From: Persephonella sp.
GTDB taxonomy: Bacteria > Aquificota > Aquificia > Aquificales > Hydrogenothermaceae
DNA: 60,680 nucleotides
NCBI RefSeq assembly: GCF_027023985.1
Contig: NZ_JALVTW010000038.1
Location: forward strand, 1 to 60,680
Direction of reading: 5' to 3'
Shown here: piece after piece, positions 1 through 60,680 of the stretch
How positions within the stretch are numbered: position 1 is the first letter of the stretch
Layout: each line of letters begins with the position of its first letter
Position numbers and translations under genes: made by a program
The notes under the pieces: generated by a model
Databases searched by the model: none
What the model was told of the DNA's origin: nothing
The model's input: only the letters and a program-made list of their open reading frames with translations

Positions 1-725
1 CTAAATTTCTCTATTACTTCTGCGGTAGCCCCATCCATTTTTATTTCATGGTTCTCAATCCAAATTACTCTATCGCATAGCAATTCAACTTCGTGTAAGT
101 TATGCGAAACGAATAACATTGTTATATTCCGTTTTTTAAATGACAACATTAAATCTATACATTTTCTTCTAAATCGTTCATCTCCTACTGCTAAAACTTC
201 ATCAATCAATAAAATTTTAGGATTTAATTGAGTAACTACAGAAAATCCCAATCTAGCCAACATACCACTGGAATATGTTCTTATAGGTTGATCAGCAAAT
301 TCTTCCAGTTCTGCAAATTTAATAATATCATCAACTTTATTTTTAATAAATTTCAAAGGTATTCCTAACAAAACTCCATTCAATCTGATATTTTCATATG
401 CATTTAACTCAGGATGAAAGCCACTCCCCAATTCAAGTAAGGGAGATACTCTATCTTTTACTATTATTTTCCCTGAAGTAGGTTTAATTACACCAGCCAA
501 CAAACTTAATAAAGTGCTTTTTCCTGCTCCATTTCTTCCTATAATACCTACCGTTTCTCCTCTTTTTACAGAAAAAGATATATTCTTCAAAGCAATAAAT
601 TCTTTTTTAATATTTTTCCTTTTTTCTTTAGAAAAAACTGAAAATAATAATTCTTTATAGGAAACATTTTGAATAAGCTTATAAATTTTTGTAACATTCT
701 GAAACTCTATAATAACTTCTCCCAT
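1..725 (-). CDS. ABC transporter ATP-binding protein, polysaccharide export (Wzt/TagH type), 3' end cut by window edge
   Basis: This is the ATPase that powers export of a lipid-linked polysaccharide across the inner membrane with the permease encoded just upstream (737-1519). The reading frame is open from an ATG at 725 to the left edge, giving 241 residues without a stop. Visible motifs are Walker A GRNGAGKS, the LELGSGFHPE segment typical of polysaccharide/teichoic-acid exporters, the ABC signature YSSGMLARLGFS and Walker B KILLIDEVLAVGDE. A good ribosome site (AGGTG) lies 9 bases before the start and 11 bases separate it from the permease stop, so the two are cotranscribed. Wzt proteins often carry a C-terminal polymer-binding domain; whether this one does lies outside the window. 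Confidence 0.9.
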   Translation of the reverse strand, partial: MGEVIIEFQNVTKIYKLIQNVSYKELLFSVFSKEKRKNIKKEFIALKNISFSVKRGETVGIIGRNGAGKSTLLSLLAGVIKPTSGKIIVKDRVSPLLELGSGFHPELNAYENIRLNGVLLGIPLKFIKNKVDDIIKFAELEEFADQPIRTYSSGMLARLGFSVVTQLNPKILLIDEVLAVGDERFRRKCIDLMLSFKKRNITMLFVSHNLHEVELLCDRVIWIENHEIKMDGATAEVIEKF

Positions 726-736
726 AAACCGACACC

Positions 737-1519
737 TTATAAGTATTCTGCAAATTTATAATGTAGCTTCTTATATATAGCAATAGATATTGCCAAAAAT
801 ATTAAAATATCAATGCTCCCCCAGATTAAATTAAAAGAATTAATAGTTCCCCTCATAAAAATATCTCTCCACAAATCAATCACATGAACCATCGGATTTA
901 AGTAAAAATAGCTTCTGTATTCTTGAGGAACCATTTGTATTTTGTAAAAAATGGGAGTTAAATACATAACCAATGTTAACAATAACGATGCTAATCTATC
1001 TATATCTCTAACAAAAACATTTAAAGTTCCAAATATTAGTCCAACAGAAAAACCAAGTATTAACTGTAAGAACAGAACCAAGGGAATCTCATAAAACCAA
1101 CTAAAGTAAAATACTTTCTGATGATATATTGCTAGAAAAACAATTATTACAGGTATAGATATTATAAAATGTATCATATCCAGAATATTTATTGACAAAG
1201 GTAATAAAAATTTTGGGAAAGTGGTCTTTTTTATAATACTAGCATTTGCAACAAAACTCCAAACGCTAACCATAACAGAGTTCATAAACCATTGCCACGC
1301 AAATAATCCTGTAATAAGAAACAATGTATAATTTTCAATAGGAATTTTTAAAGCTATCTTAAAAGCTATATAAAAAACTATAGACAATACGAGAGGGTGA
1401 GCTATAGACCATACATATCCTAACAAAGTTCCTTTATATTTGACGATCCATTCTTTATATATTAAGACAAACAAAACATCTATATAATATCTTAGTGTGC
1501 TTCTTATACTATTGTTCAT
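737..1519 (-). CDS. ABC-2 type permease for polysaccharide export (Wzm/TagG family)
   Basis: This integral inner-membrane protein of 260 residues is the channel partner of the ATPase that follows it. It has about six hydrophobic segments and the ABC-2 layout: a short cytoplasmic N-terminus with KEWIVKYKGTLLGYVWSI, and the late DIDRLASLLLTLVMYLTPIFY region typical of O-antigen exporters. Its ATG overlaps the stop of the upstream glf gene (ATGA), so translation is coupled. The family exports finished O-polysaccharide or teichoic-acid-like chains; the neighbouring Glf suggests a galactofuranose-containing polymer, which is an inference. Confidence 0.9.
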   Translation of the reverse strand: MNNSIRSTLRYYIDVLFVLIYKEWIVKYKGTLLGYVWSIAHPLVLSIVFYIAFKIALKIPIENYTLFLITGLFAWQWFMNSVMVSVWSFVANASIIKKTTFPKFLLPLSINILDMIHFIISIPVIIVFLAIYHQKVFYFSWFYEIPLVLFLQLILGFSVGLIFGTLNVFVRDIDRLASLLLTLVMYLTPIFYKIQMVPQEYRSYFYLNPMVHVIDLWRDIFMRGTINSFNLIWGSIDILIFLAISIAIYKKLHYKFAEYL

Positions 1520-2658
1520 AATTCCCCAAATACTTCTAAAGCTCTTTTAACAATATCATCCATATCATAGTATTTATACTCTGCTAATCTCCCTACAAGA
1601 ATTATATTTTCAAGTTGTTGAACCTCTTCTTTATATTTATTGTAAAGTTCCCTATTTTCCTTTGTAAAAACTGGATAATAAGGTATATCTGTTCCTGGGC
1701 TATATGTTTTAGGAAATTCTTTTAATATAACAGTCTTCCTAGTTTCTATCGGATGAATATGCTTAAATTCAGTTATTCTTGTAAAATCATAATTATTTGG
1801 ATAATTTACCACAGGGGCTTCTTGAAAATACTCTTTATCATAGATTTCAAATTTTAAATTTAAACTTCTATAAGGTAAAAATCCATATTTAAAATCCAAT
1901 AATTCATCAATCATTCCAGTAAAAATAAGTTTCCCTTTAAACTCTTGTCCTAAGAAATATATTTTTTTATTTTCAAAATCAATTTTTAGGACTTCTTTAA
2001 AATCTGTATTTAACATAAGTTTTATATTTGGATGATTTAACATATTCTCAAATATTTTAGTATATCCATCACGAGGAACAGCTTGATATTTATCCGTAAA
2101 GTAACGATTGTCTTTACTTATATAAACCGGAACTCTCGCAGTAACTTCAGGGTCAATATCCTCAGGCCTCATATTCCACTGTTTTGCCGTGTAATTTTTA
2201 AATACCTTTTCATATACAAATTCTGCTAAGAATTTTAAATCTTTATCGTTTTCTTTTTTAAGTTCAAGTATAGGAACTTTCACTCCATATTTATATTTTG
2301 AGAGCAGTTTCTCTTCTAATTTTTTAGCTAAAGAAGGAGGAAAGACCTCATATAAAGTATTAAGATTAAAAGGTATAGGAACCTTTTTACCATCTATGAA
2401 ACCCAATACATAGTGATGATATATATCCCATTCCGTGAAGTTTAATAAGTAATCAAAAACATCTTTATAATTTGTATGAAATAAGTGTGGGCCATATTTA
2501 TGAACTATTATCCCATCTTTTGTCCTGTAGTCATAACAATTACCACCTATATGATTCCTTTTTTCTATAACTAAAACTTTTTCATTTAAAACATTAGCTA
2601 TTCTTTCTGCTAAAACAGAACCTGCAAATCCAGCACCAATTACTATATAATTAAACAA
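1516..2658 (-). CDS. glf: UDP-galactopyranose mutase
   Basis: Glf interconverts UDP-galactopyranose and UDP-galactofuranose in the cytoplasm using reduced FAD. The N-terminus is a Rossmann FAD site (YIVIGAGFAGSVLAERIA), followed by the family signatures GGNCYDY, YGPHLFHTNY and, near the C-terminus, LVGRLAEYKYYDMDD. I place the start at a TTG (2656-2658) because GGAGGG sits about 5 bases before it and the protein then begins directly at the FAD fold; an upstream in-frame TTG would add 21 residues of unrelated sequence lying inside the flippase gene. The chosen start overlaps the flippase stop by 8 bases. The gene ends in an ATGA overlap with the permease gene. It implies galactofuranose in the exported glycan. 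Confidence 0.92.
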   Translation of the reverse strand: MFNYIVIGAGFAGSVLAERIANVLNEKVLVIEKRNHIGGNCYDYRTKDGIIVHKYGPHLFHTNYKDVFDYLLNFTEWDIYHHYVLGFIDGKKVPIPFNLNTLYEVFPPSLAKKLEEKLLSKYKYGVKVPILELKKENDKDLKFLAEFVYEKVFKNYTAKQWNMRPEDIDPEVTARVPVYISKDNRYFTDKYQAVPRDGYTKIFENMLNHPNIKLMLNTDFKEVLKIDFENKKIYFLGQEFKGKLIFTGMIDELLDFKYGFLPYRSLNLKFEIYDKEYFQEAPVVNYPNNYDFTRITEFKHIHPIETRKTVILKEFPKTYSPGTDIPYYPVFTKENRELYNKYKEEVQQLENIILVGRLAEYKYYDMDDIVKRALEVFGEL

Positions 2659-3940
2659 TTTTTCCCTCCAATAATTTAATATTTTTCTTATATAGAAAGA
2701 TAAACATAGAAATTGTAACAAAACTTTCTGAAATTAATACAGCGAAAGAAATTCCTATATGTTTATAAAAAGGGACTAGGATAAAATCTAACAAAATATT
2801 TAAGACGCTTGCAGAAATAAGTATCCTTGAAAAAGCTTTCTTATAATTAAAAGTCAGCATAGTTTGTATCCCAAAAATATTACTTAACGAGATAATAAAA
2901 GGTAAAAAGGATAAAATTTTCAAAACAATTATTGAGTTTTCAAATTTTTTCCCAAGAAATGTAATTACAATTAAATCTGTAAACATAAATAAAATTATAG
3001 ACACACTAAAAGAAAAACTTCCCACAAAAACAGTAAGTTTTCTTAAAAATTCTACAGCTCTTTCTTCTGATTCTTTAACAAGCTTACTAATATACGGGTA
3101 AATAGCATTAGATATTGGAATAATCAACCCTTGAACAGCCCTAACAATCTTTTCTGCTGCTGAGTAATAACCTACAATTGTATTGTTAGTAAATATTCCA
3201 AGAATAAATGTGTTTGATACTGTATATAAGCTTATAGCAACAGTAGAAACAAAAATATGCCATCCTTCTTTTAATTGGTCAATCAGAGATTCAAAAGATG
3301 CTTTAGTAAATTTAATTTCAAAATCCTTAAAAACTATCCATAAGGCTAAAATACCGGCTATTATAAAGCCTAAAGAGTTTAATAAGGGGACATAGATATA
3401 ATCTGAAACTTGGTGAACAAAAATGAAAATGGCAACTGTAAAAATAGATTTAGCTAATATATTCAAAAAAGTTATATATTTCATCTTTTCTATACCTTGG
3501 AAAAACCATATCGGAAACAATACCTGCCCCACCACCATACCAAACGTTAAATAGTACACTAACCACTCTTTTCTAAATTTTTCAAATGAAAAAACAATAA
3601 GGGTTAATATTATAAAAGAAATTAACATTAAACTAAACTTTATAATCATTACAGAACTAAATATCTCTGAAATCTTATCTTTATTATCACGGTTAATTGA
3701 TATTTCCCGTGTTGCAGACAAATTAAAACCATAATCTGTAAGAATTATAAAATACTGAATAAAAGCCTGTGCAAACATAATAAGACCGAATTTTTCAGGG
3801 CCTAAAACTCTCACTAGATACGGTAAAGTTATCAAAGGCAAAATATAATTAGCTCCCTGTAAAATAGAAAGGGATAAAAAATTAGATAAAAGCCTCTTTT
3901 TATCTTCTGTATTAAAAAGTCTTTTTATTTTATTTATCAT
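2651..3940 (-). CDS. Polysaccharide flippase, Wzx-like (PST/MATE fold)
   Basis: A 429-residue polytopic membrane protein with about 12 to 14 hydrophobic segments. It matches the polysaccharide synthesis/flippase family: an early ILPLITLPYLVRVLGPEKFGL segment, then FAQAFIQYFIILTDYGFNLSATREIS. Such proteins flip undecaprenyl-linked repeat units across the inner membrane. Its ATG overlaps the stop of a truncated PIN-domain gene (ATGA), an odd coupling that suggests the junction was made by deletion. Its end overlaps glf. Having both a Wzx-like flippase and a Wzm/Wzt-type exporter in one operon is unusual, because these normally belong to alternative pathways; they may serve different glycans. 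Confidence 0.85.
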   Translation of the reverse strand: MINKIKRLFNTEDKKRLLSNFLSLSILQGANYILPLITLPYLVRVLGPEKFGLIMFAQAFIQYFIILTDYGFNLSATREISINRDNKDKISEIFSSVMIIKFSLMLISFIILTLIVFSFEKFRKEWLVYYLTFGMVVGQVLFPIWFFQGIEKMKYITFLNILAKSIFTVAIFIFVHQVSDYIYVPLLNSLGFIIAGILALWIVFKDFEIKFTKASFESLIDQLKEGWHIFVSTVAISLYTVSNTFILGIFTNNTIVGYYSAAEKIVRAVQGLIIPISNAIYPYISKLVKESEERAVEFLRKLTVFVGSFSFSVSIILFMFTDLIVITFLGKKFENSIIVLKILSFLPFIISLSNIFGIQTMLTFNYKKAFSRILISASVLNILLDFILVPFYKHIGISFAVLISESFVTISMFIFLYKKNIKLLEGKIV

Positions 3941-4128
3941 TTTACGTAAATTCTCTTAAATTCCTCGTAAATTATTACATTTTCAACAGAAGGATTAGGA
4001 TAGCAAAGAAGTCCTATCTCTGTAATAAAAAAGATTGCTATTTCAATATCTGCTAAAGAAGCACCTTTAATTTTTTTATCTGATAAAAAATAGAGAATAG
4101 CATTAGTATCAAAAAAAAGACTATGCAT
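3937..4128 (-). pseudogene. Truncated PIN-domain toxin (VapC-like)
   Basis: A 63-residue product starting MHSLFFDTNAILYFLSDKKI, the classic PIN start with the first catalytic Asp (FFDTNAILYFL). PIN toxins are usually 120-140 residues with four acidic residues; here the sequence stops soon after IEIAIFFITEIGLLCYP, so later catalytic acids are missing. The stop overlaps the flippase ATG (ATGA). The upstream antitoxin-like gene ends 3 bases before it, so this was once an ordinary VapBC pair. I infer a 3' deletion that joined the toxin fragment to the flippase; ribonuclease activity is not expected. Confidence 0.7.
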
Positions 4129-4131
4129 AGA

Positions 4132-4335
4132 TTAATCCCATTCTCCTCTAGTTATCTTCTGATATTCTTCCGGTTTGATTGGAAGTTTTTCAAGGGTTCC
4201 TGCAAATTCAGATAAGTTTTTCTTTCTTTTAGATACGGAAATTCCATATTTCTTCAATAAGAACTCATAAAAATCCATAAGTTCTTTTTTACCTTCTTCT
4301 GGCAAAATATCTATTTTTAAATCTTCGTTCATCAT
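4132..4335 (-). CDS. Small antitoxin, VapB-like
   Basis: A 67-residue acidic/basic protein (NEDLKIDILPEEGKKELMDF...) with the size and layout of a PIN-toxin antitoxin: a short N-terminal DNA-binding strand followed by a helical toxin-binding tail. It is directly upstream of the PIN fragment in the same direction. Two consecutive ATGs (4335 and 4332) could start it. A sigma70-like promoter and an 11-base palindrome lie upstream, as expected for autoregulation. Because the toxin is truncated, this may be an orphan antitoxin. The assignment rests on context and size more than on motifs. Confidence 0.6.
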   Translation of the reverse strand: MMNEDLKIDILPEEGKKELMDFYEFLLKKYGISVSKRKKNLSEFAGTLEKLPIKPEEYQKITRGEWD

Positions 4336-4344
4336 AATTAAACT

Positions 4345-4355
4345 ACCTATTAGGT
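4345..4355. promoter_or_regulatory. Palindromic operator candidate before the VapB-like gene
   Basis: ACCTATTAGGT is a perfect 11-base palindrome (5-base arms, one central base). It lies between the predicted -10 box and the antitoxin start, where autorepressors of VapBC modules bind. No binding protein is shown by sequence alone. Confidence 0.4.
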
Positions 4356-4371
4356 GAAGTATTTAATCATA

Positions 4372-4399
4372 ATTTTAATATATAAAATAGGCTTTTCAA
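4372..4399 (-). promoter_or_regulatory. Predicted sigma70-type promoter of the antitoxin/toxin-remnant/flippase operon
   Basis: On the minus strand TTGAAA and TAAAAT are separated by 16 bases, upstream of the antitoxin gene. If active, it would also drive the downstream flippase, glf and exporter genes, putting glycan export under a toxin-antitoxin promoter. Confidence 0.45.
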
Positions 4400-4441
4400 G
4401 GTTTATATCCTTTTTAAAGCGAACAGTTTCTTAATTCTTTA

Positions 4442-4585
4442 TTATTTATGCTCAATATCCTCTTTCAAGAGCTTTTCTAAATTGATCTTAATATTATCGA
4501 TTATTTCAAATTCATAGTTAAAATCTACAATTATCCATGGAGTTTTGTTTTCGGCTATTTGGATTTTCTTTGCATCGGTAAATAT
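4442..4585 (-). pseudogene. Remnant of a Uma2-family gene (C-terminus only)
   Basis: A 47-codon open stretch ending in a stop at 4442-4444. Its translation contains KKIQIAENKTPW and FEIIDNIKINLEKLLKED, which align with the C-terminus of the nearby Uma2-like gene (KKVMVAEKGKRW and IEIIDDIKINLNELFKEE at 5045-5380). A stop lies immediately upstream and there is no start or N-terminal domain. It is therefore the tail of a lost second copy. Together with the small gene at 4555-4728 it accounts for most of the gap between the antitoxin and the MNT gene. Confidence 0.7.
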
Positions 4586-4728
4586 TCATCTTTTAGGATT
4601 TCTTCTACTTTTTCTTTATCAAAAGGCATTAATTTTTTTGATTTTAAGATTTTGTATGCTTTTCTTAATCTATCTAAATGTTTTTTGGTTTCTTCATAAG
4701 ATTTTTTGTATTTAAGTTCAGCATTCAA
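4555..4728 (-). CDS. Short helical protein following the MNT gene, possible truncated HEPN partner
   Basis: A 57-residue frame starting at TTG that overlaps the MNT stop (TTGA), as second genes of MNT-HEPN pairs do. It is rich in Lys/Glu heptads (YEETKKHLDRLRKAYKIL) and predicted helical. No HEPN RX4-6H motif is present, and the C-terminus runs into the Uma2 remnant in another frame. I read it as the N-terminal part of a helical partner gene cut short by a deletion, but it could be a complete small protein. Confidence 0.4.
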   Translation of the reverse strand: MNAELKYKKSYEETKKHLDRLRKAYKILKSKKLMPFDKEKVEEILKDEYLPMQRKSK

Positions 4729-5045
4729 ATCAGCCTTACCCCTTTTTTCTTTGCTTCAATACATATCTCTTCCTGACAGTTATAGGATTTTAATATCAAA
4801 TCTATTTTCTGGTCACCAATTTTGCTCTTCAGTTTGACTAAATAAGTAATCTTCTTATCTAACCAGTTCTTAGTATCTGGAACTTCAATATAAATATCTA
4901 TATCACCGCCTTTTGCATTTGGATTGACTCTACTGCCAAAAAGCCAGACTTTTGCCTTATTCCCAAAGACCTCTTTAACAGTATCTCTGATAGCCTTCAG
5001 TTCGTATTCTGTAAGACGTACATTTTTAAATTCTTTTGTTTTCAT
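4725..5045 (-). CDS. MNT-type minimal nucleotidyltransferase
   Basis: A 106-residue Pol-beta-fold nucleotidyltransferase with the motif FGSRVNPNAKGGDIDIYIEV: the GS pair and the two catalytic aspartates (DID) are intact, and a third acidic strand (KIDLILK) is present. In MNT/HEPN modules such proteins modify and silence the HEPN ribonuclease partner. Here the start ATG shares a base with the Uma2-like stop (TAATG) and the partner gene appears truncated, so this may be an orphan antitoxin. A second, complete MNT-HEPN pair lies at 7030-7784. Confidence 0.85.
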   Translation of the reverse strand: MKTKEFKNVRLTEYELKAIRDTVKEVFGNKAKVWLFGSRVNPNAKGGDIDIYIEVPDTKNWLDKKITYLVKLKSKIGDQKIDLILKSYNCQEEICIEAKKKGVRLI

Positions 5046-5668
5046 TACTCTTTTATTCCTTCTTCTTTAAAAAGCTCATTAAGGTTTATTTTAATATCAT
5101 CTATTATTTCTATTGTGTCGTTCCAATCTGTTATAAACCATCTTTTGCCTTTTTCTGCAACCATTACTTTTTTGTCAAATGTTGTATACCAGATAACCCT
5201 TTTTACTCTGGCATTTAATAAATCCTGTGTTTTTTCTCTCATATAATTCATAAAATCTCCGTATTTTCTTAAGTCTGCTTTTGAGTCAACTTCAATTACA
5301 ACCTCTGGAGGAGTTTTTGCACATTTATCATTAATCCCTTCTCTAAAAAGTTTTTTCTTGTCAAAGATAGCAATATCCAAATTTCTCTATGTTCGTGGTG
5401 CCCATCGGAAGCCAGCTTCGTTAGTCAAGACCAAATATTTTTTCCTGTCAAGTTTTGAGGATAAATACCCTAATATTAAAGCAATTATAAATGCCTGTAA
5501 TTTACTACTCCCCATAATTTCCTCCAGAGTTTTCTCCCCCGCAATTACTTTGTCATAATCCCTGTAATAAATGGGACTGCCATATCTCATCTCATATATA
5601 AGTTCTTTAGGGACTCTTTTTCTGCCTTTTTTCTTCTTTTCTTGGATTTCTAAACTCATTTTTTTCAC
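5045..5668 (-). pseudogene. Uma2-family (DUF820, PD-(D/E)XK-like) protein interrupted by in-frame TAG
   Basis: Two open segments in one frame (5387-5668 and 5045-5380) are separated only by TAG at 5387-5389. The N-terminal part has MRYGSPIYYRDYDKVIAGEK and ends EAGFRWAPRT; after the stop the frame continues RNLDIAIFDKKKLFREGI, TPPEVVIEVDSKADLRKY and VKRVIWYTTFDKKVMVAE. This is the Uma2 layout, with acidic residues in IAIFD and VVIEVDS for the nuclease-like core. One substitution (for example TAT to TAG) would create the stop. Either it is a recent nonsense pseudogene, the halves are made separately from the TTG at 5380, or TAG is read through. The family is common in thermophiles and cyanobacteria and its role is poorly known. 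Confidence 0.75.
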
Positions 5669-5798
5669 CGGACTATTGAGATTTATAAAAATAATATTAT
5701 AGATTTCGGATTGGAAAACAAATCCGAAAAAGTTTTGAAATTTAAGGAGTCTACTCCTCGAAATTTAGAGAGTATATTCCTGTATTTTAAGTTAAGTT

Positions 5799-6971
5799 TT
5801 AGCCGTTCCTGAAAATATCCCGTGTATAAACTTTGTGTTTTACGTCGTCAAGTTCTTCTGAATATCTGTTTGCTATTATCAGGTCTGGAATTTCTTTAAA
5901 TTCTTGAAGGTTGTTTATTACTTTAAATTCCATAAATTTATCTTCCTCAATTAATGGCTCGTATATTACAACTTCTACATCTTTTGCTCTGAGATATTCA
6001 ATAATGTCTATAACTGCAGCTTCTCTAAAATTATCAGAATCAGATTTCATTGTAAGTCTGTAAACACCTACGATTTTGGGATTTCTTTTGAGAATTTGTT
6101 CGGCTATGTAATATTTTCTGGCTATATTTGATTCAACAGTTGCTTTTATAAGATAGTGTGGAATATTTTTTTCCATGTAGTTGGCAAGCAGTTGTTTTGT
6201 ATCTTTAGGCAGGCAGTATCCACCATAACCAAATGATGGGTTATTGTAATGCATACCTATTCTTGGGTCTAAGCATACACCTCTTATAATTTCTTCTGCG
6301 TTTAAGTCATGACTTTCTGCGAAAGTATCAAGTTCGTTAAAAAAGGCCACCCTCATTGCCAGATATGTGTTTGCAAATAGTTTTATACTTTCTGCCTCTG
6401 TTGAACCTGTAAATAAAACTGGAACATCTTTTTTCTTTGCACCTTGTAGAAGCAACTCTGCAAATTTTCTTGCTCTTTCAGACTTTTCTCCAACAACTAT
6501 TCTGGAAGGATAAAGATTATCATATAGGGCTTTTCCTTCTCTTAAAAATTCTGGAGAAAAAATAATATTATCTATGCCAAATTTTTCTTTTATTTCATCT
6601 GTATATCCGACTGGGATTGTTGATTTTATTACCATGGTAGCCTGCGGATTTATTTGAAGGACTTCTTTTATTACAGCTTCTATTGATTTTGTATTGAAAT
6701 AATTTGTTATCGGGTCATAGTCTGTTGGAGTTGCTATTATTACAAATTCTGCATCTTTATAGGCTTCTTCCGGGTCAAGTGTGGCTTTAAGGTTTAGAGG
6801 TTTATTTTTTAGATACTCTTCTATATCTTTGTCTATGATAGGGGAAATTTTTTTATTTATAAGTTCTACCTTTTTAGGGTCTATATCCTTTACTACAACT
6901 TTATTATGCTGGGCAAGTAAGATTGCATTTGATAATCCTACGTATCCTGCACCTGCAACTGCTATTTTCAG
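5799..6971 (-). CDS. ugd: UDP-glucose 6-dehydrogenase, apparent CTG start
   Basis: This enzyme oxidises UDP-glucose (or a related UDP-sugar) to the uronic acid with two NAD+. The frame continues upstream of the first ATG (6635) without a stop for 112 codons and encodes the required NAD-binding start [15 protein letters not shown]. No ATG, GTG or TTG precedes that motif at a suitable distance; a CTG at 6971 does, with GGAGG 8 bases before it, so I call CTG the initiator. Later motifs are [21 protein letters not shown] and the catalytic Cys loop [14 protein letters not shown]. The length of 390 residues is normal for the short Ugd class. It supplies UDP-glucuronate or UDP-galacturonate to the glycan locus. 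Confidence 0.88.
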
Positions 6972-7029
6972 TTTAATAACCTCCAGGAAAAATTAAGGCA
7001 TTAATTTTACTTTAATTTTATCTTTTTGT

Positions 7030-7485
7030 TCAACAATAATTATATTTTTTTGAATACCTATTAATTTTATCTGCCGTATCAAACAGAATAGGTGTTTTTT
7101 CAATTATTTCTTTAAATTTTTCTATAAGCATTTCCTGTATATATTCATAAACAAGTTCATTTCTCAAATCTTTAAGCTCTATTAAAAGTCTATAATCATC
7201 AACAAAACCTCTTTTTTCAGCTCTTATCACTATATCTATCTTCCTATTTATGTCTTCTAATTCTAATAAATCAAGACTTCGCAAGACTTTATTAATTAAA
7301 ATATCAACAGCCCGGGAAAATCTATTTGACAAAGTTTCAAGGACTTCTAATTCATCTTCTGATAGATTATTTTTCTCCAAATCTATATTTTTTGCCTTTT
7401 GATAAGATTTATTTAACCATTCTATACTTTTATTAAATAAATTTAAGTTGTCACAAAATATTTTTTTAAGTTCTTCTGCTTTCAA
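7030..7485 (-). CDS. HEPN-domain protein (HepT-like) with altered active site
   Basis: A 151-residue all-helical protein that overlaps the upstream MNT gene by four bases (ATGA), the standard order of an MNT-HEPN toxin-antitoxin pair. HepT toxins are RNases with an RX4HXY motif; the corresponding segment here is RNELVYEY (R108 to Y115), so the expected His is Tyr113. The Arg-Asn pair and final Tyr are kept. If this is the active-site motif, the protein may be a dead ribonuclease or act otherwise. It sits between two nucleotide-sugar dehydrogenase genes. Good confidence in the fold and pairing, low in the activity. Confidence 0.75.
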   Translation of the reverse strand: MKAEELKKIFCDNLNLFNKSIEWLNKSYQKAKNIDLEKNNLSEDELEVLETLSNRFSRAVDILINKVLRSLDLLELEDINRKIDIVIRAEKRGFVDDYRLLIELKDLRNELVYEYIQEMLIEKFKEIIEKTPILFDTADKINRYSKKYNYC

Positions 7486-7784
7486 ATTTCAACCCCGTAT
7501 TTATATGCAATTTTTGTAAATTCTGTTTTATAAGGATTATCTGTAATAATTAAATCTATTTTTCTATCTCCTAATTGAAGTAATAAATCTACCCGGATTT
7601 TTCTTCTTAGTTTGTAATCAATTTTTTTAGAAATAACAAGAATATCAATATCTCCACCTTTTTTAGTTAAATCTGTTCTACTTCCAAAAATAAAAATTTT
7701 TGCTTCAGGATCATATTTTTTTATGGTTTCCTTTATAATTTTCAGCTCTTCAGGGGAAAGTCTTACTTTTGGAGTAGTCGCCAT
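7482..7784 (-). CDS. MNT-domain nucleotidyltransferase antitoxin (MntA-like)
   Basis: A 100-residue minimal nucleotidyltransferase with FIFGSRTDLTKKGGDIDILV: GS and both aspartates present, then KIDLII. In known MntA/HepT systems the enzyme AMPylates the HEPN toxin near its RX4HXY motif. I start it at the ATG at 7784, which overlaps the stop of the upstream dehydrogenase (TAATG) and has GGAG six to seven bases before it; an ATG at 7796 would add four residues inside that gene. Its stop overlaps the HEPN start. It is therefore part of the sugar operon by transcription. Confidence 0.85.
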   Translation of the reverse strand: MATTPKVRLSPEELKIIKETIKKYDPEAKIFIFGSRTDLTKKGGDIDILVISKKIDYKLRRKIRVDLLLQLGDRKIDLIITDNPYKTEFTKIAYKYGVEI

Positions 7785-9103
7785 TATAATCTCCAATAAA
7801 GGAATCCTTCATTAATGGCCTTTTCTTTGTTGTATAAACCTTTTATATCTATCAAAACAGGCTTTCCATCTTTTCTCATCAGCTCTTTGTATTTTTTAAA
7901 ATCTAATTCCTCAATAAATGGTCTGTGTTTTACTGCTACTACTATCGCATCATAAGGAGCTTCTTTTTCTATATTGTCTAATAACTCTATTCCATATTCC
8001 TCTTTAACTTCCTCCGGATATGCAAATGGGTCATGTATGTAAACATATATCCCATATTCTTTTAGCTCTTCGTAGACATCTATTACTTTTGTGTTTCTTA
8101 TGTCTGATATGTTCTCTTTAAAGGTTAGTCCTAATATCAGGACTTTACTTCCTTTTACTGCTTTTCCTGCTTTTATTAGTTTCTTTACTGTGTTTTCTGC
8201 TACAAATTTGCCCATATAATCGTTTATTCTTCTTCCTGCCAGTATCACTTCCGGATGGTGTCCTATGGCCTGGGCTTTGAAGGTCAGATAATATGGGTCT
8301 ACGCTTATACAGTGGCCACCCACCAACCCCGGTTCAAATCTAAGGAAATTCCATTTTGTTGATGCTGCTTCTAAGACAGATTTTGTATCTATTTTTAATT
8401 TATTAAATAATACAGACAATTCATTCATAAGGGCTATATTTAAATCCCGTTGAATATTCTCTATTACTTTGGCTGCTTCTGCTGTTTTTATGTCTGGGGC
8501 TTTGTGAACTCCTGCTGTAATTACACTCCCATATAACCTGGCTAAAAATTCAGTCGTTTCTGGTGTATCTCCTGCTACCACTTTTGTAATTTTGTCTATT
8601 GTGTGTTGTTTATCTCCCGGGTTTACCCTCTCCGGTGAATAGCCTACGTTGAAGTCTTTTTTCCATTTTAGGCCGCTTTCTTGTTCTAATATCGGAACGC
8701 ATTCTTCCTCTGTTAGTCCCGGGTATACTGTTGATTCATATACAACTATTGAACCCTTTTGCATGTATTTGCCTACTGTTTTTGTAGCTGATTTGATTGG
8801 TCTAAGGTCTGGTATGTTGTGCTTGTCTATTGGTGTTGGCACAGTAACTATTATTACTTTTGCCTCTGATATTTTCTCAGGATTGTCTGTAAATTCTATA
8901 TTAGACTTTTTAAGTTTTTCTGATTCTACTTCTCTGGTTCTGTCATAGCCTTCTTTTAGTTCTTTTATCCTCTGAGAGTTTATATCAAAGCCTATTACAT
9001 TAAATTTCTGGTCTAACAAAACTGCTAAAGGCAGTCCTACATATCCAAGGCCTATTATGGCTATTTTCTCTTTGTTCCCTTTTGTAAACTCTGAGATTTT
9101 CAA
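7784..9103 (-). CDS. UDP-N-acetyl-hexosamine 6-dehydrogenase (WbpA/TviB/WecC group)
   Basis: A 439-residue nucleotide-sugar dehydrogenase of the UDP-GlcNAc/UDP-ManNAc branch. Motifs: NAD site IAIIGLGYVGLPLAVLL, VTVPTPI, YESTVYPG, SPERVNPGDK, catalytic Cys in GLVGGHCISVDPYYL and the C-terminal LGLTFKENISDIRN. The GGHCISVDPYYL form and the SPERVNPGD segment distinguish it from UDP-glucose dehydrogenases. It would make UDP-GlcNAcA or UDP-ManNAcA for the surface polymer. The substrate cannot be fixed from sequence. Its stop overlaps the MNT antitoxin ATG. Confidence 0.92.
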   Translation of the reverse strand: MKISEFTKGNKEKIAIIGLGYVGLPLAVLLDQKFNVIGFDINSQRIKELKEGYDRTREVESEKLKKSNIEFTDNPEKISEAKVIIVTVPTPIDKHNIPDLRPIKSATKTVGKYMQKGSIVVYESTVYPGLTEEECVPILEQESGLKWKKDFNVGYSPERVNPGDKQHTIDKITKVVAGDTPETTEFLARLYGSVITAGVHKAPDIKTAEAAKVIENIQRDLNIALMNELSVLFNKLKIDTKSVLEAASTKWNFLRFEPGLVGGHCISVDPYYLTFKAQAIGHHPEVILAGRRINDYMGKFVAENTVKKLIKAGKAVKGSKVLILGLTFKENISDIRNTKVIDVYEELKEYGIYVYIHDPFAYPEEVKEEYGIELLDNIEKEAPYDAIVVAVKHRPFIEELDFKKYKELMRKDGKPVLIDIKGLYNKEKAINEGFLYWRL

Positions 9104-9144
9104 AGATTAACCCTCAAAAGAATTTTTTTCTATTTTACTATATA

Positions 9145-9474
9145 TTATGGGTCGCAGACTTTACAGGGACGCAAACCTGCCTTTAAGGCTTTTCTTCTGC
9201 TTTTAAAAATAATTTTATGTTTTATTCTTCTGGCAAATCTACAGTCAGGTCTGTGAAAAACTTTACCTCTGGGTTTTGCCACATAATATGGAGCTTTTTT
9301 ACGGGTTTTCTTCTTTGTATGGATTTTTCTTTTCTTATGCCGTTTGTGATAATGCTTTTTGGGAATGTATTCTTGATATGTCTCTACTTTATAATAGTTA
9401 CCCTTGTTTTCTATTATTGTTTTTTCAAAAGCGAAAGCGCTACCTATAATAAATAAAAATATCAAAAACCACAT
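9145..9474 (-). CDS. Secreted/periplasmic basic protein with Ada-type Zn-binding-like C-terminus
   Basis: The start at ATG 9474 is supported by a strong GGGGAGGGG ribosome site next to it; the product has 109 residues. Residues 1-15 form a signal peptide (WFLIFLFIIGSAFA). A very Lys/His/Arg-rich linker follows (KKHYHKRHKKRKIH...). The last 40 residues have the spacing of the small Ada-like metal-binding fold: KVFHRPDCRFARR, then FKSRRKALKAGLRPCKVC. In Ada this fold binds zinc through four cysteines; here three Cys and one His are candidates. Similar modules occur at the ends of secreted nucleases, but no nuclease domain is present. Function unknown; nucleic-acid or metal binding is a guess. 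Confidence 0.65.
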   Translation of the reverse strand: MWFLIFLFIIGSAFAFEKTIIENKGNYYKVETYQEYIPKKHYHKRHKKRKIHTKKKTRKKAPYYVAKPRGKVFHRPDCRFARRIKHKIIFKSRRKALKAGLRPCKVCDP

Positions 9475-9540
9475 ACCCCTCCCCCTCAAAACAAAATCCA
9501 ATATATATATTTGAATAACTTTTAATTATTTAAGTATAAA

Positions 9541-11352
9541 TCATTCTACGGTTACTGTCTTGGCAAGATTTCTTGGCTGGTCTACATCTTTTCCAAGAAG
9601 GGTTGCTATATGGTAAGAAAGCAGTTGTAAAGGAATTATAGTAAGAATTGGATACAGCGGGTCTATTGTTTCTGGAATATAAATGACATCATCTGAAACC
9701 TGTTTTATCTCTTTATCATTTTCCGTGGCCACAGATAAAACTTTTCCTTTACGGGCTTTTACTTCCTGAACATTAGAAAACATCTTTTCATAAAATCTAT
9801 CCTTTGGAATTACACAAACTACAGGCAGTTTCTCATCTATCAATGCTATTGGACCATGTTTCATTTCTCCTGCAGGATAACCTTCTGCATGTATATAGGA
9901 TATCTCTTTAAGTTTCAAAGCTCCTTCCAGAGCAATAGGATAGTTTATATTTCTGCCTAAAAACAGAAAATCAGTTGCATTCATATATTTATGGGCGAGG
10001 TCTTTAATCTCATTATCTTTTTTCAAGATTTCTTCTACCTTTGAAGGAATATGTAAAAGCTGATTATGGATAAATTCATAATCTTCAAGTGAAATAGTTC
10101 CTTTTCTTAATCCTGCTTCAAGGGCAAATAATAGTAGACTTACTAATTGAGCTGTAAATGTTTTTGTGGCAGCAACCCCAATCTCTGGACCACAATAGGT
10201 GTATAAAACATAATCAGTCTCTCTGGATAAAGAGCTTCCTACAACATTAACAAGACCTATTGTTTTTGCCCCTTCTTTTTTTGCATCTAAAAGTGCAAAT
10301 CTGGTATCTGCTGTCTCCCCAGATTGACTTATACCAAGCACCACAGTTTTTTCATCTATAATCCTGTCCCGGTATCTATACTCAGAGGCATAATCCACCT
10401 CAACCGGAATTCTGGCAAATCTTTCTATCCAAAACTTACCTACAAGTCCTGCATGATAAGATGTTCCACAGGCTATTATATAGAGTCTACTGGTATCCTT
10501 TAATATTTCAAATAGTTCATTATTTTTAGATGAGTTAAATCCGGAAATTGTATCTGCTATTGTTCTAGGCTGTTCGTGTATCTCTTTTTGCATAAAATGT
10601 TTATATCCTGCCTTTTCAGCAACAGAAACGTCCCAGTTTACATGGAAAGGCTTTTTTTCAAGTTTTTTTCCATCTATTGAATAAACCTCAACTTTATTTT
10701 TTGTCAGGACAGCGATTTCCCCATCCTCAAGGGCAATAAAATCTTTTGTATATTCTAAAACTGCAGGGATATCAGATGCTATAAAGTTTTCATCTTCACC
10801 AAGACCAATAATTAATGGGCTACCTTTTTTAATTGCCACAATTTTATCAGGTTCATATGTAGATATAACCCCTACTGCATAGGCACCTTCCAACCTTTTT
10901 GCTACTTTAAAGGTTGTTTCCAGTAAATCCCCTGTATATAAATCCTCAAACAGATGGGCTATGACTTCTGTATCTGTTTCAGACTTGAATTTATAACCTT
11001 TATCCATTAGTTCTTTTTTTAATTCCATATAGTTTTCTATTATTCCGTTGTGAACAATAGATATTGTTCCTTTCTGGCTGGTATGTGGATGAGCATTTTC
11101 TATTGTTGGAGCACCATGGGTTGCCCAGCGGGTATGTCCAAGTCCTATATGTCCTTCTATCTTTTTACCCCATAGATGTTCCTGAAGGTCTCTTATTTTT
11201 CCCACCTGTTTTTCAACAATAATTTTGTCTCCAGATTTATCTATAACTGCTATACCGGCAGAATCATATCCCCTGTATTCCAGTCTTTGAAGTCCATAAA
11301 GTAAAACCGGAACAGCATTTCTTTTGCCTACATAGCCTATAATTCCGCACAT
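9541..11352 (-). CDS. glmS: Glutamine-fructose-6-phosphate aminotransferase (isomerizing)
   Basis: GlmS makes glucosamine-6-phosphate from fructose-6-phosphate and glutamine, the entry to UDP-GlcNAc for peptidoglycan, LPS and the glycan genes downstream. The 603 residues are standard. The N-terminus MCGIIGYVG carries the nucleophile Cys after Met removal; GHTRWATHG and HNGIIENY complete the glutaminase domain. Two SIS domains follow (ACGTSYHAG, SQSGETADT, then EGALKLKEISYIHAEGY and GEMKHGPIALI), and the end LAKTVTVE is the family C-terminal tail. It is divergent from the thioredoxin-like gene at 11427, with a palindrome in the shared gap. Confidence 0.97.
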   Translation of the reverse strand: MCGIIGYVGKRNAVPVLLYGLQRLEYRGYDSAGIAVIDKSGDKIIVEKQVGKIRDLQEHLWGKKIEGHIGLGHTRWATHGAPTIENAHPHTSQKGTISIVHNGIIENYMELKKELMDKGYKFKSETDTEVIAHLFEDLYTGDLLETTFKVAKRLEGAYAVGVISTYEPDKIVAIKKGSPLIIGLGEDENFIASDIPAVLEYTKDFIALEDGEIAVLTKNKVEVYSIDGKKLEKKPFHVNWDVSVAEKAGYKHFMQKEIHEQPRTIADTISGFNSSKNNELFEILKDTSRLYIIACGTSYHAGLVGKFWIERFARIPVEVDYASEYRYRDRIIDEKTVVLGISQSGETADTRFALLDAKKEGAKTIGLVNVVGSSLSRETDYVLYTYCGPEIGVAATKTFTAQLVSLLLFALEAGLRKGTISLEDYEFIHNQLLHIPSKVEEILKKDNEIKDLAHKYMNATDFLFLGRNINYPIALEGALKLKEISYIHAEGYPAGEMKHGPIALIDEKLPVVCVIPKDRFYEKMFSNVQEVKARKGKVLSVATENDKEIKQVSDDVIYIPETIDPLYPILTIIPLQLLSYHIATLLGKDVDQPRNLAKTVTVE

Positions 11353-11369
11353 AATTTTCCCCCATAAAC

Positions 11370-11381
11370 TTACAGCTGTAA
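11370..11381. promoter_or_regulatory. Perfect 12-bp palindrome in the glmS / thioredoxin-like divergent promoter region
   Basis: TTACAGCTGTAA lies in the 74-base gap between two divergent genes, 18 bases upstream of the glmS ATG, close to TATAAT-like boxes on both strands. This is a plausible repressor or activator site, but no cognate regulator is encoded in the window. Confidence 0.35.
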
Positions 11382-11426
11382 CTATATTATAATAAAGACT
11401 TAATTCATATAATTTTCGGAGGAAAA

Positions 11427-12032
11427 ATGCTTTCCGATGAAGTAAAAAACAATCTTAAAAAAGAGTTTGAAAAATTAATAGAACCTGTTCAGCTTATTCT
11501 AAGAAAAAATGAAAAACCTGTTTCTGATGAAATAGAAGAGCTTTTGAAAGAGATTTCTAATTTATCAGAAAAAATATCTTTAGTGGTTTCAGACAGGCTT
11601 AATTGTTACGGATATCCCTGTATATCAATTCGGCAAAAGGATATAGACTTTGGAATTAGATTTATGGGAAAACCTGATGGAGGAGAATTTCCTTCTTTTA
11701 TAAAAACAATATTGATGGTTTCCAGAAACGAGTATGACCTGACAGAAAGAACTGTTGAATTTCTGGAAGAAATAGACCAGCCTGTTGACATAAAAATATT
11801 TATAACAAAAAGCTGTGGATGGTGTCCGCCTACAATATTAAAAATGTTCAGCTTTGCAATGGTAAATAAGAACATTACGGCTACAGCTATTGATTGCTAT
11901 GAGTTTTCAGAAATGGCTATAAAATACAACGTTGCAGCTGTTCCTAAAGTTGTTATTAATGATAAGGCTGAGTTTGTCGGTTTAAAAGAAGAAAATGAAA
12001 TTTTAGGACATATTTTTGGAGCTATATCCTGA
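11427..12032 (+). CDS. Protein disulfide oxidoreductase-like, thioredoxin-fold protein
   Basis: A 201-residue protein whose second half is a thioredoxin fold with the redox motif KSCGWCPPT (CxxCPP), and a cis-Pro segment AAVPKVVIN. The first half resembles the redox-inactive thioredoxin unit of PDO/PDI-like proteins of thermophiles (VVSDRLNCYGYPCISI). Such proteins form or shuffle disulfides in the cytoplasm of hyperthermophiles. The usual PDO motif is CPYC, so the CGWC form is a little unusual. Its stop shares a base with the dxr ATG (TGATG), so it is translationally coupled to isoprenoid synthesis. A ribosome site CGGAGGA precedes the ATG. Confidence 0.8.
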   Translation: MLSDEVKNNLKKEFEKLIEPVQLILRKNEKPVSDEIEELLKEISNLSEKISLVVSDRLNCYGYPCISIRQKDIDFGIRFMGKPDGGEFPSFIKTILMVSRNEYDLTERTVEFLEEIDQPVDIKIFITKSCGWCPPTILKMFSFAMVNKNITATAIDCYEFSEMAIKYNVAAVPKVVINDKAEFVGLKEENEILGHIFGAIS

Positions 12033-13153
12033 TGAAAACACTGGCAGTTTTAGGCTCCACAGGTTCTATCGGAACTCAGACACTGGATATAGTCAAAAAA
12101 CATCCAGACAAGCTAAAGGTTAATCTTCTTGCAGCTTCCCGTTTATCTGAGACTCTTTTAAAGCAAATTCAGGAATTTCAACCTGAATATGTATATATAA
12201 AAGAAGGTGCTAATTTACCGGAAGTAAAAGTTCTAAGCGGAGAAGAAGGACTTGAGGCAATTGCAAACCTGGATATAGACCTATTTATAAATGGAATTGC
12301 AGGAATAGCAGGAATAAAACCCACTTATTTGCTTTTGAAAAACAACAAAAAATTAGCTACAGCAAATAAAGAAGCAATTATATGTCTTGGAGAAATCCTG
12401 AAAGATAAATACTCTGATATAATTCCCATTGACAGTGAGCATTCAGCCATATTTCAGTGCTTACAAAACGGAAAAAAAGAAGAAGTAAGCAAGGTTATTT
12501 TAACTGCTTCCGGGGGACCATTCTGGAAGAGAAATAATCTAAAAGGTATTACAGTAGAAGAGGCATTAAACCATCCTAAATGGAAAATGGGTAAAAAAGT
12601 TACAATTGACAGTGCCACATTAATGAACAAAGGTTTAGAAATAATAGAAGCCCATTATTTATTTAATATTCCCTATGAAAAAATAGAAGCTGTTATACAT
12701 CCCCAAAGCATTGTTCATGGTCTTGTTGAGTTTATAGACGGCAGTATTATTGCAAATCTATCAAATCCTGATATGAGAATACCTATAAGCTATGCAATTT
12801 CTTATCCGGATAGATGGGAAACCGGAGTTCAAAAGTTAAATCTTTTTGAAGCAGGAAATCTTGAGTTTTACAAACCAGATGAAAACAAATTCCCTCTGCT
12901 AAAAATAGCAAAAGAAGCAGGAAAAAAAGGGGGGGCTTATCCTATAGTGCTTACAGTTGCAGATGAAATGGCTGTTCAACTATTTTTAGAAGAAAAAATA
13001 GATTTCACAGAAATTCCACAGGTTGTAAATAATGTTTTACAGGAAGCTGATTTTCCTGCGCCAAAAAATTATGAAGATGTTATATCAATCATAGAAGAAA
13101 CAAAAATTTTATTTGAAAATTTAATCCAAAAAACAGGAGGCAAAATTGCTTAG
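12032..13153 (+). CDS. dxr: 1-deoxy-D-xylulose 5-phosphate reductoisomerase
   Basis: Dxr converts DXP to 2-C-methyl-D-erythritol 4-phosphate, the committed step of the MEP isoprenoid pathway, with NADPH and a divalent metal. The 373 residues begin with the NADPH-binding loop LGSTGSIGTQTLDI. Further motifs are NGIAGIAG, ATANKEAIICLG, the metal site PIDSEHSAIFQCLQ and IDSATLMNKGLEIIEAHYLF, and the substrate loop HPQSIVHGLVEFIDGS. It is coupled to the gene before it and overlaps rseP by eight bases, a dxr-rseP order seen in many bacteria. Confidence 0.97.
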   Translation: MKTLAVLGSTGSIGTQTLDIVKKHPDKLKVNLLAASRLSETLLKQIQEFQPEYVYIKEGANLPEVKVLSGEEGLEAIANLDIDLFINGIAGIAGIKPTYLLLKNNKKLATANKEAIICLGEILKDKYSDIIPIDSEHSAIFQCLQNGKKEEVSKVILTASGGPFWKRNNLKGITVEEALNHPKWKMGKKVTIDSATLMNKGLEIIEAHYLFNIPYEKIEAVIHPQSIVHGLVEFIDGSIIANLSNPDMRIPISYAISYPDRWETGVQKLNLFEAGNLEFYKPDENKFPLLKIAKEAGKKGGAYPIVLTVADEMAVQLFLEEKIDFTEIPQVVNNVLQEADFPAPKNYEDVISIIEETKILFENLIQKTGGKIA

Positions 13154-14480
13154 TTTACTGGCATTCGTGATAATGTTAGGTGTTTTAATTACTATACACG
13201 AGTTTGGGCATTTTATATTTGCCCGTATGTTCGGGGTAAAAGTTGAGGTCTTCTCCATAGGATTTGGACCTGCGATATTCAAATGGAAAGGTAAAGAAAC
13301 TGTTTACCAGATAGCTGCTATTCCCCTTGGTGGTTATGTAAAAATGTATGGTGAAGACTCTATGACAGAACCAATTCAAGGGGAAACAGAAAAAGAAGCA
13401 TATCAAGACCCCCGCTCATTTGCAGCAAAGCCAAGATGGCAAAAAATGCTTATCGCATTTGCAGGACCTTTGTTCAATATTATCCTTGCTGTTATTCTGG
13501 TTGCAGCTGCCTATATGGTAGGAGTTTTTGAACCTAAATATATGAAAGAACCTGTGGTGGTTGGTTACGTTGTTCCTGACTCTCCTGCAGCTAAAGCCGG
13601 ATTAAAACCATTTGATAAAATTGTAGCTATAAATGGGAAGCCTATCAAAAACTGGAAACAGTTCACTGTTGAGATTACCATGAAAGCCGGTATGAAGGTA
13701 AACCTTGAAGTGATAAGAAACGGTAAAAAAATAACAATTCCTATGGAAATTCCTGAAAATATAACAAAGCAATCAATAGGTATATCCCCGTTAATACCTC
13801 CTAAGATAGGTAAAATTTTACCTGACTTCCCGGCTGCCAAAGCAGGACTAAAAGAAGGGGATGAAATTCTTGCAATAAATGGAAAACCTGTCCGAAGCTG
13901 GTATGAAATTGTTAATGTCTTATCCAAGATAAAAGATAAAAAGCCAGTAACCCTTATGGTTAGAAGGGGGAAAAGGGTATTCAGTGTTCAGGTCATTCCT
14001 GAATTTAATAAACAATTAAATAAATATGTCATAGGAATTGCACCGGTTTATGAAGCAGAAATTAAAAGATACGGCTTTGTGGAAGCCTTTAAGAAAAGTA
14101 TTCAGAAAAATATGGAGATGAGTGTTCTCCTGTATGACTTTTTCAAAGATATTGTTACAGGAAAAAAATCACTTCAAGAGATTAAAAATAACCTTGGAGG
14201 TCCTATATCAATAGCTAAATATTCTGGCGGAGCACTGGAAAGCGGACTTGGGAATTATCTATTTTTCTCAGGATTTATATCCTTACAGCTTGGTTATCTT
14301 AACCTGCTACCTATACCTGTTCTTGATGGTGGACTGATTTTTATTCTGCTTATTGAAACAATTATCAGAAGGCCTTTACCTGAAAAAGCAAAAGAGTATT
14401 TAGCTTATGTTGGCTTTGCTATTATCGGCGTAATTATGATATTTGCTATTTTCAACGATATTTTAAGGGTTCTACAATAG
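13146..14480 (+). CDS. rseP: Site-2 intramembrane zinc metalloprotease RseP
   Basis: RseP cleaves membrane-spanning anti-sigma factors and leftover signal peptides within the inner membrane. The zinc site HEFGHFIFA is at about residue 18 in the first membrane helix, and the third ligand region NLLPIPVLDGG is near residue 390. Two PDZ-like modules lie between (GYVVPDSPAAKAGLKPFD; ILPDFPAAKAGLKEGD), which gate substrate entry. The start is a TTG preceded by GGAGG inside the end of dxr. The length of 444 residues is normal. No anti-sigma/sigma gene is adjacent. Confidence 0.95.
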   Translation: MLSLLAFVIMLGVLITIHEFGHFIFARMFGVKVEVFSIGFGPAIFKWKGKETVYQIAAIPLGGYVKMYGEDSMTEPIQGETEKEAYQDPRSFAAKPRWQKMLIAFAGPLFNIILAVILVAAAYMVGVFEPKYMKEPVVVGYVVPDSPAAKAGLKPFDKIVAINGKPIKNWKQFTVEITMKAGMKVNLEVIRNGKKITIPMEIPENITKQSIGISPLIPPKIGKILPDFPAAKAGLKEGDEILAINGKPVRSWYEIVNVLSKIKDKKPVTLMVRRGKRVFSVQVIPEFNKQLNKYVIGIAPVYEAEIKRYGFVEAFKKSIQKNMEMSVLLYDFFKDIVTGKKSLQEIKNNLGGPISIAKYSGGALESGLGNYLFFSGFISLQLGYLNLLPIPVLDGGLIFILLIETIIRRPLPEKAKEYLAYVGFAIIGVIMIFAIFNDILRVLQ

Positions 14481-14501
14481 ATAAAAAAAGATGGAGCAAA
14501 G

Positions 14502-14984
14502 ATGGCAAAAACAAGGGTAGGAATTATACTGCTTAGTGGAACTCTTGATAAAGCAATGCCTGCTTTTATTCTGGCAAACACTGCAGCGGCCATGGGTATG
14601 GAAGCAGGTATATTCTTTAGTTTTTACGGACTAAATGTAATTCATAAAGAAAAGATTAAACAGCTTAAAGTGTCTCCAATAGGTAATCCTGCTATGCCGA
14701 TGCCTTTTCCAGTGCCGCAAATCTTAACAGTTATGCCAGGTATGATGGATTTTGCAACAAATATGATGAAAAAGATGATGGCAGAGCATAAAATTCCTTC
14801 CATAGAACAGCTCGTTCAACAGGCAATAGACCTTGAAGTAAAACTATATCCTTGTAAAACTGCAATGCAGCTATTTGGATATAAAAAAGAAGACCTTATT
14901 GACGGAGTAGAAGAACCAGCAGGAGCTGCAACATTTTTAAATTTTGTAAATCAGGCAGAAAAACCTATAGTTATGAATTTTTAA
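14502..14984 (+). CDS. DsrE/DsrF-like family protein
   Basis: A 160-residue protein of the DsrE-like fold: N-terminal strand RVGIILLSGTLDKAMPAF, then ANTAAAMGMEAGIFFSFYGL, a Met/Pro-rich middle, and a single conserved Cys in LYPCKTAMQLFGY. This Cys-containing form, with many methionines in an extended insert, is common in sulfur-oxidising and thermophilic organisms and is thought to carry sulfur as a persulfide. Twenty-one bases separate it from rseP, so it may be cotranscribed. The exact partner is unknown. Confidence 0.75.
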   Translation: MAKTRVGIILLSGTLDKAMPAFILANTAAAMGMEAGIFFSFYGLNVIHKEKIKQLKVSPIGNPAMPMPFPVPQILTVMPGMMDFATNMMKKMMAEHKIPSIEQLVQQAIDLEVKLYPCKTAMQLFGYKKEDLIDGVEEPAGAATFLNFVNQAEKPIVMNF

Positions 14985-15090
14985 GCCTTATTTGATTTTA
15001 TTTACCTTTCCCCATCTATAGAAATATATATAAGGCTTATGATATAGTTTATAATAATTTCTCTAAGAAATGCTTTTGGGAGGCAAGATT

Positions 15091-16800
15091 ATGTTAAATT
15101 ACGATGTTTTGATTGTTGGTGCCGGTGGCGGTGGATTAATGGCAGCCCTTGAAGCAAGTAAAGCAAAAGATGTAAAAGTTGGAGTTGTAACAAAAGTTTA
15201 TCCTACCCGTTCACATACAGGTGCAGCTCAGGGTGGAATAAATGCAGCCTTAGCAAACGTTGACCCATCAGATAGTCCTGAAGTTCATACATTTGATACT
15301 GTAAAAGGTTCTGACTATCTGGGAGACCAGGACGCAATTGAGTTTATGTGTAATGAAGCTCCAAAAAGAATTTATGAACTTGAACATTTAGGGGTTCCAT
15401 TCTCCAGACTTCCAGATGGAAGAATAGCACAAAGACCTTTCGGTGGTGCAGGATTCCCAAGAACGTGTTATGCAGCTGATAAAACAGGACACGTAATACT
15501 TCATACCCTTTACGAACAATGTCTCAAAAAGGATGTTGAGTTTTTAAATGAATGGTTTGTGAAAGAGCTTTTAGTTGATAACGGTGAAGCCAAAGGTGTT
15601 GTTGCCATAGATATAAGAAGCGGAGAAGTTCATGTTATAAAAGCAAAAGCCATTATCTTTGCAACCGGTGGATACGCAAGGGTTTACTGGGTAAGAAACT
15701 CTAATGCTATTGGTTCTACCGGAGACGGAGTTGCCCTTTGTTACAGAGCAGGAATTCCAATTAAGGATATGGAGTTTGTCCAGTTTCACCCAACAGGATT
15801 AAGGTCAACAGGTATTCTTGTTACAGAAGGTGCAAGGGGTGAAGGTGGTTATCTTATAAATAACAAAGGCGAGAGATTTATGGAAAGATACGCCCCAAAT
15901 AAAATGGAACTCGCTCCAAGGGATATGGTTGCAAGGGCTATTGAAACTGAAATCCTTGAAGGTAGAGGCTGGGGTGAAGGAATGATGGCTTATGTCCATC
16001 TTGACCTCAGACACTTAGGTGCTAAAAAGATCAAAGAAAGACTTCCACAGATTAGAATGCTGGCAATAGATTTTGAAGGTGTTGACCCTATTGAAGAGCC
16101 AATTCCGGTAAGACCAACAGCTCACTACTCAATGGGTGGTATCCATGTAGAAGATTACAAAACTTCAATGACACCTGTTAAAGGTGTATTCGCTGTTGGT
16201 GAATGTGCCTGTGTTTCTGTTCACGGTGCAAATAGGCTCGGTGGAAACTCACTTCTTGATATTGTTGTATTTGGAAAACCTGCAGGTGCAGCTGCAGTAG
16301 AATATGCAAGAAACAAACCTGAAGATACAACATACAACTATAAGGCTGAAGAAGAAAGAGCAAGAAGAGAAGTAGAAGAGCTGCTTAAGAAAGAAGGCAC
16401 AGAAAATATAAACGATATTAGAATGGAAATGGCTCAAACAATGTGGGATAAAGTTGGTATTTTTAGAGAAGAAAAACCAATGCAAGAAGCCATTGAGAAA
16501 ATAAAAGAGCTTAAAGAAAGGTATAAAAATCTTGCTCCTGGAGATAGTGGAAAATTATTTAACACAGCTCTGATAAATTACCTTGAACTTGGATACCTCC
16601 TTGACCTTGCTGAAGTTATAGCTATTACAGCAGAAATGAGAAAAGAGTCAAGGGGTGCCCATGCAAGAAGAGACTATCCTGAAAGGGATGACGAGAACTT
16701 CCTGAAACACTCCCTTGCTTATTACACAGAAGATGGTCCAAAAATTGAATATACAGAAGTAAAAATTACAAAATATCAACCACAGGAAAGAAAATACTAA
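15091..16800 (+). CDS. sdhA: Succinate dehydrogenase/fumarate reductase flavoprotein subunit
   Basis: The catalytic FAD subunit that interconverts succinate and fumarate at the cytoplasmic face of the inner membrane. The start ATG at 15091 follows GGGAGG; 569 residues result. Motifs: FAD site VLIVGAGGGGLMAALEA, the covalent-FAD segment RSHTGAAQGGINAAL, QFHPTGL, GARGEGGYLINNKGERFM, the catalytic-region APRDMVARAIE, and HYSMGGIHV. A C-terminal helical domain ends RRDYPERDDENF...KY. No iron-sulfur or membrane-anchor subunit is adjacent, so those must be elsewhere; direction (oxidative or the reductive TCA cycle used by Aquificota) cannot be told. A strong terminator follows. Confidence 0.93.
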   Translation: MLNYDVLIVGAGGGGLMAALEASKAKDVKVGVVTKVYPTRSHTGAAQGGINAALANVDPSDSPEVHTFDTVKGSDYLGDQDAIEFMCNEAPKRIYELEHLGVPFSRLPDGRIAQRPFGGAGFPRTCYAADKTGHVILHTLYEQCLKKDVEFLNEWFVKELLVDNGEAKGVVAIDIRSGEVHVIKAKAIIFATGGYARVYWVRNSNAIGSTGDGVALCYRAGIPIKDMEFVQFHPTGLRSTGILVTEGARGEGGYLINNKGERFMERYAPNKMELAPRDMVARAIETEILEGRGWGEGMMAYVHLDLRHLGAKKIKERLPQIRMLAIDFEGVDPIEEPIPVRPTAHYSMGGIHVEDYKTSMTPVKGVFAVGECACVSVHGANRLGGNSLLDIVVFGKPAGAAAVEYARNKPEDTTYNYKAEEERARREVEELLKKEGTENINDIRMEMAQTMWDKVGIFREEKPMQEAIEKIKELKERYKNLAPGDSGKLFNTALINYLELGYLLDLAEVIAITAEMRKESRGAHARRDYPERDDENFLKHSLAYYTEDGPKIEYTEVKITKYQPQERKY

Positions 16801-16806
16801 AAATCA

Positions 16807-16833
16807 AATCCCCCGATTCGGGGGATTTTTTTT
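16807..16833 (+). terminator. Rho-independent terminator after sdhA
   Basis: AATCCCCC and GGGGGATT form a perfect 8-base stem with a GATTC loop, followed by eight T. It isolates the sdhA transcript from pyrK. Confidence 0.9.
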
Positions 16834-16907
16834 CATTTATATCCCTTTTCAATCACCATTTAATTTTGAGATAATAATTCCAGTAATTACTTTTAGAGGG
16901 ATAAATA

Positions 16908-17687
16908 TTGATATTTGATGAAAAATACGAAATTTTAGAAAACAGACATATCTCAGGAATTACATATCTTCTTAGAATTAAAGCCCCCCAGCTTAAAGAC
17001 GCCCCTGCAGGCTCATTCGCTATGGTAAGAGCCACCTCAGATATCCAGTATGACCCTATGATGAGAAGGGCTTTTGCAATTGCAGATATCCAAGGGGATG
17101 AGGTTCTCCTTTATTATGATGTCTACGGTAAAGGCACACAAGTATTAACCTATCTAAAAAAAGGTGAGCAGGTATCTGTCCTTGCACCTCTTGGAAAAAA
17201 CTTTTTCCCTTATAACTATAATCATTATGTTATTGTCGGTGGTGGTATAGGCTTTGCAGGATTATCCTTGTTTATGAAAAAACTTAGAGAAATGGGAAAA
17301 AGTTTTACAGCAATATACGGCGTTAGAAGAAAGGAACAGCTTTCAATGCTTGACTGGATAAAAGAAAATAGCTTTGAAAATGATGTAATTATATACACCG
17401 AAGATGGTTCTTATGGAGAAAAAGGCCTTGTAACAAGGGATTTAGATAAACTGATAAATGAAAAACCGGACACAGCCTTAGCAGTTTGTGGTCCAAAAGG
17501 AATGATGAGAGCTGTTATGGATGTTGCTAAAAAACATAATACCCCTGCATATCTATCCCTTGAGAGCAAAATGGCCTGCGGGTTTGGAATATGTATAGGA
17601 TGTGTAATTAAAGATATTGAAAAAGATAACTATATACGGGTCTGTTATGAAGGACCTGTTTTTGATGGATATAAAATAAAGTTTTAA
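16908..17687 (+). CDS. pyrK: Dihydroorotate dehydrogenase electron-transfer subunit (PyrK family)
   Basis: PyrK passes electrons from dihydroorotate dehydrogenase B to NAD+ through FAD and a [2Fe-2S] cluster. The 259 residues have an N-terminal FAD barrel (FAMVRA, MMRRAFAIAD), an NAD-binding core (HYVIVGGGIGFAGL, AVCGPKGMMRAV) and the cluster loop SKMACGFGICIGCVIK with a later Cys in RVCYEGPVF. Those four cysteines match the PyrK pattern. The start is a TTG with AGAGGG upstream. PyrD is not adjacent; related proteins also serve hydrogenases or sulfide-utilising enzymes, so the partner is inferred. Confidence 0.85.
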   Translation: MIFDEKYEILENRHISGITYLLRIKAPQLKDAPAGSFAMVRATSDIQYDPMMRRAFAIADIQGDEVLLYYDVYGKGTQVLTYLKKGEQVSVLAPLGKNFFPYNYNHYVIVGGGIGFAGLSLFMKKLREMGKSFTAIYGVRRKEQLSMLDWIKENSFENDVIIYTEDGSYGEKGLVTRDLDKLINEKPDTALAVCGPKGMMRAVMDVAKKHNTPAYLSLESKMACGFGICIGCVIKDIEKDNYIRVCYEGPVFDGYKIKF

Positions 17688-17699
17688 AGGGAGAAAGTT

Positions 17700-18185
17700 A
17701 TGAGATATGAAATAACAAAAAGATTTAAATTTGAAGCCGGTCATAGGGTATGGAAACAAAATCTTATGTCCGGTAAAGGCGCAAAATTAATGGGAAAAGA
17801 AATCCCTCCAAATCCCTGTCTTAACATTCATGGACATAGTTATAAAGTGGAAGTAACCGTAGGTTCAGATACTCTAAATGAACAGGAGATGGTTATAGAT
17901 TTTTATCATATAAAGGCTGCATTAAAAGATTTGATAGATAATCAGATAGACCATTCATTTATTATTGACAAAAATGACCCGTTATTTCCAACTTTTAAAG
18001 AACATTTTGGATTTTTAAAGCTGTTTGTTGTTGATTTTTGCCCAACGGCTGAAGCTATAGCCAGATTTATTTACAAATTCCTTGAGAAAAAACTTGAAGA
18101 GGCTGGTCTGCTGGAAGATATTAAAGTTGTATCTGTTACAGTCTGGGAAACAGAAACAGGTAAGGCTGTTTATAAGGAAGATTAG
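17700..18185 (+). CDS. queD: 6-carboxytetrahydropterin synthase (QueD/PTPS family)
   Basis: The family converts dihydroneopterin triphosphate to 6-carboxy-5,6,7,8-tetrahydropterin on the way to queuosine, or makes 6-pyruvoyl-tetrahydropterin. Zinc-binding histidines are visible in FEAGHRVW and NIHGHSYKVEV; the catalytic Cys candidate is NPCLNIHG, and PTAEAIARF and VTVWETETGKAVY are the C-terminal signatures. There is a longer insert than usual (NQNLMSGKGAKLMGKEIPP region), often seen in thermophile homologues. It follows pyrK by 12 bases. Confidence 0.88.
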   Translation: MRYEITKRFKFEAGHRVWKQNLMSGKGAKLMGKEIPPNPCLNIHGHSYKVEVTVGSDTLNEQEMVIDFYHIKAALKDLIDNQIDHSFIIDKNDPLFPTFKEHFGFLKLFVVDFCPTAEAIARFIYKFLEKKLEEAGLLEDIKVVSVTVWETETGKAVYKED

Positions 18186-18203
18186 ATAAATAAGGAATTT
18201 GTC

Positions 18204-18416
18204 ATGGGTAAAATTATAATTGAAACAAATGATAAAAAGGAAATAAAAATAAAGACATCTTTGAATTCACAGCAAGTGGAGAAACTAATAAAAGAACTGA
18301 AAAACAAAGAACAAGCAGAAAAAGCATTTAAAAAGCTAAGAGGGATATTGAGAACAGAAAAATCAGCGGAAGAACTTGTTGGAGAATTATATGAAGAAAT
18401 ATATGGTAGACAGTAA
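18204..18416 (+). CDS. Small antitoxin of a VapBC-type pair
   Basis: A 70-residue charged protein (GKIIIETNDKKEIKIKTSLN...) with an N-terminal beta hairpin-like segment and a long Lys/Glu helix, ending ELYEEIYGRQ. It overlaps the start of a complete PIN-domain gene by 26 bases, the typical arrangement for an antitoxin and its toxin. DNA-binding fold not recognisable with certainty. Confidence 0.65.
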   Translation: MGKIIIETNDKKEIKIKTSLNSQQVEKLIKELKNKEQAEKAFKKLRGILRTEKSAEELVGELYEEIYGRQ

Positions 18417-18855
18417 TATTCTCATTGAATATTTTAAGGACATACCTGAAGCTGTAAAAATAATAGAAACAATACGGGAAAAAAATACAAATGAATATTA
18501 CATAACAATAGATACTTTAGAAGAGATTTTATATATTCTTGTAAGACACTTGTCAGGAAAGTCCTATTGGGAACTCAAAAACAATCCTGAAATAGCAAAA
18601 AAATACTATAAAACAATAATTCCTTTAATAGAAACAATAATAAAGTCATCATTTGAAATTTTACCCACTACACAGAAAACCTATGAGACATTTATGAAAG
18701 TATGTAAAAAGTATGGGCTACTTCCTAAAGATGCTCTTTTGTTAACACTATGTATTGATAACAAAATTAACAATATCATAACTTTTGATACTGATTTCAA
18801 AAATTTAGATTTAAAGAAAATTAAAATTATATCTTCTGCAGAAGATATAAAGTAA
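18391..18855 (+). CDS. PIN-domain ribonuclease toxin (VapC-like)
   Basis: A 154-residue PIN protein. The start at ATG 18391 has GGAG seven bases upstream; an earlier TTG at 18376 would add five residues. The first acidic motif is YMVDSNILIEYFKD, the second acidic residue lies in DTLEEILYI, the third in LPKDALLLTLC and the last in IITFDTDFKNLDL, so all four catalytic acids appear present. Unlike the truncated copy at 3937-4128 this toxin looks intact. It sits between queD and a carbonic-anhydrase operon as a compact insertion. Confidence 0.85.
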   Translation: MKKYMVDSNILIEYFKDIPEAVKIIETIREKNTNEYYITIDTLEEILYILVRHLSGKSYWELKNNPEIAKKYYKTIIPLIETIIKSSFEILPTTQKTYETFMKVCKKYGLLPKDALLLTLCIDNKINNIITFDTDFKNLDLKKIKIISSAEDIK

Positions 18856-18866
18856 AGGAAACATAA

Positions 18867-18986
18867 ATGGAACTTGCATCAATACTTGTTGTGGTCTTAA
18901 TAATGGCTTCTATGACAGCCCTTTACTTTGTAATAGGATATAGATTTCTAAAAAAACATAGGAGAGGTAAGGATGGCAATAATTAA
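18867..18986 (+). CDS. 39-residue single-pass membrane protein
   Basis: An ATG after AAAGGAAACATAA opens a 39-codon frame: one hydrophobic helix (ASILVVVLIMASMTALYFVI) followed by a basic tail GYRFLKKHRRGKDGNN. It overlaps the following carbonic-anhydrase-like gene by 14 bases, which favours real translation and coupling. The orientation by the positive-inside rule would put the basic C-terminus in the cytoplasm. No family recognised. Confidence 0.55.
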   Translation: MELASILVVVLIMASMTALYFVIGYRFLKKHRRGKDGNN

Positions 18987-19491
18987 GCCTTACAAGGGAA
19001 AGTATCCTAAAATACATCCTTCAGCCTTTATAGCCGAAAATGCAGTTATTATTGGAGATGTTGAGATAGGAGAGGATTGTTCAATCTGGTATAACGTGGT
19101 AATAAGGGGAGATGTTAACTATATCAGGATTGGAGATAGAACAAATATACAGGACGGAACAATAATCCATGTTGACCACAAAAAATATCCAACAATAATC
19201 GGAAAAGAAGTCACAGTAGGCCATAACGTCATGCTCCATGCCTGCACTATAGAAGACAGATGTCTAATAGGTATGTCTGCTACTGTGATGGATGGAGTGG
19301 TTGTAGGAAGGGAAAGTATAGTAGGAGCAGGAGCACTTGTCACTCCAGGCAAAAAAATAGAACCCCAATCCCTCTGGACAGGAGCACCGGCAAAGTTCAA
19401 AAGAAAGCTAACAGAAGATGAATTAAAATGGCTTGAAAAATCCTATCAAAACTATATCATGTATAAAAATTCTTATTTAAATGAGTTATAA
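18973..19491 (+). CDS. Gamma-carbonic anhydrase-like, left-handed beta-helix hexapeptide protein
   Basis: A 172-residue trimeric left-handed beta-helix protein of the gamma-CA/YrdA group. Hexapeptide repeats run through the centre (VIIGDVEIGEDCSIWYNVVI). The metal ligands appear as His in IIHVDHK, GHNVMLHAC and the intervening helix turn; RGDVNYIRIGDRTNIQDG is the conserved entry segment. Members act as carbonic anhydrases or are orphans bound to other complexes. Coupling to the small membrane gene upstream suggests the two work together, which is inference. Confidence 0.85.
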   Translation: MAIIKPYKGKYPKIHPSAFIAENAVIIGDVEIGEDCSIWYNVVIRGDVNYIRIGDRTNIQDGTIIHVDHKKYPTIIGKEVTVGHNVMLHACTIEDRCLIGMSATVMDGVVVGRESIVGAGALVTPGKKIEPQSLWTGAPAKFKRKLTEDELKWLEKSYQNYIMYKNSYLNEL

Positions 19492-19524
19492 TACTTTTCC
19501 TTAAAAACAAAAAAGAGGTTAGAA

Positions 19525-19830
19525 ATGACAAAAGCTGATATAGTCAACTGGATAATAGAGAATAAAAATGTCAGCTTGCCAAAAAAAGATATTGCAGATG
19601 TTGTCAATAGAGTTTTTGAGCTGATAGCAGACGAAATAGTTAACGGTGAGGATGAACATAAAATACAAATATCAGGATTTGGAACGTTTGTTGTTAAAAA
19701 AAGAGCACCTAAAATAGGCAGGAATCCTAAAACAAAAGAAGAAAAGTTGATACCTGAAAGACTTGGTGTATCATTTAAAATGGGTAAAAAACTTCAAAAG
19801 GCTTTAAATGGAGAAAAAGTCGGAGCGTAG
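19525..19830 (+). CDS. HU/IHF-family DNA-binding protein
   Basis: A 101-residue nucleoid protein: helical N-terminus (TKADIVNWIIENKNVSLPKKD), FELIADEIVNGE, then the beta-arm core KIQISGFGTFVVKKRAPKIGRNPKTKEE and an FKMGKKLQKALNG end. The GRNPKT segment is the DNA-bending arm tip of HU and IHF. Its last three codons and stop (GTC GGA GCG TAG) run into the first 10 bases of tRNA-Pro, so the mRNA 3' end and tRNA 5' end compete. A ribosome site AGAGGTTAGAA precedes the ATG. Confidence 0.93.
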   Translation: MTKADIVNWIIENKNVSLPKKDIADVVNRVFELIADEIVNGEDEHKIQISGFGTFVVKKRAPKIGRNPKTKEEKLIPERLGVSFKMGKKLQKALNGEKVGA

Positions 19831-19896
19831 CTCAGGCGGTAGAGCACTGGCATGGGGGGCCAGAGGTCGGCGGTTCGAGTCCGCTCGCTCCGACCA
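19821..19896 (+). tRNA. tRNA-Pro (anticodon GGG)
   Basis: Acceptor stem CGGAGCG/CGCTCCG, D arm, anticodon stem CTGGC/GCCAG with loop ATGGGGG, T arm GGCGGTTCGAGTCCGCT-like, discriminator A and an encoded CCA. The anticodon GGG reads CCC/CCU. The 5' end overlaps the HU gene by 10 bases, so the tRNA is probably cut from the HU transcript. Confidence 0.95.
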
Positions 19897-19938
19897 TTTA
19901 TAGAATTTCTAAATATCAGATATAAAAAATTATGAATA

Positions 19939-20398
19939 AGGGTTTAAAATGGGAGTGCTGGCAGGTTGGAAACCCTGCTTCCGCTTAACTGCCAGCAACA
20001 GACCCGCCACGGGCAGGGAAACGGGTGGGCGTCCAAAGATTTAAACTTACTAAATAATTGCTATTGTCTTAACTGAAACCCGGGGCAATGGGAGCCCCGC
20101 GGCCGGTTAAGACAATTAGGAAGCTTGTAACTGATATCTAAAGATACAGCCACATTAGGACGATTAGCAACGCCCCAATGTAAAGAATACACCATTTCAA
20201 ATCCCTGTTTAAGGCTGGATAGTAATTGTTTTACCCAGAAACCGTTTCTCTTCAGATGGGAAAGTGATTTTGGAGTTTTTAAAATAAAAAAACTTTATCG
20301 TCTTCTTCCGATTTAAACAGTTTTTTGAATTAGGTGAACTCAAAGTAAAGAAAAACTGAGTTTTCAACCGATAAGAGCTAAAAATTATAAAACGAAAT
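19939..20398 (+). ncRNA. Candidate large structured non-coding RNA (unclassified)
   Basis: No credible gene occurs between tRNA-Pro and the Rad52-like gene, yet the DNA is rich in nested inverted repeats and is more GC-rich than its surroundings. GTTTAAA near 19942 pairs with TTTAAAC near 20040. Inside is GCTGGCAG/CTGCCAGC (8 bp) and CCCGCC/GGTGGG around 20000-20030. A long hairpin at 20063-20116 pairs ATTGTCTTAACTG with CGGTTAAGACAAT (13 bp, one G-T) and is capped by CGGGGC-AATGGGA-GCCCCG. CTGTTTAA (20205) can pair with TTAAACAG (20313). A terminator hairpin closes the region. I checked by eye for RNase P, tmRNA, SRP, cobalamin and hammerhead signatures and found none. Strand is uncertain. 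Confidence 0.5.
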
Positions 20399-20416
20399 CA
20401 GGGGCTAAAGCCCCTG
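20399..20416. terminator. Hairpin terminator between the structured region and the Rad52-like gene
   Basis: CAGGGGC-TAAA-GCCCCTG is a perfect 7-base stem. On the minus strand it is followed by ATTTCGTTTT and lies 4 bases past the Rad52-like stop, so it probably ends that transcript; it may also end transcription coming from tRNA-Pro. Confidence 0.7.
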
Positions 20417-20420
20417 CAAC

Positions 20421-21086
20421 TTAAACAGCAATTCTTTTGTAAGCCTCAATTAATCTGCTTACTTCTTGACCTGTTAGTTCCTTCAGTTCCTTTTCTGTTC
20501 TTACCGTTTTGTTCAATATCTGTTTTGCCATTTTAGGAAACTCAATCTGTGTTTTCTTTGCCAGTGTTTTCAGATATTCAATCTGTTTTTCTGTAGGTTG
20601 TGTGGTTCTTGGTTCAGGGGCAGATAGTTTAAATTCTCCCAGTTCAAGCTCCCCTCTGTAAGCTTTATTGCCAATTGAATAAAGGGAAAGACATTTTCCT
20701 ATAGCATCTGTGATAGCTCCTTTAATCGCATCTCCAGGAGTTACATTTTCACCACCACCGACCTGAACTTTCCTTATTCTGTCATCTAAAATCCATAGGG
20801 AAACTTCTACCGTAGCCTGATAAACCTTTTCTTTGTTACCGCTTTTCCTTACGACCTCTTTTTCCTCAAGAGAGATGAGTTTGTAGTCATATCCCCAGAT
20901 TGTTGTTATACTATTCAGGGCATCAATTAAAAATTGTGGGATATATCCTACAAGCTTTCTTCCCCTTGCTGGGACTTCCTGAATAGCCTTTTCTCCATAT
21001 TTATCTAAAATCTCATTAACCCTCTTTGCAACCTCCTTTAGCTGCTTGTCTAACTTTTGTTTTTCTTCAGTGGAAAGTCTTTCCAT
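20421..21086 (-). CDS. Rad52/Rad22-like single-strand annealing protein
   Basis: A 221-residue protein whose centre matches the Rad52/Rad22 annealing fold: VPARGRKLVGYIPQFLIDALN, then WGYDYKLISLEEKEVV, an alternating strand YQATVEVSLWILD, and GDAIKGAITDAIGKCLSLYSIGNKAYRGEL, the Rad52 signature helix. The C-terminal 60 residues (TEKQIEYLKTLAKKTQIEFPK) resemble a small helical domain often attached to phage Rad52-type proteins. These proteins anneal complementary single strands and are most often found on phages and mobile elements. It stands alone, next to a tRNA and the structured region, hinting at a former mobile element; no integrase is seen. Confidence 0.8.
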   Translation of the reverse strand: MERLSTEEKQKLDKQLKEVAKRVNEILDKYGEKAIQEVPARGRKLVGYIPQFLIDALNSITTIWGYDYKLISLEEKEVVRKSGNKEKVYQATVEVSLWILDDRIRKVQVGGGENVTPGDAIKGAITDAIGKCLSLYSIGNKAYRGELELGEFKLSAPEPRTTQPTEKQIEYLKTLAKKTQIEFPKMAKQILNKTVRTEKELKELTGQEVSRLIEAYKRIAV

Positions 21087-21170
21087 AGAATAAATCCTCC
21101 TTTTACAAGATTTTTCAATGACTTACAATTTATGAAATAGTTGTTTTTAAGCAAGTTTTTCCAAAATTAG

Positions 21171-21176
21171 TATAAT
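21171..21176 (+). promoter_or_regulatory. Predicted -10 box for lpxB
   Basis: TATAAT lies 31 bases upstream of the lpxB TTG; the -35 position (TAAGCA at a 17-base spacing) is weak, so confidence is modest. Confidence 0.4.
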
Positions 21177-21206
21177 TAGGTGAAAAATTTTTAAAGTGGA
21201 GAAAAA

Positions 21207-22373
21207 TTGAAAAAAGTCTTTATTAGTGTTGGCGAAATATCAGGCGATAACTATGCATCCCAGCTTATAAAACTGCTTCCTGAATTTGAGTGGCTTGGTA
21301 TTACAGGGCCTAAAATGCGTGATGCCGGGTGTAAAACTGTAGAGAGATTAGAGGATATATCCGTTGTCGGTATTATGGAAGCCTTACCAAAATATTTCAA
21401 AATAAAACAGGCCTTTAAAAAAGCAGTTAAAGAGTTTGATAAGGGGGTTGATTTACTTGTTGTTGTGGATTTTCCCGGATTTAATCTGAAACTCCTTGAA
21501 GAAGCCAAAAAAAGAGGAATAAAAACTGTTTATTTTATTGCCCCGCAGGTATGGGCATGGGGAAAAGGTAGAATTCCCAAAATAGCCAAATATACAGACC
21601 TGCTTATATCTATATGGCCTTTTGAAGAAGAGATTTATAAACCTTATTTAAATGAAAATTTCAGGCTTGAGTTTGTAGGGCATCCCCTTCTGGATATAGT
21701 CAAATCCGAAACTACAGAAGAAAAATTTAAAAAGAGGTTGGAAATTCCTTCAGATAAAAGGATATTTGGACTTTTGCCAGGAAGCAGAGAAAGTGAAGTA
21801 AAAACCCTTCTTCCTATAATGCTTCAGGCTGCACAGATAATCCTAAAAGAAAAACTGGATTTACATTTTGTTATTCCTGTCACGCCAAATATGGAAAATC
21901 TGGCAAGGGATATTGTATCTACATATAAAAATCTACCTGTTAGTATAATCACCGGCAATCAGCTAAAAAATCCTTCTTATGAAGTTATGAAACATTCTGT
22001 TTTTTCTGTAATAGCCTCAGGGACTGCAACGCTGGAAGCTGCAATTATAGGAAATCCGTTTTTACTGGTTTATAAAGTGTCTCCGATAACATTTTTTATT
22101 GGAAAAATGCTGGTTTCCATAAACTTTTTAGGGCTGCCTAATATTATTGCAGGTAGGGAAGTGATAAAGGAACTTCTCCAAAAAGATTGCAATCCGCAAA
22201 CTATAGCAGAATGGAGTATAAAATATCTAAAAGATAAAAAGCTTTACAATAAAACCAAAACCGAACTGACGGAAGTAAAACAGAAATTAGGACAACCGGG
22301 AGCCCTTCAAAAAACAGCGGATATTATCAGGCAGTTTATTGCTGCTGGGGAAAATAATAAAGCTGCCAGGTAA
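21207..22373 (+). CDS. lpxB: Lipid-A-disaccharide synthase
   Basis: LpxB joins UDP-2,3-diacylglucosamine and lipid X to form the lipid A disaccharide at the inner membrane; its presence shows an LPS outer membrane. The 388 residues start at a TTG with GGAG six bases upstream and have the N-terminal FISVGEISGDNYASQLI, the LVVVDFPGFNLKLL and YFIAPQVWAWGKGRI signatures, FVGHPLLD, LPGSRESEVKTLLP, and the nucleotide site ASGTATLEAAIIGNPF. The 3' end overlaps a convergent gene by 38 bases. Confidence 0.96.
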   Translation: MKKVFISVGEISGDNYASQLIKLLPEFEWLGITGPKMRDAGCKTVERLEDISVVGIMEALPKYFKIKQAFKKAVKEFDKGVDLLVVVDFPGFNLKLLEEAKKRGIKTVYFIAPQVWAWGKGRIPKIAKYTDLLISIWPFEEEIYKPYLNENFRLEFVGHPLLDIVKSETTEEKFKKRLEIPSDKRIFGLLPGSRESEVKTLLPIMLQAAQIILKEKLDLHFVIPVTPNMENLARDIVSTYKNLPVSIITGNQLKNPSYEVMKHSVFSVIASGTATLEAAIIGNPFLLVYKVSPITFFIGKMLVSINFLGLPNIIAGREVIKELLQKDCNPQTIAEWSIKYLKDKKLYNKTKTELTEVKQKLGQPGALQKTADIIRQFIAAGENNKAAR

Positions 22374-22770
22374 TAACACCTTTATCACAATCCAGTTTAT
22401 CATCTATTTCGCAGTATGTAAGTATTATCTGGCCTATAGTCATATCTTTGATTACTTTCCTTTCTGGGATATTTCCAATATAGGTGATACAGTTATTTTC
22501 CCTTTCAACATCTACCAGTTTCACATCGTAAAATCCCCGAATATATTTTCTTTCTCCGAGGGTAAATCCAAGGGGACATTTTGAGCTGTCAATTTTAAGC
22601 ACAAAATCACCGGGTAAACTCAGCATTTTAATAGGCTGCTTTTTAAAAAAGTAAAATTTCCCGTAATAAACATCTTTACCAAGGATTATGACTTTGTCGT
22701 TTTCAGAATAAAGAATTCCCTGAGCATAAGCAAAACCAAAAATACCAAGCAAAATAATTAAAAATCTCAT
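22336..22770 (-). CDS. Secreted/periplasmic protein of unknown family
   Basis: The start ATG at 22770 follows AGAGGTG; 144 residues result. An N-terminal signal peptide (RFLIILLGIFGFAYAQG) is followed by a beta-rich domain with four cysteines (SSKCPLG, NNCITY, TYCEIDDKLDCDKG) that could form disulfides. No known domain is recognised. It follows the CsgG-like lipoprotein gene by 14 bases, so the two likely act together at the cell envelope. The 3' end overlaps lpxB. Confidence 0.6.
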   Translation of the reverse strand: MRFLIILLGIFGFAYAQGILYSENDKVIILGKDVYYGKFYFFKKQPIKMLSLPGDFVLKIDSSKCPLGFTLGERKYIRGFYDVKLVDVERENNCITYIGNIPERKVIKDMTIGQIILTYCEIDDKLDCDKGVITWQLYYFPQQQ

Positions 22771-22784
22771 CTTTATCACCTCTT

Positions 22785-23510
22785 TTAATTAATATTATGT
22801 CTGTAATACTCCTGTGGAATACTTTTTATGATTTCTGCTGCAATTTTTTTAACCATATTTTGTATCGTCTGTTCCATTGGTATACTCTGGTCTACCGAGA
22901 TACCTCCAATAACACCACCTTTTTTAAATGCACCTTCTCCTAAAACAAGGTTCCACCAGTTCCATTTACCCTCTCCTTTTATGGATTTCAAAACTCTACC
23001 TGTTCTGACATCAACAAGGCGAACTATTATCTGTATATAGCTTTCTTTATACTGGGCAATTCCCCCTGTTATGTGATGTCTGCCTCCTTCTTTCCACGGG
23101 ATTAGAGCCGGAACAAAAAATTTAGTTTTTTTAGGTTCAACTGCCGTGATTACTCCAATAACCAGAATGTCTGCCCCTTCCAGTAGTCCTGTAGGAATGG
23201 CTTTTTTAATGTCAATCATATCTGACTGGGATAGAAGCAACTCTTTTTTTATCTCCTCAAGGCCGTATCCCCTTTCAAGCATTATAAATCTGTTTGTGTG
23301 GAGCAGTTCATTTATGAGCAAATCCTGTGTAATACTGGCTATATTTTCACTGCATTTTGCTGCTTTACACAGGACTATAGGAACAGCCATTCTAACCTTT
23401 TGGCCTTCATATCTGACATTTTTAAACTTTGTGGTGTCTACATTGCTTTTTATCCCTGAACATCCGGCAGCAAACAAAACAATCAATAAAACAAAAATCT
23501 TTTTAAACAT
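22785..23510 (-). CDS. CsgG-family outer-membrane lipoprotein
   Basis: A 241-residue lipoprotein precursor: signal MFKKIFVLLIVLFAAGCSG with lipobox AAGC. The mature part has the CsgG/HfaB fold features: RMAVPIVL, SITQDLLINELLHTNRFIMLERGYGLEEIKKELLL, GADILVIGVITAVEP, and the repeat of strands with IQIIVRLVDVRTGRVLKSIKGEGK. CsgG forms a pore for curli subunits; wider family members are general periplasmic/outer-membrane factors. No curli genes are visible. It forms a two-gene operon with the secreted protein that follows. Confidence 0.75.
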   Translation of the reverse strand: MFKKIFVLLIVLFAAGCSGIKSNVDTTKFKNVRYEGQKVRMAVPIVLCKAAKCSENIASITQDLLINELLHTNRFIMLERGYGLEEIKKELLLSQSDMIDIKKAIPTGLLEGADILVIGVITAVEPKKTKFFVPALIPWKEGGRHHITGGIAQYKESYIQIIVRLVDVRTGRVLKSIKGEGKWNWWNLVLGEGAFKKGGVIGGISVDQSIPMEQTIQNMVKKIAAEIIKSIPQEYYRHNIN

Positions 23511-23587
23511 AACCCCCTCTAAATCCTATTCTGCTTATAGTTATAATATTATTTTTCATTTTGGAATAAAACAATGTAGAGGTGTTA

Positions 23588-24325
23588 ATGGAATACAAAT
23601 TTCTTGCCTCATATATTCTCATACTTATTGCTCTGTATTTTTCATACAGGGAAAAATTAGGACTTGAGAAAACTATACTGATTAACTCTATACGGGCTTT
23701 GCTTCAATTGGCTGCCCTTGGGTATCTGCTGTTTTTTATTTTTAAGCTAAAAAATCCGGTAGCCCTTGTTTTGATTCTTGTTTTTATGGTTGTTTTTGCG
23801 GCATGGACAGGGCAAAGGAGAGTAAAACTTGCTGATAAAGGATTTTTAACAGCTTTTCAGGTTATATTTCTATCTTCCTTTATAGTGATTTCCTCCTTGC
23901 TGCTTATGGGCATTATAACCTTTGAGCCAAACCAGATAATTCCTGTCGGTGGTATGGTAATAGGAAACTCCTTAAATGTTTATACACTGGCAGTTGACCG
24001 GATGAAAGGAGAAACAAGGAACACACTGGATATTATTGAGGGTGTGGTTGCATTGGGAGGCAGCCTTAAAGATGCTTTTTACTTTATCAGGAAGGAGTCT
24101 TTGAAAGCCTCATTAATTCCGATACTGAATTCCCTGCAAACGGTGGGTATTATTCATATTCCCGGAATAACAACAGGTATGCTACTTGCAGGGGCTGACC
24201 CATTTGAAGCAGTATCTTATCAGCTTGCTATAATGTATATGATGGTTGCTGTGGCACTGTTTACAGGACTGTTTTCTATAAACTTTGGATACAAAAAAAT
24301 AATAAGGACGGTTACTGAAGGTTGA
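23588..24325 (+). CDS. fetB: Iron-export type ABC permease, FetB/UPF0014 family
   Basis: A 245-residue protein with about seven hydrophobic helices and the UPF0014 signatures INSIRALLQLAALGYLL, WTGQRRVKL, VIGNSLNVYTLAVDRMKGE and IPGITTGMLLAGADPFEAVSYQLAIMY. FetAB in Escherichia coli exports iron and protects from peroxide. The start ATG at 23588 follows AGAGG; a GTG two codons earlier is also possible. The ATPase partner FetA is not adjacent. The fused ferritin/VIT gene two genes downstream also fits iron export. Confidence 0.82.
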   Translation: MEYKFLASYILILIALYFSYREKLGLEKTILINSIRALLQLAALGYLLFFIFKLKNPVALVLILVFMVVFAAWTGQRRVKLADKGFLTAFQVIFLSSFIVISSLLLMGIITFEPNQIIPVGGMVIGNSLNVYTLAVDRMKGETRNTLDIIEGVVALGGSLKDAFYFIRKESLKASLIPILNSLQTVGIIHIPGITTGMLLAGADPFEAVSYQLAIMYMMVAVALFTGLFSINFGYKKIIRTVTEG

Positions 24326-25524
24326 TACAGTTTTTATATACATTTTTTTACATCTTGTTGCTGGTGCCTGTTTTGCCTGTTTATATTTTTTTGACCAAGA
24401 AAAAAGGATACACCTTTAATCTAAAAGAAAGATTTGTTCTTTATTCAGACAAAGGGCAGAATAATCTATGGTTCCATTGTGCCAGTGTTGGTGAGCTTAA
24501 TGTTGCGAAGCCTTTAATAGAGCATTACAAGGATAGATATAACATTCTTATAACCGTATTTTCTCCTCGGGGAATAGATTACGCAAAAAAGCAGTATCCT
24601 TATGCTACCATAAGGGCTTTACCATTTGATATTCCTTCTTTATTTAAAAAGTTTATAAAAATCTATAATCCTGTGGCAGTTATATCCATTGAAGGGGAAT
24701 TCTGGTTTAATTTTGTAAACACAGCCCATAGATTTATCCCGTTTATATCAGCCAATACCAGAATATCTGATGACTCCTATAAAAAATACAAAAGATTCAA
24801 AGTTTTTTATAAAAAAATATTCAGCAGCATTGATTTGTTCCTTGTCCGGTCAAAAAAGGATTACCAATATTTGAAAGATTTTGTTGACAATCCTGAAAAA
24901 ATTATTTTATGTGGAGATTTAAAGTTTATTTCCTCAAAAAGCAAAAAAGATATAAAATTTCACAAAAAAGGAAAAATCTTGATAGCCGGTAGCACCCATG
25001 CCCCTGAGGAAAAGATAATTCTTCAGATTTTCAAAAAACTAAAAGAAAAATATCCAGACCTTTATCTAATTATAGCCCCAAGACATCTTGAAAGAATACA
25101 AGAAGTAAAAAAACTTATTGAGGATTCTGGTTTCAGCTATCAGTTAAGGTCTGAGTCTGACATTATGGAAAAAGATATTTATCTTATTGATACTATAGGT
25201 GAGCTTTCTGGATTTTATAAATATGCTAATCTTGTTTTTATCGGTGGAACAATAGCCAATATTGGTGGGCATAATGTTCTTGAGGCTGCTTTAGAAAATA
25301 AACCGGTGGTTATAGGAAAGCATTATCACAAAATAGATGATATAGTAAAACAGCTTAAAGATAAGATTATTTTTGTGGCAGAGGACGAAAAGAAATTGGA
25401 AGATATTATTTCCAGCCTGCTAAACAAAAGAATGGAAAATATAAATTTATCTGAAGAAACAGATAAAATTTTCAGGTGCTATGTTCAAAATATAAACAGA
25501 GTTTTAGGTAGGAAGAATGGATGA
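24322..25524 (+). CDS. waaA: 3-deoxy-D-manno-octulosonic acid transferase (Kdo transferase)
   Basis: WaaA adds Kdo to lipid A precursor at the cytoplasmic face of the inner membrane. The 400 residues begin with a membrane helix (FLYTFFYILLLVPVLPVYIFL), then WFHCASVGELNVAKPLIEHYK with the catalytic-base Glu, ALPFDIP, ANTRISDDSYKKYK, GSTHAPEEKIIL, IIAPRHLERI and the sugar-nucleotide site GGHNVLEAALENKPVVIGKH. It starts at a TTG overlapping the fetB stop and overlaps the next start by 8 bases. Confidence 0.95.
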   Translation: MIQFLYTFFYILLLVPVLPVYIFLTKKKGYTFNLKERFVLYSDKGQNNLWFHCASVGELNVAKPLIEHYKDRYNILITVFSPRGIDYAKKQYPYATIRALPFDIPSLFKKFIKIYNPVAVISIEGEFWFNFVNTAHRFIPFISANTRISDDSYKKYKRFKVFYKKIFSSIDLFLVRSKKDYQYLKDFVDNPEKIILCGDLKFISSKSKKDIKFHKKGKILIAGSTHAPEEKIILQIFKKLKEKYPDLYLIIAPRHLERIQEVKKLIEDSGFSYQLRSESDIMEKDIYLIDTIGELSGFYKYANLVFIGGTIANIGGHNVLEAALENKPVVIGKHYHKIDDIVKQLKDKIIFVAEDEKKLEDIISSLLNKRMENINLSEETDKIFRCYVQNINRVLGRKNG

Positions 25525-26599
25525 GATAAAGCTTGCACAACATTTTTACCAGATGGAAATGAATGATTTTTATACATATATGGAAATCAGCAAAGTTATT
25601 AAAAAGCAGGATATAAGAGAAAAAATACAAAAAATTGCCTTGATGGAGAAAAAACATGCCCAATTCTGGGGTGATTTTCTGAAAAATAGAAATGCTGCTG
25701 TTCCAGAAGTTTCAGTAAATAAAACCAAGCTGCTATTTATGAAATTTTTATCAAAATTTATGAACCCTGTTATTGTTATATCGTTTTTTGAACTTGGTGA
25801 AAGTGGAGCAATAAAGCAGTATTATAATTTTCTCAAGCAGACCACCCTTAACCCAGAAGAAAGACAAAGACTAAAGGAAATTATCTTAGATGAGATAGAA
25901 CATGAAACATTCTTTGCCCGCCAGATTAATGAAAAAGGAGTTTCAAATATCAGAGATTTTGTTCTTGGAATGAATGACGGACTGGTTGAGATACTTGGGG
26001 CAGTTGCAGGTTTATCTGCTGTTTATCTGTATAATCCTATTATGGTAGGGATATCCGGCTTGATTGTTGGCTTTGCCGGTGCACTTTCAATGGGGATAGG
26101 GGCTTTTATTTCTGTCCGCTCACAGAGACAGGTAAATCAGGCACAAAAAGAACAGATGGAAATTATATTTGATGTTGCACCTGAAAGGGCAGTTGAAGAA
26201 TACAAAGAAAAACTGATTTCCTCAGGTGTTGTAAAAGAGATAGCCGAAGAAATAGCCAATAAAATCGGGCTTAATAAGGAGGCCATATCAAAACTGCTTA
26301 TTGAGGAAACAGACGAAAATGAAGTCAAATCAGGGCTATTTACAGGATTTGCCTATCTGTTTGGCGTGTTTTTCCCTGTAATTCCTTACTTTTTTGCACC
26401 AAACTCATATATAGCCCTGCCATTTTCAATAATATTTGCAGGTTTAGCCCTGACAATCGTAGCAACAGTTATTTCTGTCCTGTCAGGAATCAGTATCAAG
26501 AAAAAAATTGCAGAAATGGTAATATCCGCCTTTACAGCAGCCGGAATTGCATATATTTTTGGTTCAATAATGCAGTCTGTATTTGGAATAGAAATATAG
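25517..26599 (+). CDS. Ferritin-like/VIT fusion iron transporter (MbfA-like)
   Basis: A 360-residue two-domain protein. Residues 1-145 form a rubrerythrin/ferritin-like four-helix unit with di-iron ligands (FYQMEMNDFYTYME, EKKHAQFW, FELGESGAIKQYY, DEIEHETFF). Residues 150-360 are a VIT1/CCC1 transporter: MNDGLVEILGAVAGLSAVY, GISGLIVGFAGALSMGIGAFISV, a cytoplasmic metal-binding helical loop and three more membrane helices. MbfA proteins of this design export Fe2+ across the inner membrane. Its gene overlaps waaA and lies in an operon with fetB, supporting an iron-efflux role. Confidence 0.88.
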   Translation: MDEIKLAQHFYQMEMNDFYTYMEISKVIKKQDIREKIQKIALMEKKHAQFWGDFLKNRNAAVPEVSVNKTKLLFMKFLSKFMNPVIVISFFELGESGAIKQYYNFLKQTTLNPEERQRLKEIILDEIEHETFFARQINEKGVSNIRDFVLGMNDGLVEILGAVAGLSAVYLYNPIMVGISGLIVGFAGALSMGIGAFISVRSQRQVNQAQKEQMEIIFDVAPERAVEEYKEKLISSGVVKEIAEEIANKIGLNKEAISKLLIEETDENEVKSGLFTGFAYLFGVFFPVIPYFFAPNSYIALPFSIIFAGLALTIVATVISVLSGISIKKKIAEMVISAFTAAGIAYIFGSIMQSVFGIEI

Positions 26600-26609
26600 G
26601 AGGAATAGA

Positions 26610-27467
26610 ATGCCTTACAGTATGACAGGTTTTGGGTATGCAATAAAAAATTTTGATGAGTATGAGATAGAAGTTCGTATAAAATCCCTGAATAACAAAG
26701 GAATTGATATATCCATAAAAGGACCTAGAGAAATTCTATTTTTTGTTGAACTGGATATAAGAAATACCATAAAAAAATATTTTGAAAGGGGTAGTTTTCA
26801 GGTTTATGTGAATATCAAATATACAAAACCTAAGATATTGATGAATATTGATAATATGAAAACTGCCCTTGAAAGTGTTAATCAGATGCTTTCACAACTT
26901 GGTTTAAAACCCTCTGATGATAAAATATTTGACCTTGTTTCAGGGCTTGCATCTGAGCTTGAGGAAGAAGTAGTAGATGAGGCACTGAAAAAAAGAATTC
27001 TTGAAGTGGTAGAAGAAGCCTGTGAAAAATTAAAAGAGGAAAGAAAAAAAGAAGGAGAAAAGCTCATAGCAGACATACAAAATAGATTGTTAATAATAGA
27101 AGAAATCGTTGAAAAGATAGAAAAAGAAAAAGATGAAATCATAGAAAAGGCAAAAGAAAAAATAACAGAAAAAGTAAAAGAACTCCTTGGGGAAGAATAC
27201 TCAGAAAGGGCTTTTATAGAAGCCACACTCCTGGCAGAAAAAATGGACATAACAGAGGAAATAGTTCGTCTAAAATCCCATATAAAAAGGTTCAAAGAGC
27301 TTATAAAATTAGACCAGCCTGTAGGTAGAAAAATGGATTTTTTATGTCAGGAGATGCACAGAGAGATAAACACACTTGGGAACAAAATGCCTGATTTTTC
27401 CCCTTACACAGTAGAAATGAAAACCCAGCTTGAAAAAATCAGACAACAGATTCAGAATATAGAATAA
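26610..27467 (+). CDS. yicC: YicC-family endoribonuclease
   Basis: A 285-residue protein with the YicC N-terminus (PYSMTGFGYA, IRIKSLNNKGIDISIKGPRE) and C-terminal DUF1732 (ITEEIVRLKSHIKRFKELI, GRKMDFLCQEMHREINTLGNK). YicC proteins are RNases linked to sRNA decay and stationary-phase survival. The middle is a long, highly charged helical coiled coil of Lys/Glu. It is 10 bases after the VIT gene and its stop shares a base with the M48 protease ATG. Confidence 0.92.
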   Translation: MPYSMTGFGYAIKNFDEYEIEVRIKSLNNKGIDISIKGPREILFFVELDIRNTIKKYFERGSFQVYVNIKYTKPKILMNIDNMKTALESVNQMLSQLGLKPSDDKIFDLVSGLASELEEEVVDEALKKRILEVVEEACEKLKEERKKEGEKLIADIQNRLLIIEEIVEKIEKEKDEIIEKAKEKITEKVKELLGEEYSERAFIEATLLAEKMDITEEIVRLKSHIKRFKELIKLDQPVGRKMDFLCQEMHREINTLGNKMPDFSPYTVEMKTQLEKIRQQIQNIE

Positions 27468-28738
27468 TGAGAAAAGTAATACTTTTATTAGTAGCTTTCA
27501 TACTGGTTTCCTGTGCAAAAACCTATGACCCGTTAACAGGAAAGGAAACGTATACCCTCCTGCCTGAAAGTCAGGAAATAAAAATAGGCCAGATGTATGT
27601 TCCCCTGGCCATTGAACAAAATGATGGCAGATATCCAGACAAAGAAGTTCAAGAGTATGTGTCCCAGCTTGGACAGGAAATAGCAAAACATACTCCAAGA
27701 AAACTGAATTATAAATTTTATGTAGTCAATACAGATGTTATAAACGCCTTTGCACTTCCTGGAGGATTTATTTTTGTAAATAGAGGACTTATACTTGCCC
27801 TTGATAAAGAAGACCAGCTGGCAGGAGTTCTGGGACACGAGCTTGCACACGTAAACGCAAGGCACCATGCTAAATTTCTTGAAAAAATGTATGGAATGAA
27901 TTTACTTATGAATCTGGCAGCTATTTTTGCTTATCAGACAAAATACGGTAATGTTCTTATGCAATTTGGCGGTCTTGGGGCACAGCTATTATCGTTAAAA
28001 TGGAGTAGAGATCAGGAAAGCGAAGCAGACAGATATGGAATTAGATTTACATATAATGCAGGATATGATCCAAGGGGGCTTATAGAAACTTTCTACATTT
28101 TCAAAAAATTAGATAAAATTCATCAACCAGAATGGTTATTAACACACCCATTACCAGACACAAGAATAAAACAGGCAAAAAGAATAATATCCAGACTTGA
28201 TTTAAATAAACCTCTAAAAAAAGATAGTCCCCGTTTCCATTACATAAAGAAAAAACTAGAAAAAACAAAACCTTCCTATGACCTGTATAAAAAGGCAAAA
28301 ATCAAGCTGATTAAAGATAAAAATTTGGTAGCCGCACTGAACCTTGTGGACAAAGCTATAAAGCTGTATCCTGAAAATAATGCTGCTCTTGCCTTAAAAT
28401 CTTATATTTTGCTAAAGCAGGAAAAATATGCCGATGGTGTTAAATACGCCGTTAAAGCAGCCCAGATTGATGGGATGTTCTTCAGACCACATTTTTTTGC
28501 AGGTTTTGGGTATTTTAAACTTAAAAAATATAGAGAAAGCATAAAATATCTAACAAAAGCAAAAGTATTAATTCCAAACTTTCCTGACACATACTATTTC
28601 TTAGGTAGAGATTACGAGGCATTAGGAGAGATAAGCAAAGCTATTAAAAATTATGAGAAGGCCTTGAAACTAACAAATGGCAAAAGGGGATGGGAAGCAG
28701 ACGCCAAAAGACGCCTGCAAAGGTTGTTAGGTTATTAA
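27467..28738 (+). CDS. Lipoprotein M48 metalloprotease with TPR repeats (BepA/YfgC-like)
   Basis: A 423-residue envelope protease. The signal MRKVILLLVAFILVSCAK ends in a lipobox Cys. The M48 catalytic part has the zinc motif GHELAHVNARHHAKF and the downstream third ligand in RDQESEADRYGIRF; NAFALPGGFIFVNRG is the family signature. The last 150 residues hold TPR-like repeats (NNAALALKSYILLKQ, PHFFAGFGYFKLKKY, PDTYYFLGRDYEALG). BepA relatives maintain outer-membrane protein assembly and degrade misfolded ones. Its end overlaps a convergent ferredoxin gene by four bases. Confidence 0.9.
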   Translation: MRKVILLLVAFILVSCAKTYDPLTGKETYTLLPESQEIKIGQMYVPLAIEQNDGRYPDKEVQEYVSQLGQEIAKHTPRKLNYKFYVVNTDVINAFALPGGFIFVNRGLILALDKEDQLAGVLGHELAHVNARHHAKFLEKMYGMNLLMNLAAIFAYQTKYGNVLMQFGGLGAQLLSLKWSRDQESEADRYGIRFTYNAGYDPRGLIETFYIFKKLDKIHQPEWLLTHPLPDTRIKQAKRIISRLDLNKPLKKDSPRFHYIKKKLEKTKPSYDLYKKAKIKLIKDKNLVAALNLVDKAIKLYPENNAALALKSYILLKQEKYADGVKYAVKAAQIDGMFFRPHFFAGFGYFKLKKYRESIKYLTKAKVLIPNFPDTYYFLGRDYEALGEISKAIKNYEKALKLTNGKRGWEADAKRRLQRLLGY

Positions 28739-29022
28739 GGATATAGCTGTTCCCCTGTTTCAGGGTCATATATAAATATGGCTTTTACAGGACAGGCCTC
28801 TGCTGCTCTGAATATTTCTTCTTCTTCCTCAGGGGTAAGGTCTAAAATAACTTCCTGTCTTTTAACATGCTGGGCTTTTTCCATAACCTCTTCCTTTGGT
28901 TTTCCCGGCTCAAGGATTACAGCTTTATGTCTTTTATCAAGTTCAATATACTTGGTTTCCTCTGCACATGGACCAATTCCTTCACAGATTGTTCTATCAA
29001 CAACAACCTTTAATTTACCCAT
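28735..29022 (-). CDS. Small ferredoxin, single-cluster, probable [3Fe-4S] type
   Basis: A 95-residue acidic protein. The cluster ligands are spaced C-x5-C (ICEGIGPCAEE) with a distal ACPVKAIFI, so the second Cys of the usual CxxCxxC is replaced by Ile/Gly. That pattern is typical of [3Fe-4S] ferredoxins. The middle 30 residues (KPKEEVMEKAQHVKRQEV) are an insert compared with compact bacterial ferredoxins. It sits alone, convergent with the M48 gene. Confidence 0.8.
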   Translation of the reverse strand: MGKLKVVVDRTICEGIGPCAEETKYIELDKRHKAVILEPGKPKEEVMEKAQHVKRQEVILDLTPEEEEEIFRAAEACPVKAIFIYDPETGEQLYP

Positions 29023-29096
29023 ACTTTTCCTCCTTATTATGTTTATCAGTTTTAGATTATAATTGAATTAAGATATTTCTCAAAGGATATAAATCA

Positions 29097-30614
29097 ATGA
29101 AAAATATTATAATAGCGTTTATCGGGGGATTGCTGCTTGCACTTTCCCTGCCGGGATATTTTATCCCCTTTGCATTTTTAGGGGGATTTTTTATTATTTT
29201 TTATCAGTCTTACAATGAGCCCTTTAAAAAAGTCATTTTATATTCTCTTATTACAGGGGTTTCCTTTAGCATTTTTTCTTTTTACTGGATTACTTATGCT
29301 ATAAGCTACTACGGAGATGTTAATATTTTTGTGGCGATAATTTTATTTATTCTGTTTGCTATTTTCTTCTCATTATTTTTATTTGTGCCGTTTTCAGTAT
29401 TTTTAAACTGGATGCGGGATTATAGATACTCCATATTTTTAGCACCTTTTTTATGGGTCTTACTGGAAAACCTCAGAGAATTTATTCCTTTTACCGGATT
29501 TCCATGGAACCTGATAGGATATTCCCTTTCTTATATAAACCCTATAGCGCAGATAACAGCCTATACAGGCATATATTTTCTTTCTTTTTTAGCTGTTTTT
29601 TTCTCTGTAGTTATTTATCTGTTTATCCGTGATAGGAACTTCGTGTCCGCGTCTTTAGTTATTTTTAGTATTGCCATATTTGTAGCTATTTATAGCTGGG
29701 GAAATAATAGGATTAAAAACTTTCAACCTGAAGGTATCCCAAAAAAAATAGCCATTATTCAGGGAAATATAGATGAAAGTAAAAAAAATGACCCTGAGAA
29801 AGCACTGGAAATCACACAGAAATATCTAAAACTTATGAGGGAAGCTGTTAAACAAAATGTTAACCTGATTATTTTATCTGAATCTGCAATTCCAACATAT
29901 CCACTTTTTAAGCCAGAAAGAGCTTTGTATGTTTATTTCAGACATTATTTAAAAAAGATTGGTGTTCCCCTTGTTTCAGGGTTTGATAATTATTACAAAG
30001 AAGGGGATAAATTAATACTTCATAACTCTATTTTTTTATTTGATGAAAAAGCCAATATAGTTGATTATTACAATAAGATTAAACTTGTGCCCTTTGGTGA
30101 GTATGTCCCTTTTCCATTTGGAATTTTCAAACCTTTATTCCCTTATCTACAGGGCTATGATTTTATGCCGGGAGAAGAACAAAAAGTATTAGAATACAAA
30201 GAATTCAAAATTATCCCTCTTATTTGTTTTGAAGCCATATTTCCTGAATTTGTGGCATCGTTTTCCCAAAAGGGAAATCTAATAATAAATGCAACCAATG
30301 ATGCATGGTTTGGTAATACAGTAGCCCCTTACCAGCATTTTGAAATGGCACGGGTAAGAGCAATAGAAACAGGGAGATATTTTGTCAGAGCTGCAAATAC
30401 AGGTATTTCAGCAGTTATAACCCCAACTGGTAAAATAAGTTCTTCCATAGGGTTATTTAAAGAAGGAATAATAATAGATAAAGTTTATCTACTTGAAAAT
30501 ATAACTTTCTTTAGCCAATATTATTACTATATTCAAATAAGTTATTTAATTATATTTTTATTACTAATTTCTGTGATAAGGAGCCAGCTGTGGAAAAGAT
30601 TAATGAAGAAGTAA
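29097..30614 (+). CDS. lnt: Apolipoprotein N-acyltransferase
   Basis: Lnt adds the third acyl chain to lipoproteins in the inner membrane. The 505 residues have six to eight membrane helices in the first 200, then a nitrilase domain with the catalytic Glu (ILSESAIPTYP), Lys (YNKIKLVPFGEYVP) and Cys (IPLICFEAIFPE), followed by NATNDAWFGNT and MARVRAIETGRYFVRAANTG. A final membrane helix closes the protein. The overlap of 25 bases with the next gene suggests coupling. Confidence 0.95.
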   Translation: MKNIIIAFIGGLLLALSLPGYFIPFAFLGGFFIIFYQSYNEPFKKVILYSLITGVSFSIFSFYWITYAISYYGDVNIFVAIILFILFAIFFSLFLFVPFSVFLNWMRDYRYSIFLAPFLWVLLENLREFIPFTGFPWNLIGYSLSYINPIAQITAYTGIYFLSFLAVFFSVVIYLFIRDRNFVSASLVIFSIAIFVAIYSWGNNRIKNFQPEGIPKKIAIIQGNIDESKKNDPEKALEITQKYLKLMREAVKQNVNLIILSESAIPTYPLFKPERALYVYFRHYLKKIGVPLVSGFDNYYKEGDKLILHNSIFLFDEKANIVDYYNKIKLVPFGEYVPFPFGIFKPLFPYLQGYDFMPGEEQKVLEYKEFKIIPLICFEAIFPEFVASFSQKGNLIINATNDAWFGNTVAPYQHFEMARVRAIETGRYFVRAANTGISAVITPTGKISSSIGLFKEGIIIDKVYLLENITFFSQYYYYIQISYLIIFLLLISVIRSQLWKRLMKK

Positions 30615-31099
30615 TATCAATACTGGTTAAGCTTACGAAAAATATTATTGGTGATAAAGCTGTTGAACTGATTTTGAAAGATTTAGGAGAGGACATATCA
30701 GGTAGACAACTGGTTTTTGCATTTGCAGAAAAAATACAGGATTTATTTGGTGAAAAAGGCGGATTTTCCACAATGAGACAGCTGGGTAGGGAAGTTGCTA
30801 AAACAATGATGGAGCAAAACCAAAAGGAAAATTGGGAGAAAGTTATGGAACAGGCCTTAAATGAGCTTGGTTTTGCAGAACGGGTAGAAAGAGAAGAAAA
30901 TGCCGCTTATATCTGCAAATGTGTGTTTTATGAAATTCTTGATGATAGAAGCCTTAAACCAACAGAACATTCTGTATGCTGGGCAGGATGGGGATTTATT
31001 GAAGGATTTGCAAAGCATATGTATGGAGCAAAAGGCGTCCAGTGGAAAGAGAGAGATTATGAAAATGAAAAATGTAAATTTGAATATATTAGAGCATAA
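30590..31099 (+). CDS. V4R-like (4-vinyl reductase domain) protein
   Basis: A 169-residue cytoplasmic protein starting at GTG with AAGGAG upstream, inside the end of lnt. The C-terminal half resembles the V4R/heme-NO-like fold: AYICKCVFYEIL, then EHSVCWAGWGFIEGFAKHMYGAKGVQWKERDYENEKCKFEY, with conserved Cys residues at the positions that bind metal or a small ligand in V4R proteins. The N-terminal half is helical (IISILVKLTKNIIGDKAVELIL). V4R proteins are sensors or chaperones; the role here is unknown. Confidence 0.55.
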   Translation: MEKINEEVISILVKLTKNIIGDKAVELILKDLGEDISGRQLVFAFAEKIQDLFGEKGGFSTMRQLGREVAKTMMEQNQKENWEKVMEQALNELGFAERVEREENAAYICKCVFYEILDDRSLKPTEHSVCWAGWGFIEGFAKHMYGAKGVQWKERDYENEKCKFEYIRA

Positions 31100-31136
31100 A
31101 AATATATGAAAAACTCAAAAATTTAGCCCTTAAATC

Positions 31137-31165
31137 TTGCAAAAAAGATTAAACAATCATATAAT
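31137..31165 (+). promoter_or_regulatory. Sigma70 promoter of tRNA-His
   Basis: TTGCAA and a perfect TATAAT are separated by 17 bases, ending 13 bases before the tRNA 5' end. It is the cleanest promoter in the window. Confidence 0.8.
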
Positions 31166-31178
31166 ATTAGCCTCTTAT

Positions 31179-31255
31179 GGAGGGTGTAGCTCAGCTGGCA
31201 GAGCACAAGGTTGTGGCCCTTGGGGTCGCGGGTTCAAGTCCCGTCACCCTCCCCA
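31179..31255 (+). tRNA. tRNA-His (anticodon GTG)
   Basis: Anticodon stem CAAGG/CCTTG with loop TTGTGGC. The acceptor stem is 8 bp (GGAGGGTG/CACCCTCC) because position -1 G is encoded and pairs with C73, the tRNA-His identity mark. CCA is encoded. Confidence 0.95.
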
Positions 31256-31312
31256 TTTCCTGTAATTGTTTATAATATATAAATGCAGGACTTATCCGGA
31301 GGATTTATTTTT

Positions 31313-31732
31313 ATGAAAAAAATATTCTTATACCTTTCCTTTGTAGCAGCAACATTTATGTTTATTAGCTGTAATGTAAACACCCAAAACGCGTTTTCCC
31401 AAGAACCTAAAGTCCTTCAACCGTTTACAGTAAAATACGGTGATTATGTTTTTCCTGTGCCTTCAAACTTTTCTCTTAAGCAAGACTTGTCTATGATTTA
31501 TGAAAATAAAGGCCTTGTAAGAGCTTATCTTGTTTATGTGGGAAAAGCATCCACTTCAAAGTTGCTATACTTCTTTGATAAATACATGCCTAAAAATGGT
31601 TGGAAAAAAGAGTTATTTGTTGCCGGCGAAGAAACTACAGTGGCATATTCAAGGGATAGGCAACTGATTGTTATTAAAATAAAACAGGGACTTGGTGGAA
31701 CAGTCCTTAGAATACTGCTGACAGCTAAATAA
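31313..31732 (+). CDS. Small lipoprotein of unknown function
   Basis: A 139-residue lipoprotein: signal MKKIFLYLSFVAATFMFISCN with lipobox ISC. The start ATG at 31313 is 9 bases after GGAGG; upstream frames lack a signal. The mature part has a short charged linker and a DUF4810-like beta layout (VPSNFSLKQDLSMIYENKG, ARYLVYVGKASTSKLLYFF-like, MPKNGWKKELFV), similar to small proteins described only as envelope lipoproteins. It lies between tRNA genes and has its own ribosome site but no obvious partner. Confidence 0.7.
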   Translation: MKKIFLYLSFVAATFMFISCNVNTQNAFSQEPKVLQPFTVKYGDYVFPVPSNFSLKQDLSMIYENKGLVRAYLVYVGKASTSKLLYFFDKYMPKNGWKKELFVAGEETTVAYSRDRQLIVIKIKQGLGGTVLRILLTAK

Positions 31733-31758
31733 AAATGCATATATTATAGACCGCACCT

Positions 31759-31842
<84 letters not shown>

Positions 31843-31847
31843 TATAT

Positions 31848-31931
31848 GCGAGCGTGGCGGAACTGGCAGACGCGCGGGACTTAGGATCCCGTGGCCGCAA
31901 GGCCGTGGGGGTTCAACTCCCCCCGCTCGCA
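31848..31931 (+). tRNA. tRNA-Leu (anticodon TAG)
   Basis: Class II tRNA five bases after the previous one. Acceptor GCGAGCG/CGCTCGC, anticodon stem CGGGA/TCCCG with loop CTTAGGA. CCA is not encoded. The pair probably arose by duplication and shares one transcript. Confidence 0.95.
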
Positions 31932-32012
31932 CTTAATTTCCAAAATTATCATAGACAATCTCCAATTAACATTTATATTTATCCTTATCAGCAAAAATGT
32001 CAGGGTTAAATC

Positions 32013-32681
32013 ATGAAAATTCAAATAACGGAAAATGGTCCTTATATTGTCTCAGGGAATATCCCGCTTTTCCGGGAAATAATGGTCAAATACAAAATGA
32101 CCATACCGCAGGAATGGAAAAAGGTTCAGGAGTTTCAGGTAAAAGGAAAATATGCATTGTGTAGATGTGGAATGTCAAAAAACAAACCATTCTGCGATGG
32201 CTCTCACAAAGCCGGATTTGATGGAGAGGAAACAGCAGAAAATGTTCCTTATGCTGAATTAGCAAAAGTTTATTCAGGGAAAAACTTTAATTTGCTTGAT
32301 AACAAACCTTTATGTTCTTCTGCAAGATTTTGTTTAAAAGGAAAAGGTATATGGGAACATATTAAAGAAGTGAAAGCTATAGATGAGATAAAGGGAGAAG
32401 TATGGAACTGTCCCTCAGGCAGACTGGTTCTTACCGATAAAGAGGGAAACCCTATAGAACCAGAGTTTCCTAAAGAAATAAGCATATTAGAAGACAATCT
32501 TGCAGGAGTAAGTGGACCTATCTGGGTAAAAGGGGGAATTCCTATAGAATCTTCAAAAGGAACTATTTATGAGATCAGAAACAGGGTAACCCTTTGTAGA
32601 TGTGGGAAATCTGCCAACAAACCCTTTTGTGACGGCACCCACATCAAAATAAAATTCAAAGATAAAAATTTTAAACTTTAA
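32013..32681 (+). CDS. Iron-sulfur protein with two CDGSH domains
   Basis: A 222-residue protein with two CDGSH zinc-finger-like [2Fe-2S] sites: CRCGMSKNKPFCDGSHKAGF near residue 50 and CRCGKSANKPFCDGTHIKIKF near the C-terminus, each with the 3Cys-1His pattern. The middle part (PLCSSARFCLKGKGIWEHIK, VWNCPSGRLVL) matches the Cys-containing divergent CDGSH-associated domain found in bacterial fusions. The N-terminus (ITENGPYIVSGNIPLF) is the usual beta entry. The biochemical role of bacterial CDGSH proteins is mostly redox or cluster transfer and is not known here. Confidence 0.88.
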   Translation: MKIQITENGPYIVSGNIPLFREIMVKYKMTIPQEWKKVQEFQVKGKYALCRCGMSKNKPFCDGSHKAGFDGEETAENVPYAELAKVYSGKNFNLLDNKPLCSSARFCLKGKGIWEHIKEVKAIDEIKGEVWNCPSGRLVLTDKEGNPIEPEFPKEISILEDNLAGVSGPIWVKGGIPIESSKGTIYEIRNRVTLCRCGKSANKPFCDGTHIKIKFKDKNFKL

Positions 32682-34457
32682 TTAGCTAATTTTTCTGTTT
32701 AGAAGTATTCTACCTGCGAATAACAGGAATAATAGCATCATCCATTCAAAATATGTGTAATTTCCGGTAGTATCCATTGAACAACCTCCACTACCTCCAC
32801 CGCCGGTATCAGTTTTAGGTGAATATACTGAACCTGAAAGTTTAATTTTTATGGTGTTATATTTAGTGTTTGTTTCTATATTCAGGTAATCTGAAAAATT
32901 CCCTTCTTCATTAGATTTAAAAGAAAGCCTTATTTCACAAATTTGTCCAAAATTAAAAGATCCTCCAGAGCAAGTTTCTCCAGTTATTTTGAATTTAGAA
33001 TTTTTATCAAGATATACATTACCTATATCTAAGGCACCTGTTCCTGTGCTTTTTATTTTGAATGAAAATTCTTTAGTATTTCCTGTCTCTATTGAACCAA
33101 CTTTGTAGTAGAAATTCTGATTATCCTGGGTGATAGGTTTATTTATGCAGATTTTAGGAAGATTATCAGGAGAGGAAACGGCTTTGTATGCATTAAGTCT
33201 GTTACAGGATGCAGAATAACCTGAAAGTGATAACAGATTATCCCCTGAAGCTATAACTTTTTTAATCAGCTCTGCATTTGAACTTGAGGTGGAATCTATT
33301 GATTTGAGTAAAGATAAAACTCCTGCAACCTGAGGTGCAGCCTGGGAAGTTCCAACAAAGCCTGCATAATCATTTGTGTCATCACCGTCATTAGTATATT
33401 TATACAGATTAAGAATAAGTTGATTACTATTTACTTCTCCTCCTGGAGCAAAAATATTTACTGTAGACACCCCGTAATTTGAAAAAGAGGATATATTGTC
33501 ATACCTATCTACTGAACCAACGCATATAACATTATCAAGGACAACAGAATAATTACATGGTAAGAAATTATTTATATCATTATTAGAGGTATAGTTTCCT
33601 GCAGCTGCAACAAAAATTGCTCCTATATCCTGAATAAGGCATTTTTCTGTATCAGGATACTGAGTGCAATCTACATTTAAAGTTTGATCAGCAGGGGCAG
33701 TATAACCGTAACTTCCGTTTATTACAGCGATATCCAAACCTTTTTGGTTTTTTAAGGATTTTATATACTCAAGACATTCAATAAGGTCGTTTACATCTCC
33801 TGAACCATTCGCCATAAATCTACAAGGTATTATTTTTACATTCCAGTTTATTCCTGCTACGCCAATACCATTGTTTGTTGTGGCACCTATTATCCCTGCA
33901 ACATTTGTCCCGTGACCATCATAGTCCATAGCACTCCCTTTTCCCGTAATTGCATCATATCCGTAACAATCATCTATGTAGCCGTTACCATCGTCATCCT
34001 CGCCATCACTACAATTTGCATCATCTCCTTTACGCTCATCTTCATTAACCCAGATATTAGCCTTTATATCAGGATGGGTGTAATCAACTCCTGTATCAAT
34101 TACAGCAACATATACAGTATTTAAACCAGTAGTTATATCCCAAGCATTTTCCATATCTATATTTTTCAAATACCATTGTTGCGGATATAAAGGGTCATTA
34201 GGAATAGCCTGTGGGTAAACCTTATAATTTGGTAGGACATAGGCAATATCAGGATCTTTTTGTAGCTCTTTTATAAACTCGGATAATTTTTTTCCATTAG
34301 GAACTTTAAGAACAATTCTGTTTTTATGTTTTTTAACTACTGACTGGGTAGTAATAGAAGAAGGTTTAATACCATTCTTTAGAAAAACGATAACTTCTTG
34401 AGAATGGCTTTGATATAAAAATCCCATTAAAAAAAATAATAAAAATACCCTTTTCAT
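32682..34457 (-). CDS. Secreted subtilisin-like (S8) serine protease with C-terminal Gly-Cys-TM-basic sorting tail
   Basis: A 591-residue secreted protease. Signal peptide residues 1-19 (MKRVFLLFFLMGFLYQSHS); an I9-like propeptide to about residue 90. Catalytic triad: Asp121 (VAVIDTGVDYTHPD), His182 (DYDGHGTNVAGIIG) and Ser371 (FVGTSQAAPQVAGV). The segment GDDANCSDGEDDDGNGYIDD looks like a calcium loop. Residues 450-545 form a beta-rich domain of the choice-of-anchor D type. The end is GGGGSGGCSMD, a hydrophobic helix WMMLLFLLFAGRILL and NRKIS: the tripartite layout of Cys-containing C-terminal sorting signals. A CPBP protease is divergent 28 bases away. Confidence 0.9.
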   Translation of the reverse strand: MKRVFLLFFLMGFLYQSHSQEVIVFLKNGIKPSSITTQSVVKKHKNRIVLKVPNGKKLSEFIKELQKDPDIAYVLPNYKVYPQAIPNDPLYPQQWYLKNIDMENAWDITTGLNTVYVAVIDTGVDYTHPDIKANIWVNEDERKGDDANCSDGEDDDGNGYIDDCYGYDAITGKGSAMDYDGHGTNVAGIIGATTNNGIGVAGINWNVKIIPCRFMANGSGDVNDLIECLEYIKSLKNQKGLDIAVINGSYGYTAPADQTLNVDCTQYPDTEKCLIQDIGAIFVAAAGNYTSNNDINNFLPCNYSVVLDNVICVGSVDRYDNISSFSNYGVSTVNIFAPGGEVNSNQLILNLYKYTNDGDDTNDYAGFVGTSQAAPQVAGVLSLLKSIDSTSSSNAELIKKVIASGDNLLSLSGYSASCNRLNAYKAVSSPDNLPKICINKPITQDNQNFYYKVGSIETGNTKEFSFKIKSTGTGALDIGNVYLDKNSKFKITGETCSGGSFNFGQICEIRLSFKSNEEGNFSDYLNIETNTKYNTIKIKLSGSVYSPKTDTGGGGSGGCSMDTTGNYTYFEWMMLLFLLFAGRILLNRKIS

Positions 34458-34485
34458 TAAAATTTCCTCCGTTTAAAATTAAAGG

Positions 34486-35010
34486 ATGAAACAGGTAGCT
34501 TTATTATACTTTCTTCTTATTATATCGGTATTACTGTCTAAATTTTTCGTTTTTCTCTCTTTTTTACAGTTTTTGATATTAATCTTGCCCCTTTTATTAC
34601 TTGACGAAAGATATTTAGGCCTGAGAAATTTCAAGGCTGTTTTTATAGGGTTTTTGAGTTCTGCTGTTTATTTACCATTTATAAATTTTTCAAATCTATA
34701 TCTCCACACTTTACCACAAGTATTTGCAGAAGAAGTATTTTTCAGAGCTTTTTTGCAGAATAAACTTGCAGAAAAATTAAATATACATCTATCTATAATT
34801 CTAACCTCTATACTTTTTGCTATTCCTCACATTATTCTGCGACCTGACATATTTTCTGCACTTACATTTTTTCCGTCTATTTTATTTGGATATCTGTATT
34901 ACTATACGAAATCCGTCTGGAGCAGCACTTTATTCCATTATTTTTCCAACCTGTTTTTATGGAGCAATCAGGAGCGCATATTTGATATAATAAAAGTTTG
35001 TATTTTCTAA
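34486..35010 (+). CDS. CPBP-family intramembrane glutamic protease
   Basis: A 174-residue membrane protein with about five helices and the CPBP/Abi motifs: EEVFFRAFLQNKL (EExxxR), FAIPHII (FxxxH) and LFHYFSNLF (HxxxN), which place the catalytic Glu and His inside the membrane. Family members include CAAX proteases, bacteriocin-maturation proteases and myxosortase-type C-terminal sorting enzymes. It is unusually short and is divergent from the subtilase with a Cys-containing sorting tail, so I infer that it processes that tail. Start ATG at 34486; no strong ribosome site is seen upstream. Confidence 0.8.
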   Translation: MKQVALLYFLLIISVLLSKFFVFLSFLQFLILILPLLLLDERYLGLRNFKAVFIGFLSSAVYLPFINFSNLYLHTLPQVFAEEVFFRAFLQNKLAEKLNIHLSIILTSILFAIPHIILRPDIFSALTFFPSILFGYLYYYTKSVWSSTLFHYFSNLFLWSNQERIFDIIKVCIF

Positions 35011-35033
35011 AAAAATCAAGCAAGGAGAGGTAA

Positions 35034-36410
35034 ATGAGCGTTACAGTTGAAGAAAAAGGACTTGTAAGAACTCTTACAATTGAAGAAAAAGGAGACAAAA
35101 TTAAAAAATTAGTTGATAGCGTCATAAAAGAGTTCCAAAAAAATGTTAATATCCCCGGATTTAGAAAAGGACATGTTCCTGCATCAGTAATTAAGGCAAG
35201 ATACAAATCTGCACTTCAGGAAGAAGTTGCAAGAAAGTTTATCGGGGAAAATCTCCAGAAAATTCTGGAGGAACAAAATCTGCAACCTGTTTCACAGGAT
35301 ATAACATTTGGAGATATAGAGCTAAAAGGGGATACTCTAAAATTCAAAGTTGCCTTTGAAGTAGCCCCTGAATTTGAACTCAAGCCTTACGAAGGATTAA
35401 CAATTGAAACTATAAAACATGAAATCACAGATGAGGATGTCCAAAACTACATAGACAAGCTTAGAGATGAAAACGCAGAATGGGAAGTTACAGACAAGAA
35501 AGTTGAAGAAGGTGATATGGTAAAAATCCATTACCATATAATTGCAGATAACGGAGAAGAGGAAGAGGATGAACTTGAGGTTGTAATTGGAGCAGGACAG
35601 CTTAGACCTGAGATAGAAGAAAAAATCATAGGTAAAAAGGCAGGGGAAGAAATAGAGGTTGAGGATGTTCCACTTTACAACGAGCAGGGAGAGGAATTTG
35701 GCAAGGCTAAAGTTAATGTAAAAATCCTTGAGGTCAAGAAGAAAAAACTACCAAAATTTGATGATGAGTTCGTTAAAAAATTAGGTCTTGGCGAAAATGT
35801 TGAAGAAGCTAAACAAAAAATAAAAGAACAAATAGAAAATCAGGTAAAAATTGCAAAAGAAGCCGAACTGCAGCAAAAAATAATTGATGAACTAGCTAAA
35901 CAGTATGATTTTGAAGTTCCATCTTCACTGGTAAGAGCAGAACTGGAATATCTGGTTCAGGATTACGCAAGACAGCTTGAAAATTACGGAATCAAACCAA
36001 GCCAGGAAATGCTCGCTGCAGCAGCACAGGGACTTGAAGAGACAGCAATTAAGAATGTCAGAGTTATGTTTGTTATAAACAAAATAGCAGAAAAAGAAGG
36101 TATAGAAGTTTCTGAGGAAGAGGTTAACAAAGAAATTGAAGAAATGGCAAAAGCTTACAACACAACACCTGAACAGGTTAGAAAATATCTTGAAGAAAAT
36201 AATCTTATGAATAATATCGTTTACTCAATTCTCAGGAAAAAAGTCCTTGACCTTTTAAAAGAAAAGGCTAATATTATCGAAATGACAAAAGAAGAATACG
36301 AAGAAAAAATGAAACAACAGCAACAGGAAGAAAAAGCCGAAGAAACCCAAGAAGAGCAAAGAGAAGAATCTTCTAAGGAAAAAAAGGAGGAAGTAGATGA
36401 GCAAAAATGA
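35034..36410 (+). CDS. tig: Trigger factor
   Basis: A ribosome-bound chaperone and peptidyl-prolyl isomerase of 458 residues. The N-terminal ribosome-docking signature is [13 protein letters not shown]; the FKBP domain lies at about 155-240 ([46 protein letters not shown]), and the helical C-domain is 250-430. The tail is a Gln/Glu/Lys-rich stretch ([18 protein letters not shown]). It overlaps clpP by 14 bases, giving the tig-clpP-clpX protein-quality operon. Confidence 0.97.
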
Positions 36411-37008
36411 TTTAGATAGAATCGTAAGCCAGTTAGTTCCAATAGTTATTGAGCAAACCCCAAGGGGTGAAAGGGCTTACGATATATATTCAAGACTTTT
36501 AAAAGACAGGATTATCCTGCTTGGATTTCCTATAGATGACCATGTGGCAAACCTTGTGGTCGCACAGCTGTTATTCCTTGAATCTGAAGACCCGGACAAA
36601 GATATATATATGTATATAAACTCCCCCGGTGGTGTTGTTACTGCTGGGCTTGCTATTTATGACACTATGAACTATATCAAGCCGGATGTGTGCACAATCT
36701 GTATGGGGCAAGCGGCATCAATGGGAGCTTTTCTGCTTTCTGCAGGAACAAAAGGCAAAAGATATGCCCTCCCAAGTTCCAGAATTATGATACACCAGCC
36801 ACTTGGTGGATTTCAGGGACAGGCTACAGATATTGAGATACATGCAAGAGAGATACTTAGGCTGAAAAAAATGCTTAATGAATACCTTGCAAAACATACA
36901 GGACAAAGCATAAAGAAAATTGAAAAAGACACAGAAAGGGACTATTTTATGTCTGCATACGAGGCCAAAGAATACGGCCTGATAGACAAAGTAATAGAAA
37001 AAAGGTAG
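36397..37008 (+). CDS. clpP: ATP-dependent Clp protease proteolytic subunit
   Basis: ClpP forms the tetradecameric serine protease chamber. The catalytic Ser is in [14 protein letters not shown], His in [10 protein letters not shown] and Asp in [16 protein letters not shown] marks the axial loop. The 203 residues begin [15 protein letters not shown] with the processed N-terminus preceding [22 protein letters not shown]. It is coupled to tig and followed 7 bases later by clpX. Confidence 0.97.
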
Positions 37009-37015
37009 GTAAAGT

Positions 37016-38245
37016 ATGAGCGAACTGCATAAATGTTCATTCTGTGGCAAATCACAGGATGAAGTAAAGGTTTTGGTTGCGGGGCCTGATAATATCTTTA
37101 TATGTGATGATTGTATAAACCAGTGTAATCTGCTTTTAAAAGAAGAACTGGAAAATAAACCTGTAGAAGAGCTTAAAGAACTTCCTACACCTGCAGAAAT
37201 TAAGAAAAAACTTGATGAGTATGTAATAGGGCAGGAAAGGGCTAAAAAAATATTATCTGTTGCAGTTTATAACCACTACAAAAGGATTTTTTACCCTGAG
37301 AAATACTCAGACGACGACGTTGAACTGGAAAAAAGTAATATTTTGCTAATAGGACCTACAGGTTCAGGTAAAACCCTGCTTGCCAGAACACTGGCAAAGA
37401 TACTTAATGTTCCTTTTGCAATAGCAGATGCAACAAACATAACAGAAGCCGGATATGTTGGAGAAGATGTAGAAAGTATACTTGTGAGATTATTACAGGC
37501 TGCAGATTATGATATAGAAAAAGCACAAAAGGGAATTGTTTATATAGATGAGATAGACAAAATAGCCAAAAAATCCGGTGAAAATCCATCTATAACAAGG
37601 GATGTTTCCGGAGAAGGTGTTCAGCAGGCATTACTTAAAATCTTAGAAGGAACTATTGCGAACCTTCCACCACAAGGTGGTAGAAAGCATCCCCATCAGG
37701 AGTTTATTCAGCTTGACACAACAAATATACTTTTTATCCTCGGTGGAGCTTTTGTAGGCCTTGAGGATATTATAAAACAGAGAATTGGTAAAAAATCCAT
37801 TGGATTTGCTGCAGAAATCAGGTCAAAAGAAGAGGAAGAAGGAAATATTCTTTCAAAAGTAAGGGTTGAAGATCTTATTAAATTCGGTTTGATCCCTGAA
37901 TTTATAGGAAGAATACCTGTAATTGCCACATTGGAAGAACTTGATGAAGATGCACTGGTAAGGGTTCTTACAGAACCAAAGAATGCACTTATCAAGCAGT
38001 ATAAAAAACTACTTGCAATGGATGGCGTTGAGCTTGAGTTTACAGAAGATGCAATCAGAGAAATAGCAAGGGAAGCTATTGCCAGAAAAACCGGTGCCAG
38101 AGGTTTAAGGGCAATAGTAGAAGAAATTATGCTTGATGTTATGTATGAAGTCCCTCAGGCAAAAGGTGTTAAAAAAGTAGTAATAGATAAAGATGTTGTC
38201 CTGAAGAAAAAACAGCCAATTTTGATATACGAAAAAGCAAGTTAA
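37016..38245 (+). CDS. clpX: ATP-dependent Clp protease ATP-binding subunit ClpX
   Basis: The AAA+ unfoldase for ClpP, 409 residues. An N-terminal zinc-binding domain ([19 protein letters not shown]) precedes Walker [19 protein letters not shown], Walker [13 protein letters not shown], pore loop [10 protein letters not shown], ClpP-binding loop region IGFAA, sensor segments and the small domain [14 protein letters not shown]. It follows clpP and is followed after one base by engB. Confidence 0.97.
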
Positions 38246-38246
38246 A

Positions 38247-38837
38247 ATGGCAACTGTCAAAAAGGTAAAATTTGTCAAAAGTGCGGTTAATCCAAAGGAT
38301 TATCCGCCTCCTCACTTCCCGGAAATAGCTATTGTTGGCCGTTCCAATGTTGGAAAATCCTCACTTATAAATGCAATATTCAACAGGAATATTGCCAAAG
38401 TATCCTCATCTCCCGGGAAAACAAGGCTTATAAACTTTTTCCTACTTAATGATAACGTTTATTTTGTAGACCTTCCTGGATACGGATATGCTGCTGTTTC
38501 AAAAGCAGAAAGACAAAAATGGAAAAGAATGATAGAAACATATTTTCAAACAAGGGAAAACCTATCCCTTGTGATAATGCTTGTTGATAGCAGACATGAA
38601 CCAACAAAACTGGATATTATGATGAAAGAATGGCTTGAGAGTCTTGGAATTCCTTATATTGTTGTTGCAACAAAGGCAGATAAACTTAACCAAAGTGAAA
38701 AAGCAAAAGCAAAAAAAATCATCAGAAAAACACTTGGCTTGCCAAATGATTTTCCGGTTTTCCTGACTTCTTCAAAGGAAAAAACAGGTATAAAAGAGCT
38801 AATGAGTTATGTTCTTGATTTTGTGAAAGAAAAATAA
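38247..38837 (+). CDS. engB: Ribosome-biogenesis GTP-binding protein (YsxC/YihA/EngB)
   Basis: An essential GTPase for large-subunit assembly, 196 residues. G1 GRSNVGKSSLINAIF, G2 SPGKTRLINFF, G3 VDLPGYGYA, G4 ATKADKLN and G5 TSSKEKTGI are all in order. It ends the tig-clpP-clpX-engB operon. Confidence 0.95.
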   Translation: MATVKKVKFVKSAVNPKDYPPPHFPEIAIVGRSNVGKSSLINAIFNRNIAKVSSSPGKTRLINFFLLNDNVYFVDLPGYGYAAVSKAERQKWKRMIETYFQTRENLSLVIMLVDSRHEPTKLDIMMKEWLESLGIPYIVVATKADKLNQSEKAKAKKIIRKTLGLPNDFPVFLTSSKEKTGIKELMSYVLDFVKEK

Positions 38838-38876
38838 TGATAAAATATTACCAAAATCAAAAGTAAAGGGGTCAGG

Positions 38877-39647
38877 TTGCGTTTCATAGAAAGTAAGTTC
38901 AAAGACAAAAAACCACTTATCTGTTATTTTATGGCCGGTTATCCTTCTCCGGAAAAAAGTTATGAAACGGCAAAAGCATTAATAGAAACCGGAGCAAATA
39001 TATTAGAAGTTGGCCTTCCATTTTCAGACCCAGTTGCAGATGGTCCAACCATACAGGTGGCCCACGAAAAAGCTGTAAAAGACGGAATAACCCCTGTTAA
39101 TGTCTTTCAGCTTACACAAAAAATAAAACAGGATTTTCCTGATACACCGCTTATTTTGATGACTTATTACAACCCTATCTTTGTTATGGGAGATGAAAAA
39201 TTCTGCCAGATGGCAAAGGATAGCGGGATAGATGGATTTATTGTTCCTGACCTTCCTCCGGAAGAGGCAGAAGGTTTTAAGGAAATCGCAAATAAAAACG
39301 GGCTTGATATGATTTTCCTGCTTGCGCCAACCTCCCATGAGGAAAGAATTAAAAAAATCGGAGATATGAGTGATAGTTTTATTTACTATGTATCCCTTAC
39401 AGGAATTACAGGAGAAAGGGAAACACTCCCATGGCAGGAACTGGAAGAAAAGGTAAAACAGATTAAAAAGATAACAGGTAAATTTGTTGCAGTAGGGTTC
39501 GGGGTATCCAAAAAAGAGCATACCCAAAAATTAAGTAAAATAGCAGACGGCGTTATAGTAGGTAGTGCTATTGTAAAACTACAGGGAAAAGCAGATATTG
39601 AAGGTATAAAAAATCTGGTAAAAGAGCTAAAAGAGGGTCTGGAATGA
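38877..39647 (+). CDS. trpA: Tryptophan synthase alpha subunit
   Basis: TrpA cleaves indole-3-glycerol phosphate to indole. The 256 residues start at TTG behind AAAGGGG. Catalytic Glu is in LEVGLPFSDPVADGPTIQ (Glu in EVGLPFSD), Asp in FIVPDLPPEEAEG; phosphate-binding VGFGVSKKEH and DGVIVGSAIV close the barrel. trpB is not adjacent, consistent with the dispersed trp genes of Aquificota. It overlaps hisH (ATGA). Confidence 0.96.
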   Translation: MRFIESKFKDKKPLICYFMAGYPSPEKSYETAKALIETGANILEVGLPFSDPVADGPTIQVAHEKAVKDGITPVNVFQLTQKIKQDFPDTPLILMTYYNPIFVMGDEKFCQMAKDSGIDGFIVPDLPPEEAEGFKEIANKNGLDMIFLLAPTSHEERIKKIGDMSDSFIYYVSLTGITGERETLPWQELEEKVKQIKKITGKFVAVGFGVSKKEHTQKLSKIADGVIVGSAIVKLQGKADIEGIKNLVKELKEGLE

Positions 39648-40264
39648 TAACCGTAGTAGATTACGGAATGGGTAATTTAAGGAGTGTTGCAAAAGCCCTT
39701 GAAAAAGTCGGTTTTGATGTGAAGGTTTCCTCTGAGCCTAAAGATGTGGAAAATGCAAAGGCTATTGTTGTCCCCGGTGTTGGTGCATTCGGGGATGCGA
39801 TGCATAATCTTGATAGATTAAATCTCCTTGAACCTGTTATTAAATCAATAAAGGCAGGAAAACCTTATCTGGGAATATGTCTTGGACTGCAAATACTTTT
39901 TGAGTATGGTTATGAATTTGGAGAGCATGAAGGTCTTGGGATTTTAAAAGGTAAAGTCGTAAGATTTGAAAATAAAGAAGGTTTTAAAGTTCCCCATATG
40001 GGCTGGAACCAGGTCTGGATTAAACAGGAAGAAGGTCTTTTTTCAGATATAAAAAATGGGGAATATTATTATTTTGTTCATTCCTTTTATGCTGTTCCTT
40101 CAAACACTTCAGACATAGCTGCAACCACAGATTATTCTGTAGAATTCAGCTCAGCCGTCCAGAAAGACAATATATGGGCAGTCCAGTTCCACCCTGAAAA
40201 AAGCCAGAAAGCAGGTCTTCAGCTACTTAAGAACTTTAAATATTTTGTGGAGAAAAACCATTAA
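39644..40264 (+). CDS. hisH: Imidazole glycerol phosphate synthase glutaminase subunit
   Basis: HisH supplies ammonia to HisF in histidine synthesis. The 206 residues carry the class I glutamine amidotransferase triad: Cys in YLGICLGLQILFE, His and Glu in VQFHPEKSQ. VVDYGMGNLRSVAKAL is the N-terminal signature. Its 3' end overlaps the convergent EAL gene by 29 bases. Confidence 0.96.
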   Translation: MITVVDYGMGNLRSVAKALEKVGFDVKVSSEPKDVENAKAIVVPGVGAFGDAMHNLDRLNLLEPVIKSIKAGKPYLGICLGLQILFEYGYEFGEHEGLGILKGKVVRFENKEGFKVPHMGWNQVWIKQEEGLFSDIKNGEYYYFVHSFYAVPSNTSDIAATTDYSVEFSSAVQKDNIWAVQFHPEKSQKAGLQLLKNFKYFVEKNH

Positions 40265-42278
40265 TCTGTTTGTATTTGTCTGAAAAGACATCGATAATAA
40301 GTTCCTCTATTATTTTTGGCTTAGATATATAATATCCCTGTCCATAATGAATTCCCATATCTTTTAGAGCCTTCAAACTTCCTTTATTTTCTACAAACTC
40401 TGCCACAGCCTTTAAATTTAGGCTTTCACACAGAATAGAGATTATATAAACTATTTTCTGGATATTTTCATGTTTATCTAAATCCTTTATTAACGTTCCA
40501 TCGATTTTTAGAATTCCAAGTATATCTTTTTCTGCAAGGTCAGCAACAGTTTTAAGTGATGAATATCCTGCCCCAAAATCATCCACAGCAAATTTTAGAC
40601 CTGTTTCTTTCCTTAATTTCTCTACAATTGATATATTTTCAATCAATTGTTGTTCTGTCAGTTCAAATACAAGATTTAGTTTATCCAGTTTTTTAATTGT
40701 TTCTTTCAGCTTTCTTTGAAATTTCTGTGATATCAGAGATTTGTAACTAACATTTACAAGAACATTCTGGGTTATTCTGCTTATAGTATCCTGTTTTTCC
40801 TTTAATAGCTCTAAAACTATAGTATCCAGCTCGGATATCAGTCCAAGCTCGTAAACTAAATCAATGAATATCCCTGCCGGAATTAATCTTCCTTCACCAT
40901 TTATTATTCTTACAAGGGTTTCCACAAACTCCACTTTTCCTGTTTTTATATCTATAACAGGCTGGAAGACCAGTTCTATATTTTTGCTGAAAATACTGTT
41001 TTTGATGAAATTAACATTCTGGTATCTTTGATTAATCCATTTGAGAATTTCTGTTTTTTCTTCTTCATCCAGAACAAGAAGCATTTTCTTTTCTCTTTTT
41101 TTAGCTTCTTCTTTTAGATAAGCTAATATTCTTCTGACTTCTTCACCTGTAATCTCAGAGAAAGGTTCTATTTCCAGTGTGCCTATAATTGTTTTGATTT
41201 CTATCTCTTTATCATTAATTACTAATTTTTTGTTTACTATTTTTGTAATCTGAGAAATAAGCTCTTTTATTTCTTTATGGGTGTAATCGGTATTAAACAT
41301 ATAGAAGTTTGCTGTTACTCCTCTTATAAATAAAGTTCTATCCTGCTTATCCTTAAGAAGTTCATTTATCTGTTTTTCTATTTCGGCTATTGCCTGAGTG
41401 ACGGTTTCTTCTCCATAGATTTTGTTTAAGGTTTTCAGGTTTTGAATATCAATAATAGAAACGAACTGTCTTTTATCCGAGCTTGCCAGATAGCTAATCA
41501 GGTTAAAGAAATTTGTTTCCAGGTCGGAAAAGGTTATGAAATACAACTCAGAAATAGTTTTCATAAGTTTAAAAGCCTGTTCTATAAAATCTTTTTCTGC
41601 AAGATAACTTTCTGCATAATTACCTTTTGAGTAAAACACATAAAAAGAATAGGCTGTCTTAAAAATAAGTTTATGAAGTTCTTCCAGATATGAGCATAGA
41701 TTTGCATCCATACATACCATTATGGATTCAGGATATTCCAGATATTTTATAAATTCACTATCTTTTGGGGAATAAAGGGGAAAATAATCCATATTATCCT
41801 TTTCTATAGCTTTTACTATCTGTTTTATCCAGTTTAAATTAGATCTGTAAAGAACATAATTAACAAATGGGGAGTTTTCTACTTCTTTTAAAATTTGGAT
41901 ATCCTTTTTGATATAAACTTTAGCGATGGCATTTGCCAGTTTTTCTATATATTTTTTGACATTAAATATTAGCTCCTCATCTGAACCCTCGTCTATAAGT
42001 TTTTGGATTACTTTTTTCTTAAGTTTATCAAAGTTGCTTTTTATTATTACGTAGGGAAGGTCAACCTCATTATAAAATTCTTCACATTGTTCTAAAACAT
42101 CCTCTCCCTGAAACTCAAGCAGATATTTTCTAACCAGCTCTTCCTGTTTTTGAATAATTTTGTTCAGGTCATCTTCTGTTCCGAGAAATTTTAAGCTATC
42201 TTTTTCCTTTAGAATATCTTCTTTTAATTCTTCTAAAATATCAGGCAGATATTTTTGAATGATAGTAAGGTAGTTCAT
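40236..42278 (-). CDS. Degenerate GGDEF + EAL cyclic-di-GMP phosphodiesterase-like protein
   Basis: A 680-residue cytoplasmic protein. Residues 1-260 are helical and unfamiliar, a probable sensor region. Residues 270-400 have the GGDEF fold, but the active site is lost (IRGVTANFYMF replaces the GGDEF loop). The EAL domain (430-670) retains ETLVRI, the metal residues in VDDFGAGYSSLKTVAD, KIDGTLIKDL and a C-terminal GQGYYISKP in place of the usual GYYF-type loop. It may hydrolyse c-di-GMP, with the GGDEF unit as a GTP sensor. No transmembrane segment is seen. Confidence 0.82.
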   Translation of the reverse strand: MNYLTIIQKYLPDILEELKEDILKEKDSLKFLGTEDDLNKIIQKQEELVRKYLLEFQGEDVLEQCEEFYNEVDLPYVIIKSNFDKLKKKVIQKLIDEGSDEELIFNVKKYIEKLANAIAKVYIKKDIQILKEVENSPFVNYVLYRSNLNWIKQIVKAIEKDNMDYFPLYSPKDSEFIKYLEYPESIMVCMDANLCSYLEELHKLIFKTAYSFYVFYSKGNYAESYLAEKDFIEQAFKLMKTISELYFITFSDLETNFFNLISYLASSDKRQFVSIIDIQNLKTLNKIYGEETVTQAIAEIEKQINELLKDKQDRTLFIRGVTANFYMFNTDYTHKEIKELISQITKIVNKKLVINDKEIEIKTIIGTLEIEPFSEITGEEVRRILAYLKEEAKKREKKMLLVLDEEEKTEILKWINQRYQNVNFIKNSIFSKNIELVFQPVIDIKTGKVEFVETLVRIINGEGRLIPAGIFIDLVYELGLISELDTIVLELLKEKQDTISRITQNVLVNVSYKSLISQKFQRKLKETIKKLDKLNLVFELTEQQLIENISIVEKLRKETGLKFAVDDFGAGYSSLKTVADLAEKDILGILKIDGTLIKDLDKHENIQKIVYIISILCESLNLKAVAEFVENKGSLKALKDMGIHYGQGYYISKPKIIEELIIDVFSDKYKQINGFSPQNI

Positions 42279-42381
42279 CTCCTAAACCTCATGATTTTAT
42301 AGTTTTATAAAAATATCCCCGTAATATTATATTAATCCCTGTGATAAAATTCTGCACAAAGATAGTTTTTAAGAGATAAGC

Positions 42382-43521
42382 ATGGAATTTAATAATTTTT
42401 TAAAAAAACAGCTTAATGGGATAAAGGATAAAAACTTATACAGAAAAAGGTATATTCTACCTGCAGATATTATTGATTTTTCCTCAAATGATTATCTTGG
42501 ATTAAAAGATAATCCCGAAACAAAAGAAAAACTTTGTAAAAAAATAAAAAATCTTGCCCTTGGCAGTGGTGCATCTACCCTTATTTCAGGATACACAGAG
42601 ACCCAAAAGCAGCTTGAGGAAGAACTTGCAAAGTTTAAAGAAACAGAAAGCTGTCTTGTGGTAGGCAGTGGTTATCTTGCAAATACAGGTCTGATACAGG
42701 CAATAACTTCAGAAAAAGATATTATATTTTCTGATGAGCTTAATCATGCTTCAATCATAGATGGAATAAGACTTTCAAAGGCGAAAAGGGTTATATATAA
42801 ACACAATGACCTGAATGATTTAGAAGATAAACTTAAAAGAGAGCAAACAACAGGATTTAGATTTATCATTACAGATGGCGTTTTTAGTATGGAAGGGGAT
42901 ATTGTTCCTTTTGACCATCTAAAAACTCTTGCCGATAGATATAACGCTGTAATAATAGTTGATGATGCCCATGCTACAGGCGTTATCGGAGAAGGAAAAG
43001 GGACAGTTTTCCATTTTGGTCTGAAACCTGATGAGAATATAATTCAAATGGGAACTTTATCAAAAGCAATCGGTAGCTATGGAGCATTTATCTGCGGAAG
43101 TAGAACTCTAATTGATTACCTGATAAACCGTATGAGAACCCAGATTTTCTCAACAGCTTTGTCTCCTGTCCAGAATTTTATATCCCTTTCAAACCTAAAA
43201 ATATTACAAAAAGAGCCTTTTAGAAGAGAAAAAATATTAAAACTATCAGAGTATCTCTACAGACAGGCAAAAGAAAAAGGTATAAATCTGACCTATTACG
43301 GAACTCCTATTCTTACCTTAATTGTAGGAGAAGAAAAAAAAGCCCTTTATATCAGAGACAAATTACTTAAAAGAAAACTCTTTGTTCAGGCTATCCGTCC
43401 ACCAACAGTGCCACAAGGAACATCCAGACTTAGAATTACAATTTCCTACAAACATACCGAAAACGATATAAATTATTTGGTAAACTCTTTAAAAGAAATT
43501 CTGGAGAACTACGATGGGTAG
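42382..43521 (+). CDS. bioF: 8-amino-7-oxononanoate synthase-like PLP enzyme
   Basis: An alpha-oxoamine synthase of 379 residues. Signatures: IIDFSSNDYLGLK, LGSGASTLISGYTETQKQLEEELA, FSDELNHASIIDGIRLSKA, VDDAHATGVIGEGKG and the PLP-lysine segment MGTLSKAIGSYGAFICG. BioF condenses pimeloyl-ACP and alanine in biotin synthesis; 2-amino-3-ketobutyrate CoA ligase is the main alternative. The ALGSGAS segment and C-terminal FVQAIRPPTVPQGTSRLRIT fit BioF. It overlaps a small gene at its end. Confidence 0.88.
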   Translation: MEFNNFLKKQLNGIKDKNLYRKRYILPADIIDFSSNDYLGLKDNPETKEKLCKKIKNLALGSGASTLISGYTETQKQLEEELAKFKETESCLVVGSGYLANTGLIQAITSEKDIIFSDELNHASIIDGIRLSKAKRVIYKHNDLNDLEDKLKREQTTGFRFIITDGVFSMEGDIVPFDHLKTLADRYNAVIIVDDAHATGVIGEGKGTVFHFGLKPDENIIQMGTLSKAIGSYGAFICGSRTLIDYLINRMRTQIFSTALSPVQNFISLSNLKILQKEPFRREKILKLSEYLYRQAKEKGINLTYYGTPILTLIVGEEKKALYIRDKLLKRKLFVQAIRPPTVPQGTSRLRITISYKHTENDINYLVNSLKEILENYDG

Positions 43522-43750
43522 AGAAATAATAGAAGAATTTGAAAGTGAAAAAGGTATAAAAGTAGTTTTGGAATATGATTATGAAAAAGAAATATACGTA
43601 ATGACCATCTACAAAGACACAGGAAAAATAGTATTTCAGGGAACTATGGATGAGATACAAAAACAAGCAGAAAAATATTTTGTAAAATCCCTTAAAGATA
43701 TCAAAAACAAGATGGAAATAGCACTTCTTGAAGACCTTTTTAATAGATAA
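43514..43750 (+). CDS. Small charged protein of unknown function
   Basis: A 78-residue product starting eight bases before the bioF stop (overlap), acidic N-half with FESEKGIKVVLEYDYEKE, then YVMTIYKDTGKIVFQGTM and a helical Lys-rich tail. It is predicted as a small mixed alpha/beta domain. The overlap with bioF argues that it is translated. No family recognised. Confidence 0.55.
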   Translation: MGREIIEEFESEKGIKVVLEYDYEKEIYVMTIYKDTGKIVFQGTMDEIQKQAEKYFVKSLKDIKNKMEIALLEDLFNR

Positions 43751-43815
43751 ATTTCCCTTGCTTCAAAATAATTCTTGATATTTCTCATACTTATCCCTCT
43801 TTTTTTTGTCTATAT

Positions 43816-43835
43816 TGGTTAGTAAATACTAACCA
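43816..43835. promoter_or_regulatory. 20-bp near-perfect inverted repeat, operator for the MBL-rhodanese gene
   Basis: TGGTTAGTA and TACTAACCA are 9-base arms around a central AA. It overlaps a TATATT-like -10 at its left edge and ends 15 bases before the ATG. This size and position fit a dimeric winged-helix repressor (for example a sulfide/persulfide-sensing ArsR-type regulator such as BigR/SqrR), which is inference from the target gene. Confidence 0.6.
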
Positions 43836-43850
43836 TAGAGGTAAGAAGTA

Positions 43851-45236
43851 ATGCTCATAGAAAGATTTTTTGTTGGAGATGGAATATCCCATATATCATA
43901 TTTAGTTGCAGGTCAAACAAAGGCTATAGTGATTGACCCTAAAAGAGATGTGAATGATTACATCCGGAAGGCAAAAGAACTGGGAGTAGAAATTGAAGCC
44001 ATACTGGTAACACATCTTCATGCTGATTTTATAGGTGGACACTATGAACTCTCAGAAAAAACAGGAGCAAAACTATATCTTCCAGCCAAACAAGAAAGCA
44101 AAAGGGCACATATTCCTGTTCAGGAAGGGGATATTATCCAGATAGAAAACATAAAAATAGATGTTCTGGATACACCTGGACATACACCTGAACATGTATC
44201 TTATGTGTTTACAGATTTGTCCCGTGGAGAAGAACCTGTTGCTGTATTTACAGGGGATACACTTTTTGTTGGTGATGTTGGAAGACCTGATTTATTCCCA
44301 GATAAAAAAGAGGAACTTGCAAAAGCATTATACAACTCTCTACAAAAACTTATGGGATTACCTGATTTTGTAGAGGTTTATCCTGCACATGGAGCAGGAA
44401 CTTTGTGTGGTAAGGCATTATCCACAAAAAGAAGTTCTACCATTGGATATGAAAAAAGATTCAATAAACTTTTATCCCTTTCAGAAGAGGATTTTATAAA
44501 AAGTCTTCTTGAAGGAATGCCACCTGCACCAGACCATTTTAAAAGATGCTCTAAGATAAATGAAGAAGGTGCAATGTTCCTTTCTAAACTTAGTTCTCCA
44601 AAACCTTTATCTGTTAAAGAGTTTGAAAATCTCATAGATGATGATAGAATTGTTCTGGATACAAGACATTATCTCACATGGATTGGAGGTCATATTCCTA
44701 ATTCTCTAAGTATGGATTACAAATTTATGCCATTTTCTTTATTTGCTGGATGGATACTTGACCCCGAAAAAGAGATTTTACTTGTTATAGACAACAGCAA
44801 TGAAGTTGACGATATAGCTATTAAGCTGAGAAGAGTTGGTATAGATAATATTGTAGGATATATTGAAAATCATACATTTTCATGGACAAAAGCAGGAAAG
44901 CCAATAAAATCATTTAAAGCCATATCTCCTGATACATTAGAAGAAAGGCTTAATGATGAAAATATTCTTCTTTTAGATGTAAGGTCAAAATCTGAACTTA
45001 GAAGTGGCCAGATAGAAAACTCTATAAATATTCCTTTACCTGAACTTAGAGAAAGATATATTGAACTTGATAAAGATAAAGATAAAGAGATAATTATCTA
45101 CTGTGGTTTAGGACCAAGAGGTGCACTGGCTGCAAGTTTACTGGAAAAAGTTGGATTTGAAAATATATCTGTTCTTGCTGGCGGTTTTACAGGATGGAGT
45201 AATTATAAGAAATCTCCTCTTGTTTGTGGGAGATAA
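43851..45236 (+). CDS. Metallo-beta-lactamase fold/rhodanese fusion, persulfide dioxygenase-like
   Basis: A 461-residue protein. Residues 1-235 are a metallo-beta-lactamase domain with ILVTHLHADFIGGH, DTPGHTPEHVSY and FTGDTLFVGDVGRPDL, the metal pattern of ETHE1-like persulfide dioxygenases. Two rhodanese domains follow. The first (VLDTRHYLTWIGGHIPNS) has no catalytic Cys in its active loop (VIDNSNEVDD); the second keeps Cys in IYCGLGPRGALAASLL. This layout is known from bacterial persulfide dioxygenase-rhodanese fusions that oxidise glutathione- or coenzyme-A-like persulfides to sulfite. The operator just upstream fits sulfide-responsive control. Confidence 0.88.
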   Translation: MLIERFFVGDGISHISYLVAGQTKAIVIDPKRDVNDYIRKAKELGVEIEAILVTHLHADFIGGHYELSEKTGAKLYLPAKQESKRAHIPVQEGDIIQIENIKIDVLDTPGHTPEHVSYVFTDLSRGEEPVAVFTGDTLFVGDVGRPDLFPDKKEELAKALYNSLQKLMGLPDFVEVYPAHGAGTLCGKALSTKRSSTIGYEKRFNKLLSLSEEDFIKSLLEGMPPAPDHFKRCSKINEEGAMFLSKLSSPKPLSVKEFENLIDDDRIVLDTRHYLTWIGGHIPNSLSMDYKFMPFSLFAGWILDPEKEILLVIDNSNEVDDIAIKLRRVGIDNIVGYIENHTFSWTKAGKPIKSFKAISPDTLEERLNDENILLLDVRSKSELRSGQIENSINIPLPELRERYIELDKDKDKEIIIYCGLGPRGALAASLLEKVGFENISVLAGGFTGWSNYKKSPLVCGR

Positions 45237-45238
45237 AT

Positions 45239-45270
45239 TCCAAGGGGTAAATGCCCCTTGGTTTAATTTC
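45239..45270. terminator. Rho-independent terminator between the MBL-rhodanese gene and small membrane genes
   Basis: CCAAGGGG and CCCCTTGG form a perfect 8-base stem with a TAAATG loop, followed by TTTAATTT on the plus strand. It lies between the plus-strand fusion gene and the minus-strand 35-residue gene, so it can end both. Confidence 0.8.
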
Positions 45271-45283
45271 TGATGATTATAAA

Positions 45284-45391
45284 TTACTGTTTTCTTTCCT
45301 CAAAGTAATCCTTCATTGTCAAGAATGCCATTGTGCCGAAAACTAATAAAACTATTAACATTGTAATAAAAAGTAAAATTTCTAAGAACAT
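45284..45391 (-). CDS. 35-residue membrane microprotein
   Basis: ATG with GGAG seven to eight bases upstream opens 35 codons: FLEILLFITMLIVLLVFGTM is one membrane helix, followed by AFLTMKDYFEERKQ. It begins two bases after the stop of the 84-residue membrane gene, so the two form a mini-operon. Reading frame, ribosome site and coupling support it; no family is known. Confidence 0.5.
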   Translation of the reverse strand: MFLEILLFITMLIVLLVFGTMAFLTMKDYFEERKQ

Positions 45392-45392
45392 A

Positions 45393-45647
45393 TTAAATCT
45401 CCTTTAATTTCTTTCTTATAGATAGCCATAACCATAAAGCAAATATGGAAACTACAATAATTACGAATAATAAAAATACATACAATTCTTTATTGAATTT
45501 ACTTCCAAATATTTTAAGATGCAAAGTGCCTAATCCTGCACTTGCAGTTAGAATAATTATAATCAAAGTTCTAAATAATCCCTCTTTAATTTTCAGTTTT
45601 TCAATCTCTAATTTCTTCAACTCAAGTTCTTTCTGGTCTTTACTCAT
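45393..45647 (-). CDS. Small two-helix membrane protein
   Basis: An 84-residue protein with a charged N-terminal coiled coil (KDQKELELKKLEIEKLKIKEG) and two membrane helices (LIIIILTASAGLGTL and VFLLFVIIVVSIFALWLWL) ending in a basic tail. Small proteins of this pattern are often membrane-associated regulators, but none is recognised here. Confidence 0.55.
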   Translation of the reverse strand: MSKDQKELELKKLEIEKLKIKEGLFRTLIIIILTASAGLGTLHLKIFGSKFNKELYVFLLFVIIVVSIFALWLWLSIRKKLKEI

Positions 45648-45832
45648 TTTTCTTTCTCATAATTTCTTAGTAGGTTAATTCTTAAAAATCAAAGTTTAAC
45701 TAAAGGCTGGATACATATTATTTACAAAGTTTTATCCTTTTTATTGTCAATAAGTTATGTTGCAATAAATATAACAATTCTGTTATTGGTTAACAAGTTG
45801 AAGGAAATTATGTATTTTTGAAATTATTAAAA

Positions 45833-45906
45833 TGTCCCCGGGCGGATTCGAACCGCCGACCTCGAGATTAGGAATCTCGCGCTCTATCCTTCTGAGCTAC
45901 GGGGAC
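45833..45906 (-). tRNA. tRNA-Arg (anticodon CCT)
   Basis: Read on the minus strand: acceptor GTCCCCG/CGGGGAC, anticodon stem CGAGA/TCTCG with loop TTCCTAA, T arm GGCGG/CCGCC. The anticodon CCT reads AGG. CCA is not encoded. Confidence 0.95.
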
Positions 45907-47220
45907 TTATTTTTCAGGTAAGAGCTGAACTTCTGTGTAGTTATTGTCACCGAAATATTTTTTCAGATAGTTATCTACTTTCCTTTTTGTAACCTTCTTA
46001 ATATTATCCAGATACTCTATATCATATTTTACATCACCGGCAACAGAAGCTGCATATCCAAGTGCTTCTGCATCATGAACAACTTCTTCTCTGGAAAAAA
46101 CTTCACTATTTATTATTTTCTCTTTTGCATTTTCTACAAGTTCTTTTGGAATACCGTTTTTCCTATAGTTATCTATTATTTTGAACAATTCTTTTTTTAC
46201 CTTGTCAACCTTTTCCGGCTCCGTTACAAAAAAGAATATAAACTGGCTTGTTCCCCTATGAGATAAATATCCGCCATAAATTGCCTGAACCAAACCTGTT
46301 TCTCTGAGCTTCTGATAAAGAACAGATGTTCTACCACCTGAAAAAATCTCTTCCAGAACCCGTGCTGTATAGCTATCTTTATCTTTTATAGGTGGTGCCT
46401 GCCATCCTATAGCAACATAAGCCCTTGTTATTTGAGGTTTTCTAAGGATTTTTTCTCTGACTTCTTTTTGAGGAGGTTCAAGAGGAACTTTAGGTGGTTT
46501 GTAGTATTTACCTTTTACTGTTCCAAATGTTTCTTTTATTTTTTTAAGCACCTCATCTTTATTTATATTTCCAACCACTACAATATAAGTATTAGAAGGC
46601 ACGTAATACGAATAGAAATAATGTTTTACAAGTGGTTCATCAAATTTTTCTATTGTTTCTCTATATCCTATTACCGGATGCTTATAATTGCTTACTTTAT
46701 ATGCAAGCTTGTTGTAAGTATCCCATAAAGCACTTTTTGGATTATCCAGATGTCTGTTTAACTCCTCTAAAACAATAGGTTTTTCCTTTTCTATCATTTT
46801 TTGGGAAAGGGTGGGAGCTGTAGTCATGTAATAAAGATATTGAAGAGATTCTTCCCAGAACGGTGCTGCTATTTCTATATGATAAAAAGTAAAATCATAG
46901 CTGGTGGCTGCATTTATGCTTCCGCCTTTTTTCTCAATTTCTTTTTCTATTTCACCAGGTTTTGTATATTTGGTTCCGTTAAAAAGCATATGTTCAAGGA
47001 AGTGGGATAATCCCCTTTCATTATCTTTTTCAAATACAGAACCAACCCCAAACCATACCTGTAGTGCAACTGCCTGTGTATCTTTTCTCTCTTTTATTAT
47101 TGCTGTTGCACCATTATCCAGTTTTTCTATATATATATGTTTTTCCTCAAGCAGTTTGTCCGCTTTTGCAATAGCTACACTCATAATTAACCCCACAAAA
47201 ATTATTAATATCCTTTTCAT
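45907..47220 (-). CDS. M16-family zinc peptidase, secreted/envelope
   Basis: A 437-residue processing-peptidase-like protein. A signal peptide (MKRILIIFVGLIMSVAIAKA) precedes the inverted zinc motif GLSHFLEHMLFNGT (HxxEH); the distal Glu is in NAATSYDFTFYHIEI and the region EKEKPIVLEELN. GYRETIEKFDEPLVKHYFYSYYVPSN and the second-half SGGRTSVLYQKLRETGLV are M16 signatures. It overlaps the upstream Mrr-like gene by four bases and the tRNA-Arg 5' end abuts its stop. Confidence 0.92.
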   Translation of the reverse strand: MKRILIIFVGLIMSVAIAKADKLLEEKHIYIEKLDNGATAIIKERKDTQAVALQVWFGVGSVFEKDNERGLSHFLEHMLFNGTKYTKPGEIEKEIEKKGGSINAATSYDFTFYHIEIAAPFWEESLQYLYYMTTAPTLSQKMIEKEKPIVLEELNRHLDNPKSALWDTYNKLAYKVSNYKHPVIGYRETIEKFDEPLVKHYFYSYYVPSNTYIVVVGNINKDEVLKKIKETFGTVKGKYYKPPKVPLEPPQKEVREKILRKPQITRAYVAIGWQAPPIKDKDSYTARVLEEIFSGGRTSVLYQKLRETGLVQAIYGGYLSHRGTSQFIFFFVTEPEKVDKVKKELFKIIDNYRKNGIPKELVENAKEKIINSEVFSREEVVHDAEALGYAASVAGDVKYDIEYLDNIKKVTKRKVDNYLKKYFGDNNYTEVQLLPEK

Positions 47221-47996
47221 TTTTCCACCTTTTGCTTTTGATAAGCCTCTTGTAGTTTCTCCTCCACCTCTTTAATCCATGTATCCCTTCTTATTACTTC
47301 ATCTGCCGTTTCCTTGTGTAGTAATTCATAATTATTCAGTTTTGTCTCCGTTTCGTAAAAATCTTCAACAATTCGTATAGACGGGAAAAATTTTATAATT
47401 TGATTATACTCAAAAAATTGGACTCCTTTATTTATCATATAATTTTTTATTCTCTGGTCAAATAATCCATTACTTATAATCCATATACCCTGACAATTAT
47501 ATTTCTCCTTACCTTCTATTAAGGTATCAATATATCTCTCATTTATCTTTTTTGCCTGCTGGTAATCAACGAAATCAAGACAAATCAGGTTATTATTAAC
47601 CTTTAGCAACAAATCTATATTATGGTCTTTATAAACAGGTGGTTCGTATACTTTAAAATCCAGAATTTTAAGTAGTTCTGTAAATGTCCATTCAAAATCT
47701 GTTCCTTTTAGCCTTCTGAGGAGTTGTTTTTCATCTTCACTCCATTTGTATCTGTATATGCTTTCTTTTATCTCTTTGAGTTTATTCTTATATTCCTGAA
47801 TTTTTTCCTGAAATCTTTTTGCTTTCTCTGAATACTCTACCTTTTCTTTGCTGAACTTATCTTTGTAATAATTAAGGGTTGGGATTAGCTGCTCCTCCTT
47901 TTTCTTTTTTTCTTCTCTGTATCTTAGATAGATATAATAGCTGACAATACCGGCTATTATAAGGACTATAGATATATCAACGATATCAGGTTTCAT
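47217..47996 (-). CDS. Membrane-anchored Mrr-like restriction-fold protein, catalytic Lys apparently absent
   Basis: A 259-residue protein: N-terminal membrane helix (IVDISIVLIIAGIVSYYIYL), a charged coiled coil, then an Mrr-type domain from about residue 100: GTDFEWTFTELLKILDFKVYEP (helix with Glu), HNIDLLLKVNNNLICLDFVDYQQ, and GIWIISNG plus NYMINKGVQFFEY. Functional Mrr folds have D...(E/Q)xK; here the strand after NIDLLL reads LICLDF with no Lys, so cleavage is doubtful. Its start overlaps the macrodomain gene by 11 bases. A tethered nucleic-acid-binding or regulatory role is possible. Confidence 0.75.
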   Translation of the reverse strand: MKPDIVDISIVLIIAGIVSYYIYLRYREEKKKKEEQLIPTLNYYKDKFSKEKVEYSEKAKRFQEKIQEYKNKLKEIKESIYRYKWSEDEKQLLRRLKGTDFEWTFTELLKILDFKVYEPPVYKDHNIDLLLKVNNNLICLDFVDYQQAKKINERYIDTLIEGKEKYNCQGIWIISNGLFDQRIKNYMINKGVQFFEYNQIIKFFPSIRIVEDFYETETKLNNYELLHKETADEVIRRDTWIKEVEEKLQEAYQKQKVEK

Positions 47997-48552
47997 TCAA
48001 AACTTCCTTCAATGCTTGATTGTAATATTCATAAATATCCGGAGTAAAGAGAACAAATCTAATCTCTTCTATAAAGTTTTCATTTTTAATAAAATCAACA
48101 GCTGCTTTTAATGCAATTCTTGCGGCTTCATCTACAGGACACCTATAAGCACCTGTGCTTATTGAAGGAAAAGCAATTGTTTTTATTTCATTTTCTTTAG
48201 CTAATTTAAGACTATTGTAGTATGCATTATATAGAAGCTTACTTTTTGTATCATTGAATTTTCCACCACAAATGGGACCAACAGTATGTATCACATATTT
48301 TGCTTTTAGATTTCCGCCTGTAGTAATAACTGCTTCTCCTGTAGGCAGTCCATCAGGATATTGTGTCTGACGAATTTTCTTACATTCCTCTAATATCTGG
48401 GGTCCCCCTTTCCTATGAATAGTCCCATCAACACCGCCACCACCCATAAGGGTGGAATTTGCAGCATTAACTATTGCGTCAGTATCTTCCTCTGTGATAT
48501 CTCCTATTTTTAAAACTATTTTTGTATTGCCTAACTTGATTTCTTCCATCAA
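47986..48552 (-). CDS. Macrodomain ADP-ribose-binding/hydrolase protein (YmdB-like)
   Basis: A 188-residue macrodomain with KIGDITEEDTDAIVNAANSTLMGGGGVDGTIHRKGG (ADP-ribose-binding loop with Asn and GGGGVD), VIHTVGP and FPSISTGAYRCPVDEAA (phosphate-binding loop). Members remove ADP-ribose from proteins or O-acetyl-ADP-ribose. Start ATG at 48552 or one codon later. The following gene encodes the membrane-anchored Mrr-like protein, a pairing that may be functional. Confidence 0.9.
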   Translation of the reverse strand: MMEEIKLGNTKIVLKIGDITEEDTDAIVNAANSTLMGGGGVDGTIHRKGGPQILEECKKIRQTQYPDGLPTGEAVITTGGNLKAKYVIHTVGPICGGKFNDTKSKLLYNAYYNSLKLAKENEIKTIAFPSISTGAYRCPVDEAARIALKAAVDFIKNENFIEEIRFVLFTPDIYEYYNQALKEVLNET

Positions 48553-48588
48553 TTATAATTATATCAATTTTAAAAAGTGGTTAGCTGT

Positions 48589-49830
48589 ATGGAAGATTTT
48601 ATATTCATAGGACGGCAACCTATTTTAGATAGAAAAAAGAAAATAGCAGCTTATGAAATCCTTTACAGGAAAAGTTTTGAGGATTTTGCACAGATAGAAA
48701 GCGATAATGTGGCAACTTCACGGGTGCTGATTAATATTTTCAATAATATAGGCATACAGAAACTTTCTTCCGGCAAAAAAACATTTATTAATGTGAATTA
48801 TGATCTGCTTTTTTATGATATTTTCGATTTTATACCATCAGAAAACATTGTTTTAGAAATATTAGAAAACACCCCTGCCGATGAAAAAATAATAGAAAGA
48901 ATAAAAGACCTTAAAGAGAAAGGATTTGAATTTGCCCTGGATGACTTTTTAATTACTTCTGATAGCGTTAAACTATTGCCTTATGTAGATTATGTAAAAA
49001 TAGACCTTCTCCAAACATATAGCACAGATTTAGAAGAAACAGTAGAGTTCTTACGAAAATACAGCAAAAAACTTATCGCAGAAAAAGTAGAAGACTATCA
49101 AACATTTGATAAAACATACCATATGGGTTTTGATTTATTTCAAGGTTATTTCTTTGCCCAACCTATGATAATCTCCCACAAAAGATTTGACCCTTATGAA
49201 GTTACACTTTTAAATCTTTTAAAAGAACTTAACACAGAAAACCCATCAATAGATAGAATAGAAAATATAATAAAAGCCGATGTTCATATGACCTATAATC
49301 TCCTGAAATTTGTAAACTCTGCTTATTTTTCTTTGAAATCAAAAATTAAAAATATAAGACATGCCATTATGATGCTTGGGGCACACCACCTAAAAATGTG
49401 GGTGTTGTTAATGCTTTATGCAGACGCAAAAATCGGAGGAATAGACAGTCCATTATTGGAAACGGCACTTTTGAGGGGAAAATTACTGGAAACCTTAGCA
49501 AAACTAAAATCTGAAGATAATAATCTATCAGAAATGGCATTCTTAACAGGGGTTTTATCTTTGCTTGATGTTCTTTTAGGATTACCTAAAGAAGAGGTTC
49601 TCTCAGACCTTAATATTGATGAAGAAATCAAAAAAGCTCTTATTAATGAGGAAGGATATCTGGGAGAAATGCTAAAATTATGTTATCTACTGGAAATGGA
49701 AAAATTTGATGAACTGAAAGAAAACCTAAAACAGAAAAATATTAGCCTAAAGGATTTTTATAAAGCAGAAGAAAAAGCAATATTTTTTGTTGAAAATATA
49801 AAAAGACAGGTCTTAAAAGGAGTAAATTGA
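48589..49830 (+). CDS. EAL-HDOD (YuxH-like) signalling protein
   Basis: The ATG at 48589 starts a 413-residue protein; a GTG four codons earlier is possible. N-terminal EAL-like domain (FIGRQPILDRKKKIAAYEILYR, FALDDFLIT, KVEDYQTFDKTYHMGFDLFQGYFF) has lost several c-di-GMP catalytic residues. The HDOD domain (about 205-400: VHMTYNLLKFVNSAYFSLKSKIKNIRHAIMMLG) has the HDOD hydrophobic core. Such proteins bind partners rather than hydrolyse c-di-GMP. Its stop shares bases with the thyX start. Confidence 0.87.
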   Translation: MEDFIFIGRQPILDRKKKIAAYEILYRKSFEDFAQIESDNVATSRVLINIFNNIGIQKLSSGKKTFINVNYDLLFYDIFDFIPSENIVLEILENTPADEKIIERIKDLKEKGFEFALDDFLITSDSVKLLPYVDYVKIDLLQTYSTDLEETVEFLRKYSKKLIAEKVEDYQTFDKTYHMGFDLFQGYFFAQPMIISHKRFDPYEVTLLNLLKELNTENPSIDRIENIIKADVHMTYNLLKFVNSAYFSLKSKIKNIRHAIMMLGAHHLKMWVLLMLYADAKIGGIDSPLLETALLRGKLLETLAKLKSEDNNLSEMAFLTGVLSLLDVLLGLPKEEVLSDLNIDEEIKKALINEEGYLGEMLKLCYLLEMEKFDELKENLKQKNISLKDFYKAEEKAIFFVENIKRQVLKGVN

Positions 49831-50921
49831 TGCTAATAACAGAAATTTTTTCTTTGGAGGATTTCAGGGAGAGTATTCCTTTTACTGCTATAGGGGCAAG
49901 AACATGCTATTCCTCAGGGGACTTAAATTATCTGCTAAACGACCCACGGGTAGTTAGCCGTGAAGACAGGGCAAAATTTTTGTCAAAGCTTGGAAACTAT
50001 AAGCATTTTAGCGTTTTTGGACATTCTTTTGCCTATAAGGATTTGTCCCAACTACCTGAAGAACTGATAAACAAATATATACCGGCTACAGTAAAAAATC
50101 TTCCAAAAGAAGAAAAGGCAAGGGTACTTGCCACTTTAATTGCCGCAACGAAATTTAAATCCTATTACAATCCTGAATATCCAACGGTTATTGGGGTTTC
50201 CCTGAGACATTACCTTGAAGACATGCTGGAAAAAAGCGAAGATGAATATTTTAAAACTTTTGAGAAAATGGCAGAGTTTGATATACCGATACAGCCACTT
50301 GGACAAAGGGAAAATACCACCCTTATAGGACTGCTCAGGGAATATGACGGCTATGCAGTTTTTTATATAGACAATGTTTCCAGAACAATGACCCATCAGC
50401 TTGTAAGACATACAGCATTAAATTACAGCCAGAGAAGCCAGAGGTATGTTCGGGAAGACCAGAATTTGCTTATAATTCCTCCATCTGTTGAGCAGTCTGA
50501 AATTTCTGTTAATGGAAACAATCTAAAAGATAGCTTTTTATCTATCATCTCATACCTGAAAGAGCAGATAAACAACAGCGACGCAAAAGAAAGCCTGAAA
50601 TCTCAGGCTGTAGAGCGTATAAATAGATTTTTAGAAGAGTTTAAAAATAAACAGGATATATCCCTTAAGGATTTATTTCTCCTTACAGACCAGCTTTCTG
50701 AGGCTGTTTATGATTTTGCTGTTTATAATGGCAAAATAAAAAGGGAAGATGCCAGATTTATATTACCCCATGGAAGAAAAACAACAATAGTTGTTTCTGG
50801 AACACTAAGCTGGATAAAAGATTTCATAACAAAAAGAACAGACCCCCATGCCCAATGGGAAATCCAGAAAGTAGCAAGGCAGATGAAAGAGCTTCTCAAT
50901 GAGCAGGGAATAGATGTTTAA
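49830..50921 (+). CDS. thyX: Flavin-dependent thymidylate synthase with divergent signature
   Basis: ThyX makes dTMP from dUMP with FAD and methylene-tetrahydrofolate. The 363 residues exceed the common 220-260 length because of insertions after residue 60 and 205. TVIGVSLRHY and FYIDNVSRTMTHQLVRH are followed by RHTALNYSQRSQRY, whereas the family signature is RHRxxSxxxxSxR: the third Arg is Thr and the first Ser is Asn. The final Ser-x-Arg and the C-terminal RFILPHGRKTTIVVSGTLSWIKDFI are conserved. Ribosome site AGGAG; start ATG overlaps the previous stop. ubiB follows with an 8-base overlap. Confidence 0.88.
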   Translation: MLITEIFSLEDFRESIPFTAIGARTCYSSGDLNYLLNDPRVVSREDRAKFLSKLGNYKHFSVFGHSFAYKDLSQLPEELINKYIPATVKNLPKEEKARVLATLIAATKFKSYYNPEYPTVIGVSLRHYLEDMLEKSEDEYFKTFEKMAEFDIPIQPLGQRENTTLIGLLREYDGYAVFYIDNVSRTMTHQLVRHTALNYSQRSQRYVREDQNLLIIPPSVEQSEISVNGNNLKDSFLSIISYLKEQINNSDAKESLKSQAVERINRFLEEFKNKQDISLKDLFLLTDQLSEAVYDFAVYNGKIKREDARFILPHGRKTTIVVSGTLSWIKDFITKRTDPHAQWEIQKVARQMKELLNEQGIDV

Positions 50922-52500
50922 GAAAAAAATAAAACTGGCTAAGCGATTTAAAGAGATATCCTTAACCCTTTCAAAATTAGGTTTTTATAATATTTATGAA
51001 TATTTTAAACTCCTTTTCGGTCTTGAGGTTGAACCGGGGGTAAAACCCAGAAAAATCAGGGAAGCACTGGAAAAACTGGGACCCTCTTTTATAAAACTGG
51101 GGCAGATTCTCAGCACAAGACCTGACATTGTTCCTGTTTACATAATAGATGAGTTGATAAAGCTCCAAGACAGAGTTGCACCGATAGATTTTGAAATTAT
51201 CGAGGAAATTTTAAAAAGAAATTACGGAGATAGACTTTATGAAATATTTTCTGATATAGACCCTAAGCCTCTTGCCTCAGCATCAATATCACAGGTGCAT
51301 ACCGGATATTTACAAAATGGGGATAAGGTTGCCGTTAAGGTAAGAAGACCTGGACTTGAAGAGCTAATAGAACTTGATGCCCAGCTTATGGAAATGGTTG
51401 TAAATTTTCTGGAAAAACATTTTCCATCTGTTAAGGATTTTAATCTTAAAGGAGTAATACACCAGTTTAGAAGGGTTACACTTCAAGAAGCTGATTTTTC
51501 TATTGAAGCCCAGAATATAAAAATATTTCAAGAAAACTTTAAAGATTATGAAGGTTTTAAAATTCCCAAGTGTTACTACGATATATCAACCCCTGAAGTC
51601 CTGATAACAGAGTTCATAGAAGGAACAAAAATATCTGATATAGAAACCCTTGATAAAAAAGGTCTTGACAGGGTAGAACTGGCAAAACGATTAACAGATG
51701 CATATTTCAAAATGGTTTTCAAAGATGGTGTATACCATGCAGACCCTCACCCGGGAAACCTATTCGTTTTAGACGATGGCACCATTGTAGCAGTTGATTT
51801 TGGTATGATTGGCTTTCTTTCCAAAACAAAGAAAAAATACTTTTTTGATTATATCATTGCCGTTATTACACTGGATTTGAATCTTGCAATTCAGTTTTAT
51901 GAAGGCTTTAACATGTTTACCCCATATACAGATTTCAACACATTTGAAACAGACCTGCAGTTTTTCCTTGAAAAATACCACAACAAAAAGCTTGAAGAGA
52001 TAGACCTGAAAGAAATGATTGAGGATATTATTGAGTTTGTAAGGGAAAACAGATTAAGACTGCCTAATGATGTAGCTTATCTGGGAAAAGCAGCCTTAAA
52101 CCTTGAAGGCACAGTAAGAAAGCTTGACCCGGCATTTAATCCGACAGAAAGACTTAGAAATTTCATAGGAACTCCCACTAAGGATTATATTTTTGAAAAA
52201 ATATCAGAAGTTAGGGATGCAGCAGAGTTATACTTTTACCTGATTTTTAAGATTGAACATTTATACAGGCTAATTCTAAGGGAAAGAATGACCTTCCAGA
52301 TTGTTTTTAAAGATTTAGAAGAACTCCAGACTTTTTATAAACTCCAGACAGGCAAAATAGCTTTTGCAATACTATTTGTGGGACTTTTAATAGCTTCTGC
52401 CCTTTTTTATAGTGTCCAAAAGGAAACAACAGGATTAATCTTTTTGATTTTAGCTTTTATAACAGGAATAATATCTTTATACAGAGCTTTTAGATTTTAG
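50914..52500 (+). CDS. ubiB: UbiB/ABC1-family atypical kinase
   Basis: A 528-residue protein-kinase-like ATPase linked to ubiquinone/quinone biosynthesis. Motifs: KLGPSFIKLGQILSTRPDIVP (KxGQ), DKVAVKVRRPGLEELIELD (Ala-rich/VAVK), HADPHPGNLFVLDDGTIVAVDFGMIG (catalytic DPHPGN and DFG), then a helical tail with two membrane helices (FAILFVGLLIASALFY). It overlaps thyX by eight bases and precedes hisA. Confidence 0.94.
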   Translation: MFKKKIKLAKRFKEISLTLSKLGFYNIYEYFKLLFGLEVEPGVKPRKIREALEKLGPSFIKLGQILSTRPDIVPVYIIDELIKLQDRVAPIDFEIIEEILKRNYGDRLYEIFSDIDPKPLASASISQVHTGYLQNGDKVAVKVRRPGLEELIELDAQLMEMVVNFLEKHFPSVKDFNLKGVIHQFRRVTLQEADFSIEAQNIKIFQENFKDYEGFKIPKCYYDISTPEVLITEFIEGTKISDIETLDKKGLDRVELAKRLTDAYFKMVFKDGVYHADPHPGNLFVLDDGTIVAVDFGMIGFLSKTKKKYFFDYIIAVITLDLNLAIQFYEGFNMFTPYTDFNTFETDLQFFLEKYHNKKLEEIDLKEMIEDIIEFVRENRLRLPNDVAYLGKAALNLEGTVRKLDPAFNPTERLRNFIGTPTKDYIFEKISEVRDAAELYFYLIFKIEHLYRLILRERMTFQIVFKDLEELQTFYKLQTGKIAFAILFVGLLIASALFYSVQKETTGLIFLILAFITGIISLYRAFRF

Positions 52501-52508
52501 GAGGAAAT

Positions 52509-53234
52509 ATGGGGCTGAAATCCTTTATCATACCTGCAGTTGATATAAAAGATGGAAAAGCTGTGAGACTTTTCAAAGGGGATCCTAATGCTGTTACCAT
52601 TTACGGAGATGATCCTGTTTCTGTGGCAAAGCAATGGGAAGGAAAAGGGGCAAAGCATCTTCATATTGTTGACCTTGATGGTGCATTTGAAGGAAAACCG
52701 AAAAACTACAAAATAGTTGAGAAAATTGTGGCTTCAGTTTCTATTCCTGTTGAGTTTGGGGGAGGTCTTAGAAGTTTTGAGGCTGCGAAAACAATGATTG
52801 ATATAGGCGTAGCGAGAATAGTTATCGGCAGCCTTGCATATACCAATAAAGATGAATTTATGAAAATAATTGATGCCTTTCCTAATAAAGTGGTGGTTGG
52901 AATAGATGCCAAAGACGGCAAAGTGGCAATAAAAGGCTGGCTTGAGAAAACCCAGTATACTCCCCTTGAGTTTGCTCAGCAGTATGACCAGCTTAATATA
53001 TGGGGATTTTTATACACAGATGTTAACAGGGACGGGGCTATGGTAGGTCCCAATATTGAAGGAACAAAAAAACTGGCAGAGAACCTTAAGCATCCTGTAA
53101 TTGCGTCAGGTGGAGTTGGAAGTATTGAAGATGTCCAAAAATTATATCAGCTTAAAAAATACGGGGTTTACAGTGTTGTTGTAGGTAAAGCCCTTTATGA
53201 AGGAAAAATAAAATTAGAGGAGTTGGAGGACTAA
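52509..53234 (+). CDS. hisA: 1-(5-phosphoribosyl)-5-[(5-phosphoribosylamino)methylideneamino]imidazole-4-carboxamide isomerase
   Basis: HisA is the fourth-step isomerase of histidine synthesis. The 241-residue barrel has [16 protein letters not shown] with the catalytic Asp, [59 protein letters not shown] and [15 protein letters not shown] with phosphate loops. It is a scattered his gene between ubiB and ridA. Confidence 0.96.
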
Positions 53235-53236
53235 AA

Positions 53237-53611
53237 ATGCAAATAATAGAAACAGACAAAGCACCAAAGGCTATAGGCCCTTACTCACAAGCTATAAAAT
53301 ATGAAAGTTTTGTGTTTGTATCCGGCCAGATAGCCATTAACCCTGAAACACAGGAGTTTATCGGTGGAAGTGTAGAAAAGCAAACAGAGAGGGTAATGGA
53401 AAATATAAAAGCTATTTTGGAAGAGGCAGGACTTAATATGAACCATGTCGTAAAAACGACAATATACCTGAAGGATATAAATGATTTTGAGAAGGTAAAC
53501 GAGGTTTACGGCAGATATTTTACAGAACATAAACCTGCCAGAGCTACTGTTGAGGTAAGTAATTTGCCAAAAGGAGCTCTGGTAGAAATAGAAGTAATCG
53601 CAGGAATATAA
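53237..53611 (+). CDS. ridA: RidA-family 2-iminobutanoate/2-iminopropanoate deaminase
   Basis: A 124-residue trimeric enamine/imine deaminase. Signatures: [73 protein letters not shown] and [25 protein letters not shown]; the conserved Arg (PARATVEV) is present. Two bases separate it from hisA. Confidence 0.96.
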
Positions 53612-53624
53612 AAAGGAGGGAGTT

Positions 53625-55034
53625 ATGAGGAAAAGGTATTTTTCTTTTCTATTTCTGGTGTTTGCTGTTTTATCATTTATGAGCTGTCATAATGATACAA
53701 GTAGTAAAAAAGAGTCTACTCTTATTCATGCTCAGGAAGTAGCCACACTTGATAGTAACAGCGTGAATACAATCTTACTGGCTGCAAGGAATATCCAACC
53801 TACTGCTGCACAGGAGCAAATAGCCAAATTCGGAGCAAAAATCTATAAAGTGCTTTACTGGACAACAGATGATAAAGGCAACAGAGTAAAAGCCTCAGGA
53901 GTAATGCTGCTACCTGTGGTAGAAGACCCGGCAATAAAAGACCTTTATTCAGCACCTATTGTATCAGACCAGCATGGAACTATCTTTCTGGATACTGAAG
54001 CCCCTTCTAATGTGATTCCTAAAAACATACAGGAAATTGTAGCTTATCTGAAAAATCCACAGGGTACTCTTCCACAGATAAATCCTGAAACAGTAATAGC
54101 CCTCAGTTATACAGGTAGACTTGGATTTGTAACAGTTATGCCTGATTATATAGGATTTGGTGTTTCAAAAGACCATTACCATCCATATATGATAGCCAAT
54201 TCCCTTGCAAATTCAGCAATAGACCTTATAAATGCAGCTATAGATTATGCAGAACAAAACGGAGAAGCAGTTAAAAGAGAGGTTTATCTAACAGGATATT
54301 CTGAAGGTGGATATGCAACTTTAGCAACAGCCAAGAAAATACAGGAAACAAATCAAAGGTTTAAGGTAAAAGCTGTTTTCCCTATGGGTGGAACATATAA
54401 CTTAGAAACACTTGCTTTATTACTACTTCAGCAAGAAAATATGCCATTTCCTCCATTTATAGCAGATGTTGCTTATTCTTATGCAGAAACATATGACAAT
54501 ATAACACTTTCAGACCTTGTAAATCCTCCATTTGACCAGAAAATACCCTTATATTTTGATAAGACTAAAGATGGAGAAACTATTTACAAAGATATGTTAG
54601 TTACCGTATGCGGAATAATAAATCCTCCTCCTGCTTATTGCTCAAATCCAAGTATTATTCCTAACTTTAAAGTATCCTACTTATTCAAACAAAATATGAT
54701 TCAAGATTTTCTCACCAATGGAAATAATCCATTCAGAACAGACCTGAGAAATAATAATGTTGATAACTGGGTTCCGGAATTTCCTGTAACATTTGTCCAT
54801 TGTGAGGGAGATAACATACTACCTTACCAGCTTTCATATCTTACTTATGAAAATTTCAAAAATCATGGGGTAACTACAGAGTTTGTAAATCCTGAAGAGT
54901 TATTTGGAACAGGTCAACTTGACCATCCACACTGTGCTACACCTGCATATAACTATTTGATTTATTCTTTATGTGTAAATGAATACGGACAGGATAAATG
55001 CGGAACTCCGCCTTGGCAGATGACACAACCTTAA
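53625..55034 (+). CDS. Secreted lipoprotein alpha/beta hydrolase (secretory lipase-like)
   Basis: A 469-residue lipoprotein (MRKRYFSFLFLVFAVLSFMSCHN, lipobox). The nucleophile elbow is YLTGYSEGGYATLATAKK (GxSxG with Glu after Ser), and the oxyanion region is DYIGFGVSKDHYHPYMIANSLANS. The C-terminal half has NVDNWVPEFPVTFVHCEGDNILPYQLSYL (Asp) and FGTGQLDHPHCATPAYN (His). It most resembles the large secreted hydrolases/LIP families that act on esters outside the cell. The final four bases overlap convergent dcd. Gene order suggests its own transcription from the ridA end. Confidence 0.82.
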   Translation: MRKRYFSFLFLVFAVLSFMSCHNDTSSKKESTLIHAQEVATLDSNSVNTILLAARNIQPTAAQEQIAKFGAKIYKVLYWTTDDKGNRVKASGVMLLPVVEDPAIKDLYSAPIVSDQHGTIFLDTEAPSNVIPKNIQEIVAYLKNPQGTLPQINPETVIALSYTGRLGFVTVMPDYIGFGVSKDHYHPYMIANSLANSAIDLINAAIDYAEQNGEAVKREVYLTGYSEGGYATLATAKKIQETNQRFKVKAVFPMGGTYNLETLALLLLQQENMPFPPFIADVAYSYAETYDNITLSDLVNPPFDQKIPLYFDKTKDGETIYKDMLVTVCGIINPPPAYCSNPSIIPNFKVSYLFKQNMIQDFLTNGNNPFRTDLRNNNVDNWVPEFPVTFVHCEGDNILPYQLSYLTYENFKNHGVTTEFVNPEELFGTGQLDHPHCATPAYNYLIYSLCVNEYGQDKCGTPPWQMTQP

Positions 55035-55573
55035 TCTTTATCCATATAAATACGGGAGGCCGTTGTGCCTCTCTGTCCCTGATATTTCCCTCTGTATGGC
55101 TTTTCTGCAGGGGTTTCCATTCTGGCAAAAACAAGCTGACAAATTCTCATCCCCGGATAGATTTTTAAAGGTCTTGAATTTGCATTATAAAACTCAAGTG
55201 TTATATTCCCCTCAAAACCGGCATCAACCCATCCTGCATTTTCTATAAACAGCCCTAATCTTCCCAGAGAAGACCTTCCCTCAACAAAGGCGGTCAGATA
55301 ATCAGGTAGTTTTACGTATTCACGGGTGGTTGCAAGTATAAAATGTTTTGGTTGAATAATAAATCCTTCCTCATCTGCAACTACTTTTTTTAACTGATTT
55401 CCAAGGTCAGGATTTTTAACATCAAGGATTTCAATTTCCTCAGGATAGATTAAAAATTCGTTTCCAAGCCTTAAATCAACAGAAGAAGGCTGTATCTGAA
55501 CCTCATCAAGAGGTTCTATTACAAGTTCTTTTTTATTTAAAAGCTCTTTTATTTTCCTATCACTCAGTATCAT
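55031..55573 (-). CDS. dcd: dCTP deaminase
   Basis: Dcd deaminates dCTP to dUTP for thymidylate synthesis. The 180 residues have ILSDRKIKELL, VEGRSSLGRLGLFIENAGWVDAGFEGNITLEF with the active-site Glu, and the C-terminal YQGQRGTTASRIYMDKD. A bifunctional deaminase/dUTPase version exists in archaea and some thermophiles; the sequence alone does not decide. Together with thyX upstream it fits a dUMP-to-dTMP route. Confidence 0.94.
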   Translation of the reverse strand: MILSDRKIKELLNKKELVIEPLDEVQIQPSSVDLRLGNEFLIYPEEIEILDVKNPDLGNQLKKVVADEEGFIIQPKHFILATTREYVKLPDYLTAFVEGRSSLGRLGLFIENAGWVDAGFEGNITLEFYNANSRPLKIYPGMRICQLVFARMETPAEKPYRGKYQGQRGTTASRIYMDKD

Positions 55574-55586
55574 AAGTATTATGATA

Positions 55587-56069
55587 TCACAACTGGGATA
55601 GCTTATGGGCTATCCTGTCCAGAGGAAATTTTTTGATGAGTTCCTCAGCATCTTTATAAGATATGTTGTGGTATTCCATATTTATAACGCTACTATTTCC
55701 TAAGATAACTACTATACTACCTGAATTATCTCTTTTATTATGGGACAGACCTGCTTTATATTTTCCAATTTTGAACACTTTTACATATTCTTCCGGAGTA
55801 TCTATTTCCTGAACATACGCAAAAGTTGAACCCATTGCAGAAGCTACTGGACCCTTTAAGATTGTAACTGTTAAACTTTTTTCACCTTTTTGATAGCTTC
55901 TCTCAACAGAAATTATTTTTCCTTGAGGAGATACAAACTCTCCCCCTTTAGCCTTTTCTGCTTCCCATCCTGAGATATCAACAAGCAGAGGATACAAATC
56001 TTTATAACTTCCTGCAAATGCAAAAATTGAGAAAACTAAAAAAATAAGTAAAATTTTTGAGAATCTCAT
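55587..56069 (-). CDS. Secreted protein of unknown function
   Basis: The ATG at 56069 after GGGGAT gives 160 residues: signal peptide MRFSKILLIFLVFSIFAFAGS, then a beta-rich domain (YKDLYPLLVDISGWEAEKAKG, ISVERSYQKGEKSLTVTILKGPVASAMGST, VFKIGKYKAGLSHNKRDNSGSIVVILGN) and a helical end DAEELIKKFPLDRIAHKL. It resembles small periplasmic domains with a P-loop-like beta sandwich, but I recognise no family. It is likely cotranscribed with dcd. Confidence 0.6.
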   Translation of the reverse strand: MRFSKILLIFLVFSIFAFAGSYKDLYPLLVDISGWEAEKAKGGEFVSPQGKIISVERSYQKGEKSLTVTILKGPVASAMGSTFAYVQEIDTPEEYVKVFKIGKYKAGLSHNKRDNSGSIVVILGNSSVINMEYHNISYKDAEELIKKFPLDRIAHKLSQL

Positions 56070-56215
56070 AATCAATCCCCTTAAATTGATTTATAATTAA
56101 ATTGATAAGTCTCAAACCTGATGACAAATCATTTCACTTAAATTTCTTTCCTATTGCAATAAAATTATTACAGCATAAATTAAAGCCGAAAAATTAATAT
56201 AGAGAGGTGAGGAAA

Positions 56216-56752
56216 GTGTCTGAGTTATTTATAAATTTAAAAAATGAGCTTAAGAATGAGGATTATATTGAAAGGGACTTTTCTGTCCCATTTGATAGCT
56301 TAGATTTACCTGAAGAATATTCTTCAAAAGAAAAAGATGTAAAAGTGCATATGTTTATTTTTAAAGAAAAAGATGGATATCTTGTATCCTTGTCCATAAA
56401 AAGCGATATCCAGATGGAATGTGACAGATGCCTTGAGCCTTTTAACATGAACTTAGAAGGAACAAGTAATATTTTCCTCTCTAAGAAGAAACTTGAAGGT
56501 GGCGAGCTCCACGAAGACGATTTAATAGCAAGGTATCTTGAGGATGAAGAAAAATTTAATGTATCAGAGCTTTTAAGGGAAGAAATACTTGTTCAAACAC
56601 CGATGAAAGCTCTCTGTGATGAAAATTGCCAGGGCATCTGCCCAATATGCGGTGCAAACAAAAATGAAAATCCATGTGATTGTGAGAAAAAATTAAAAAG
56701 AGAAATGTCTCCTTTCGCAAAACTCCAAACCCTTCTGGAAAAGAAAAAATAA
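56216..56752 (+). CDS. yceD: YceD/DUF177-family protein
   Basis: A 178-residue protein starting at GTG behind GAGGTGAGGAAA. DRCLEPFNMNLEGTSNIFL is the family core and the C-terminus CDENCQGICPICGANKNENPCDC is the Cys-rich end. YceD acts in 23S rRNA accumulation and is usually followed by rpmF; here the next gene is lepA, with a 104-base gap. Confidence 0.88.
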   Translation: MSELFINLKNELKNEDYIERDFSVPFDSLDLPEEYSSKEKDVKVHMFIFKEKDGYLVSLSIKSDIQMECDRCLEPFNMNLEGTSNIFLSKKKLEGGELHEDDLIARYLEDEEKFNVSELLREEILVQTPMKALCDENCQGICPICGANKNENPCDCEKKLKREMSPFAKLQTLLEKKK

Positions 56753-56856
56753 TTTCAAGGGTCTTCCTTTCTCCCTTCCCCTTTTCTTTAATCTCCGAAA
56801 TCTTTGAAAAATATTATAATTTATACTCTAAAAATTTATTCTTACCGGGGTAGTAA

Positions 56857-58659
56857 ATGAGTAAAAGGATGGAACATATAAGGAACTTTTCAATAATAGC
56901 CCATGTTGACCACGGAAAATCAACTCTTGCAGATAGATTAATGGAATTTACCGGAGCTATTGAAGAGAGGGAAAAGAAAGACCAGCTTCTTGATACACTT
57001 GATATAGAAAGGGAAAGGGGTATCACGATAAAGCTTCAAGCAGTAAGACTGAACTACAAAGCAAAAAATGGAGAAGAATATACACTCCATCTAATTGATA
57101 CACCGGGACACGTTGATTTCGGTTATGAGGTTTCTCGTTCCCTTGCAGCCTGCGAAGGTGCACTTCTGCTGATTGATGCTACACAGGGAATAGAAGCCCA
57201 GACTATAGCAACATTCTGGCAGGCACTTGAACAGGATTTAGAAATTATACCGGTCATAAACAAAATAGACCTTCCATCTGCAGATGTTGACAGGATAAAA
57301 GAACAGATAGCAGATGTTCTGGGACTTGACCCTGATGAAGCAATACTTGCTTCCGGTAAAGCCGGAATAGGAATTGAAGATATTTTAGAAGCTATTGTAA
57401 ATAAAATTCCCCCTCCAAAAGGAGAAGAAAACAAACCACTTAAAGCGCTTATTTTTGATTCGTATTACGACTCATACAGGGGTGCCGTTGCTTTCGTCAG
57501 GATATTTGACGGTGAAGTTAAAAAAGGAACCAGAATAAAACTGATGTCCACAGGAAAAGAGTTTGAGGTTACAGAAGTCGGAGCGCAAACTCCACATATG
57601 ACACAGCTTGAAAGTCTAAAAGCCGGTGATGTTGGATATATAGCAGCTGCAATTAAAGATGTAAGGGATATACGAATAGGAGATACAATAACCGATGCAA
57701 AAAATCCCACACCTGAACCTGTTCCCGGATTTAGACCTGCAAAGCCCATGGTTTATGCCGGATTATATCCTACAGGCTCTACTCTTTTTGAAGATTTAAG
57801 GGATGCCCTTGAAAAATACTCAATCAATGATGCAGCTTTAACCTACGAAATGGAAAGTTCACCGGCACTGGGACTTGGATTTAGATGTGGATTTTTAGGT
57901 CTGCTTCATATGGAAATTGTTCAGGAAAGACTTGAAAGGGAATATGATATTGAGCTAATCACCACAGCACCAAACGTTATATACAAAGTCATAACAAAAA
58001 AAGGTGAAGAAATAGAGGTTAGAAACCCCGCCCAGATGCCTGACCCTTCTGTAATAGAAAAAATACTTGAGCCATATATTGAGGCAAACATTATTACCCC
58101 GAATGATTATGTGGGGGCTATAATGCAGCTTGTTCAGGAAAAAAGAGGTATCCAAAAATCATTTGAATATATAGACAAAAAAACAGTTCTCCTTAGATAT
58201 GACATACCTATGGCAGAGGTTCTGTTTGATTTCCATGACAAACTAAAAACAGCAACAAGGGGATATGCCTCATTTGATTATGAGTTTAAAGATTACAGAC
58301 CCGGCGACCTTGTAAAAATGGATATCAAGATTAATGGAGAGCCTGTTGATGCTCTATCTTTCATAGTTCACAGGGATAAAGCTTACAGGGTTGGAAGAAA
58401 TATAGTTGATAAAATGAGGGAAGTTATCCCAAGACAGCTATTTGAGGTTAGAATTCAGGCTGTTATAGGCTCAAAGGTTGTAGCTTCTGCCAGAGTAGCA
58501 CCACTTAGAAAAGATGTTCTTGCCAAGTGTTACGGTGGTGATGTGACAAGGAAGAAAAAACTCCTTGAAAAGCAGAAAAAAGGTAAGAAAAGAATGAAAC
58601 AGCTTGGTAAAGTTGAGCTTCCACAGGAGGCCTTCCTCAGCATACTTAAGGCGGAGTAA
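56857..58659 (+). CDS. lepA: Translation elongation factor 4 (back-translocase GTPase)
   Basis: A 600-residue ribosomal GTPase. G1 [18 protein letters not shown]2 [15 protein letters not shown]3 [22 protein letters not shown]4 [15 protein letters not shown]5 [15 protein letters not shown]. The LepA-specific C-terminal domain ([25 protein letters not shown]) is conserved. The ATG has a weak upstream GGGG site; a start a few codons upstream is not supported. Confidence 0.97.
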
Positions 58660-58661
58660 AA

Positions 58662-59225
58662 ATGGCTTTATTTCCTATGTTTGTTAACCTAAAAGGAGAA
58701 AAAGTCTTAATCATAGGGGGAGGAATGGTTGCCCTGCGCAAAATAGAAAAACTTCTCCCCTTTGAGCCAGATATAAAAGTTATTGCAAAGGATTTTCATC
58801 CTGATACTTTGAAATTAATACAGGAAAAAAATATCCCTTTTGAGCAAAGGGAGTTCAGATTTTCTGACCTTGAAAGACAAAAAATTGTTATTGTTGCCGT
58901 TGATGATATAAACCTGCAAAAACAGATTTTTGAATATACCAGAGGAAAAAATATTCTGGTCAACTCAGTTGATAGCCCTGATTATTGTGATTTTATTTTT
59001 CCTGCCTATGTAAAAAAGGGGGATATAGTTATAGGAATTACCACTTCAGGAAACCTCCCGGGATTATCAGCCAAGCTAAGAAAACATATAGAAAAAACAC
59101 TTCCGGAAAATTTAGAGGATATATTCAACCAGATAAAAAAAATCCGTGAGGAACTACCGAAAGGAGAAGAAAGACAGAAAAAAATCCTTCAGCTGATTGA
59201 TGACCTTTTTGATAGTAAAAAATGA
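58662..59225 (+). CDS. Precorrin-2 dehydrogenase/sirohydrochlorin ferrochelatase-type protein (CysG N-terminal domain)
   Basis: A 187-residue NAD-dependent oxidase of siroheme synthesis. LFPMFVNLKGEKVLIIGGGMVALRKIEKLL is the NAD site; VAVDDINLQKQIFEYTR and VNSVDSPDYCDFIFPAYVKKGDIVIGITTSGNLPGLSAKLRKHIEKTLPE are the family signatures. It overlaps the next start (ATGA) and is probably the single-domain bacterial Met8/CysG-N enzyme. Confidence 0.9.
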   Translation: MALFPMFVNLKGEKVLIIGGGMVALRKIEKLLPFEPDIKVIAKDFHPDTLKLIQEKNIPFEQREFRFSDLERQKIVIVAVDDINLQKQIFEYTRGKNILVNSVDSPDYCDFIFPAYVKKGDIVIGITTSGNLPGLSAKLRKHIEKTLPENLEDIFNQIKKIREELPKGEERQKKILQLIDDLFDSKK

Positions 59226-59374
59226 CTCCTGTTGAGATAACCGTAAACAGAAGCTATAAGGATTTTATTTCCGAAAAAGAACTTGTACAAATTATTAAAG
59301 AAATGAAAAAACCTGAAACAGAAAGGATTTATGTTTTATTCACAGAGGTTCCTGTGACATCCTCCCCTAACTAA
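59222..59374 (+). pseudogene. 5' fragment of an unknown gene interrupted by IS insertion
   Basis: The ATG overlaps the preceding stop (ATGA) and opens a 50-residue frame: MTPVEITVNRSYKDF, ISEKELVQIIKEMKKPETER, IYVLFTEVP, after which the frame enters the insertion and stops at TAA 59372-59374. The native C-terminus is lost. About 44 host residues remain and do not identify a family. Its native continuation should lie right of the element, beyond the window. Confidence 0.7.
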
Positions 59375-59520
59375 AGTTAGGGGCTTCCTGCTTCACAGAG
59401 GTATAGCTTACACGGATATAGGGATTACTACCTAATATCCGTGCAGTGGCTTGCTTCTCCACAGGCGTTACTTGCTCCACTTCGTGTCGCCGGTTTGCAG
59501 AGCAAACGTCCCCACAGTCC
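59355..59520 (-). ncRNA. Predicted omega-RNA scaffold at the tnpB 3' end (right end of IS200/IS605-type element)
   Basis: On the minus strand the tnpB 3' end holds GGCGACACGAAGTGGAGC, CAAGTAACGCCTGTGGAGAA and TGAAGCAGGAAGCCCC, typical of the guide-RNA scaffold that overlaps tnpB, then the perfect hairpin CCCCTAACTTTAGTTAGGGG and GAGGATGTCAC. The predicted guide begins immediately left, in the host gene (59335-59354). Identification is from pattern memory, not a search. Confidence 0.65.
59364..59383. repeat. Right-end hairpin of the insertion element
   Basis: CCCCTAACT and AGTTAGGGG form a perfect 9-base stem around AA. Its stem closes exactly at the tnpB stop region and fits the subterminal hairpin that TnpA recognises in IS200/IS605 elements. 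It also disrupts the host reading frame. Confidence 0.75.
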
Positions 59521-60483
59521 GTAGGTAGGTTTTTTATAGTGGTTTTCTCCACTTTTTGTAGTCCTATCTTTAGTATGTTTATCGCAGAGTTTAAGTCTCT
59601 ATCAATTACTAATCCACATTTTTCACATTTGAAGGTTCTGACTGATAGTTTTATGTCCTCTTTTCTATTTCCACATCTACTACACACTTTTGTTGTAGTT
59701 TCATACTTGTCCACAGGTATAAGGGTCTCTATGTTTTGTTTTAACATAGAAATTATTCCCCCTATACCTGTAGTTTGGATTTGTTTTCCAAATATACCTC
59801 TGTGCCAGTTCCTTATCTGTTCTTCTTGTATTAACACATATTCGTATTTCTTTAGTAGAGATAGTATTTTGTTCTTTATGTCTTTTCTTCTATTGTAGAT
59901 TTTCTGGTGTTCTTTCTGGATTTTCTGTTTGGTTTTCCAATAATTCTTACTTCCTTTTTGTTGTCTTGATAGTTTCTTTTGCAACCTCTTTAGTCTTTTA
60001 GTTTCTTCTATACGATAGTTTATTTTTATTCCATTTGTTAGGGTTAACTGGTGCTTTATTCCAAAATCTATTCCTATTGGTTTATTTATCTTTTCTTGTT
60101 TTTGCTTTTCAACTTTCTTGTCTATATAGCAGGTTAGATATATGTAGTATCCATCAGGTTTCTTTATTAGTTCTGCTTTTGCTATGTCACAATTTTCGGG
60201 TAGCTGGTGTAGTCCTAATACTCTTATTGGTTTCTTTAATCCTTGTTATTCTGTTTTTATCTTTTAGCACTTTGAATGTTATTCCGTTTTGTTTAAGTGG
60301 TATATTCCTATAATCTGATTTGAATTTTAGTTTTCCTACTTTTATTCCTTTTTGTTTTGCTTTTGATAGGTCTGACAGGTTTTTCTTTATTCTATCCAGT
60401 ATCCCTTGTTTCATCTGGGATGATAAACAGGTTATTTCTCTTGTTTCAATACCCCGTGGTGTTTTTATAGAAAAATTTTTCGC
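59367..60483 (-). pseudogene. tnpB: tnpB/OrfB (RNA-guided nuclease) pseudogene of an IS200/IS605-type element
   Basis: The 3' two thirds translate as a TnpB: PIGIDFGIKHQLTLTNG (RuvC Asp), IQEEQIRNWHRGIFG (Glu), VCSRCGN...CEKCGLVIDRDLNSAINIL (zinc ribbon and last Asp). Continuity from 59367 to about 60230 is open. A one-base shift near 60229-60246 separates the upstream segment (60187-60414), which carries LSSQMKQGILDRI and KSDYRNIPLKQ. No start codon exists upstream (open only to 60483), and the usual N-terminal 60-90 residues are missing. So the protein is 5'-truncated and frameshifted although the catalytic residues remain. Confidence 0.85.
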
Positions 60484-60534
60484 CTAAAACCCATTGCTTT
60501 AGCAATGGGATACAGGCGAAACGGCGTAAGCCGT
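60479..60534. repeat. Compound hairpins between the tnpB remnant and tnpA
   Basis: TTCGCCT (60479-60485) pairs with AGGCGAA (60514-60520), enclosing CCCATTGC-TTTA-GCAATGGG (8 bp); ACGGC-GTAA-GCCGT (60521-60534) follows at once. The pattern fits a left-end or internal hairpin of an IS200/IS605-type element. It truncates tnpB, so the two genes may come from joined elements. Confidence 0.65.
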
Positions 60535-60613
60535 AAAAACCCTTTGAGCGTTTAATTTTTAATTTTTTCTTAAAAGGCTTGCTTTTTTCGTTAAACTACC
60601 ATACCATAATACT

Positions 60614-60680
60614 ATGGTTGAAATAAAGAGTAATAAACATTCTAAATGGCAAACAGCTTACCATATAGTCTGGATACCAA
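60614..60680 (+). CDS. tnpA: IS200/IS605-family TnpA transposase, 5' end only
   Basis: The ATG opens MVEIKSNKHSKWQTAYHIVW, the canonical TnpA N-terminus with the HUH-family lead-in (YHIVW). The rest lies beyond the window. It is divergent from the tnpB remnant, an IS605-like arrangement. Confidence 0.85.
   Translation, partial: MVEIKSNKHSKWQTAYHIVWIP

Follow-up and report, generated by a model that had tools for sequence, protein, structure and literature searches.

Structured RNAs encoded by phages and plasmids include large ones such as GOLLD and ROOL (PMC12286853), and the Racrs are small non-coding RNAs of phages and plasmids that mimic CRISPR repeats (PMC10651486). Short palindromic mobile sequences, sometimes located inside genes, have also been described, i.e., REP (PMC3733652), REPIN (PMC3116915) and RPE sequences and the enterobacterial RU elements (PMC2759123), and the tmRNA of Hydrogenobaculum contains an unexplained 78-nt hairpin insertion (PMC4227106).

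Here we describe an interval between a tRNA-Pro gene and a Rad52-like gene in a 60,680-nt stretch of Persephonella sp. DNA (contig NZ_JALVTW010000038.1; hereafter the window), and in particular an element within it, block A. Like the GOLLD/ROOL-type RNAs, block A is a predicted structured non-coding RNA tied to phages and mobile elements, but it is only about 88 nt long, is predicted to form a three-way junction in which two loops may kiss, and has no match in Rfam. Like the Racrs it is small and borne by phages and plasmids, and some copies adjoin CRISPR loci; mimicry of CRISPR repeats, however, was not detected when block A and the hairpins B and D described below were compared with two local repeats (local alignment p 0.12 to 0.99). 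It resembles REP, REPIN, RPE and RU in being a short folded mobile sequence that is sometimes found within a gene, but differs from them in its low copy number (0-2 per genome, and thus not the high copy number of REP/REPIN), its larger conserved fold, its promoter-like 5′ flank, and in having no associated transposase at the loci examined. We class block A as an RNA family not yet catalogued, within the known general class of mobile-element small RNAs, and the hairpin insertion in the Hydrogenobaculum tmRNA could be of a similar mobile kind.

A composite insertion between tRNA-Pro and a resident gene

In five genomes of the same genus (G001, G004, G009, G010 and G011), the Rad52-like gene comes immediately after tRNA-Pro, with lpxB next, and compared with these genomes the window contains ~520 bp of extra DNA (Table 1). 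An eroded version of this insert is present at the same site in G006. Since G005 and G013 carry a different insert behind tRNA-Pro (L069 and L071; ~560 bp, at the same site as that of the window and with a possible short gene), we regard this site as an insertion hot spot. A duplicated att site at tRNA-Pro was considered and rejected, as no repeat of at least 9 nt was found. An HU-like gene and tRNA-Pro are kept together across the family, and the Rad52-like gene (Pfam Rad52_Rad22) lies between tRNA-Pro and lpxB in several genomes of the genus. This synteny identifies the Rad52-like gene as a chromosomal resident that carries no weight for a phage or mobile origin. The preliminary description of this locus had suggested a mobile origin on the basis of this neighbor; the origin itself stands, on the evidence of the copies that we found elsewhere on phage and plasmid DNA, and the argument from the neighbor does not.

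Table 1. Features of the interval (positions in the window) and promoter-like sites preceding copies of block A and hairpin D
Feature	Position or sequence	Strand	Remarks
tRNA-Pro (GGG)	19821-19896	+	left border of the insertion; resident in the family
Inserted block, tRNA-Pro to Rad52-like gene	19897-20420	not assigned	
Block A, full-length copy	19949-20036	+	structured RNA element of ~88 nt
P1 of block A	TGG 19950-19952 with CCA 20033-20035	+	weak support (4 pairs, 75% of cells paired)
P2 of block A	19956-19964 with 19989-19997	+	compensatory changes in 7 of 10 counted pairs
P2b of block A	GGAA 19968-19971 with TTCC 19979-19982	+	GGAG/CTCC elsewhere
P3 of block A	CCCGCC 20003-20008 with GGTGGG 20024-20029	+	compensatory changes in 3 of 6 pairs
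Possible kissing loops of block A	CCCTGC 19973-19978 with GCAGGG 20013-20018	+	
Block B hairpin	20065-20114 (stem to about 20061-20118)	+	another small RNA-like element
Block C	20114-20386	-	internally deleted IS605/TnpB-family element
IS left end in block C	20288-20382	-	matches the end in front of an intact tnpB (76% identity over 96 nt, E 2e-16)
tnpB C-terminal codon remnant in block C	20151-20177	-	WGVANRPNV vs WAVVNQPNV; E 0.05
Intrinsic-terminator-like hairpin with T-rich tail	20399-20416	-	immediately follows the Rad52-like gene's stop codon
Promoter-like site, A copy	TTGCCA-17-TATATT		p <0.001
Promoter-like site, A copy	TTTACA-18-TATATT		p 0.004
Promoter-like site, A copy	TTGATG-17-TATATT		p 0.007
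Promoter-like site, A copy	TTGAAA-16-CATAAT		p 0.02
Promoter-like site, hairpin D	TTTTCA-17-TATATT		p 0.003

Our analysis confirmed that the open reading frames in the interval are short and that no credible protein gene is present, and all of the stems and complementary pairs named previously were found in the sequence. A search with Rfam 15 at gathering and permissive thresholds, which covered tmRNA, RNase P, SRP, 6S, riboswitches, ribozymes, HEARO and GOLLD/ROOL with curated covariance-model cut-offs, matched only tRNAs and CRISPR repeats, i.e., no other existing family.

The interval had been read as one ncRNA of 300-450 nt, and in keeping with this the whole interval folds more strongly than its shuffles (z -5.15 on the plus strand and -5.94 on the minus strand). 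When the blocks are folded apart, block B gives z -6.3, block C -2.5 and block A -0.4; the excess folding comes mainly from block B, and block A is thermodynamically ordinary. BLAST cuts the interval into parts found separately elsewhere, and these are three unrelated pieces: A (~88 nt), B (50-60 nt) and C, an IS605/TnpB remnant on the other strand. As the three are distributed separately, we reject the reading of the whole 450 nt as one large RNA, which is now barely credible. The long-range pairs proposed to unite the locus do not do so, as GTTTAAA/TTTAAAC (19942-19948/20040-20046) does no more than bracket block A, and both halves of CTGTTTAA/TTAAACAG are within block C. Likewise, the hairpin assigned to the large RNA as its terminator follows the Rad52-like gene immediately, on the minus strand, and is therefore probably the terminator of that gene. 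The idea of an undescribed structured RNA within the interval is borne out for block A, and probably for block B, which have homologues with compensatory changes and no Rfam match. A striking gene-free hairpin locus can thus be a patchwork of relics instead of one large ncRNA.

Elsewhere in the window (18204-18855), a small gene and, after it, a gene that looks like PIN/VapC lie between genes resembling those for 6-pyruvoyl-tetrahydropterin synthase and carbonic anhydrase; judged by eye, this gene pair looks like a toxin-antitoxin pair.

Block C is a deletion derivative of an IS605/TnpB element

The right part of block C matches the left end of an IS element with an intact tnpB, the product of which contains OrfB_IS605 and Cas12f1-like_TNB domains, and the left part of block C corresponds to the C-terminus of TnpB. 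The apparent match to the tail of tnpB is weak alone, and is backed by a paralogue of block C in the same genome (G000:C16:19452-19732; 67% identical) that has the same plan. Block C therefore combines an end and a tnpB remnant that are homologous to an intact element, as in a deletion derivative of the IS605/TnpB family. Its left end, tnpB tail and paralogue are those of the internally deleted TnpB elements of IS605/IS607 type; the copy in the window differs from these in that its right-end hairpin is disrupted.

Conservation of the block A fold

Pattern and covariance-model searches of 136 Aquificota genomes identified seven full copies of block A in six genomes, all of them Hydrogenothermaceae. 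Two copies, in G000:C2 (L107) and G013:C16 (L108), are identical 87-mers in different surroundings and were counted once, leaving six distinct sequences. In these six, 12 of 30 pairs show compensatory changes, a result obtained in 0 of 500 shuffles and compared with 2-4 in slid controls; with four copies, 7 of 28 pairs had changed on both sides. RNAalifold, run unguided, recovered P2 (which contains GCTGGCAG/CTGCCAGC, 19957-19964/19989-19996), P2b and P3 with 12 compensated pairs. Block A thus has the best covariation support of the blocks despite its ordinary fold energy; compensatory changes beyond chance, the generic mark of a structured RNA, are found for block A and, modestly, for block B. 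The complementarity of CCCTGC and GCAGGG over six bases is present and invariant in all copies, and since pairs that never vary give covariation nothing to report, the kissing loop stays a proposal.

Weak matches of the model in G006, G013, G002 and G075 were discarded as chance, being coding-like sequence without the fold. Searches of public phage and plasmid sequences gave no credible match, and in pattern scans of viral contigs the one match examined did not have such a fold.

Copies of block A on phage, plasmid and CRISPR loci

The copy in G000:C2, a phage contig from the same assembly as the window, lies antisense within the gene for a 1448-aa phage protein, directly after a PBECR2 nuclease-like domain. 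The frame of this gene is open throughout, so that a coding or DNA-level role is possible there. The gene (L107:8600-12946) is part of a virion region, and its neighbors include one for an SU10-type major capsid protein. In a homologue of the 1448-aa protein encoded by G034:C155, another domain occupies that position, which suggests domain swapping and means that the homologue could not be used as an empty site to give exact boundaries. The G034:C155 contig (L060/L125) is phage-like and also contains a full IS605-type TnpB gene, which adjoins a relative of the same phage.

Two further copies are on replicon-like contigs. The G013:C16 copy is ~15 bp from an iteron-like repeat array, on a contig with a phage-type primase-helicase, and the G034:C292 copy (L109) is near repB on a Rep_3 plasmid contig with iterons, and is degenerate, with P2 broken. 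These two locations are what would be expected if block A were a single-strand DNA origin of plasmids and phages, i.e., a hairpin for entry of the primosome or RNA polymerase, with the chromosomal copies being relics of integrated replicons; we consider this very unlikely, as the phage copy is inside the gene of a virion protein and the promoter geometry described below suits an RNA gene better.

The remaining copies outside the window are associated with CRISPR loci: two are at array ends, with distances to the CRISPR repeats of about 110 nt in G007 and about 50 nt in G015, and in G008 the copy precedes, by 78 nt, a Cas6-like gene in a type I-B locus. The association may reflect no more than tolerance of insertions in the non-coding DNA that flanks CRISPR loci. 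A candidate degenerate CRISPR repeat beside the window copy was not significant (p 0.11). The genes adjoining block A differ from copy to copy, i.e., there is no conserved downstream gene class of the kind that marks a riboswitch.

Blocks B and D

Block B corresponds to the 13-bp stem with a GC cap at about 20061-20118. It recurs at the end of a CRISPR array in G034:C177, and is present twice behind block A on the plasmid contig G034:C292, where the gap between A and B is 29 nt, compared with 28 nt in the window. Covariation in block B is modest, with its covariation score reached by 8 of 500 shuffles and its paired changes by 76 of 500; block B is probably, like block A, an undescribed structured RNA element. 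Hairpin D occurs as the same 66-mer on G013:C16 (L108:231-296) and G034:C292 (L109:909-974). It is followed by TTTT, and it looks like another small-RNA gene. Hairpin D is unrelated to block A. The two have a common 5′ flank, with TTTTCAGGTTT...CTTATATTATTA preceding A in the phage and D in G013.

Promoter-like sites and strand

A position-specific scan for sigma-70-like promoters upstream of the A and D folds identified a predicted promoter ending 4-5 nt before the fold in four copies of block A (p ≤0.02 in each; Table 1) and one before hairpin D. A separate consensus scan independently found three of these four A sites as well as that of D, with the total of promoter-like sites in L108 being near chance expectation. 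The scores of the G007 and plasmid copies were not significant (p 0.14 and 0.13), and no promoter-like site was found by the position-specific scan for the window copy, the best score of which had p 0.94. No intrinsic terminator was recognized at the 3′ end of block A in the copies scanned. Among wobble cells in block A, G.T outnumbers A.C by 5:1, which favors the plus strand, though weakly alone (p 0.11), and block B, with four G.T positions and zero A.C, also favors the plus strand. Together, the promoter-like sites and the wobble bias suggest a small-RNA gene on the plus strand, with the window copy being a relic or transcribed by read-through.

The opposite strand is the one required if block A were the 3′-end guide-RNA scaffold (reRNA or omega RNA) of a lost TnpB-type transposon. 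Minus-strand frames of block A are open in most copies, a real TnpB remnant, block C, adjoins the window copy, and block A presumably resembles TnpB tails. Set against this, no examined A locus adjoins tnpB, no match to block A was found at a tnpB 3′ end in the 136 genomes, the tail peptides of block A match no TnpB, and the promoter-like sites and G.T bias point to the plus strand, which together make a TnpB scaffold very unlikely. Peptide searches also gave no support to the idea that block A encodes a TnpB tail.

The main rival to a small-RNA gene is that A, B and D are transposable hairpins, small and non-autonomous like REP/REPIN, RPE or RU, whose movement as single-stranded DNA depends on a transposase. 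The fold would then have been selected for mobilization and not as RNA, and the TATATTATTA shared before the hairpins would be a target or end motif. Such mobility would account for the presence of one and the same 87-mer in unrelated contexts and for an insertion in the phage gene that leaves the frame open, a TATATTATTA-like 5′ flank is common to A and D copies, and G.T pairs are tolerated in single-stranded DNA also. However, genomes contain at most two copies, no transposase adjoins any copy examined, and the shared flank is in the -10 position, with a -35-like hexamer 16-18 nt away, in five cases. We judge DNA-level mobilization to be unlikely, but it carries appreciable weight.

A proposed small-RNA gene family of mobile elements

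The explanation that we favor, and consider probable with room left for others, is that the interval consists of relics of mobile elements inserted between tRNA-Pro and the resident Rad52-like gene, and that block A belongs to a family of small-RNA genes carried by Hydrogenothermaceae phages and plasmids, of which the window contains a chromosomal relic. The conserved structure, the distribution, the insertion status and the IS origin of block C were established computationally; from these we infer transcription from the promoters, an RNA rather than single-stranded DNA nature for block A, and a role for the mobile element. In active-looking copies, the sigma-70-type promoter would start transcription at P1 or within a few bases of it, giving a predicted RNA of roughly 90-100 nt that starts near GGGAG/GGCGC and would fold as a three-way junction, the two hairpin loops of which may kiss (CCCTGC/GCAGGG). 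The window copy has kept its fold without a recognizable promoter, and is thus expected to be silent or transcribed only by read-through from tRNA-Pro. Block B would be another small hairpin RNA; on one plasmid it accompanies A, with order and spacing matching those in the window. The RNA of block A most likely would act as a compact binder of a host or element factor, serving the mobile element.

Small RNAs are, to our knowledge, hardly known in deep-branching thermophiles, and block A provides an RNA fold not catalogued before that is backed by covariation and has recognizable promoters on mobile elements of such organisms. As copies are located on a phage, on a plasmid and at CRISPR loci, block A can be put to the test as a candidate RNA of phage-host conflict. 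A more specific and rather unlikely proposal is that A, with B and D, forms a new class of phage- and plasmid-borne small RNAs acting on host immunity or a host RNase, e.g., by binding the CRISPR-Cas machinery; about half of the A and B insertion sites are at the ends of CRISPR arrays or before cas6, without mimicry of the repeat. In the Type I-B (Tneap) CRISPR-Cas locus of G008 (L036:5576-9907), the open frames of cas6 and cas8b look shortened or split, which may reflect decay or an assembly error.

Follow-up and report, generated by a model that had tools for sequence, protein, structure and literature searches.

The locus

In the window, the whole 60,680-nucleotide stretch of Persephonella sp. 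DNA that we analysed, a secreted subtilase and a CPBP glutamic intramembrane protease are encoded divergently on opposite strands (Table 1). The first-pass annotation described this arrangement with a gap of 28 bases, and on re-reading the coordinates we find exactly that distance between the two start codons. It also named the subtilase as the only neighbour of the CPBP gene, which is incorrect: trigger factor starts 23 bases downstream of CPBP on the same strand, and CPBP heads a row of trigger factor, clpP and clpX (tig-clpP-clpX; window positions 35034-38245). On the other side, a gene for a CDGSH iron-sulfur protein with two zf-CDGSH stretches and a Fer4_19 domain (window positions 32013-32681) is convergent with the subtilase gene, and its end directly abuts the subtilase stop codon.

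Table 1. Position of the genes, motifs and predicted sites of the subtilase-CPBP locus within the window.
Feature	Position	Strand	Basis or remark
Secreted subtilase, 591 aa	32682..34457	-	ORF and domain profiles
Putative C-terminal sorting tail, aa 552-591: GGGGSGG-Cys559-SMD, hydrophobic helix, basic end	32685..32804	-	
Cys559 codon, predicted lipidation and cleavage site	32781..32783	-	Cys invariant in 81 aligned proteins
Divergent intergenic gap, 28 bases	34458..34485	.	Between the two start codons
CPBP glutamic intramembrane protease, 174 aa, myxosortase-like	34486..35010	+	
EEVFFR (E82, E83, R87)	34729..34746	+	Catalytic Glu motif EExxxR
His115 in FAIPH	34828..34830	+	Predicted catalytic His
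FFPS, aa 128-131	34867..34878	+	Motif common to MrtX/MrtJ-type proteins
HYFSN (H151, N155)	34936..34950	+	HxxxN oxyanion motif

The subtilase begins with a signal-peptide-like segment, followed by an S8 catalytic domain (aa 114-401; Peptidase_S8 match of 153 bits) and an Ig-like/DUF1573-like domain (aa 451-544) that scores slightly below the Pfam cut-offs. Its last residues, 552-591, are GGGGSGGCSMDTTGNYTYFEWMMLLFLLFAGRILLNRKIS, and the GGGGSGGC end with a hydrophobic helix and a basic end behind it is present in the sequence as originally described. A scan of the whole genome with the tail profile returned the subtilase as the sole match (E<=10), and a genome profile search for PF02517 in the 1.9-Mb genome returned the CPBP protein of the window and no other.

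A pattern scan for GGGxC found no second helix-bearing tail in this genome; its sole find was a rhodanese-like protein (L094, on contig G000:C32 near 36615, minus strand) that has an N-terminal helix and ends in GGGGGCL-stop, with no helix after it. The gene lies directly upstream of one for a putative twin-arginine, Mo-oxidoreductase-like protein; both names come from our own reading of the sequences. This GGGGGCL end is perhaps a sulfur-carrying swinging arm, by analogy with the GGCGG of SoxY.

The tail belongs to a family with an invariant cysteine

We built a profile from tails near CPBP genes and searched it across 112 Aquificales genomes, where more than 100 proteins match the form G(n)-C-[S/N]…helix…RR with an invariant Cys. 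Because the first tails were collected beside CPBP genes, divergent tails elsewhere may be missed, as the example of G067 (below) illustrates. Among 104 tails read, all have the Cys, 103 have Gly before it, and the next residue is Ser in 71 or Asn in 25; the distance from Cys to the end is mostly 21-36 residues, with a basic cluster at the close. When 81 tail-bearing proteins, otherwise unrelated, were aligned whole, the sole invariant column was this Cys. Pfam identifies 33 of the tail proteins as subtilases and others as SBBP beta-propellers, PKD, Ig-like or beta-helix proteins, all of them exported types. Within the subtilase family, the Cys tail persists from genus to genus, also in members whose Gly run has weakened, and it is absent from some subtilase paralogues in genus g3. 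In other Aquificales, a genome may encode as many as eight proteins with the tail alongside one CPBP, mostly unlinked.

The tail of the window passes none of the curated cut-offs for sorting signals. The closest model is JDVT-CTERM (NF033191), whose match is weak, at 17.4 bits for the full protein and 23.7 for the tail alone against a cut-off of 27; MYXO-CTERM (TIGR03901; cut-off 20 bits) gave no match at E<=1, and Synerg-CTERM (TIGR04564) gave no match to this tail. Among 80 tails, Synerg-CTERM matches 31 and GlyGly-CTERM 2, both weakly, and MYXO-CTERM matches 29; two other Aquificales tails pass the MYXO-CTERM cut-off, at 25.5 and 24.6 bits.

The CPBP protein is related to myxosortases

The 174-residue CPBP protein has each of the motifs first read in it, EEVFFR, FAIPH and HYFSN, and matches PF02517 at 64.9 bits (gathering cut-off 22.4). 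Residues E82, E83, R87, H115, H151 and N155 are invariant among 65 aligned CPBP proteins. Its nearest named record is a protein from a Persephonella MAG, 78% identical. In the predicted structure (pLDDT 96), the conserved motifs lie within membrane helices, and the best solved match is Rce1 (4cad), with a probability of 0.97-0.99 for the best three chains, TM 0.54-0.57 and E 0.1-0.4.

All 61 Aquificales CPBPs searched match the NCBIfam models MrtS, MrtP, Mrt_core, MrtC and MrtJ (best E on Mrt_core, 4.4e-20). For the enzyme of the window the best model is MrtS (NF040589), at 73.3 bits with a cut-off of 130; it scores 64.2 on Mrt_core (NF040914; cut-off 100) and 57.6 on MrtJ (NF033192; cut-off 75). 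With every cut-off missed, we rejected its assignment as a curated member of MrtJ, MrtS, MrtX, MrtC or MrtP, and the best E-values suggest that the other 60 proteins are likewise below the Mrt cut-offs. When relatives from other phyla were included in a tree, the Aquificota CPBPs formed one clade (99/88) and CPBPs lacking FFPS another (98/93). The FFPS motif is common to Aquificales CPBPs, Myxococcota enzymes and one Thiodiazotropha protein, which passes the MrtJ cut-off (97 vs 75). Since the relatives were partly recruited by a pattern containing FFPS, its absence elsewhere is established for the seven generic CPBPs in the tree only.

These results bear on whether the pair is simply a known system, MrtJ/JDVT-CTERM or MrtS/Synerg-CTERM, carried into Aquificota. 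The two-gene layout resembles that of MrtJ/JDVT (PMC11980579), the best enzyme model is MrtS, and the tail weakly matches JDVT-CTERM; however, enzyme and tail both miss the NCBIfam cut-offs, by which the system is neither MrtJ/JDVT-CTERM nor another curated type. Moreover, the Aquificota enzymes make up a separate clade that is found throughout the order, a distribution that favours old vertical descent. We therefore regard a known system carried in from elsewhere as unlikely.

Planctomycetota relatives of the CPBP enzyme adjoin proteins with GGCSM-, GGCSVS- or GGGGGCAIS-helix-basic tails at four loci (L250, L251, L259 and L278). Of these enzymes, the three that were scanned reach 75-82 on Mrt_core (cut-off 100), and the scanned tails are likewise below curated cut-offs. 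It is possible that these pairs are a further undescribed sorting system.

Enzyme, tail and type II secretion occur together

Of the 112 Aquificales genomes, 76 have CPBP and 72 have the tail. Both are present in 65, CPBP only in 11, the tail only in 7 and neither in 29 (p=1.3e-11, with no full species-tree correction). The corresponding counts for genomes at least 90% complete are 49, 8, 2 and 16, and when the tail was permuted within genera the observed value was reached in 0 of 20,000 permutations. The co-occurrence in relatives that the first-pass annotation proposed to examine is thus present, also within genera. Of the two patterns it named as speaking against its reading, a tail with no link to this CPBP family is contradicted by these genomes, and members of the CPBP clade lacking a tail do occur, in a minority.

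The occurrence of CPBP and that of the tail likewise follow GspD, the secretin of type II secretion (T2SS); we scored GspD as present by hand, from matches over the curated cut-off together with strong partial or near-cut-off matches. For GspD and the tail, the 112 genomes divide into 67 with both, 15 with GspD only, 5 with the tail only and 25 with neither (p=4e-10, again with no full species-tree correction). Judged from the secretin alone, the genome of the window has a T2SS: its GspD, at G000:C29, scores 455.8 bits (cut-off 351). In a Sulfurihydrogenibium-like genus (g9), GspD passes the cut-off only in G101 and G102, and the tail is found only there too. In genus g14, four of five genomes have GspD and none of the five has CPBP or the tail, which shows that GspD alone does not bring the tail.

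The exceptions to the association run in both directions. CPBP is kept with no tail detected and no GspD over the cut-off in G036, G097, G099 and G100, where it may have a second role; G018 and G068 are among a few others with CPBP and no tail, yet with GspD over the cut-off. Some of the genomes scored as having CPBP only are profile misses, given that the subtilase of G067, scored in this way, does end in GGCSF-helix-basic. Conversely, G046 and G074 are near-complete drafts with clear tails and no CPBP, which could be due to loss, an assembly gap or another enzyme. No CPBP of another kind was found in the tail-only genomes G046, G074, G055, G073 and G017.

Genomic linkage points the same way. 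A tail gene lies within 6 kb of a CPBP locus in 10 of 60 cases, with about 1 expected, and these come from five genera; in most Aquificales, CPBP is unlinked to tail genes. The two genes are transcribed away from each other in Persephonella and towards each other in G104, and in six genomes gspD is 1-4 kb from tail-bearing subtilases. The same divergent subtilase-CPBP pair is present in three further genomes of the same genus (L032-L034), and no Cys-helix-basic tail was found in 1.2 of the 1.64 Mb of the related genome G097, scanned as a chance control with the profile and with a loose rule. Together, the kept pair and this tail-free scan indicate that the pairing is not chance.

We consider it quite unlikely that the tail is a plain C-terminal membrane anchor and that CPBP, in an unrelated role such as regulated proteolysis, immunity or an Abi-type function, is its neighbour by chance. 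Such a reading would account for the CPBP genes retained in some genomes without tails or GspD and for the position of CPBP in front of tig-clpP-clpX, which are quality-control genes. However, it does not sit well with the strong co-occurrence of CPBP and tail, within genera too, with an adjacency far above chance in two orientations, or with the FFPS/Mrt type of the enzyme, and a simple anchor has no need of an invariant Cys behind a Gly run. Very improbable is a sorting signal processed by another protease, for example the single rhomboid in the manner of rhombosortase/GlyGly-CTERM: although the genome encodes a rhomboid and the tail is Gly-rich and T2SS-linked as in GlyGly-CTERM, a rhomboid is equally present in the tail-less G087 and G097 and was not found in the tail-bearing G073, the GlyGly-CTERM model matches far fewer tails than Synerg-CTERM or MYXO-CTERM, and the tails have an invariant Cys. 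Two candidates for the processing enzyme were discarded, rhomboids for occurring irrespective of the tail and exosortases for their absence from the 10 genomes examined.

A proposed sorting pathway

Because co-occurrence, adjacency, enzyme relationship and tail anatomy agree, a sorting pair is well supported, and we think it highly probable that the subtilase and CPBP are an Aquificales system for C-terminal sorting of the myxosortase type. The idea of a dedicated sorting pair therefore stands as far as a myxosortase-type pair is concerned, and fails as a general rule of one client per enzyme: one enzyme and one substrate is what we see in this genome and some close relatives, and elsewhere the tails are more numerous.

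Our model builds on what we observe in the anatomy, in the joint occurrence of the enzyme with the tail and GspD, in genomic linkage and in the enzyme's kinship and fold, and takes lipidation, the position of cleavage and surface anchoring by inference from MrtX of Myxococcus xanthus (PMC11980579). In M. xanthus, MYXO-CTERM proteins lose their C-terminal end through MrtX in a reaction that depends on the Cys, and MrtX also cleaves MYXO-CTERM in E. coli (PMC11980579). By analogy, the subtilase would be exported by Sec, and its C-terminal helix would hold it in the inner membrane so that the basic end faces the cytoplasm while the Gly-rich stretch and Cys559 lie at the outer face. Cys559 would then receive a lipid, perhaps from a general enzyme like Lgt, and CPBP, through its EExxxR, His and HxxxN motifs, would cut just after Cys559, most likely once it is lipidated, freeing the helix. 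The T2SS would then carry the lipid-anchored subtilase to the surface.

More specifically, we give about an even chance to a hitherto undescribed branch of Cys-dependent C-terminal sorting peculiar to Aquificales. Its stand-alone enzyme of ~150-185 aa would act with a G(n)C[SN] tail and be linked to the T2SS, it would have been inherited from early in the history of the order, and lineages without the T2SS would have retained the enzyme for a different task. If such a branch is real, C-terminal lipid anchoring would be old and widespread in diderm bacteria; the enzyme-tail neighbourhood recurs in the Planctomycetota relatives. Our reading proposes a function for a CPBP clade of most Aquificales and for more than 100 proteins with the tail, most of them exported, and would account for the way in which these thermophiles keep extracellular proteases on the cell; the order-wide association of enzyme, tail and T2SS points to an uncharacterised way of fixing proteins to the cell surface. 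With their small genomes and minimal enzyme, and with only one client in some species, Aquificales would allow the pathway (lipid, acyltransferase and cleavage site) to be resolved by means of two genes in E. coli. Myxosortase activity was first shown recently (2025, PMC11980579), and our literature search found no description of such a system in Aquificae or Persephonella.

Comparison with known systems

Of the systems compared, the rhombosortase/GlyGly-CTERM system of Vibrio shares a Gly-rich tail, helix and basic end on T2SS-exported proteases (PMC11980579); however, its enzyme has another fold and its tail lacks the invariant Cys. Rce1 of Methanococcus maripaludis (PDB 4cad), a type II CAAX protease, is similar to the enzyme of the window in fold and catalytic motifs, but overall similarity is low (TM 0.52-0.57), and it acts on prenylated CAAX ends (PMC11980579). 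MrtS/Synerg-CTERM (NF040589/TIGR04564) provides the top enzyme model and weak matches to many Aquificales tails, yet the enzyme falls short of its cut-off and the tail of the window is without a Synerg-CTERM match.

MrtJ/JDVT-CTERM is a two-gene system of beta- and gammaproteobacteria, as PMC11980579 describes it after Haft 2024. It has a small enzyme beside a single target, a layout shared by the window and L032-L034. In contrast, the pair of the window is under both cut-offs and its enzyme is on a separate branch of the tree, and most Aquificales enzymes are unlinked and several genomes have several targets.

There is a close likeness to MrtX/MYXO-CTERM of M. xanthus (PMC11980579), where a CPBP enzyme with EExxxR, His and HxxxN serves exported clients whose tail consists of a Cys motif, a helix and a basic end. 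That system is likewise linked to the T2SS, and FFPS is found in the Myxococcota relatives. MrtX is larger, at 239 aa vs 174 aa, and M. xanthus has 35 MYXO-CTERM proteins where the genome of the window has one tail protein (PMC11980579). We regard the pair of the window as a minimal member of an order-wide system of the myxosortase/Cys-CTERM kind that most likely acts as MrtX does.
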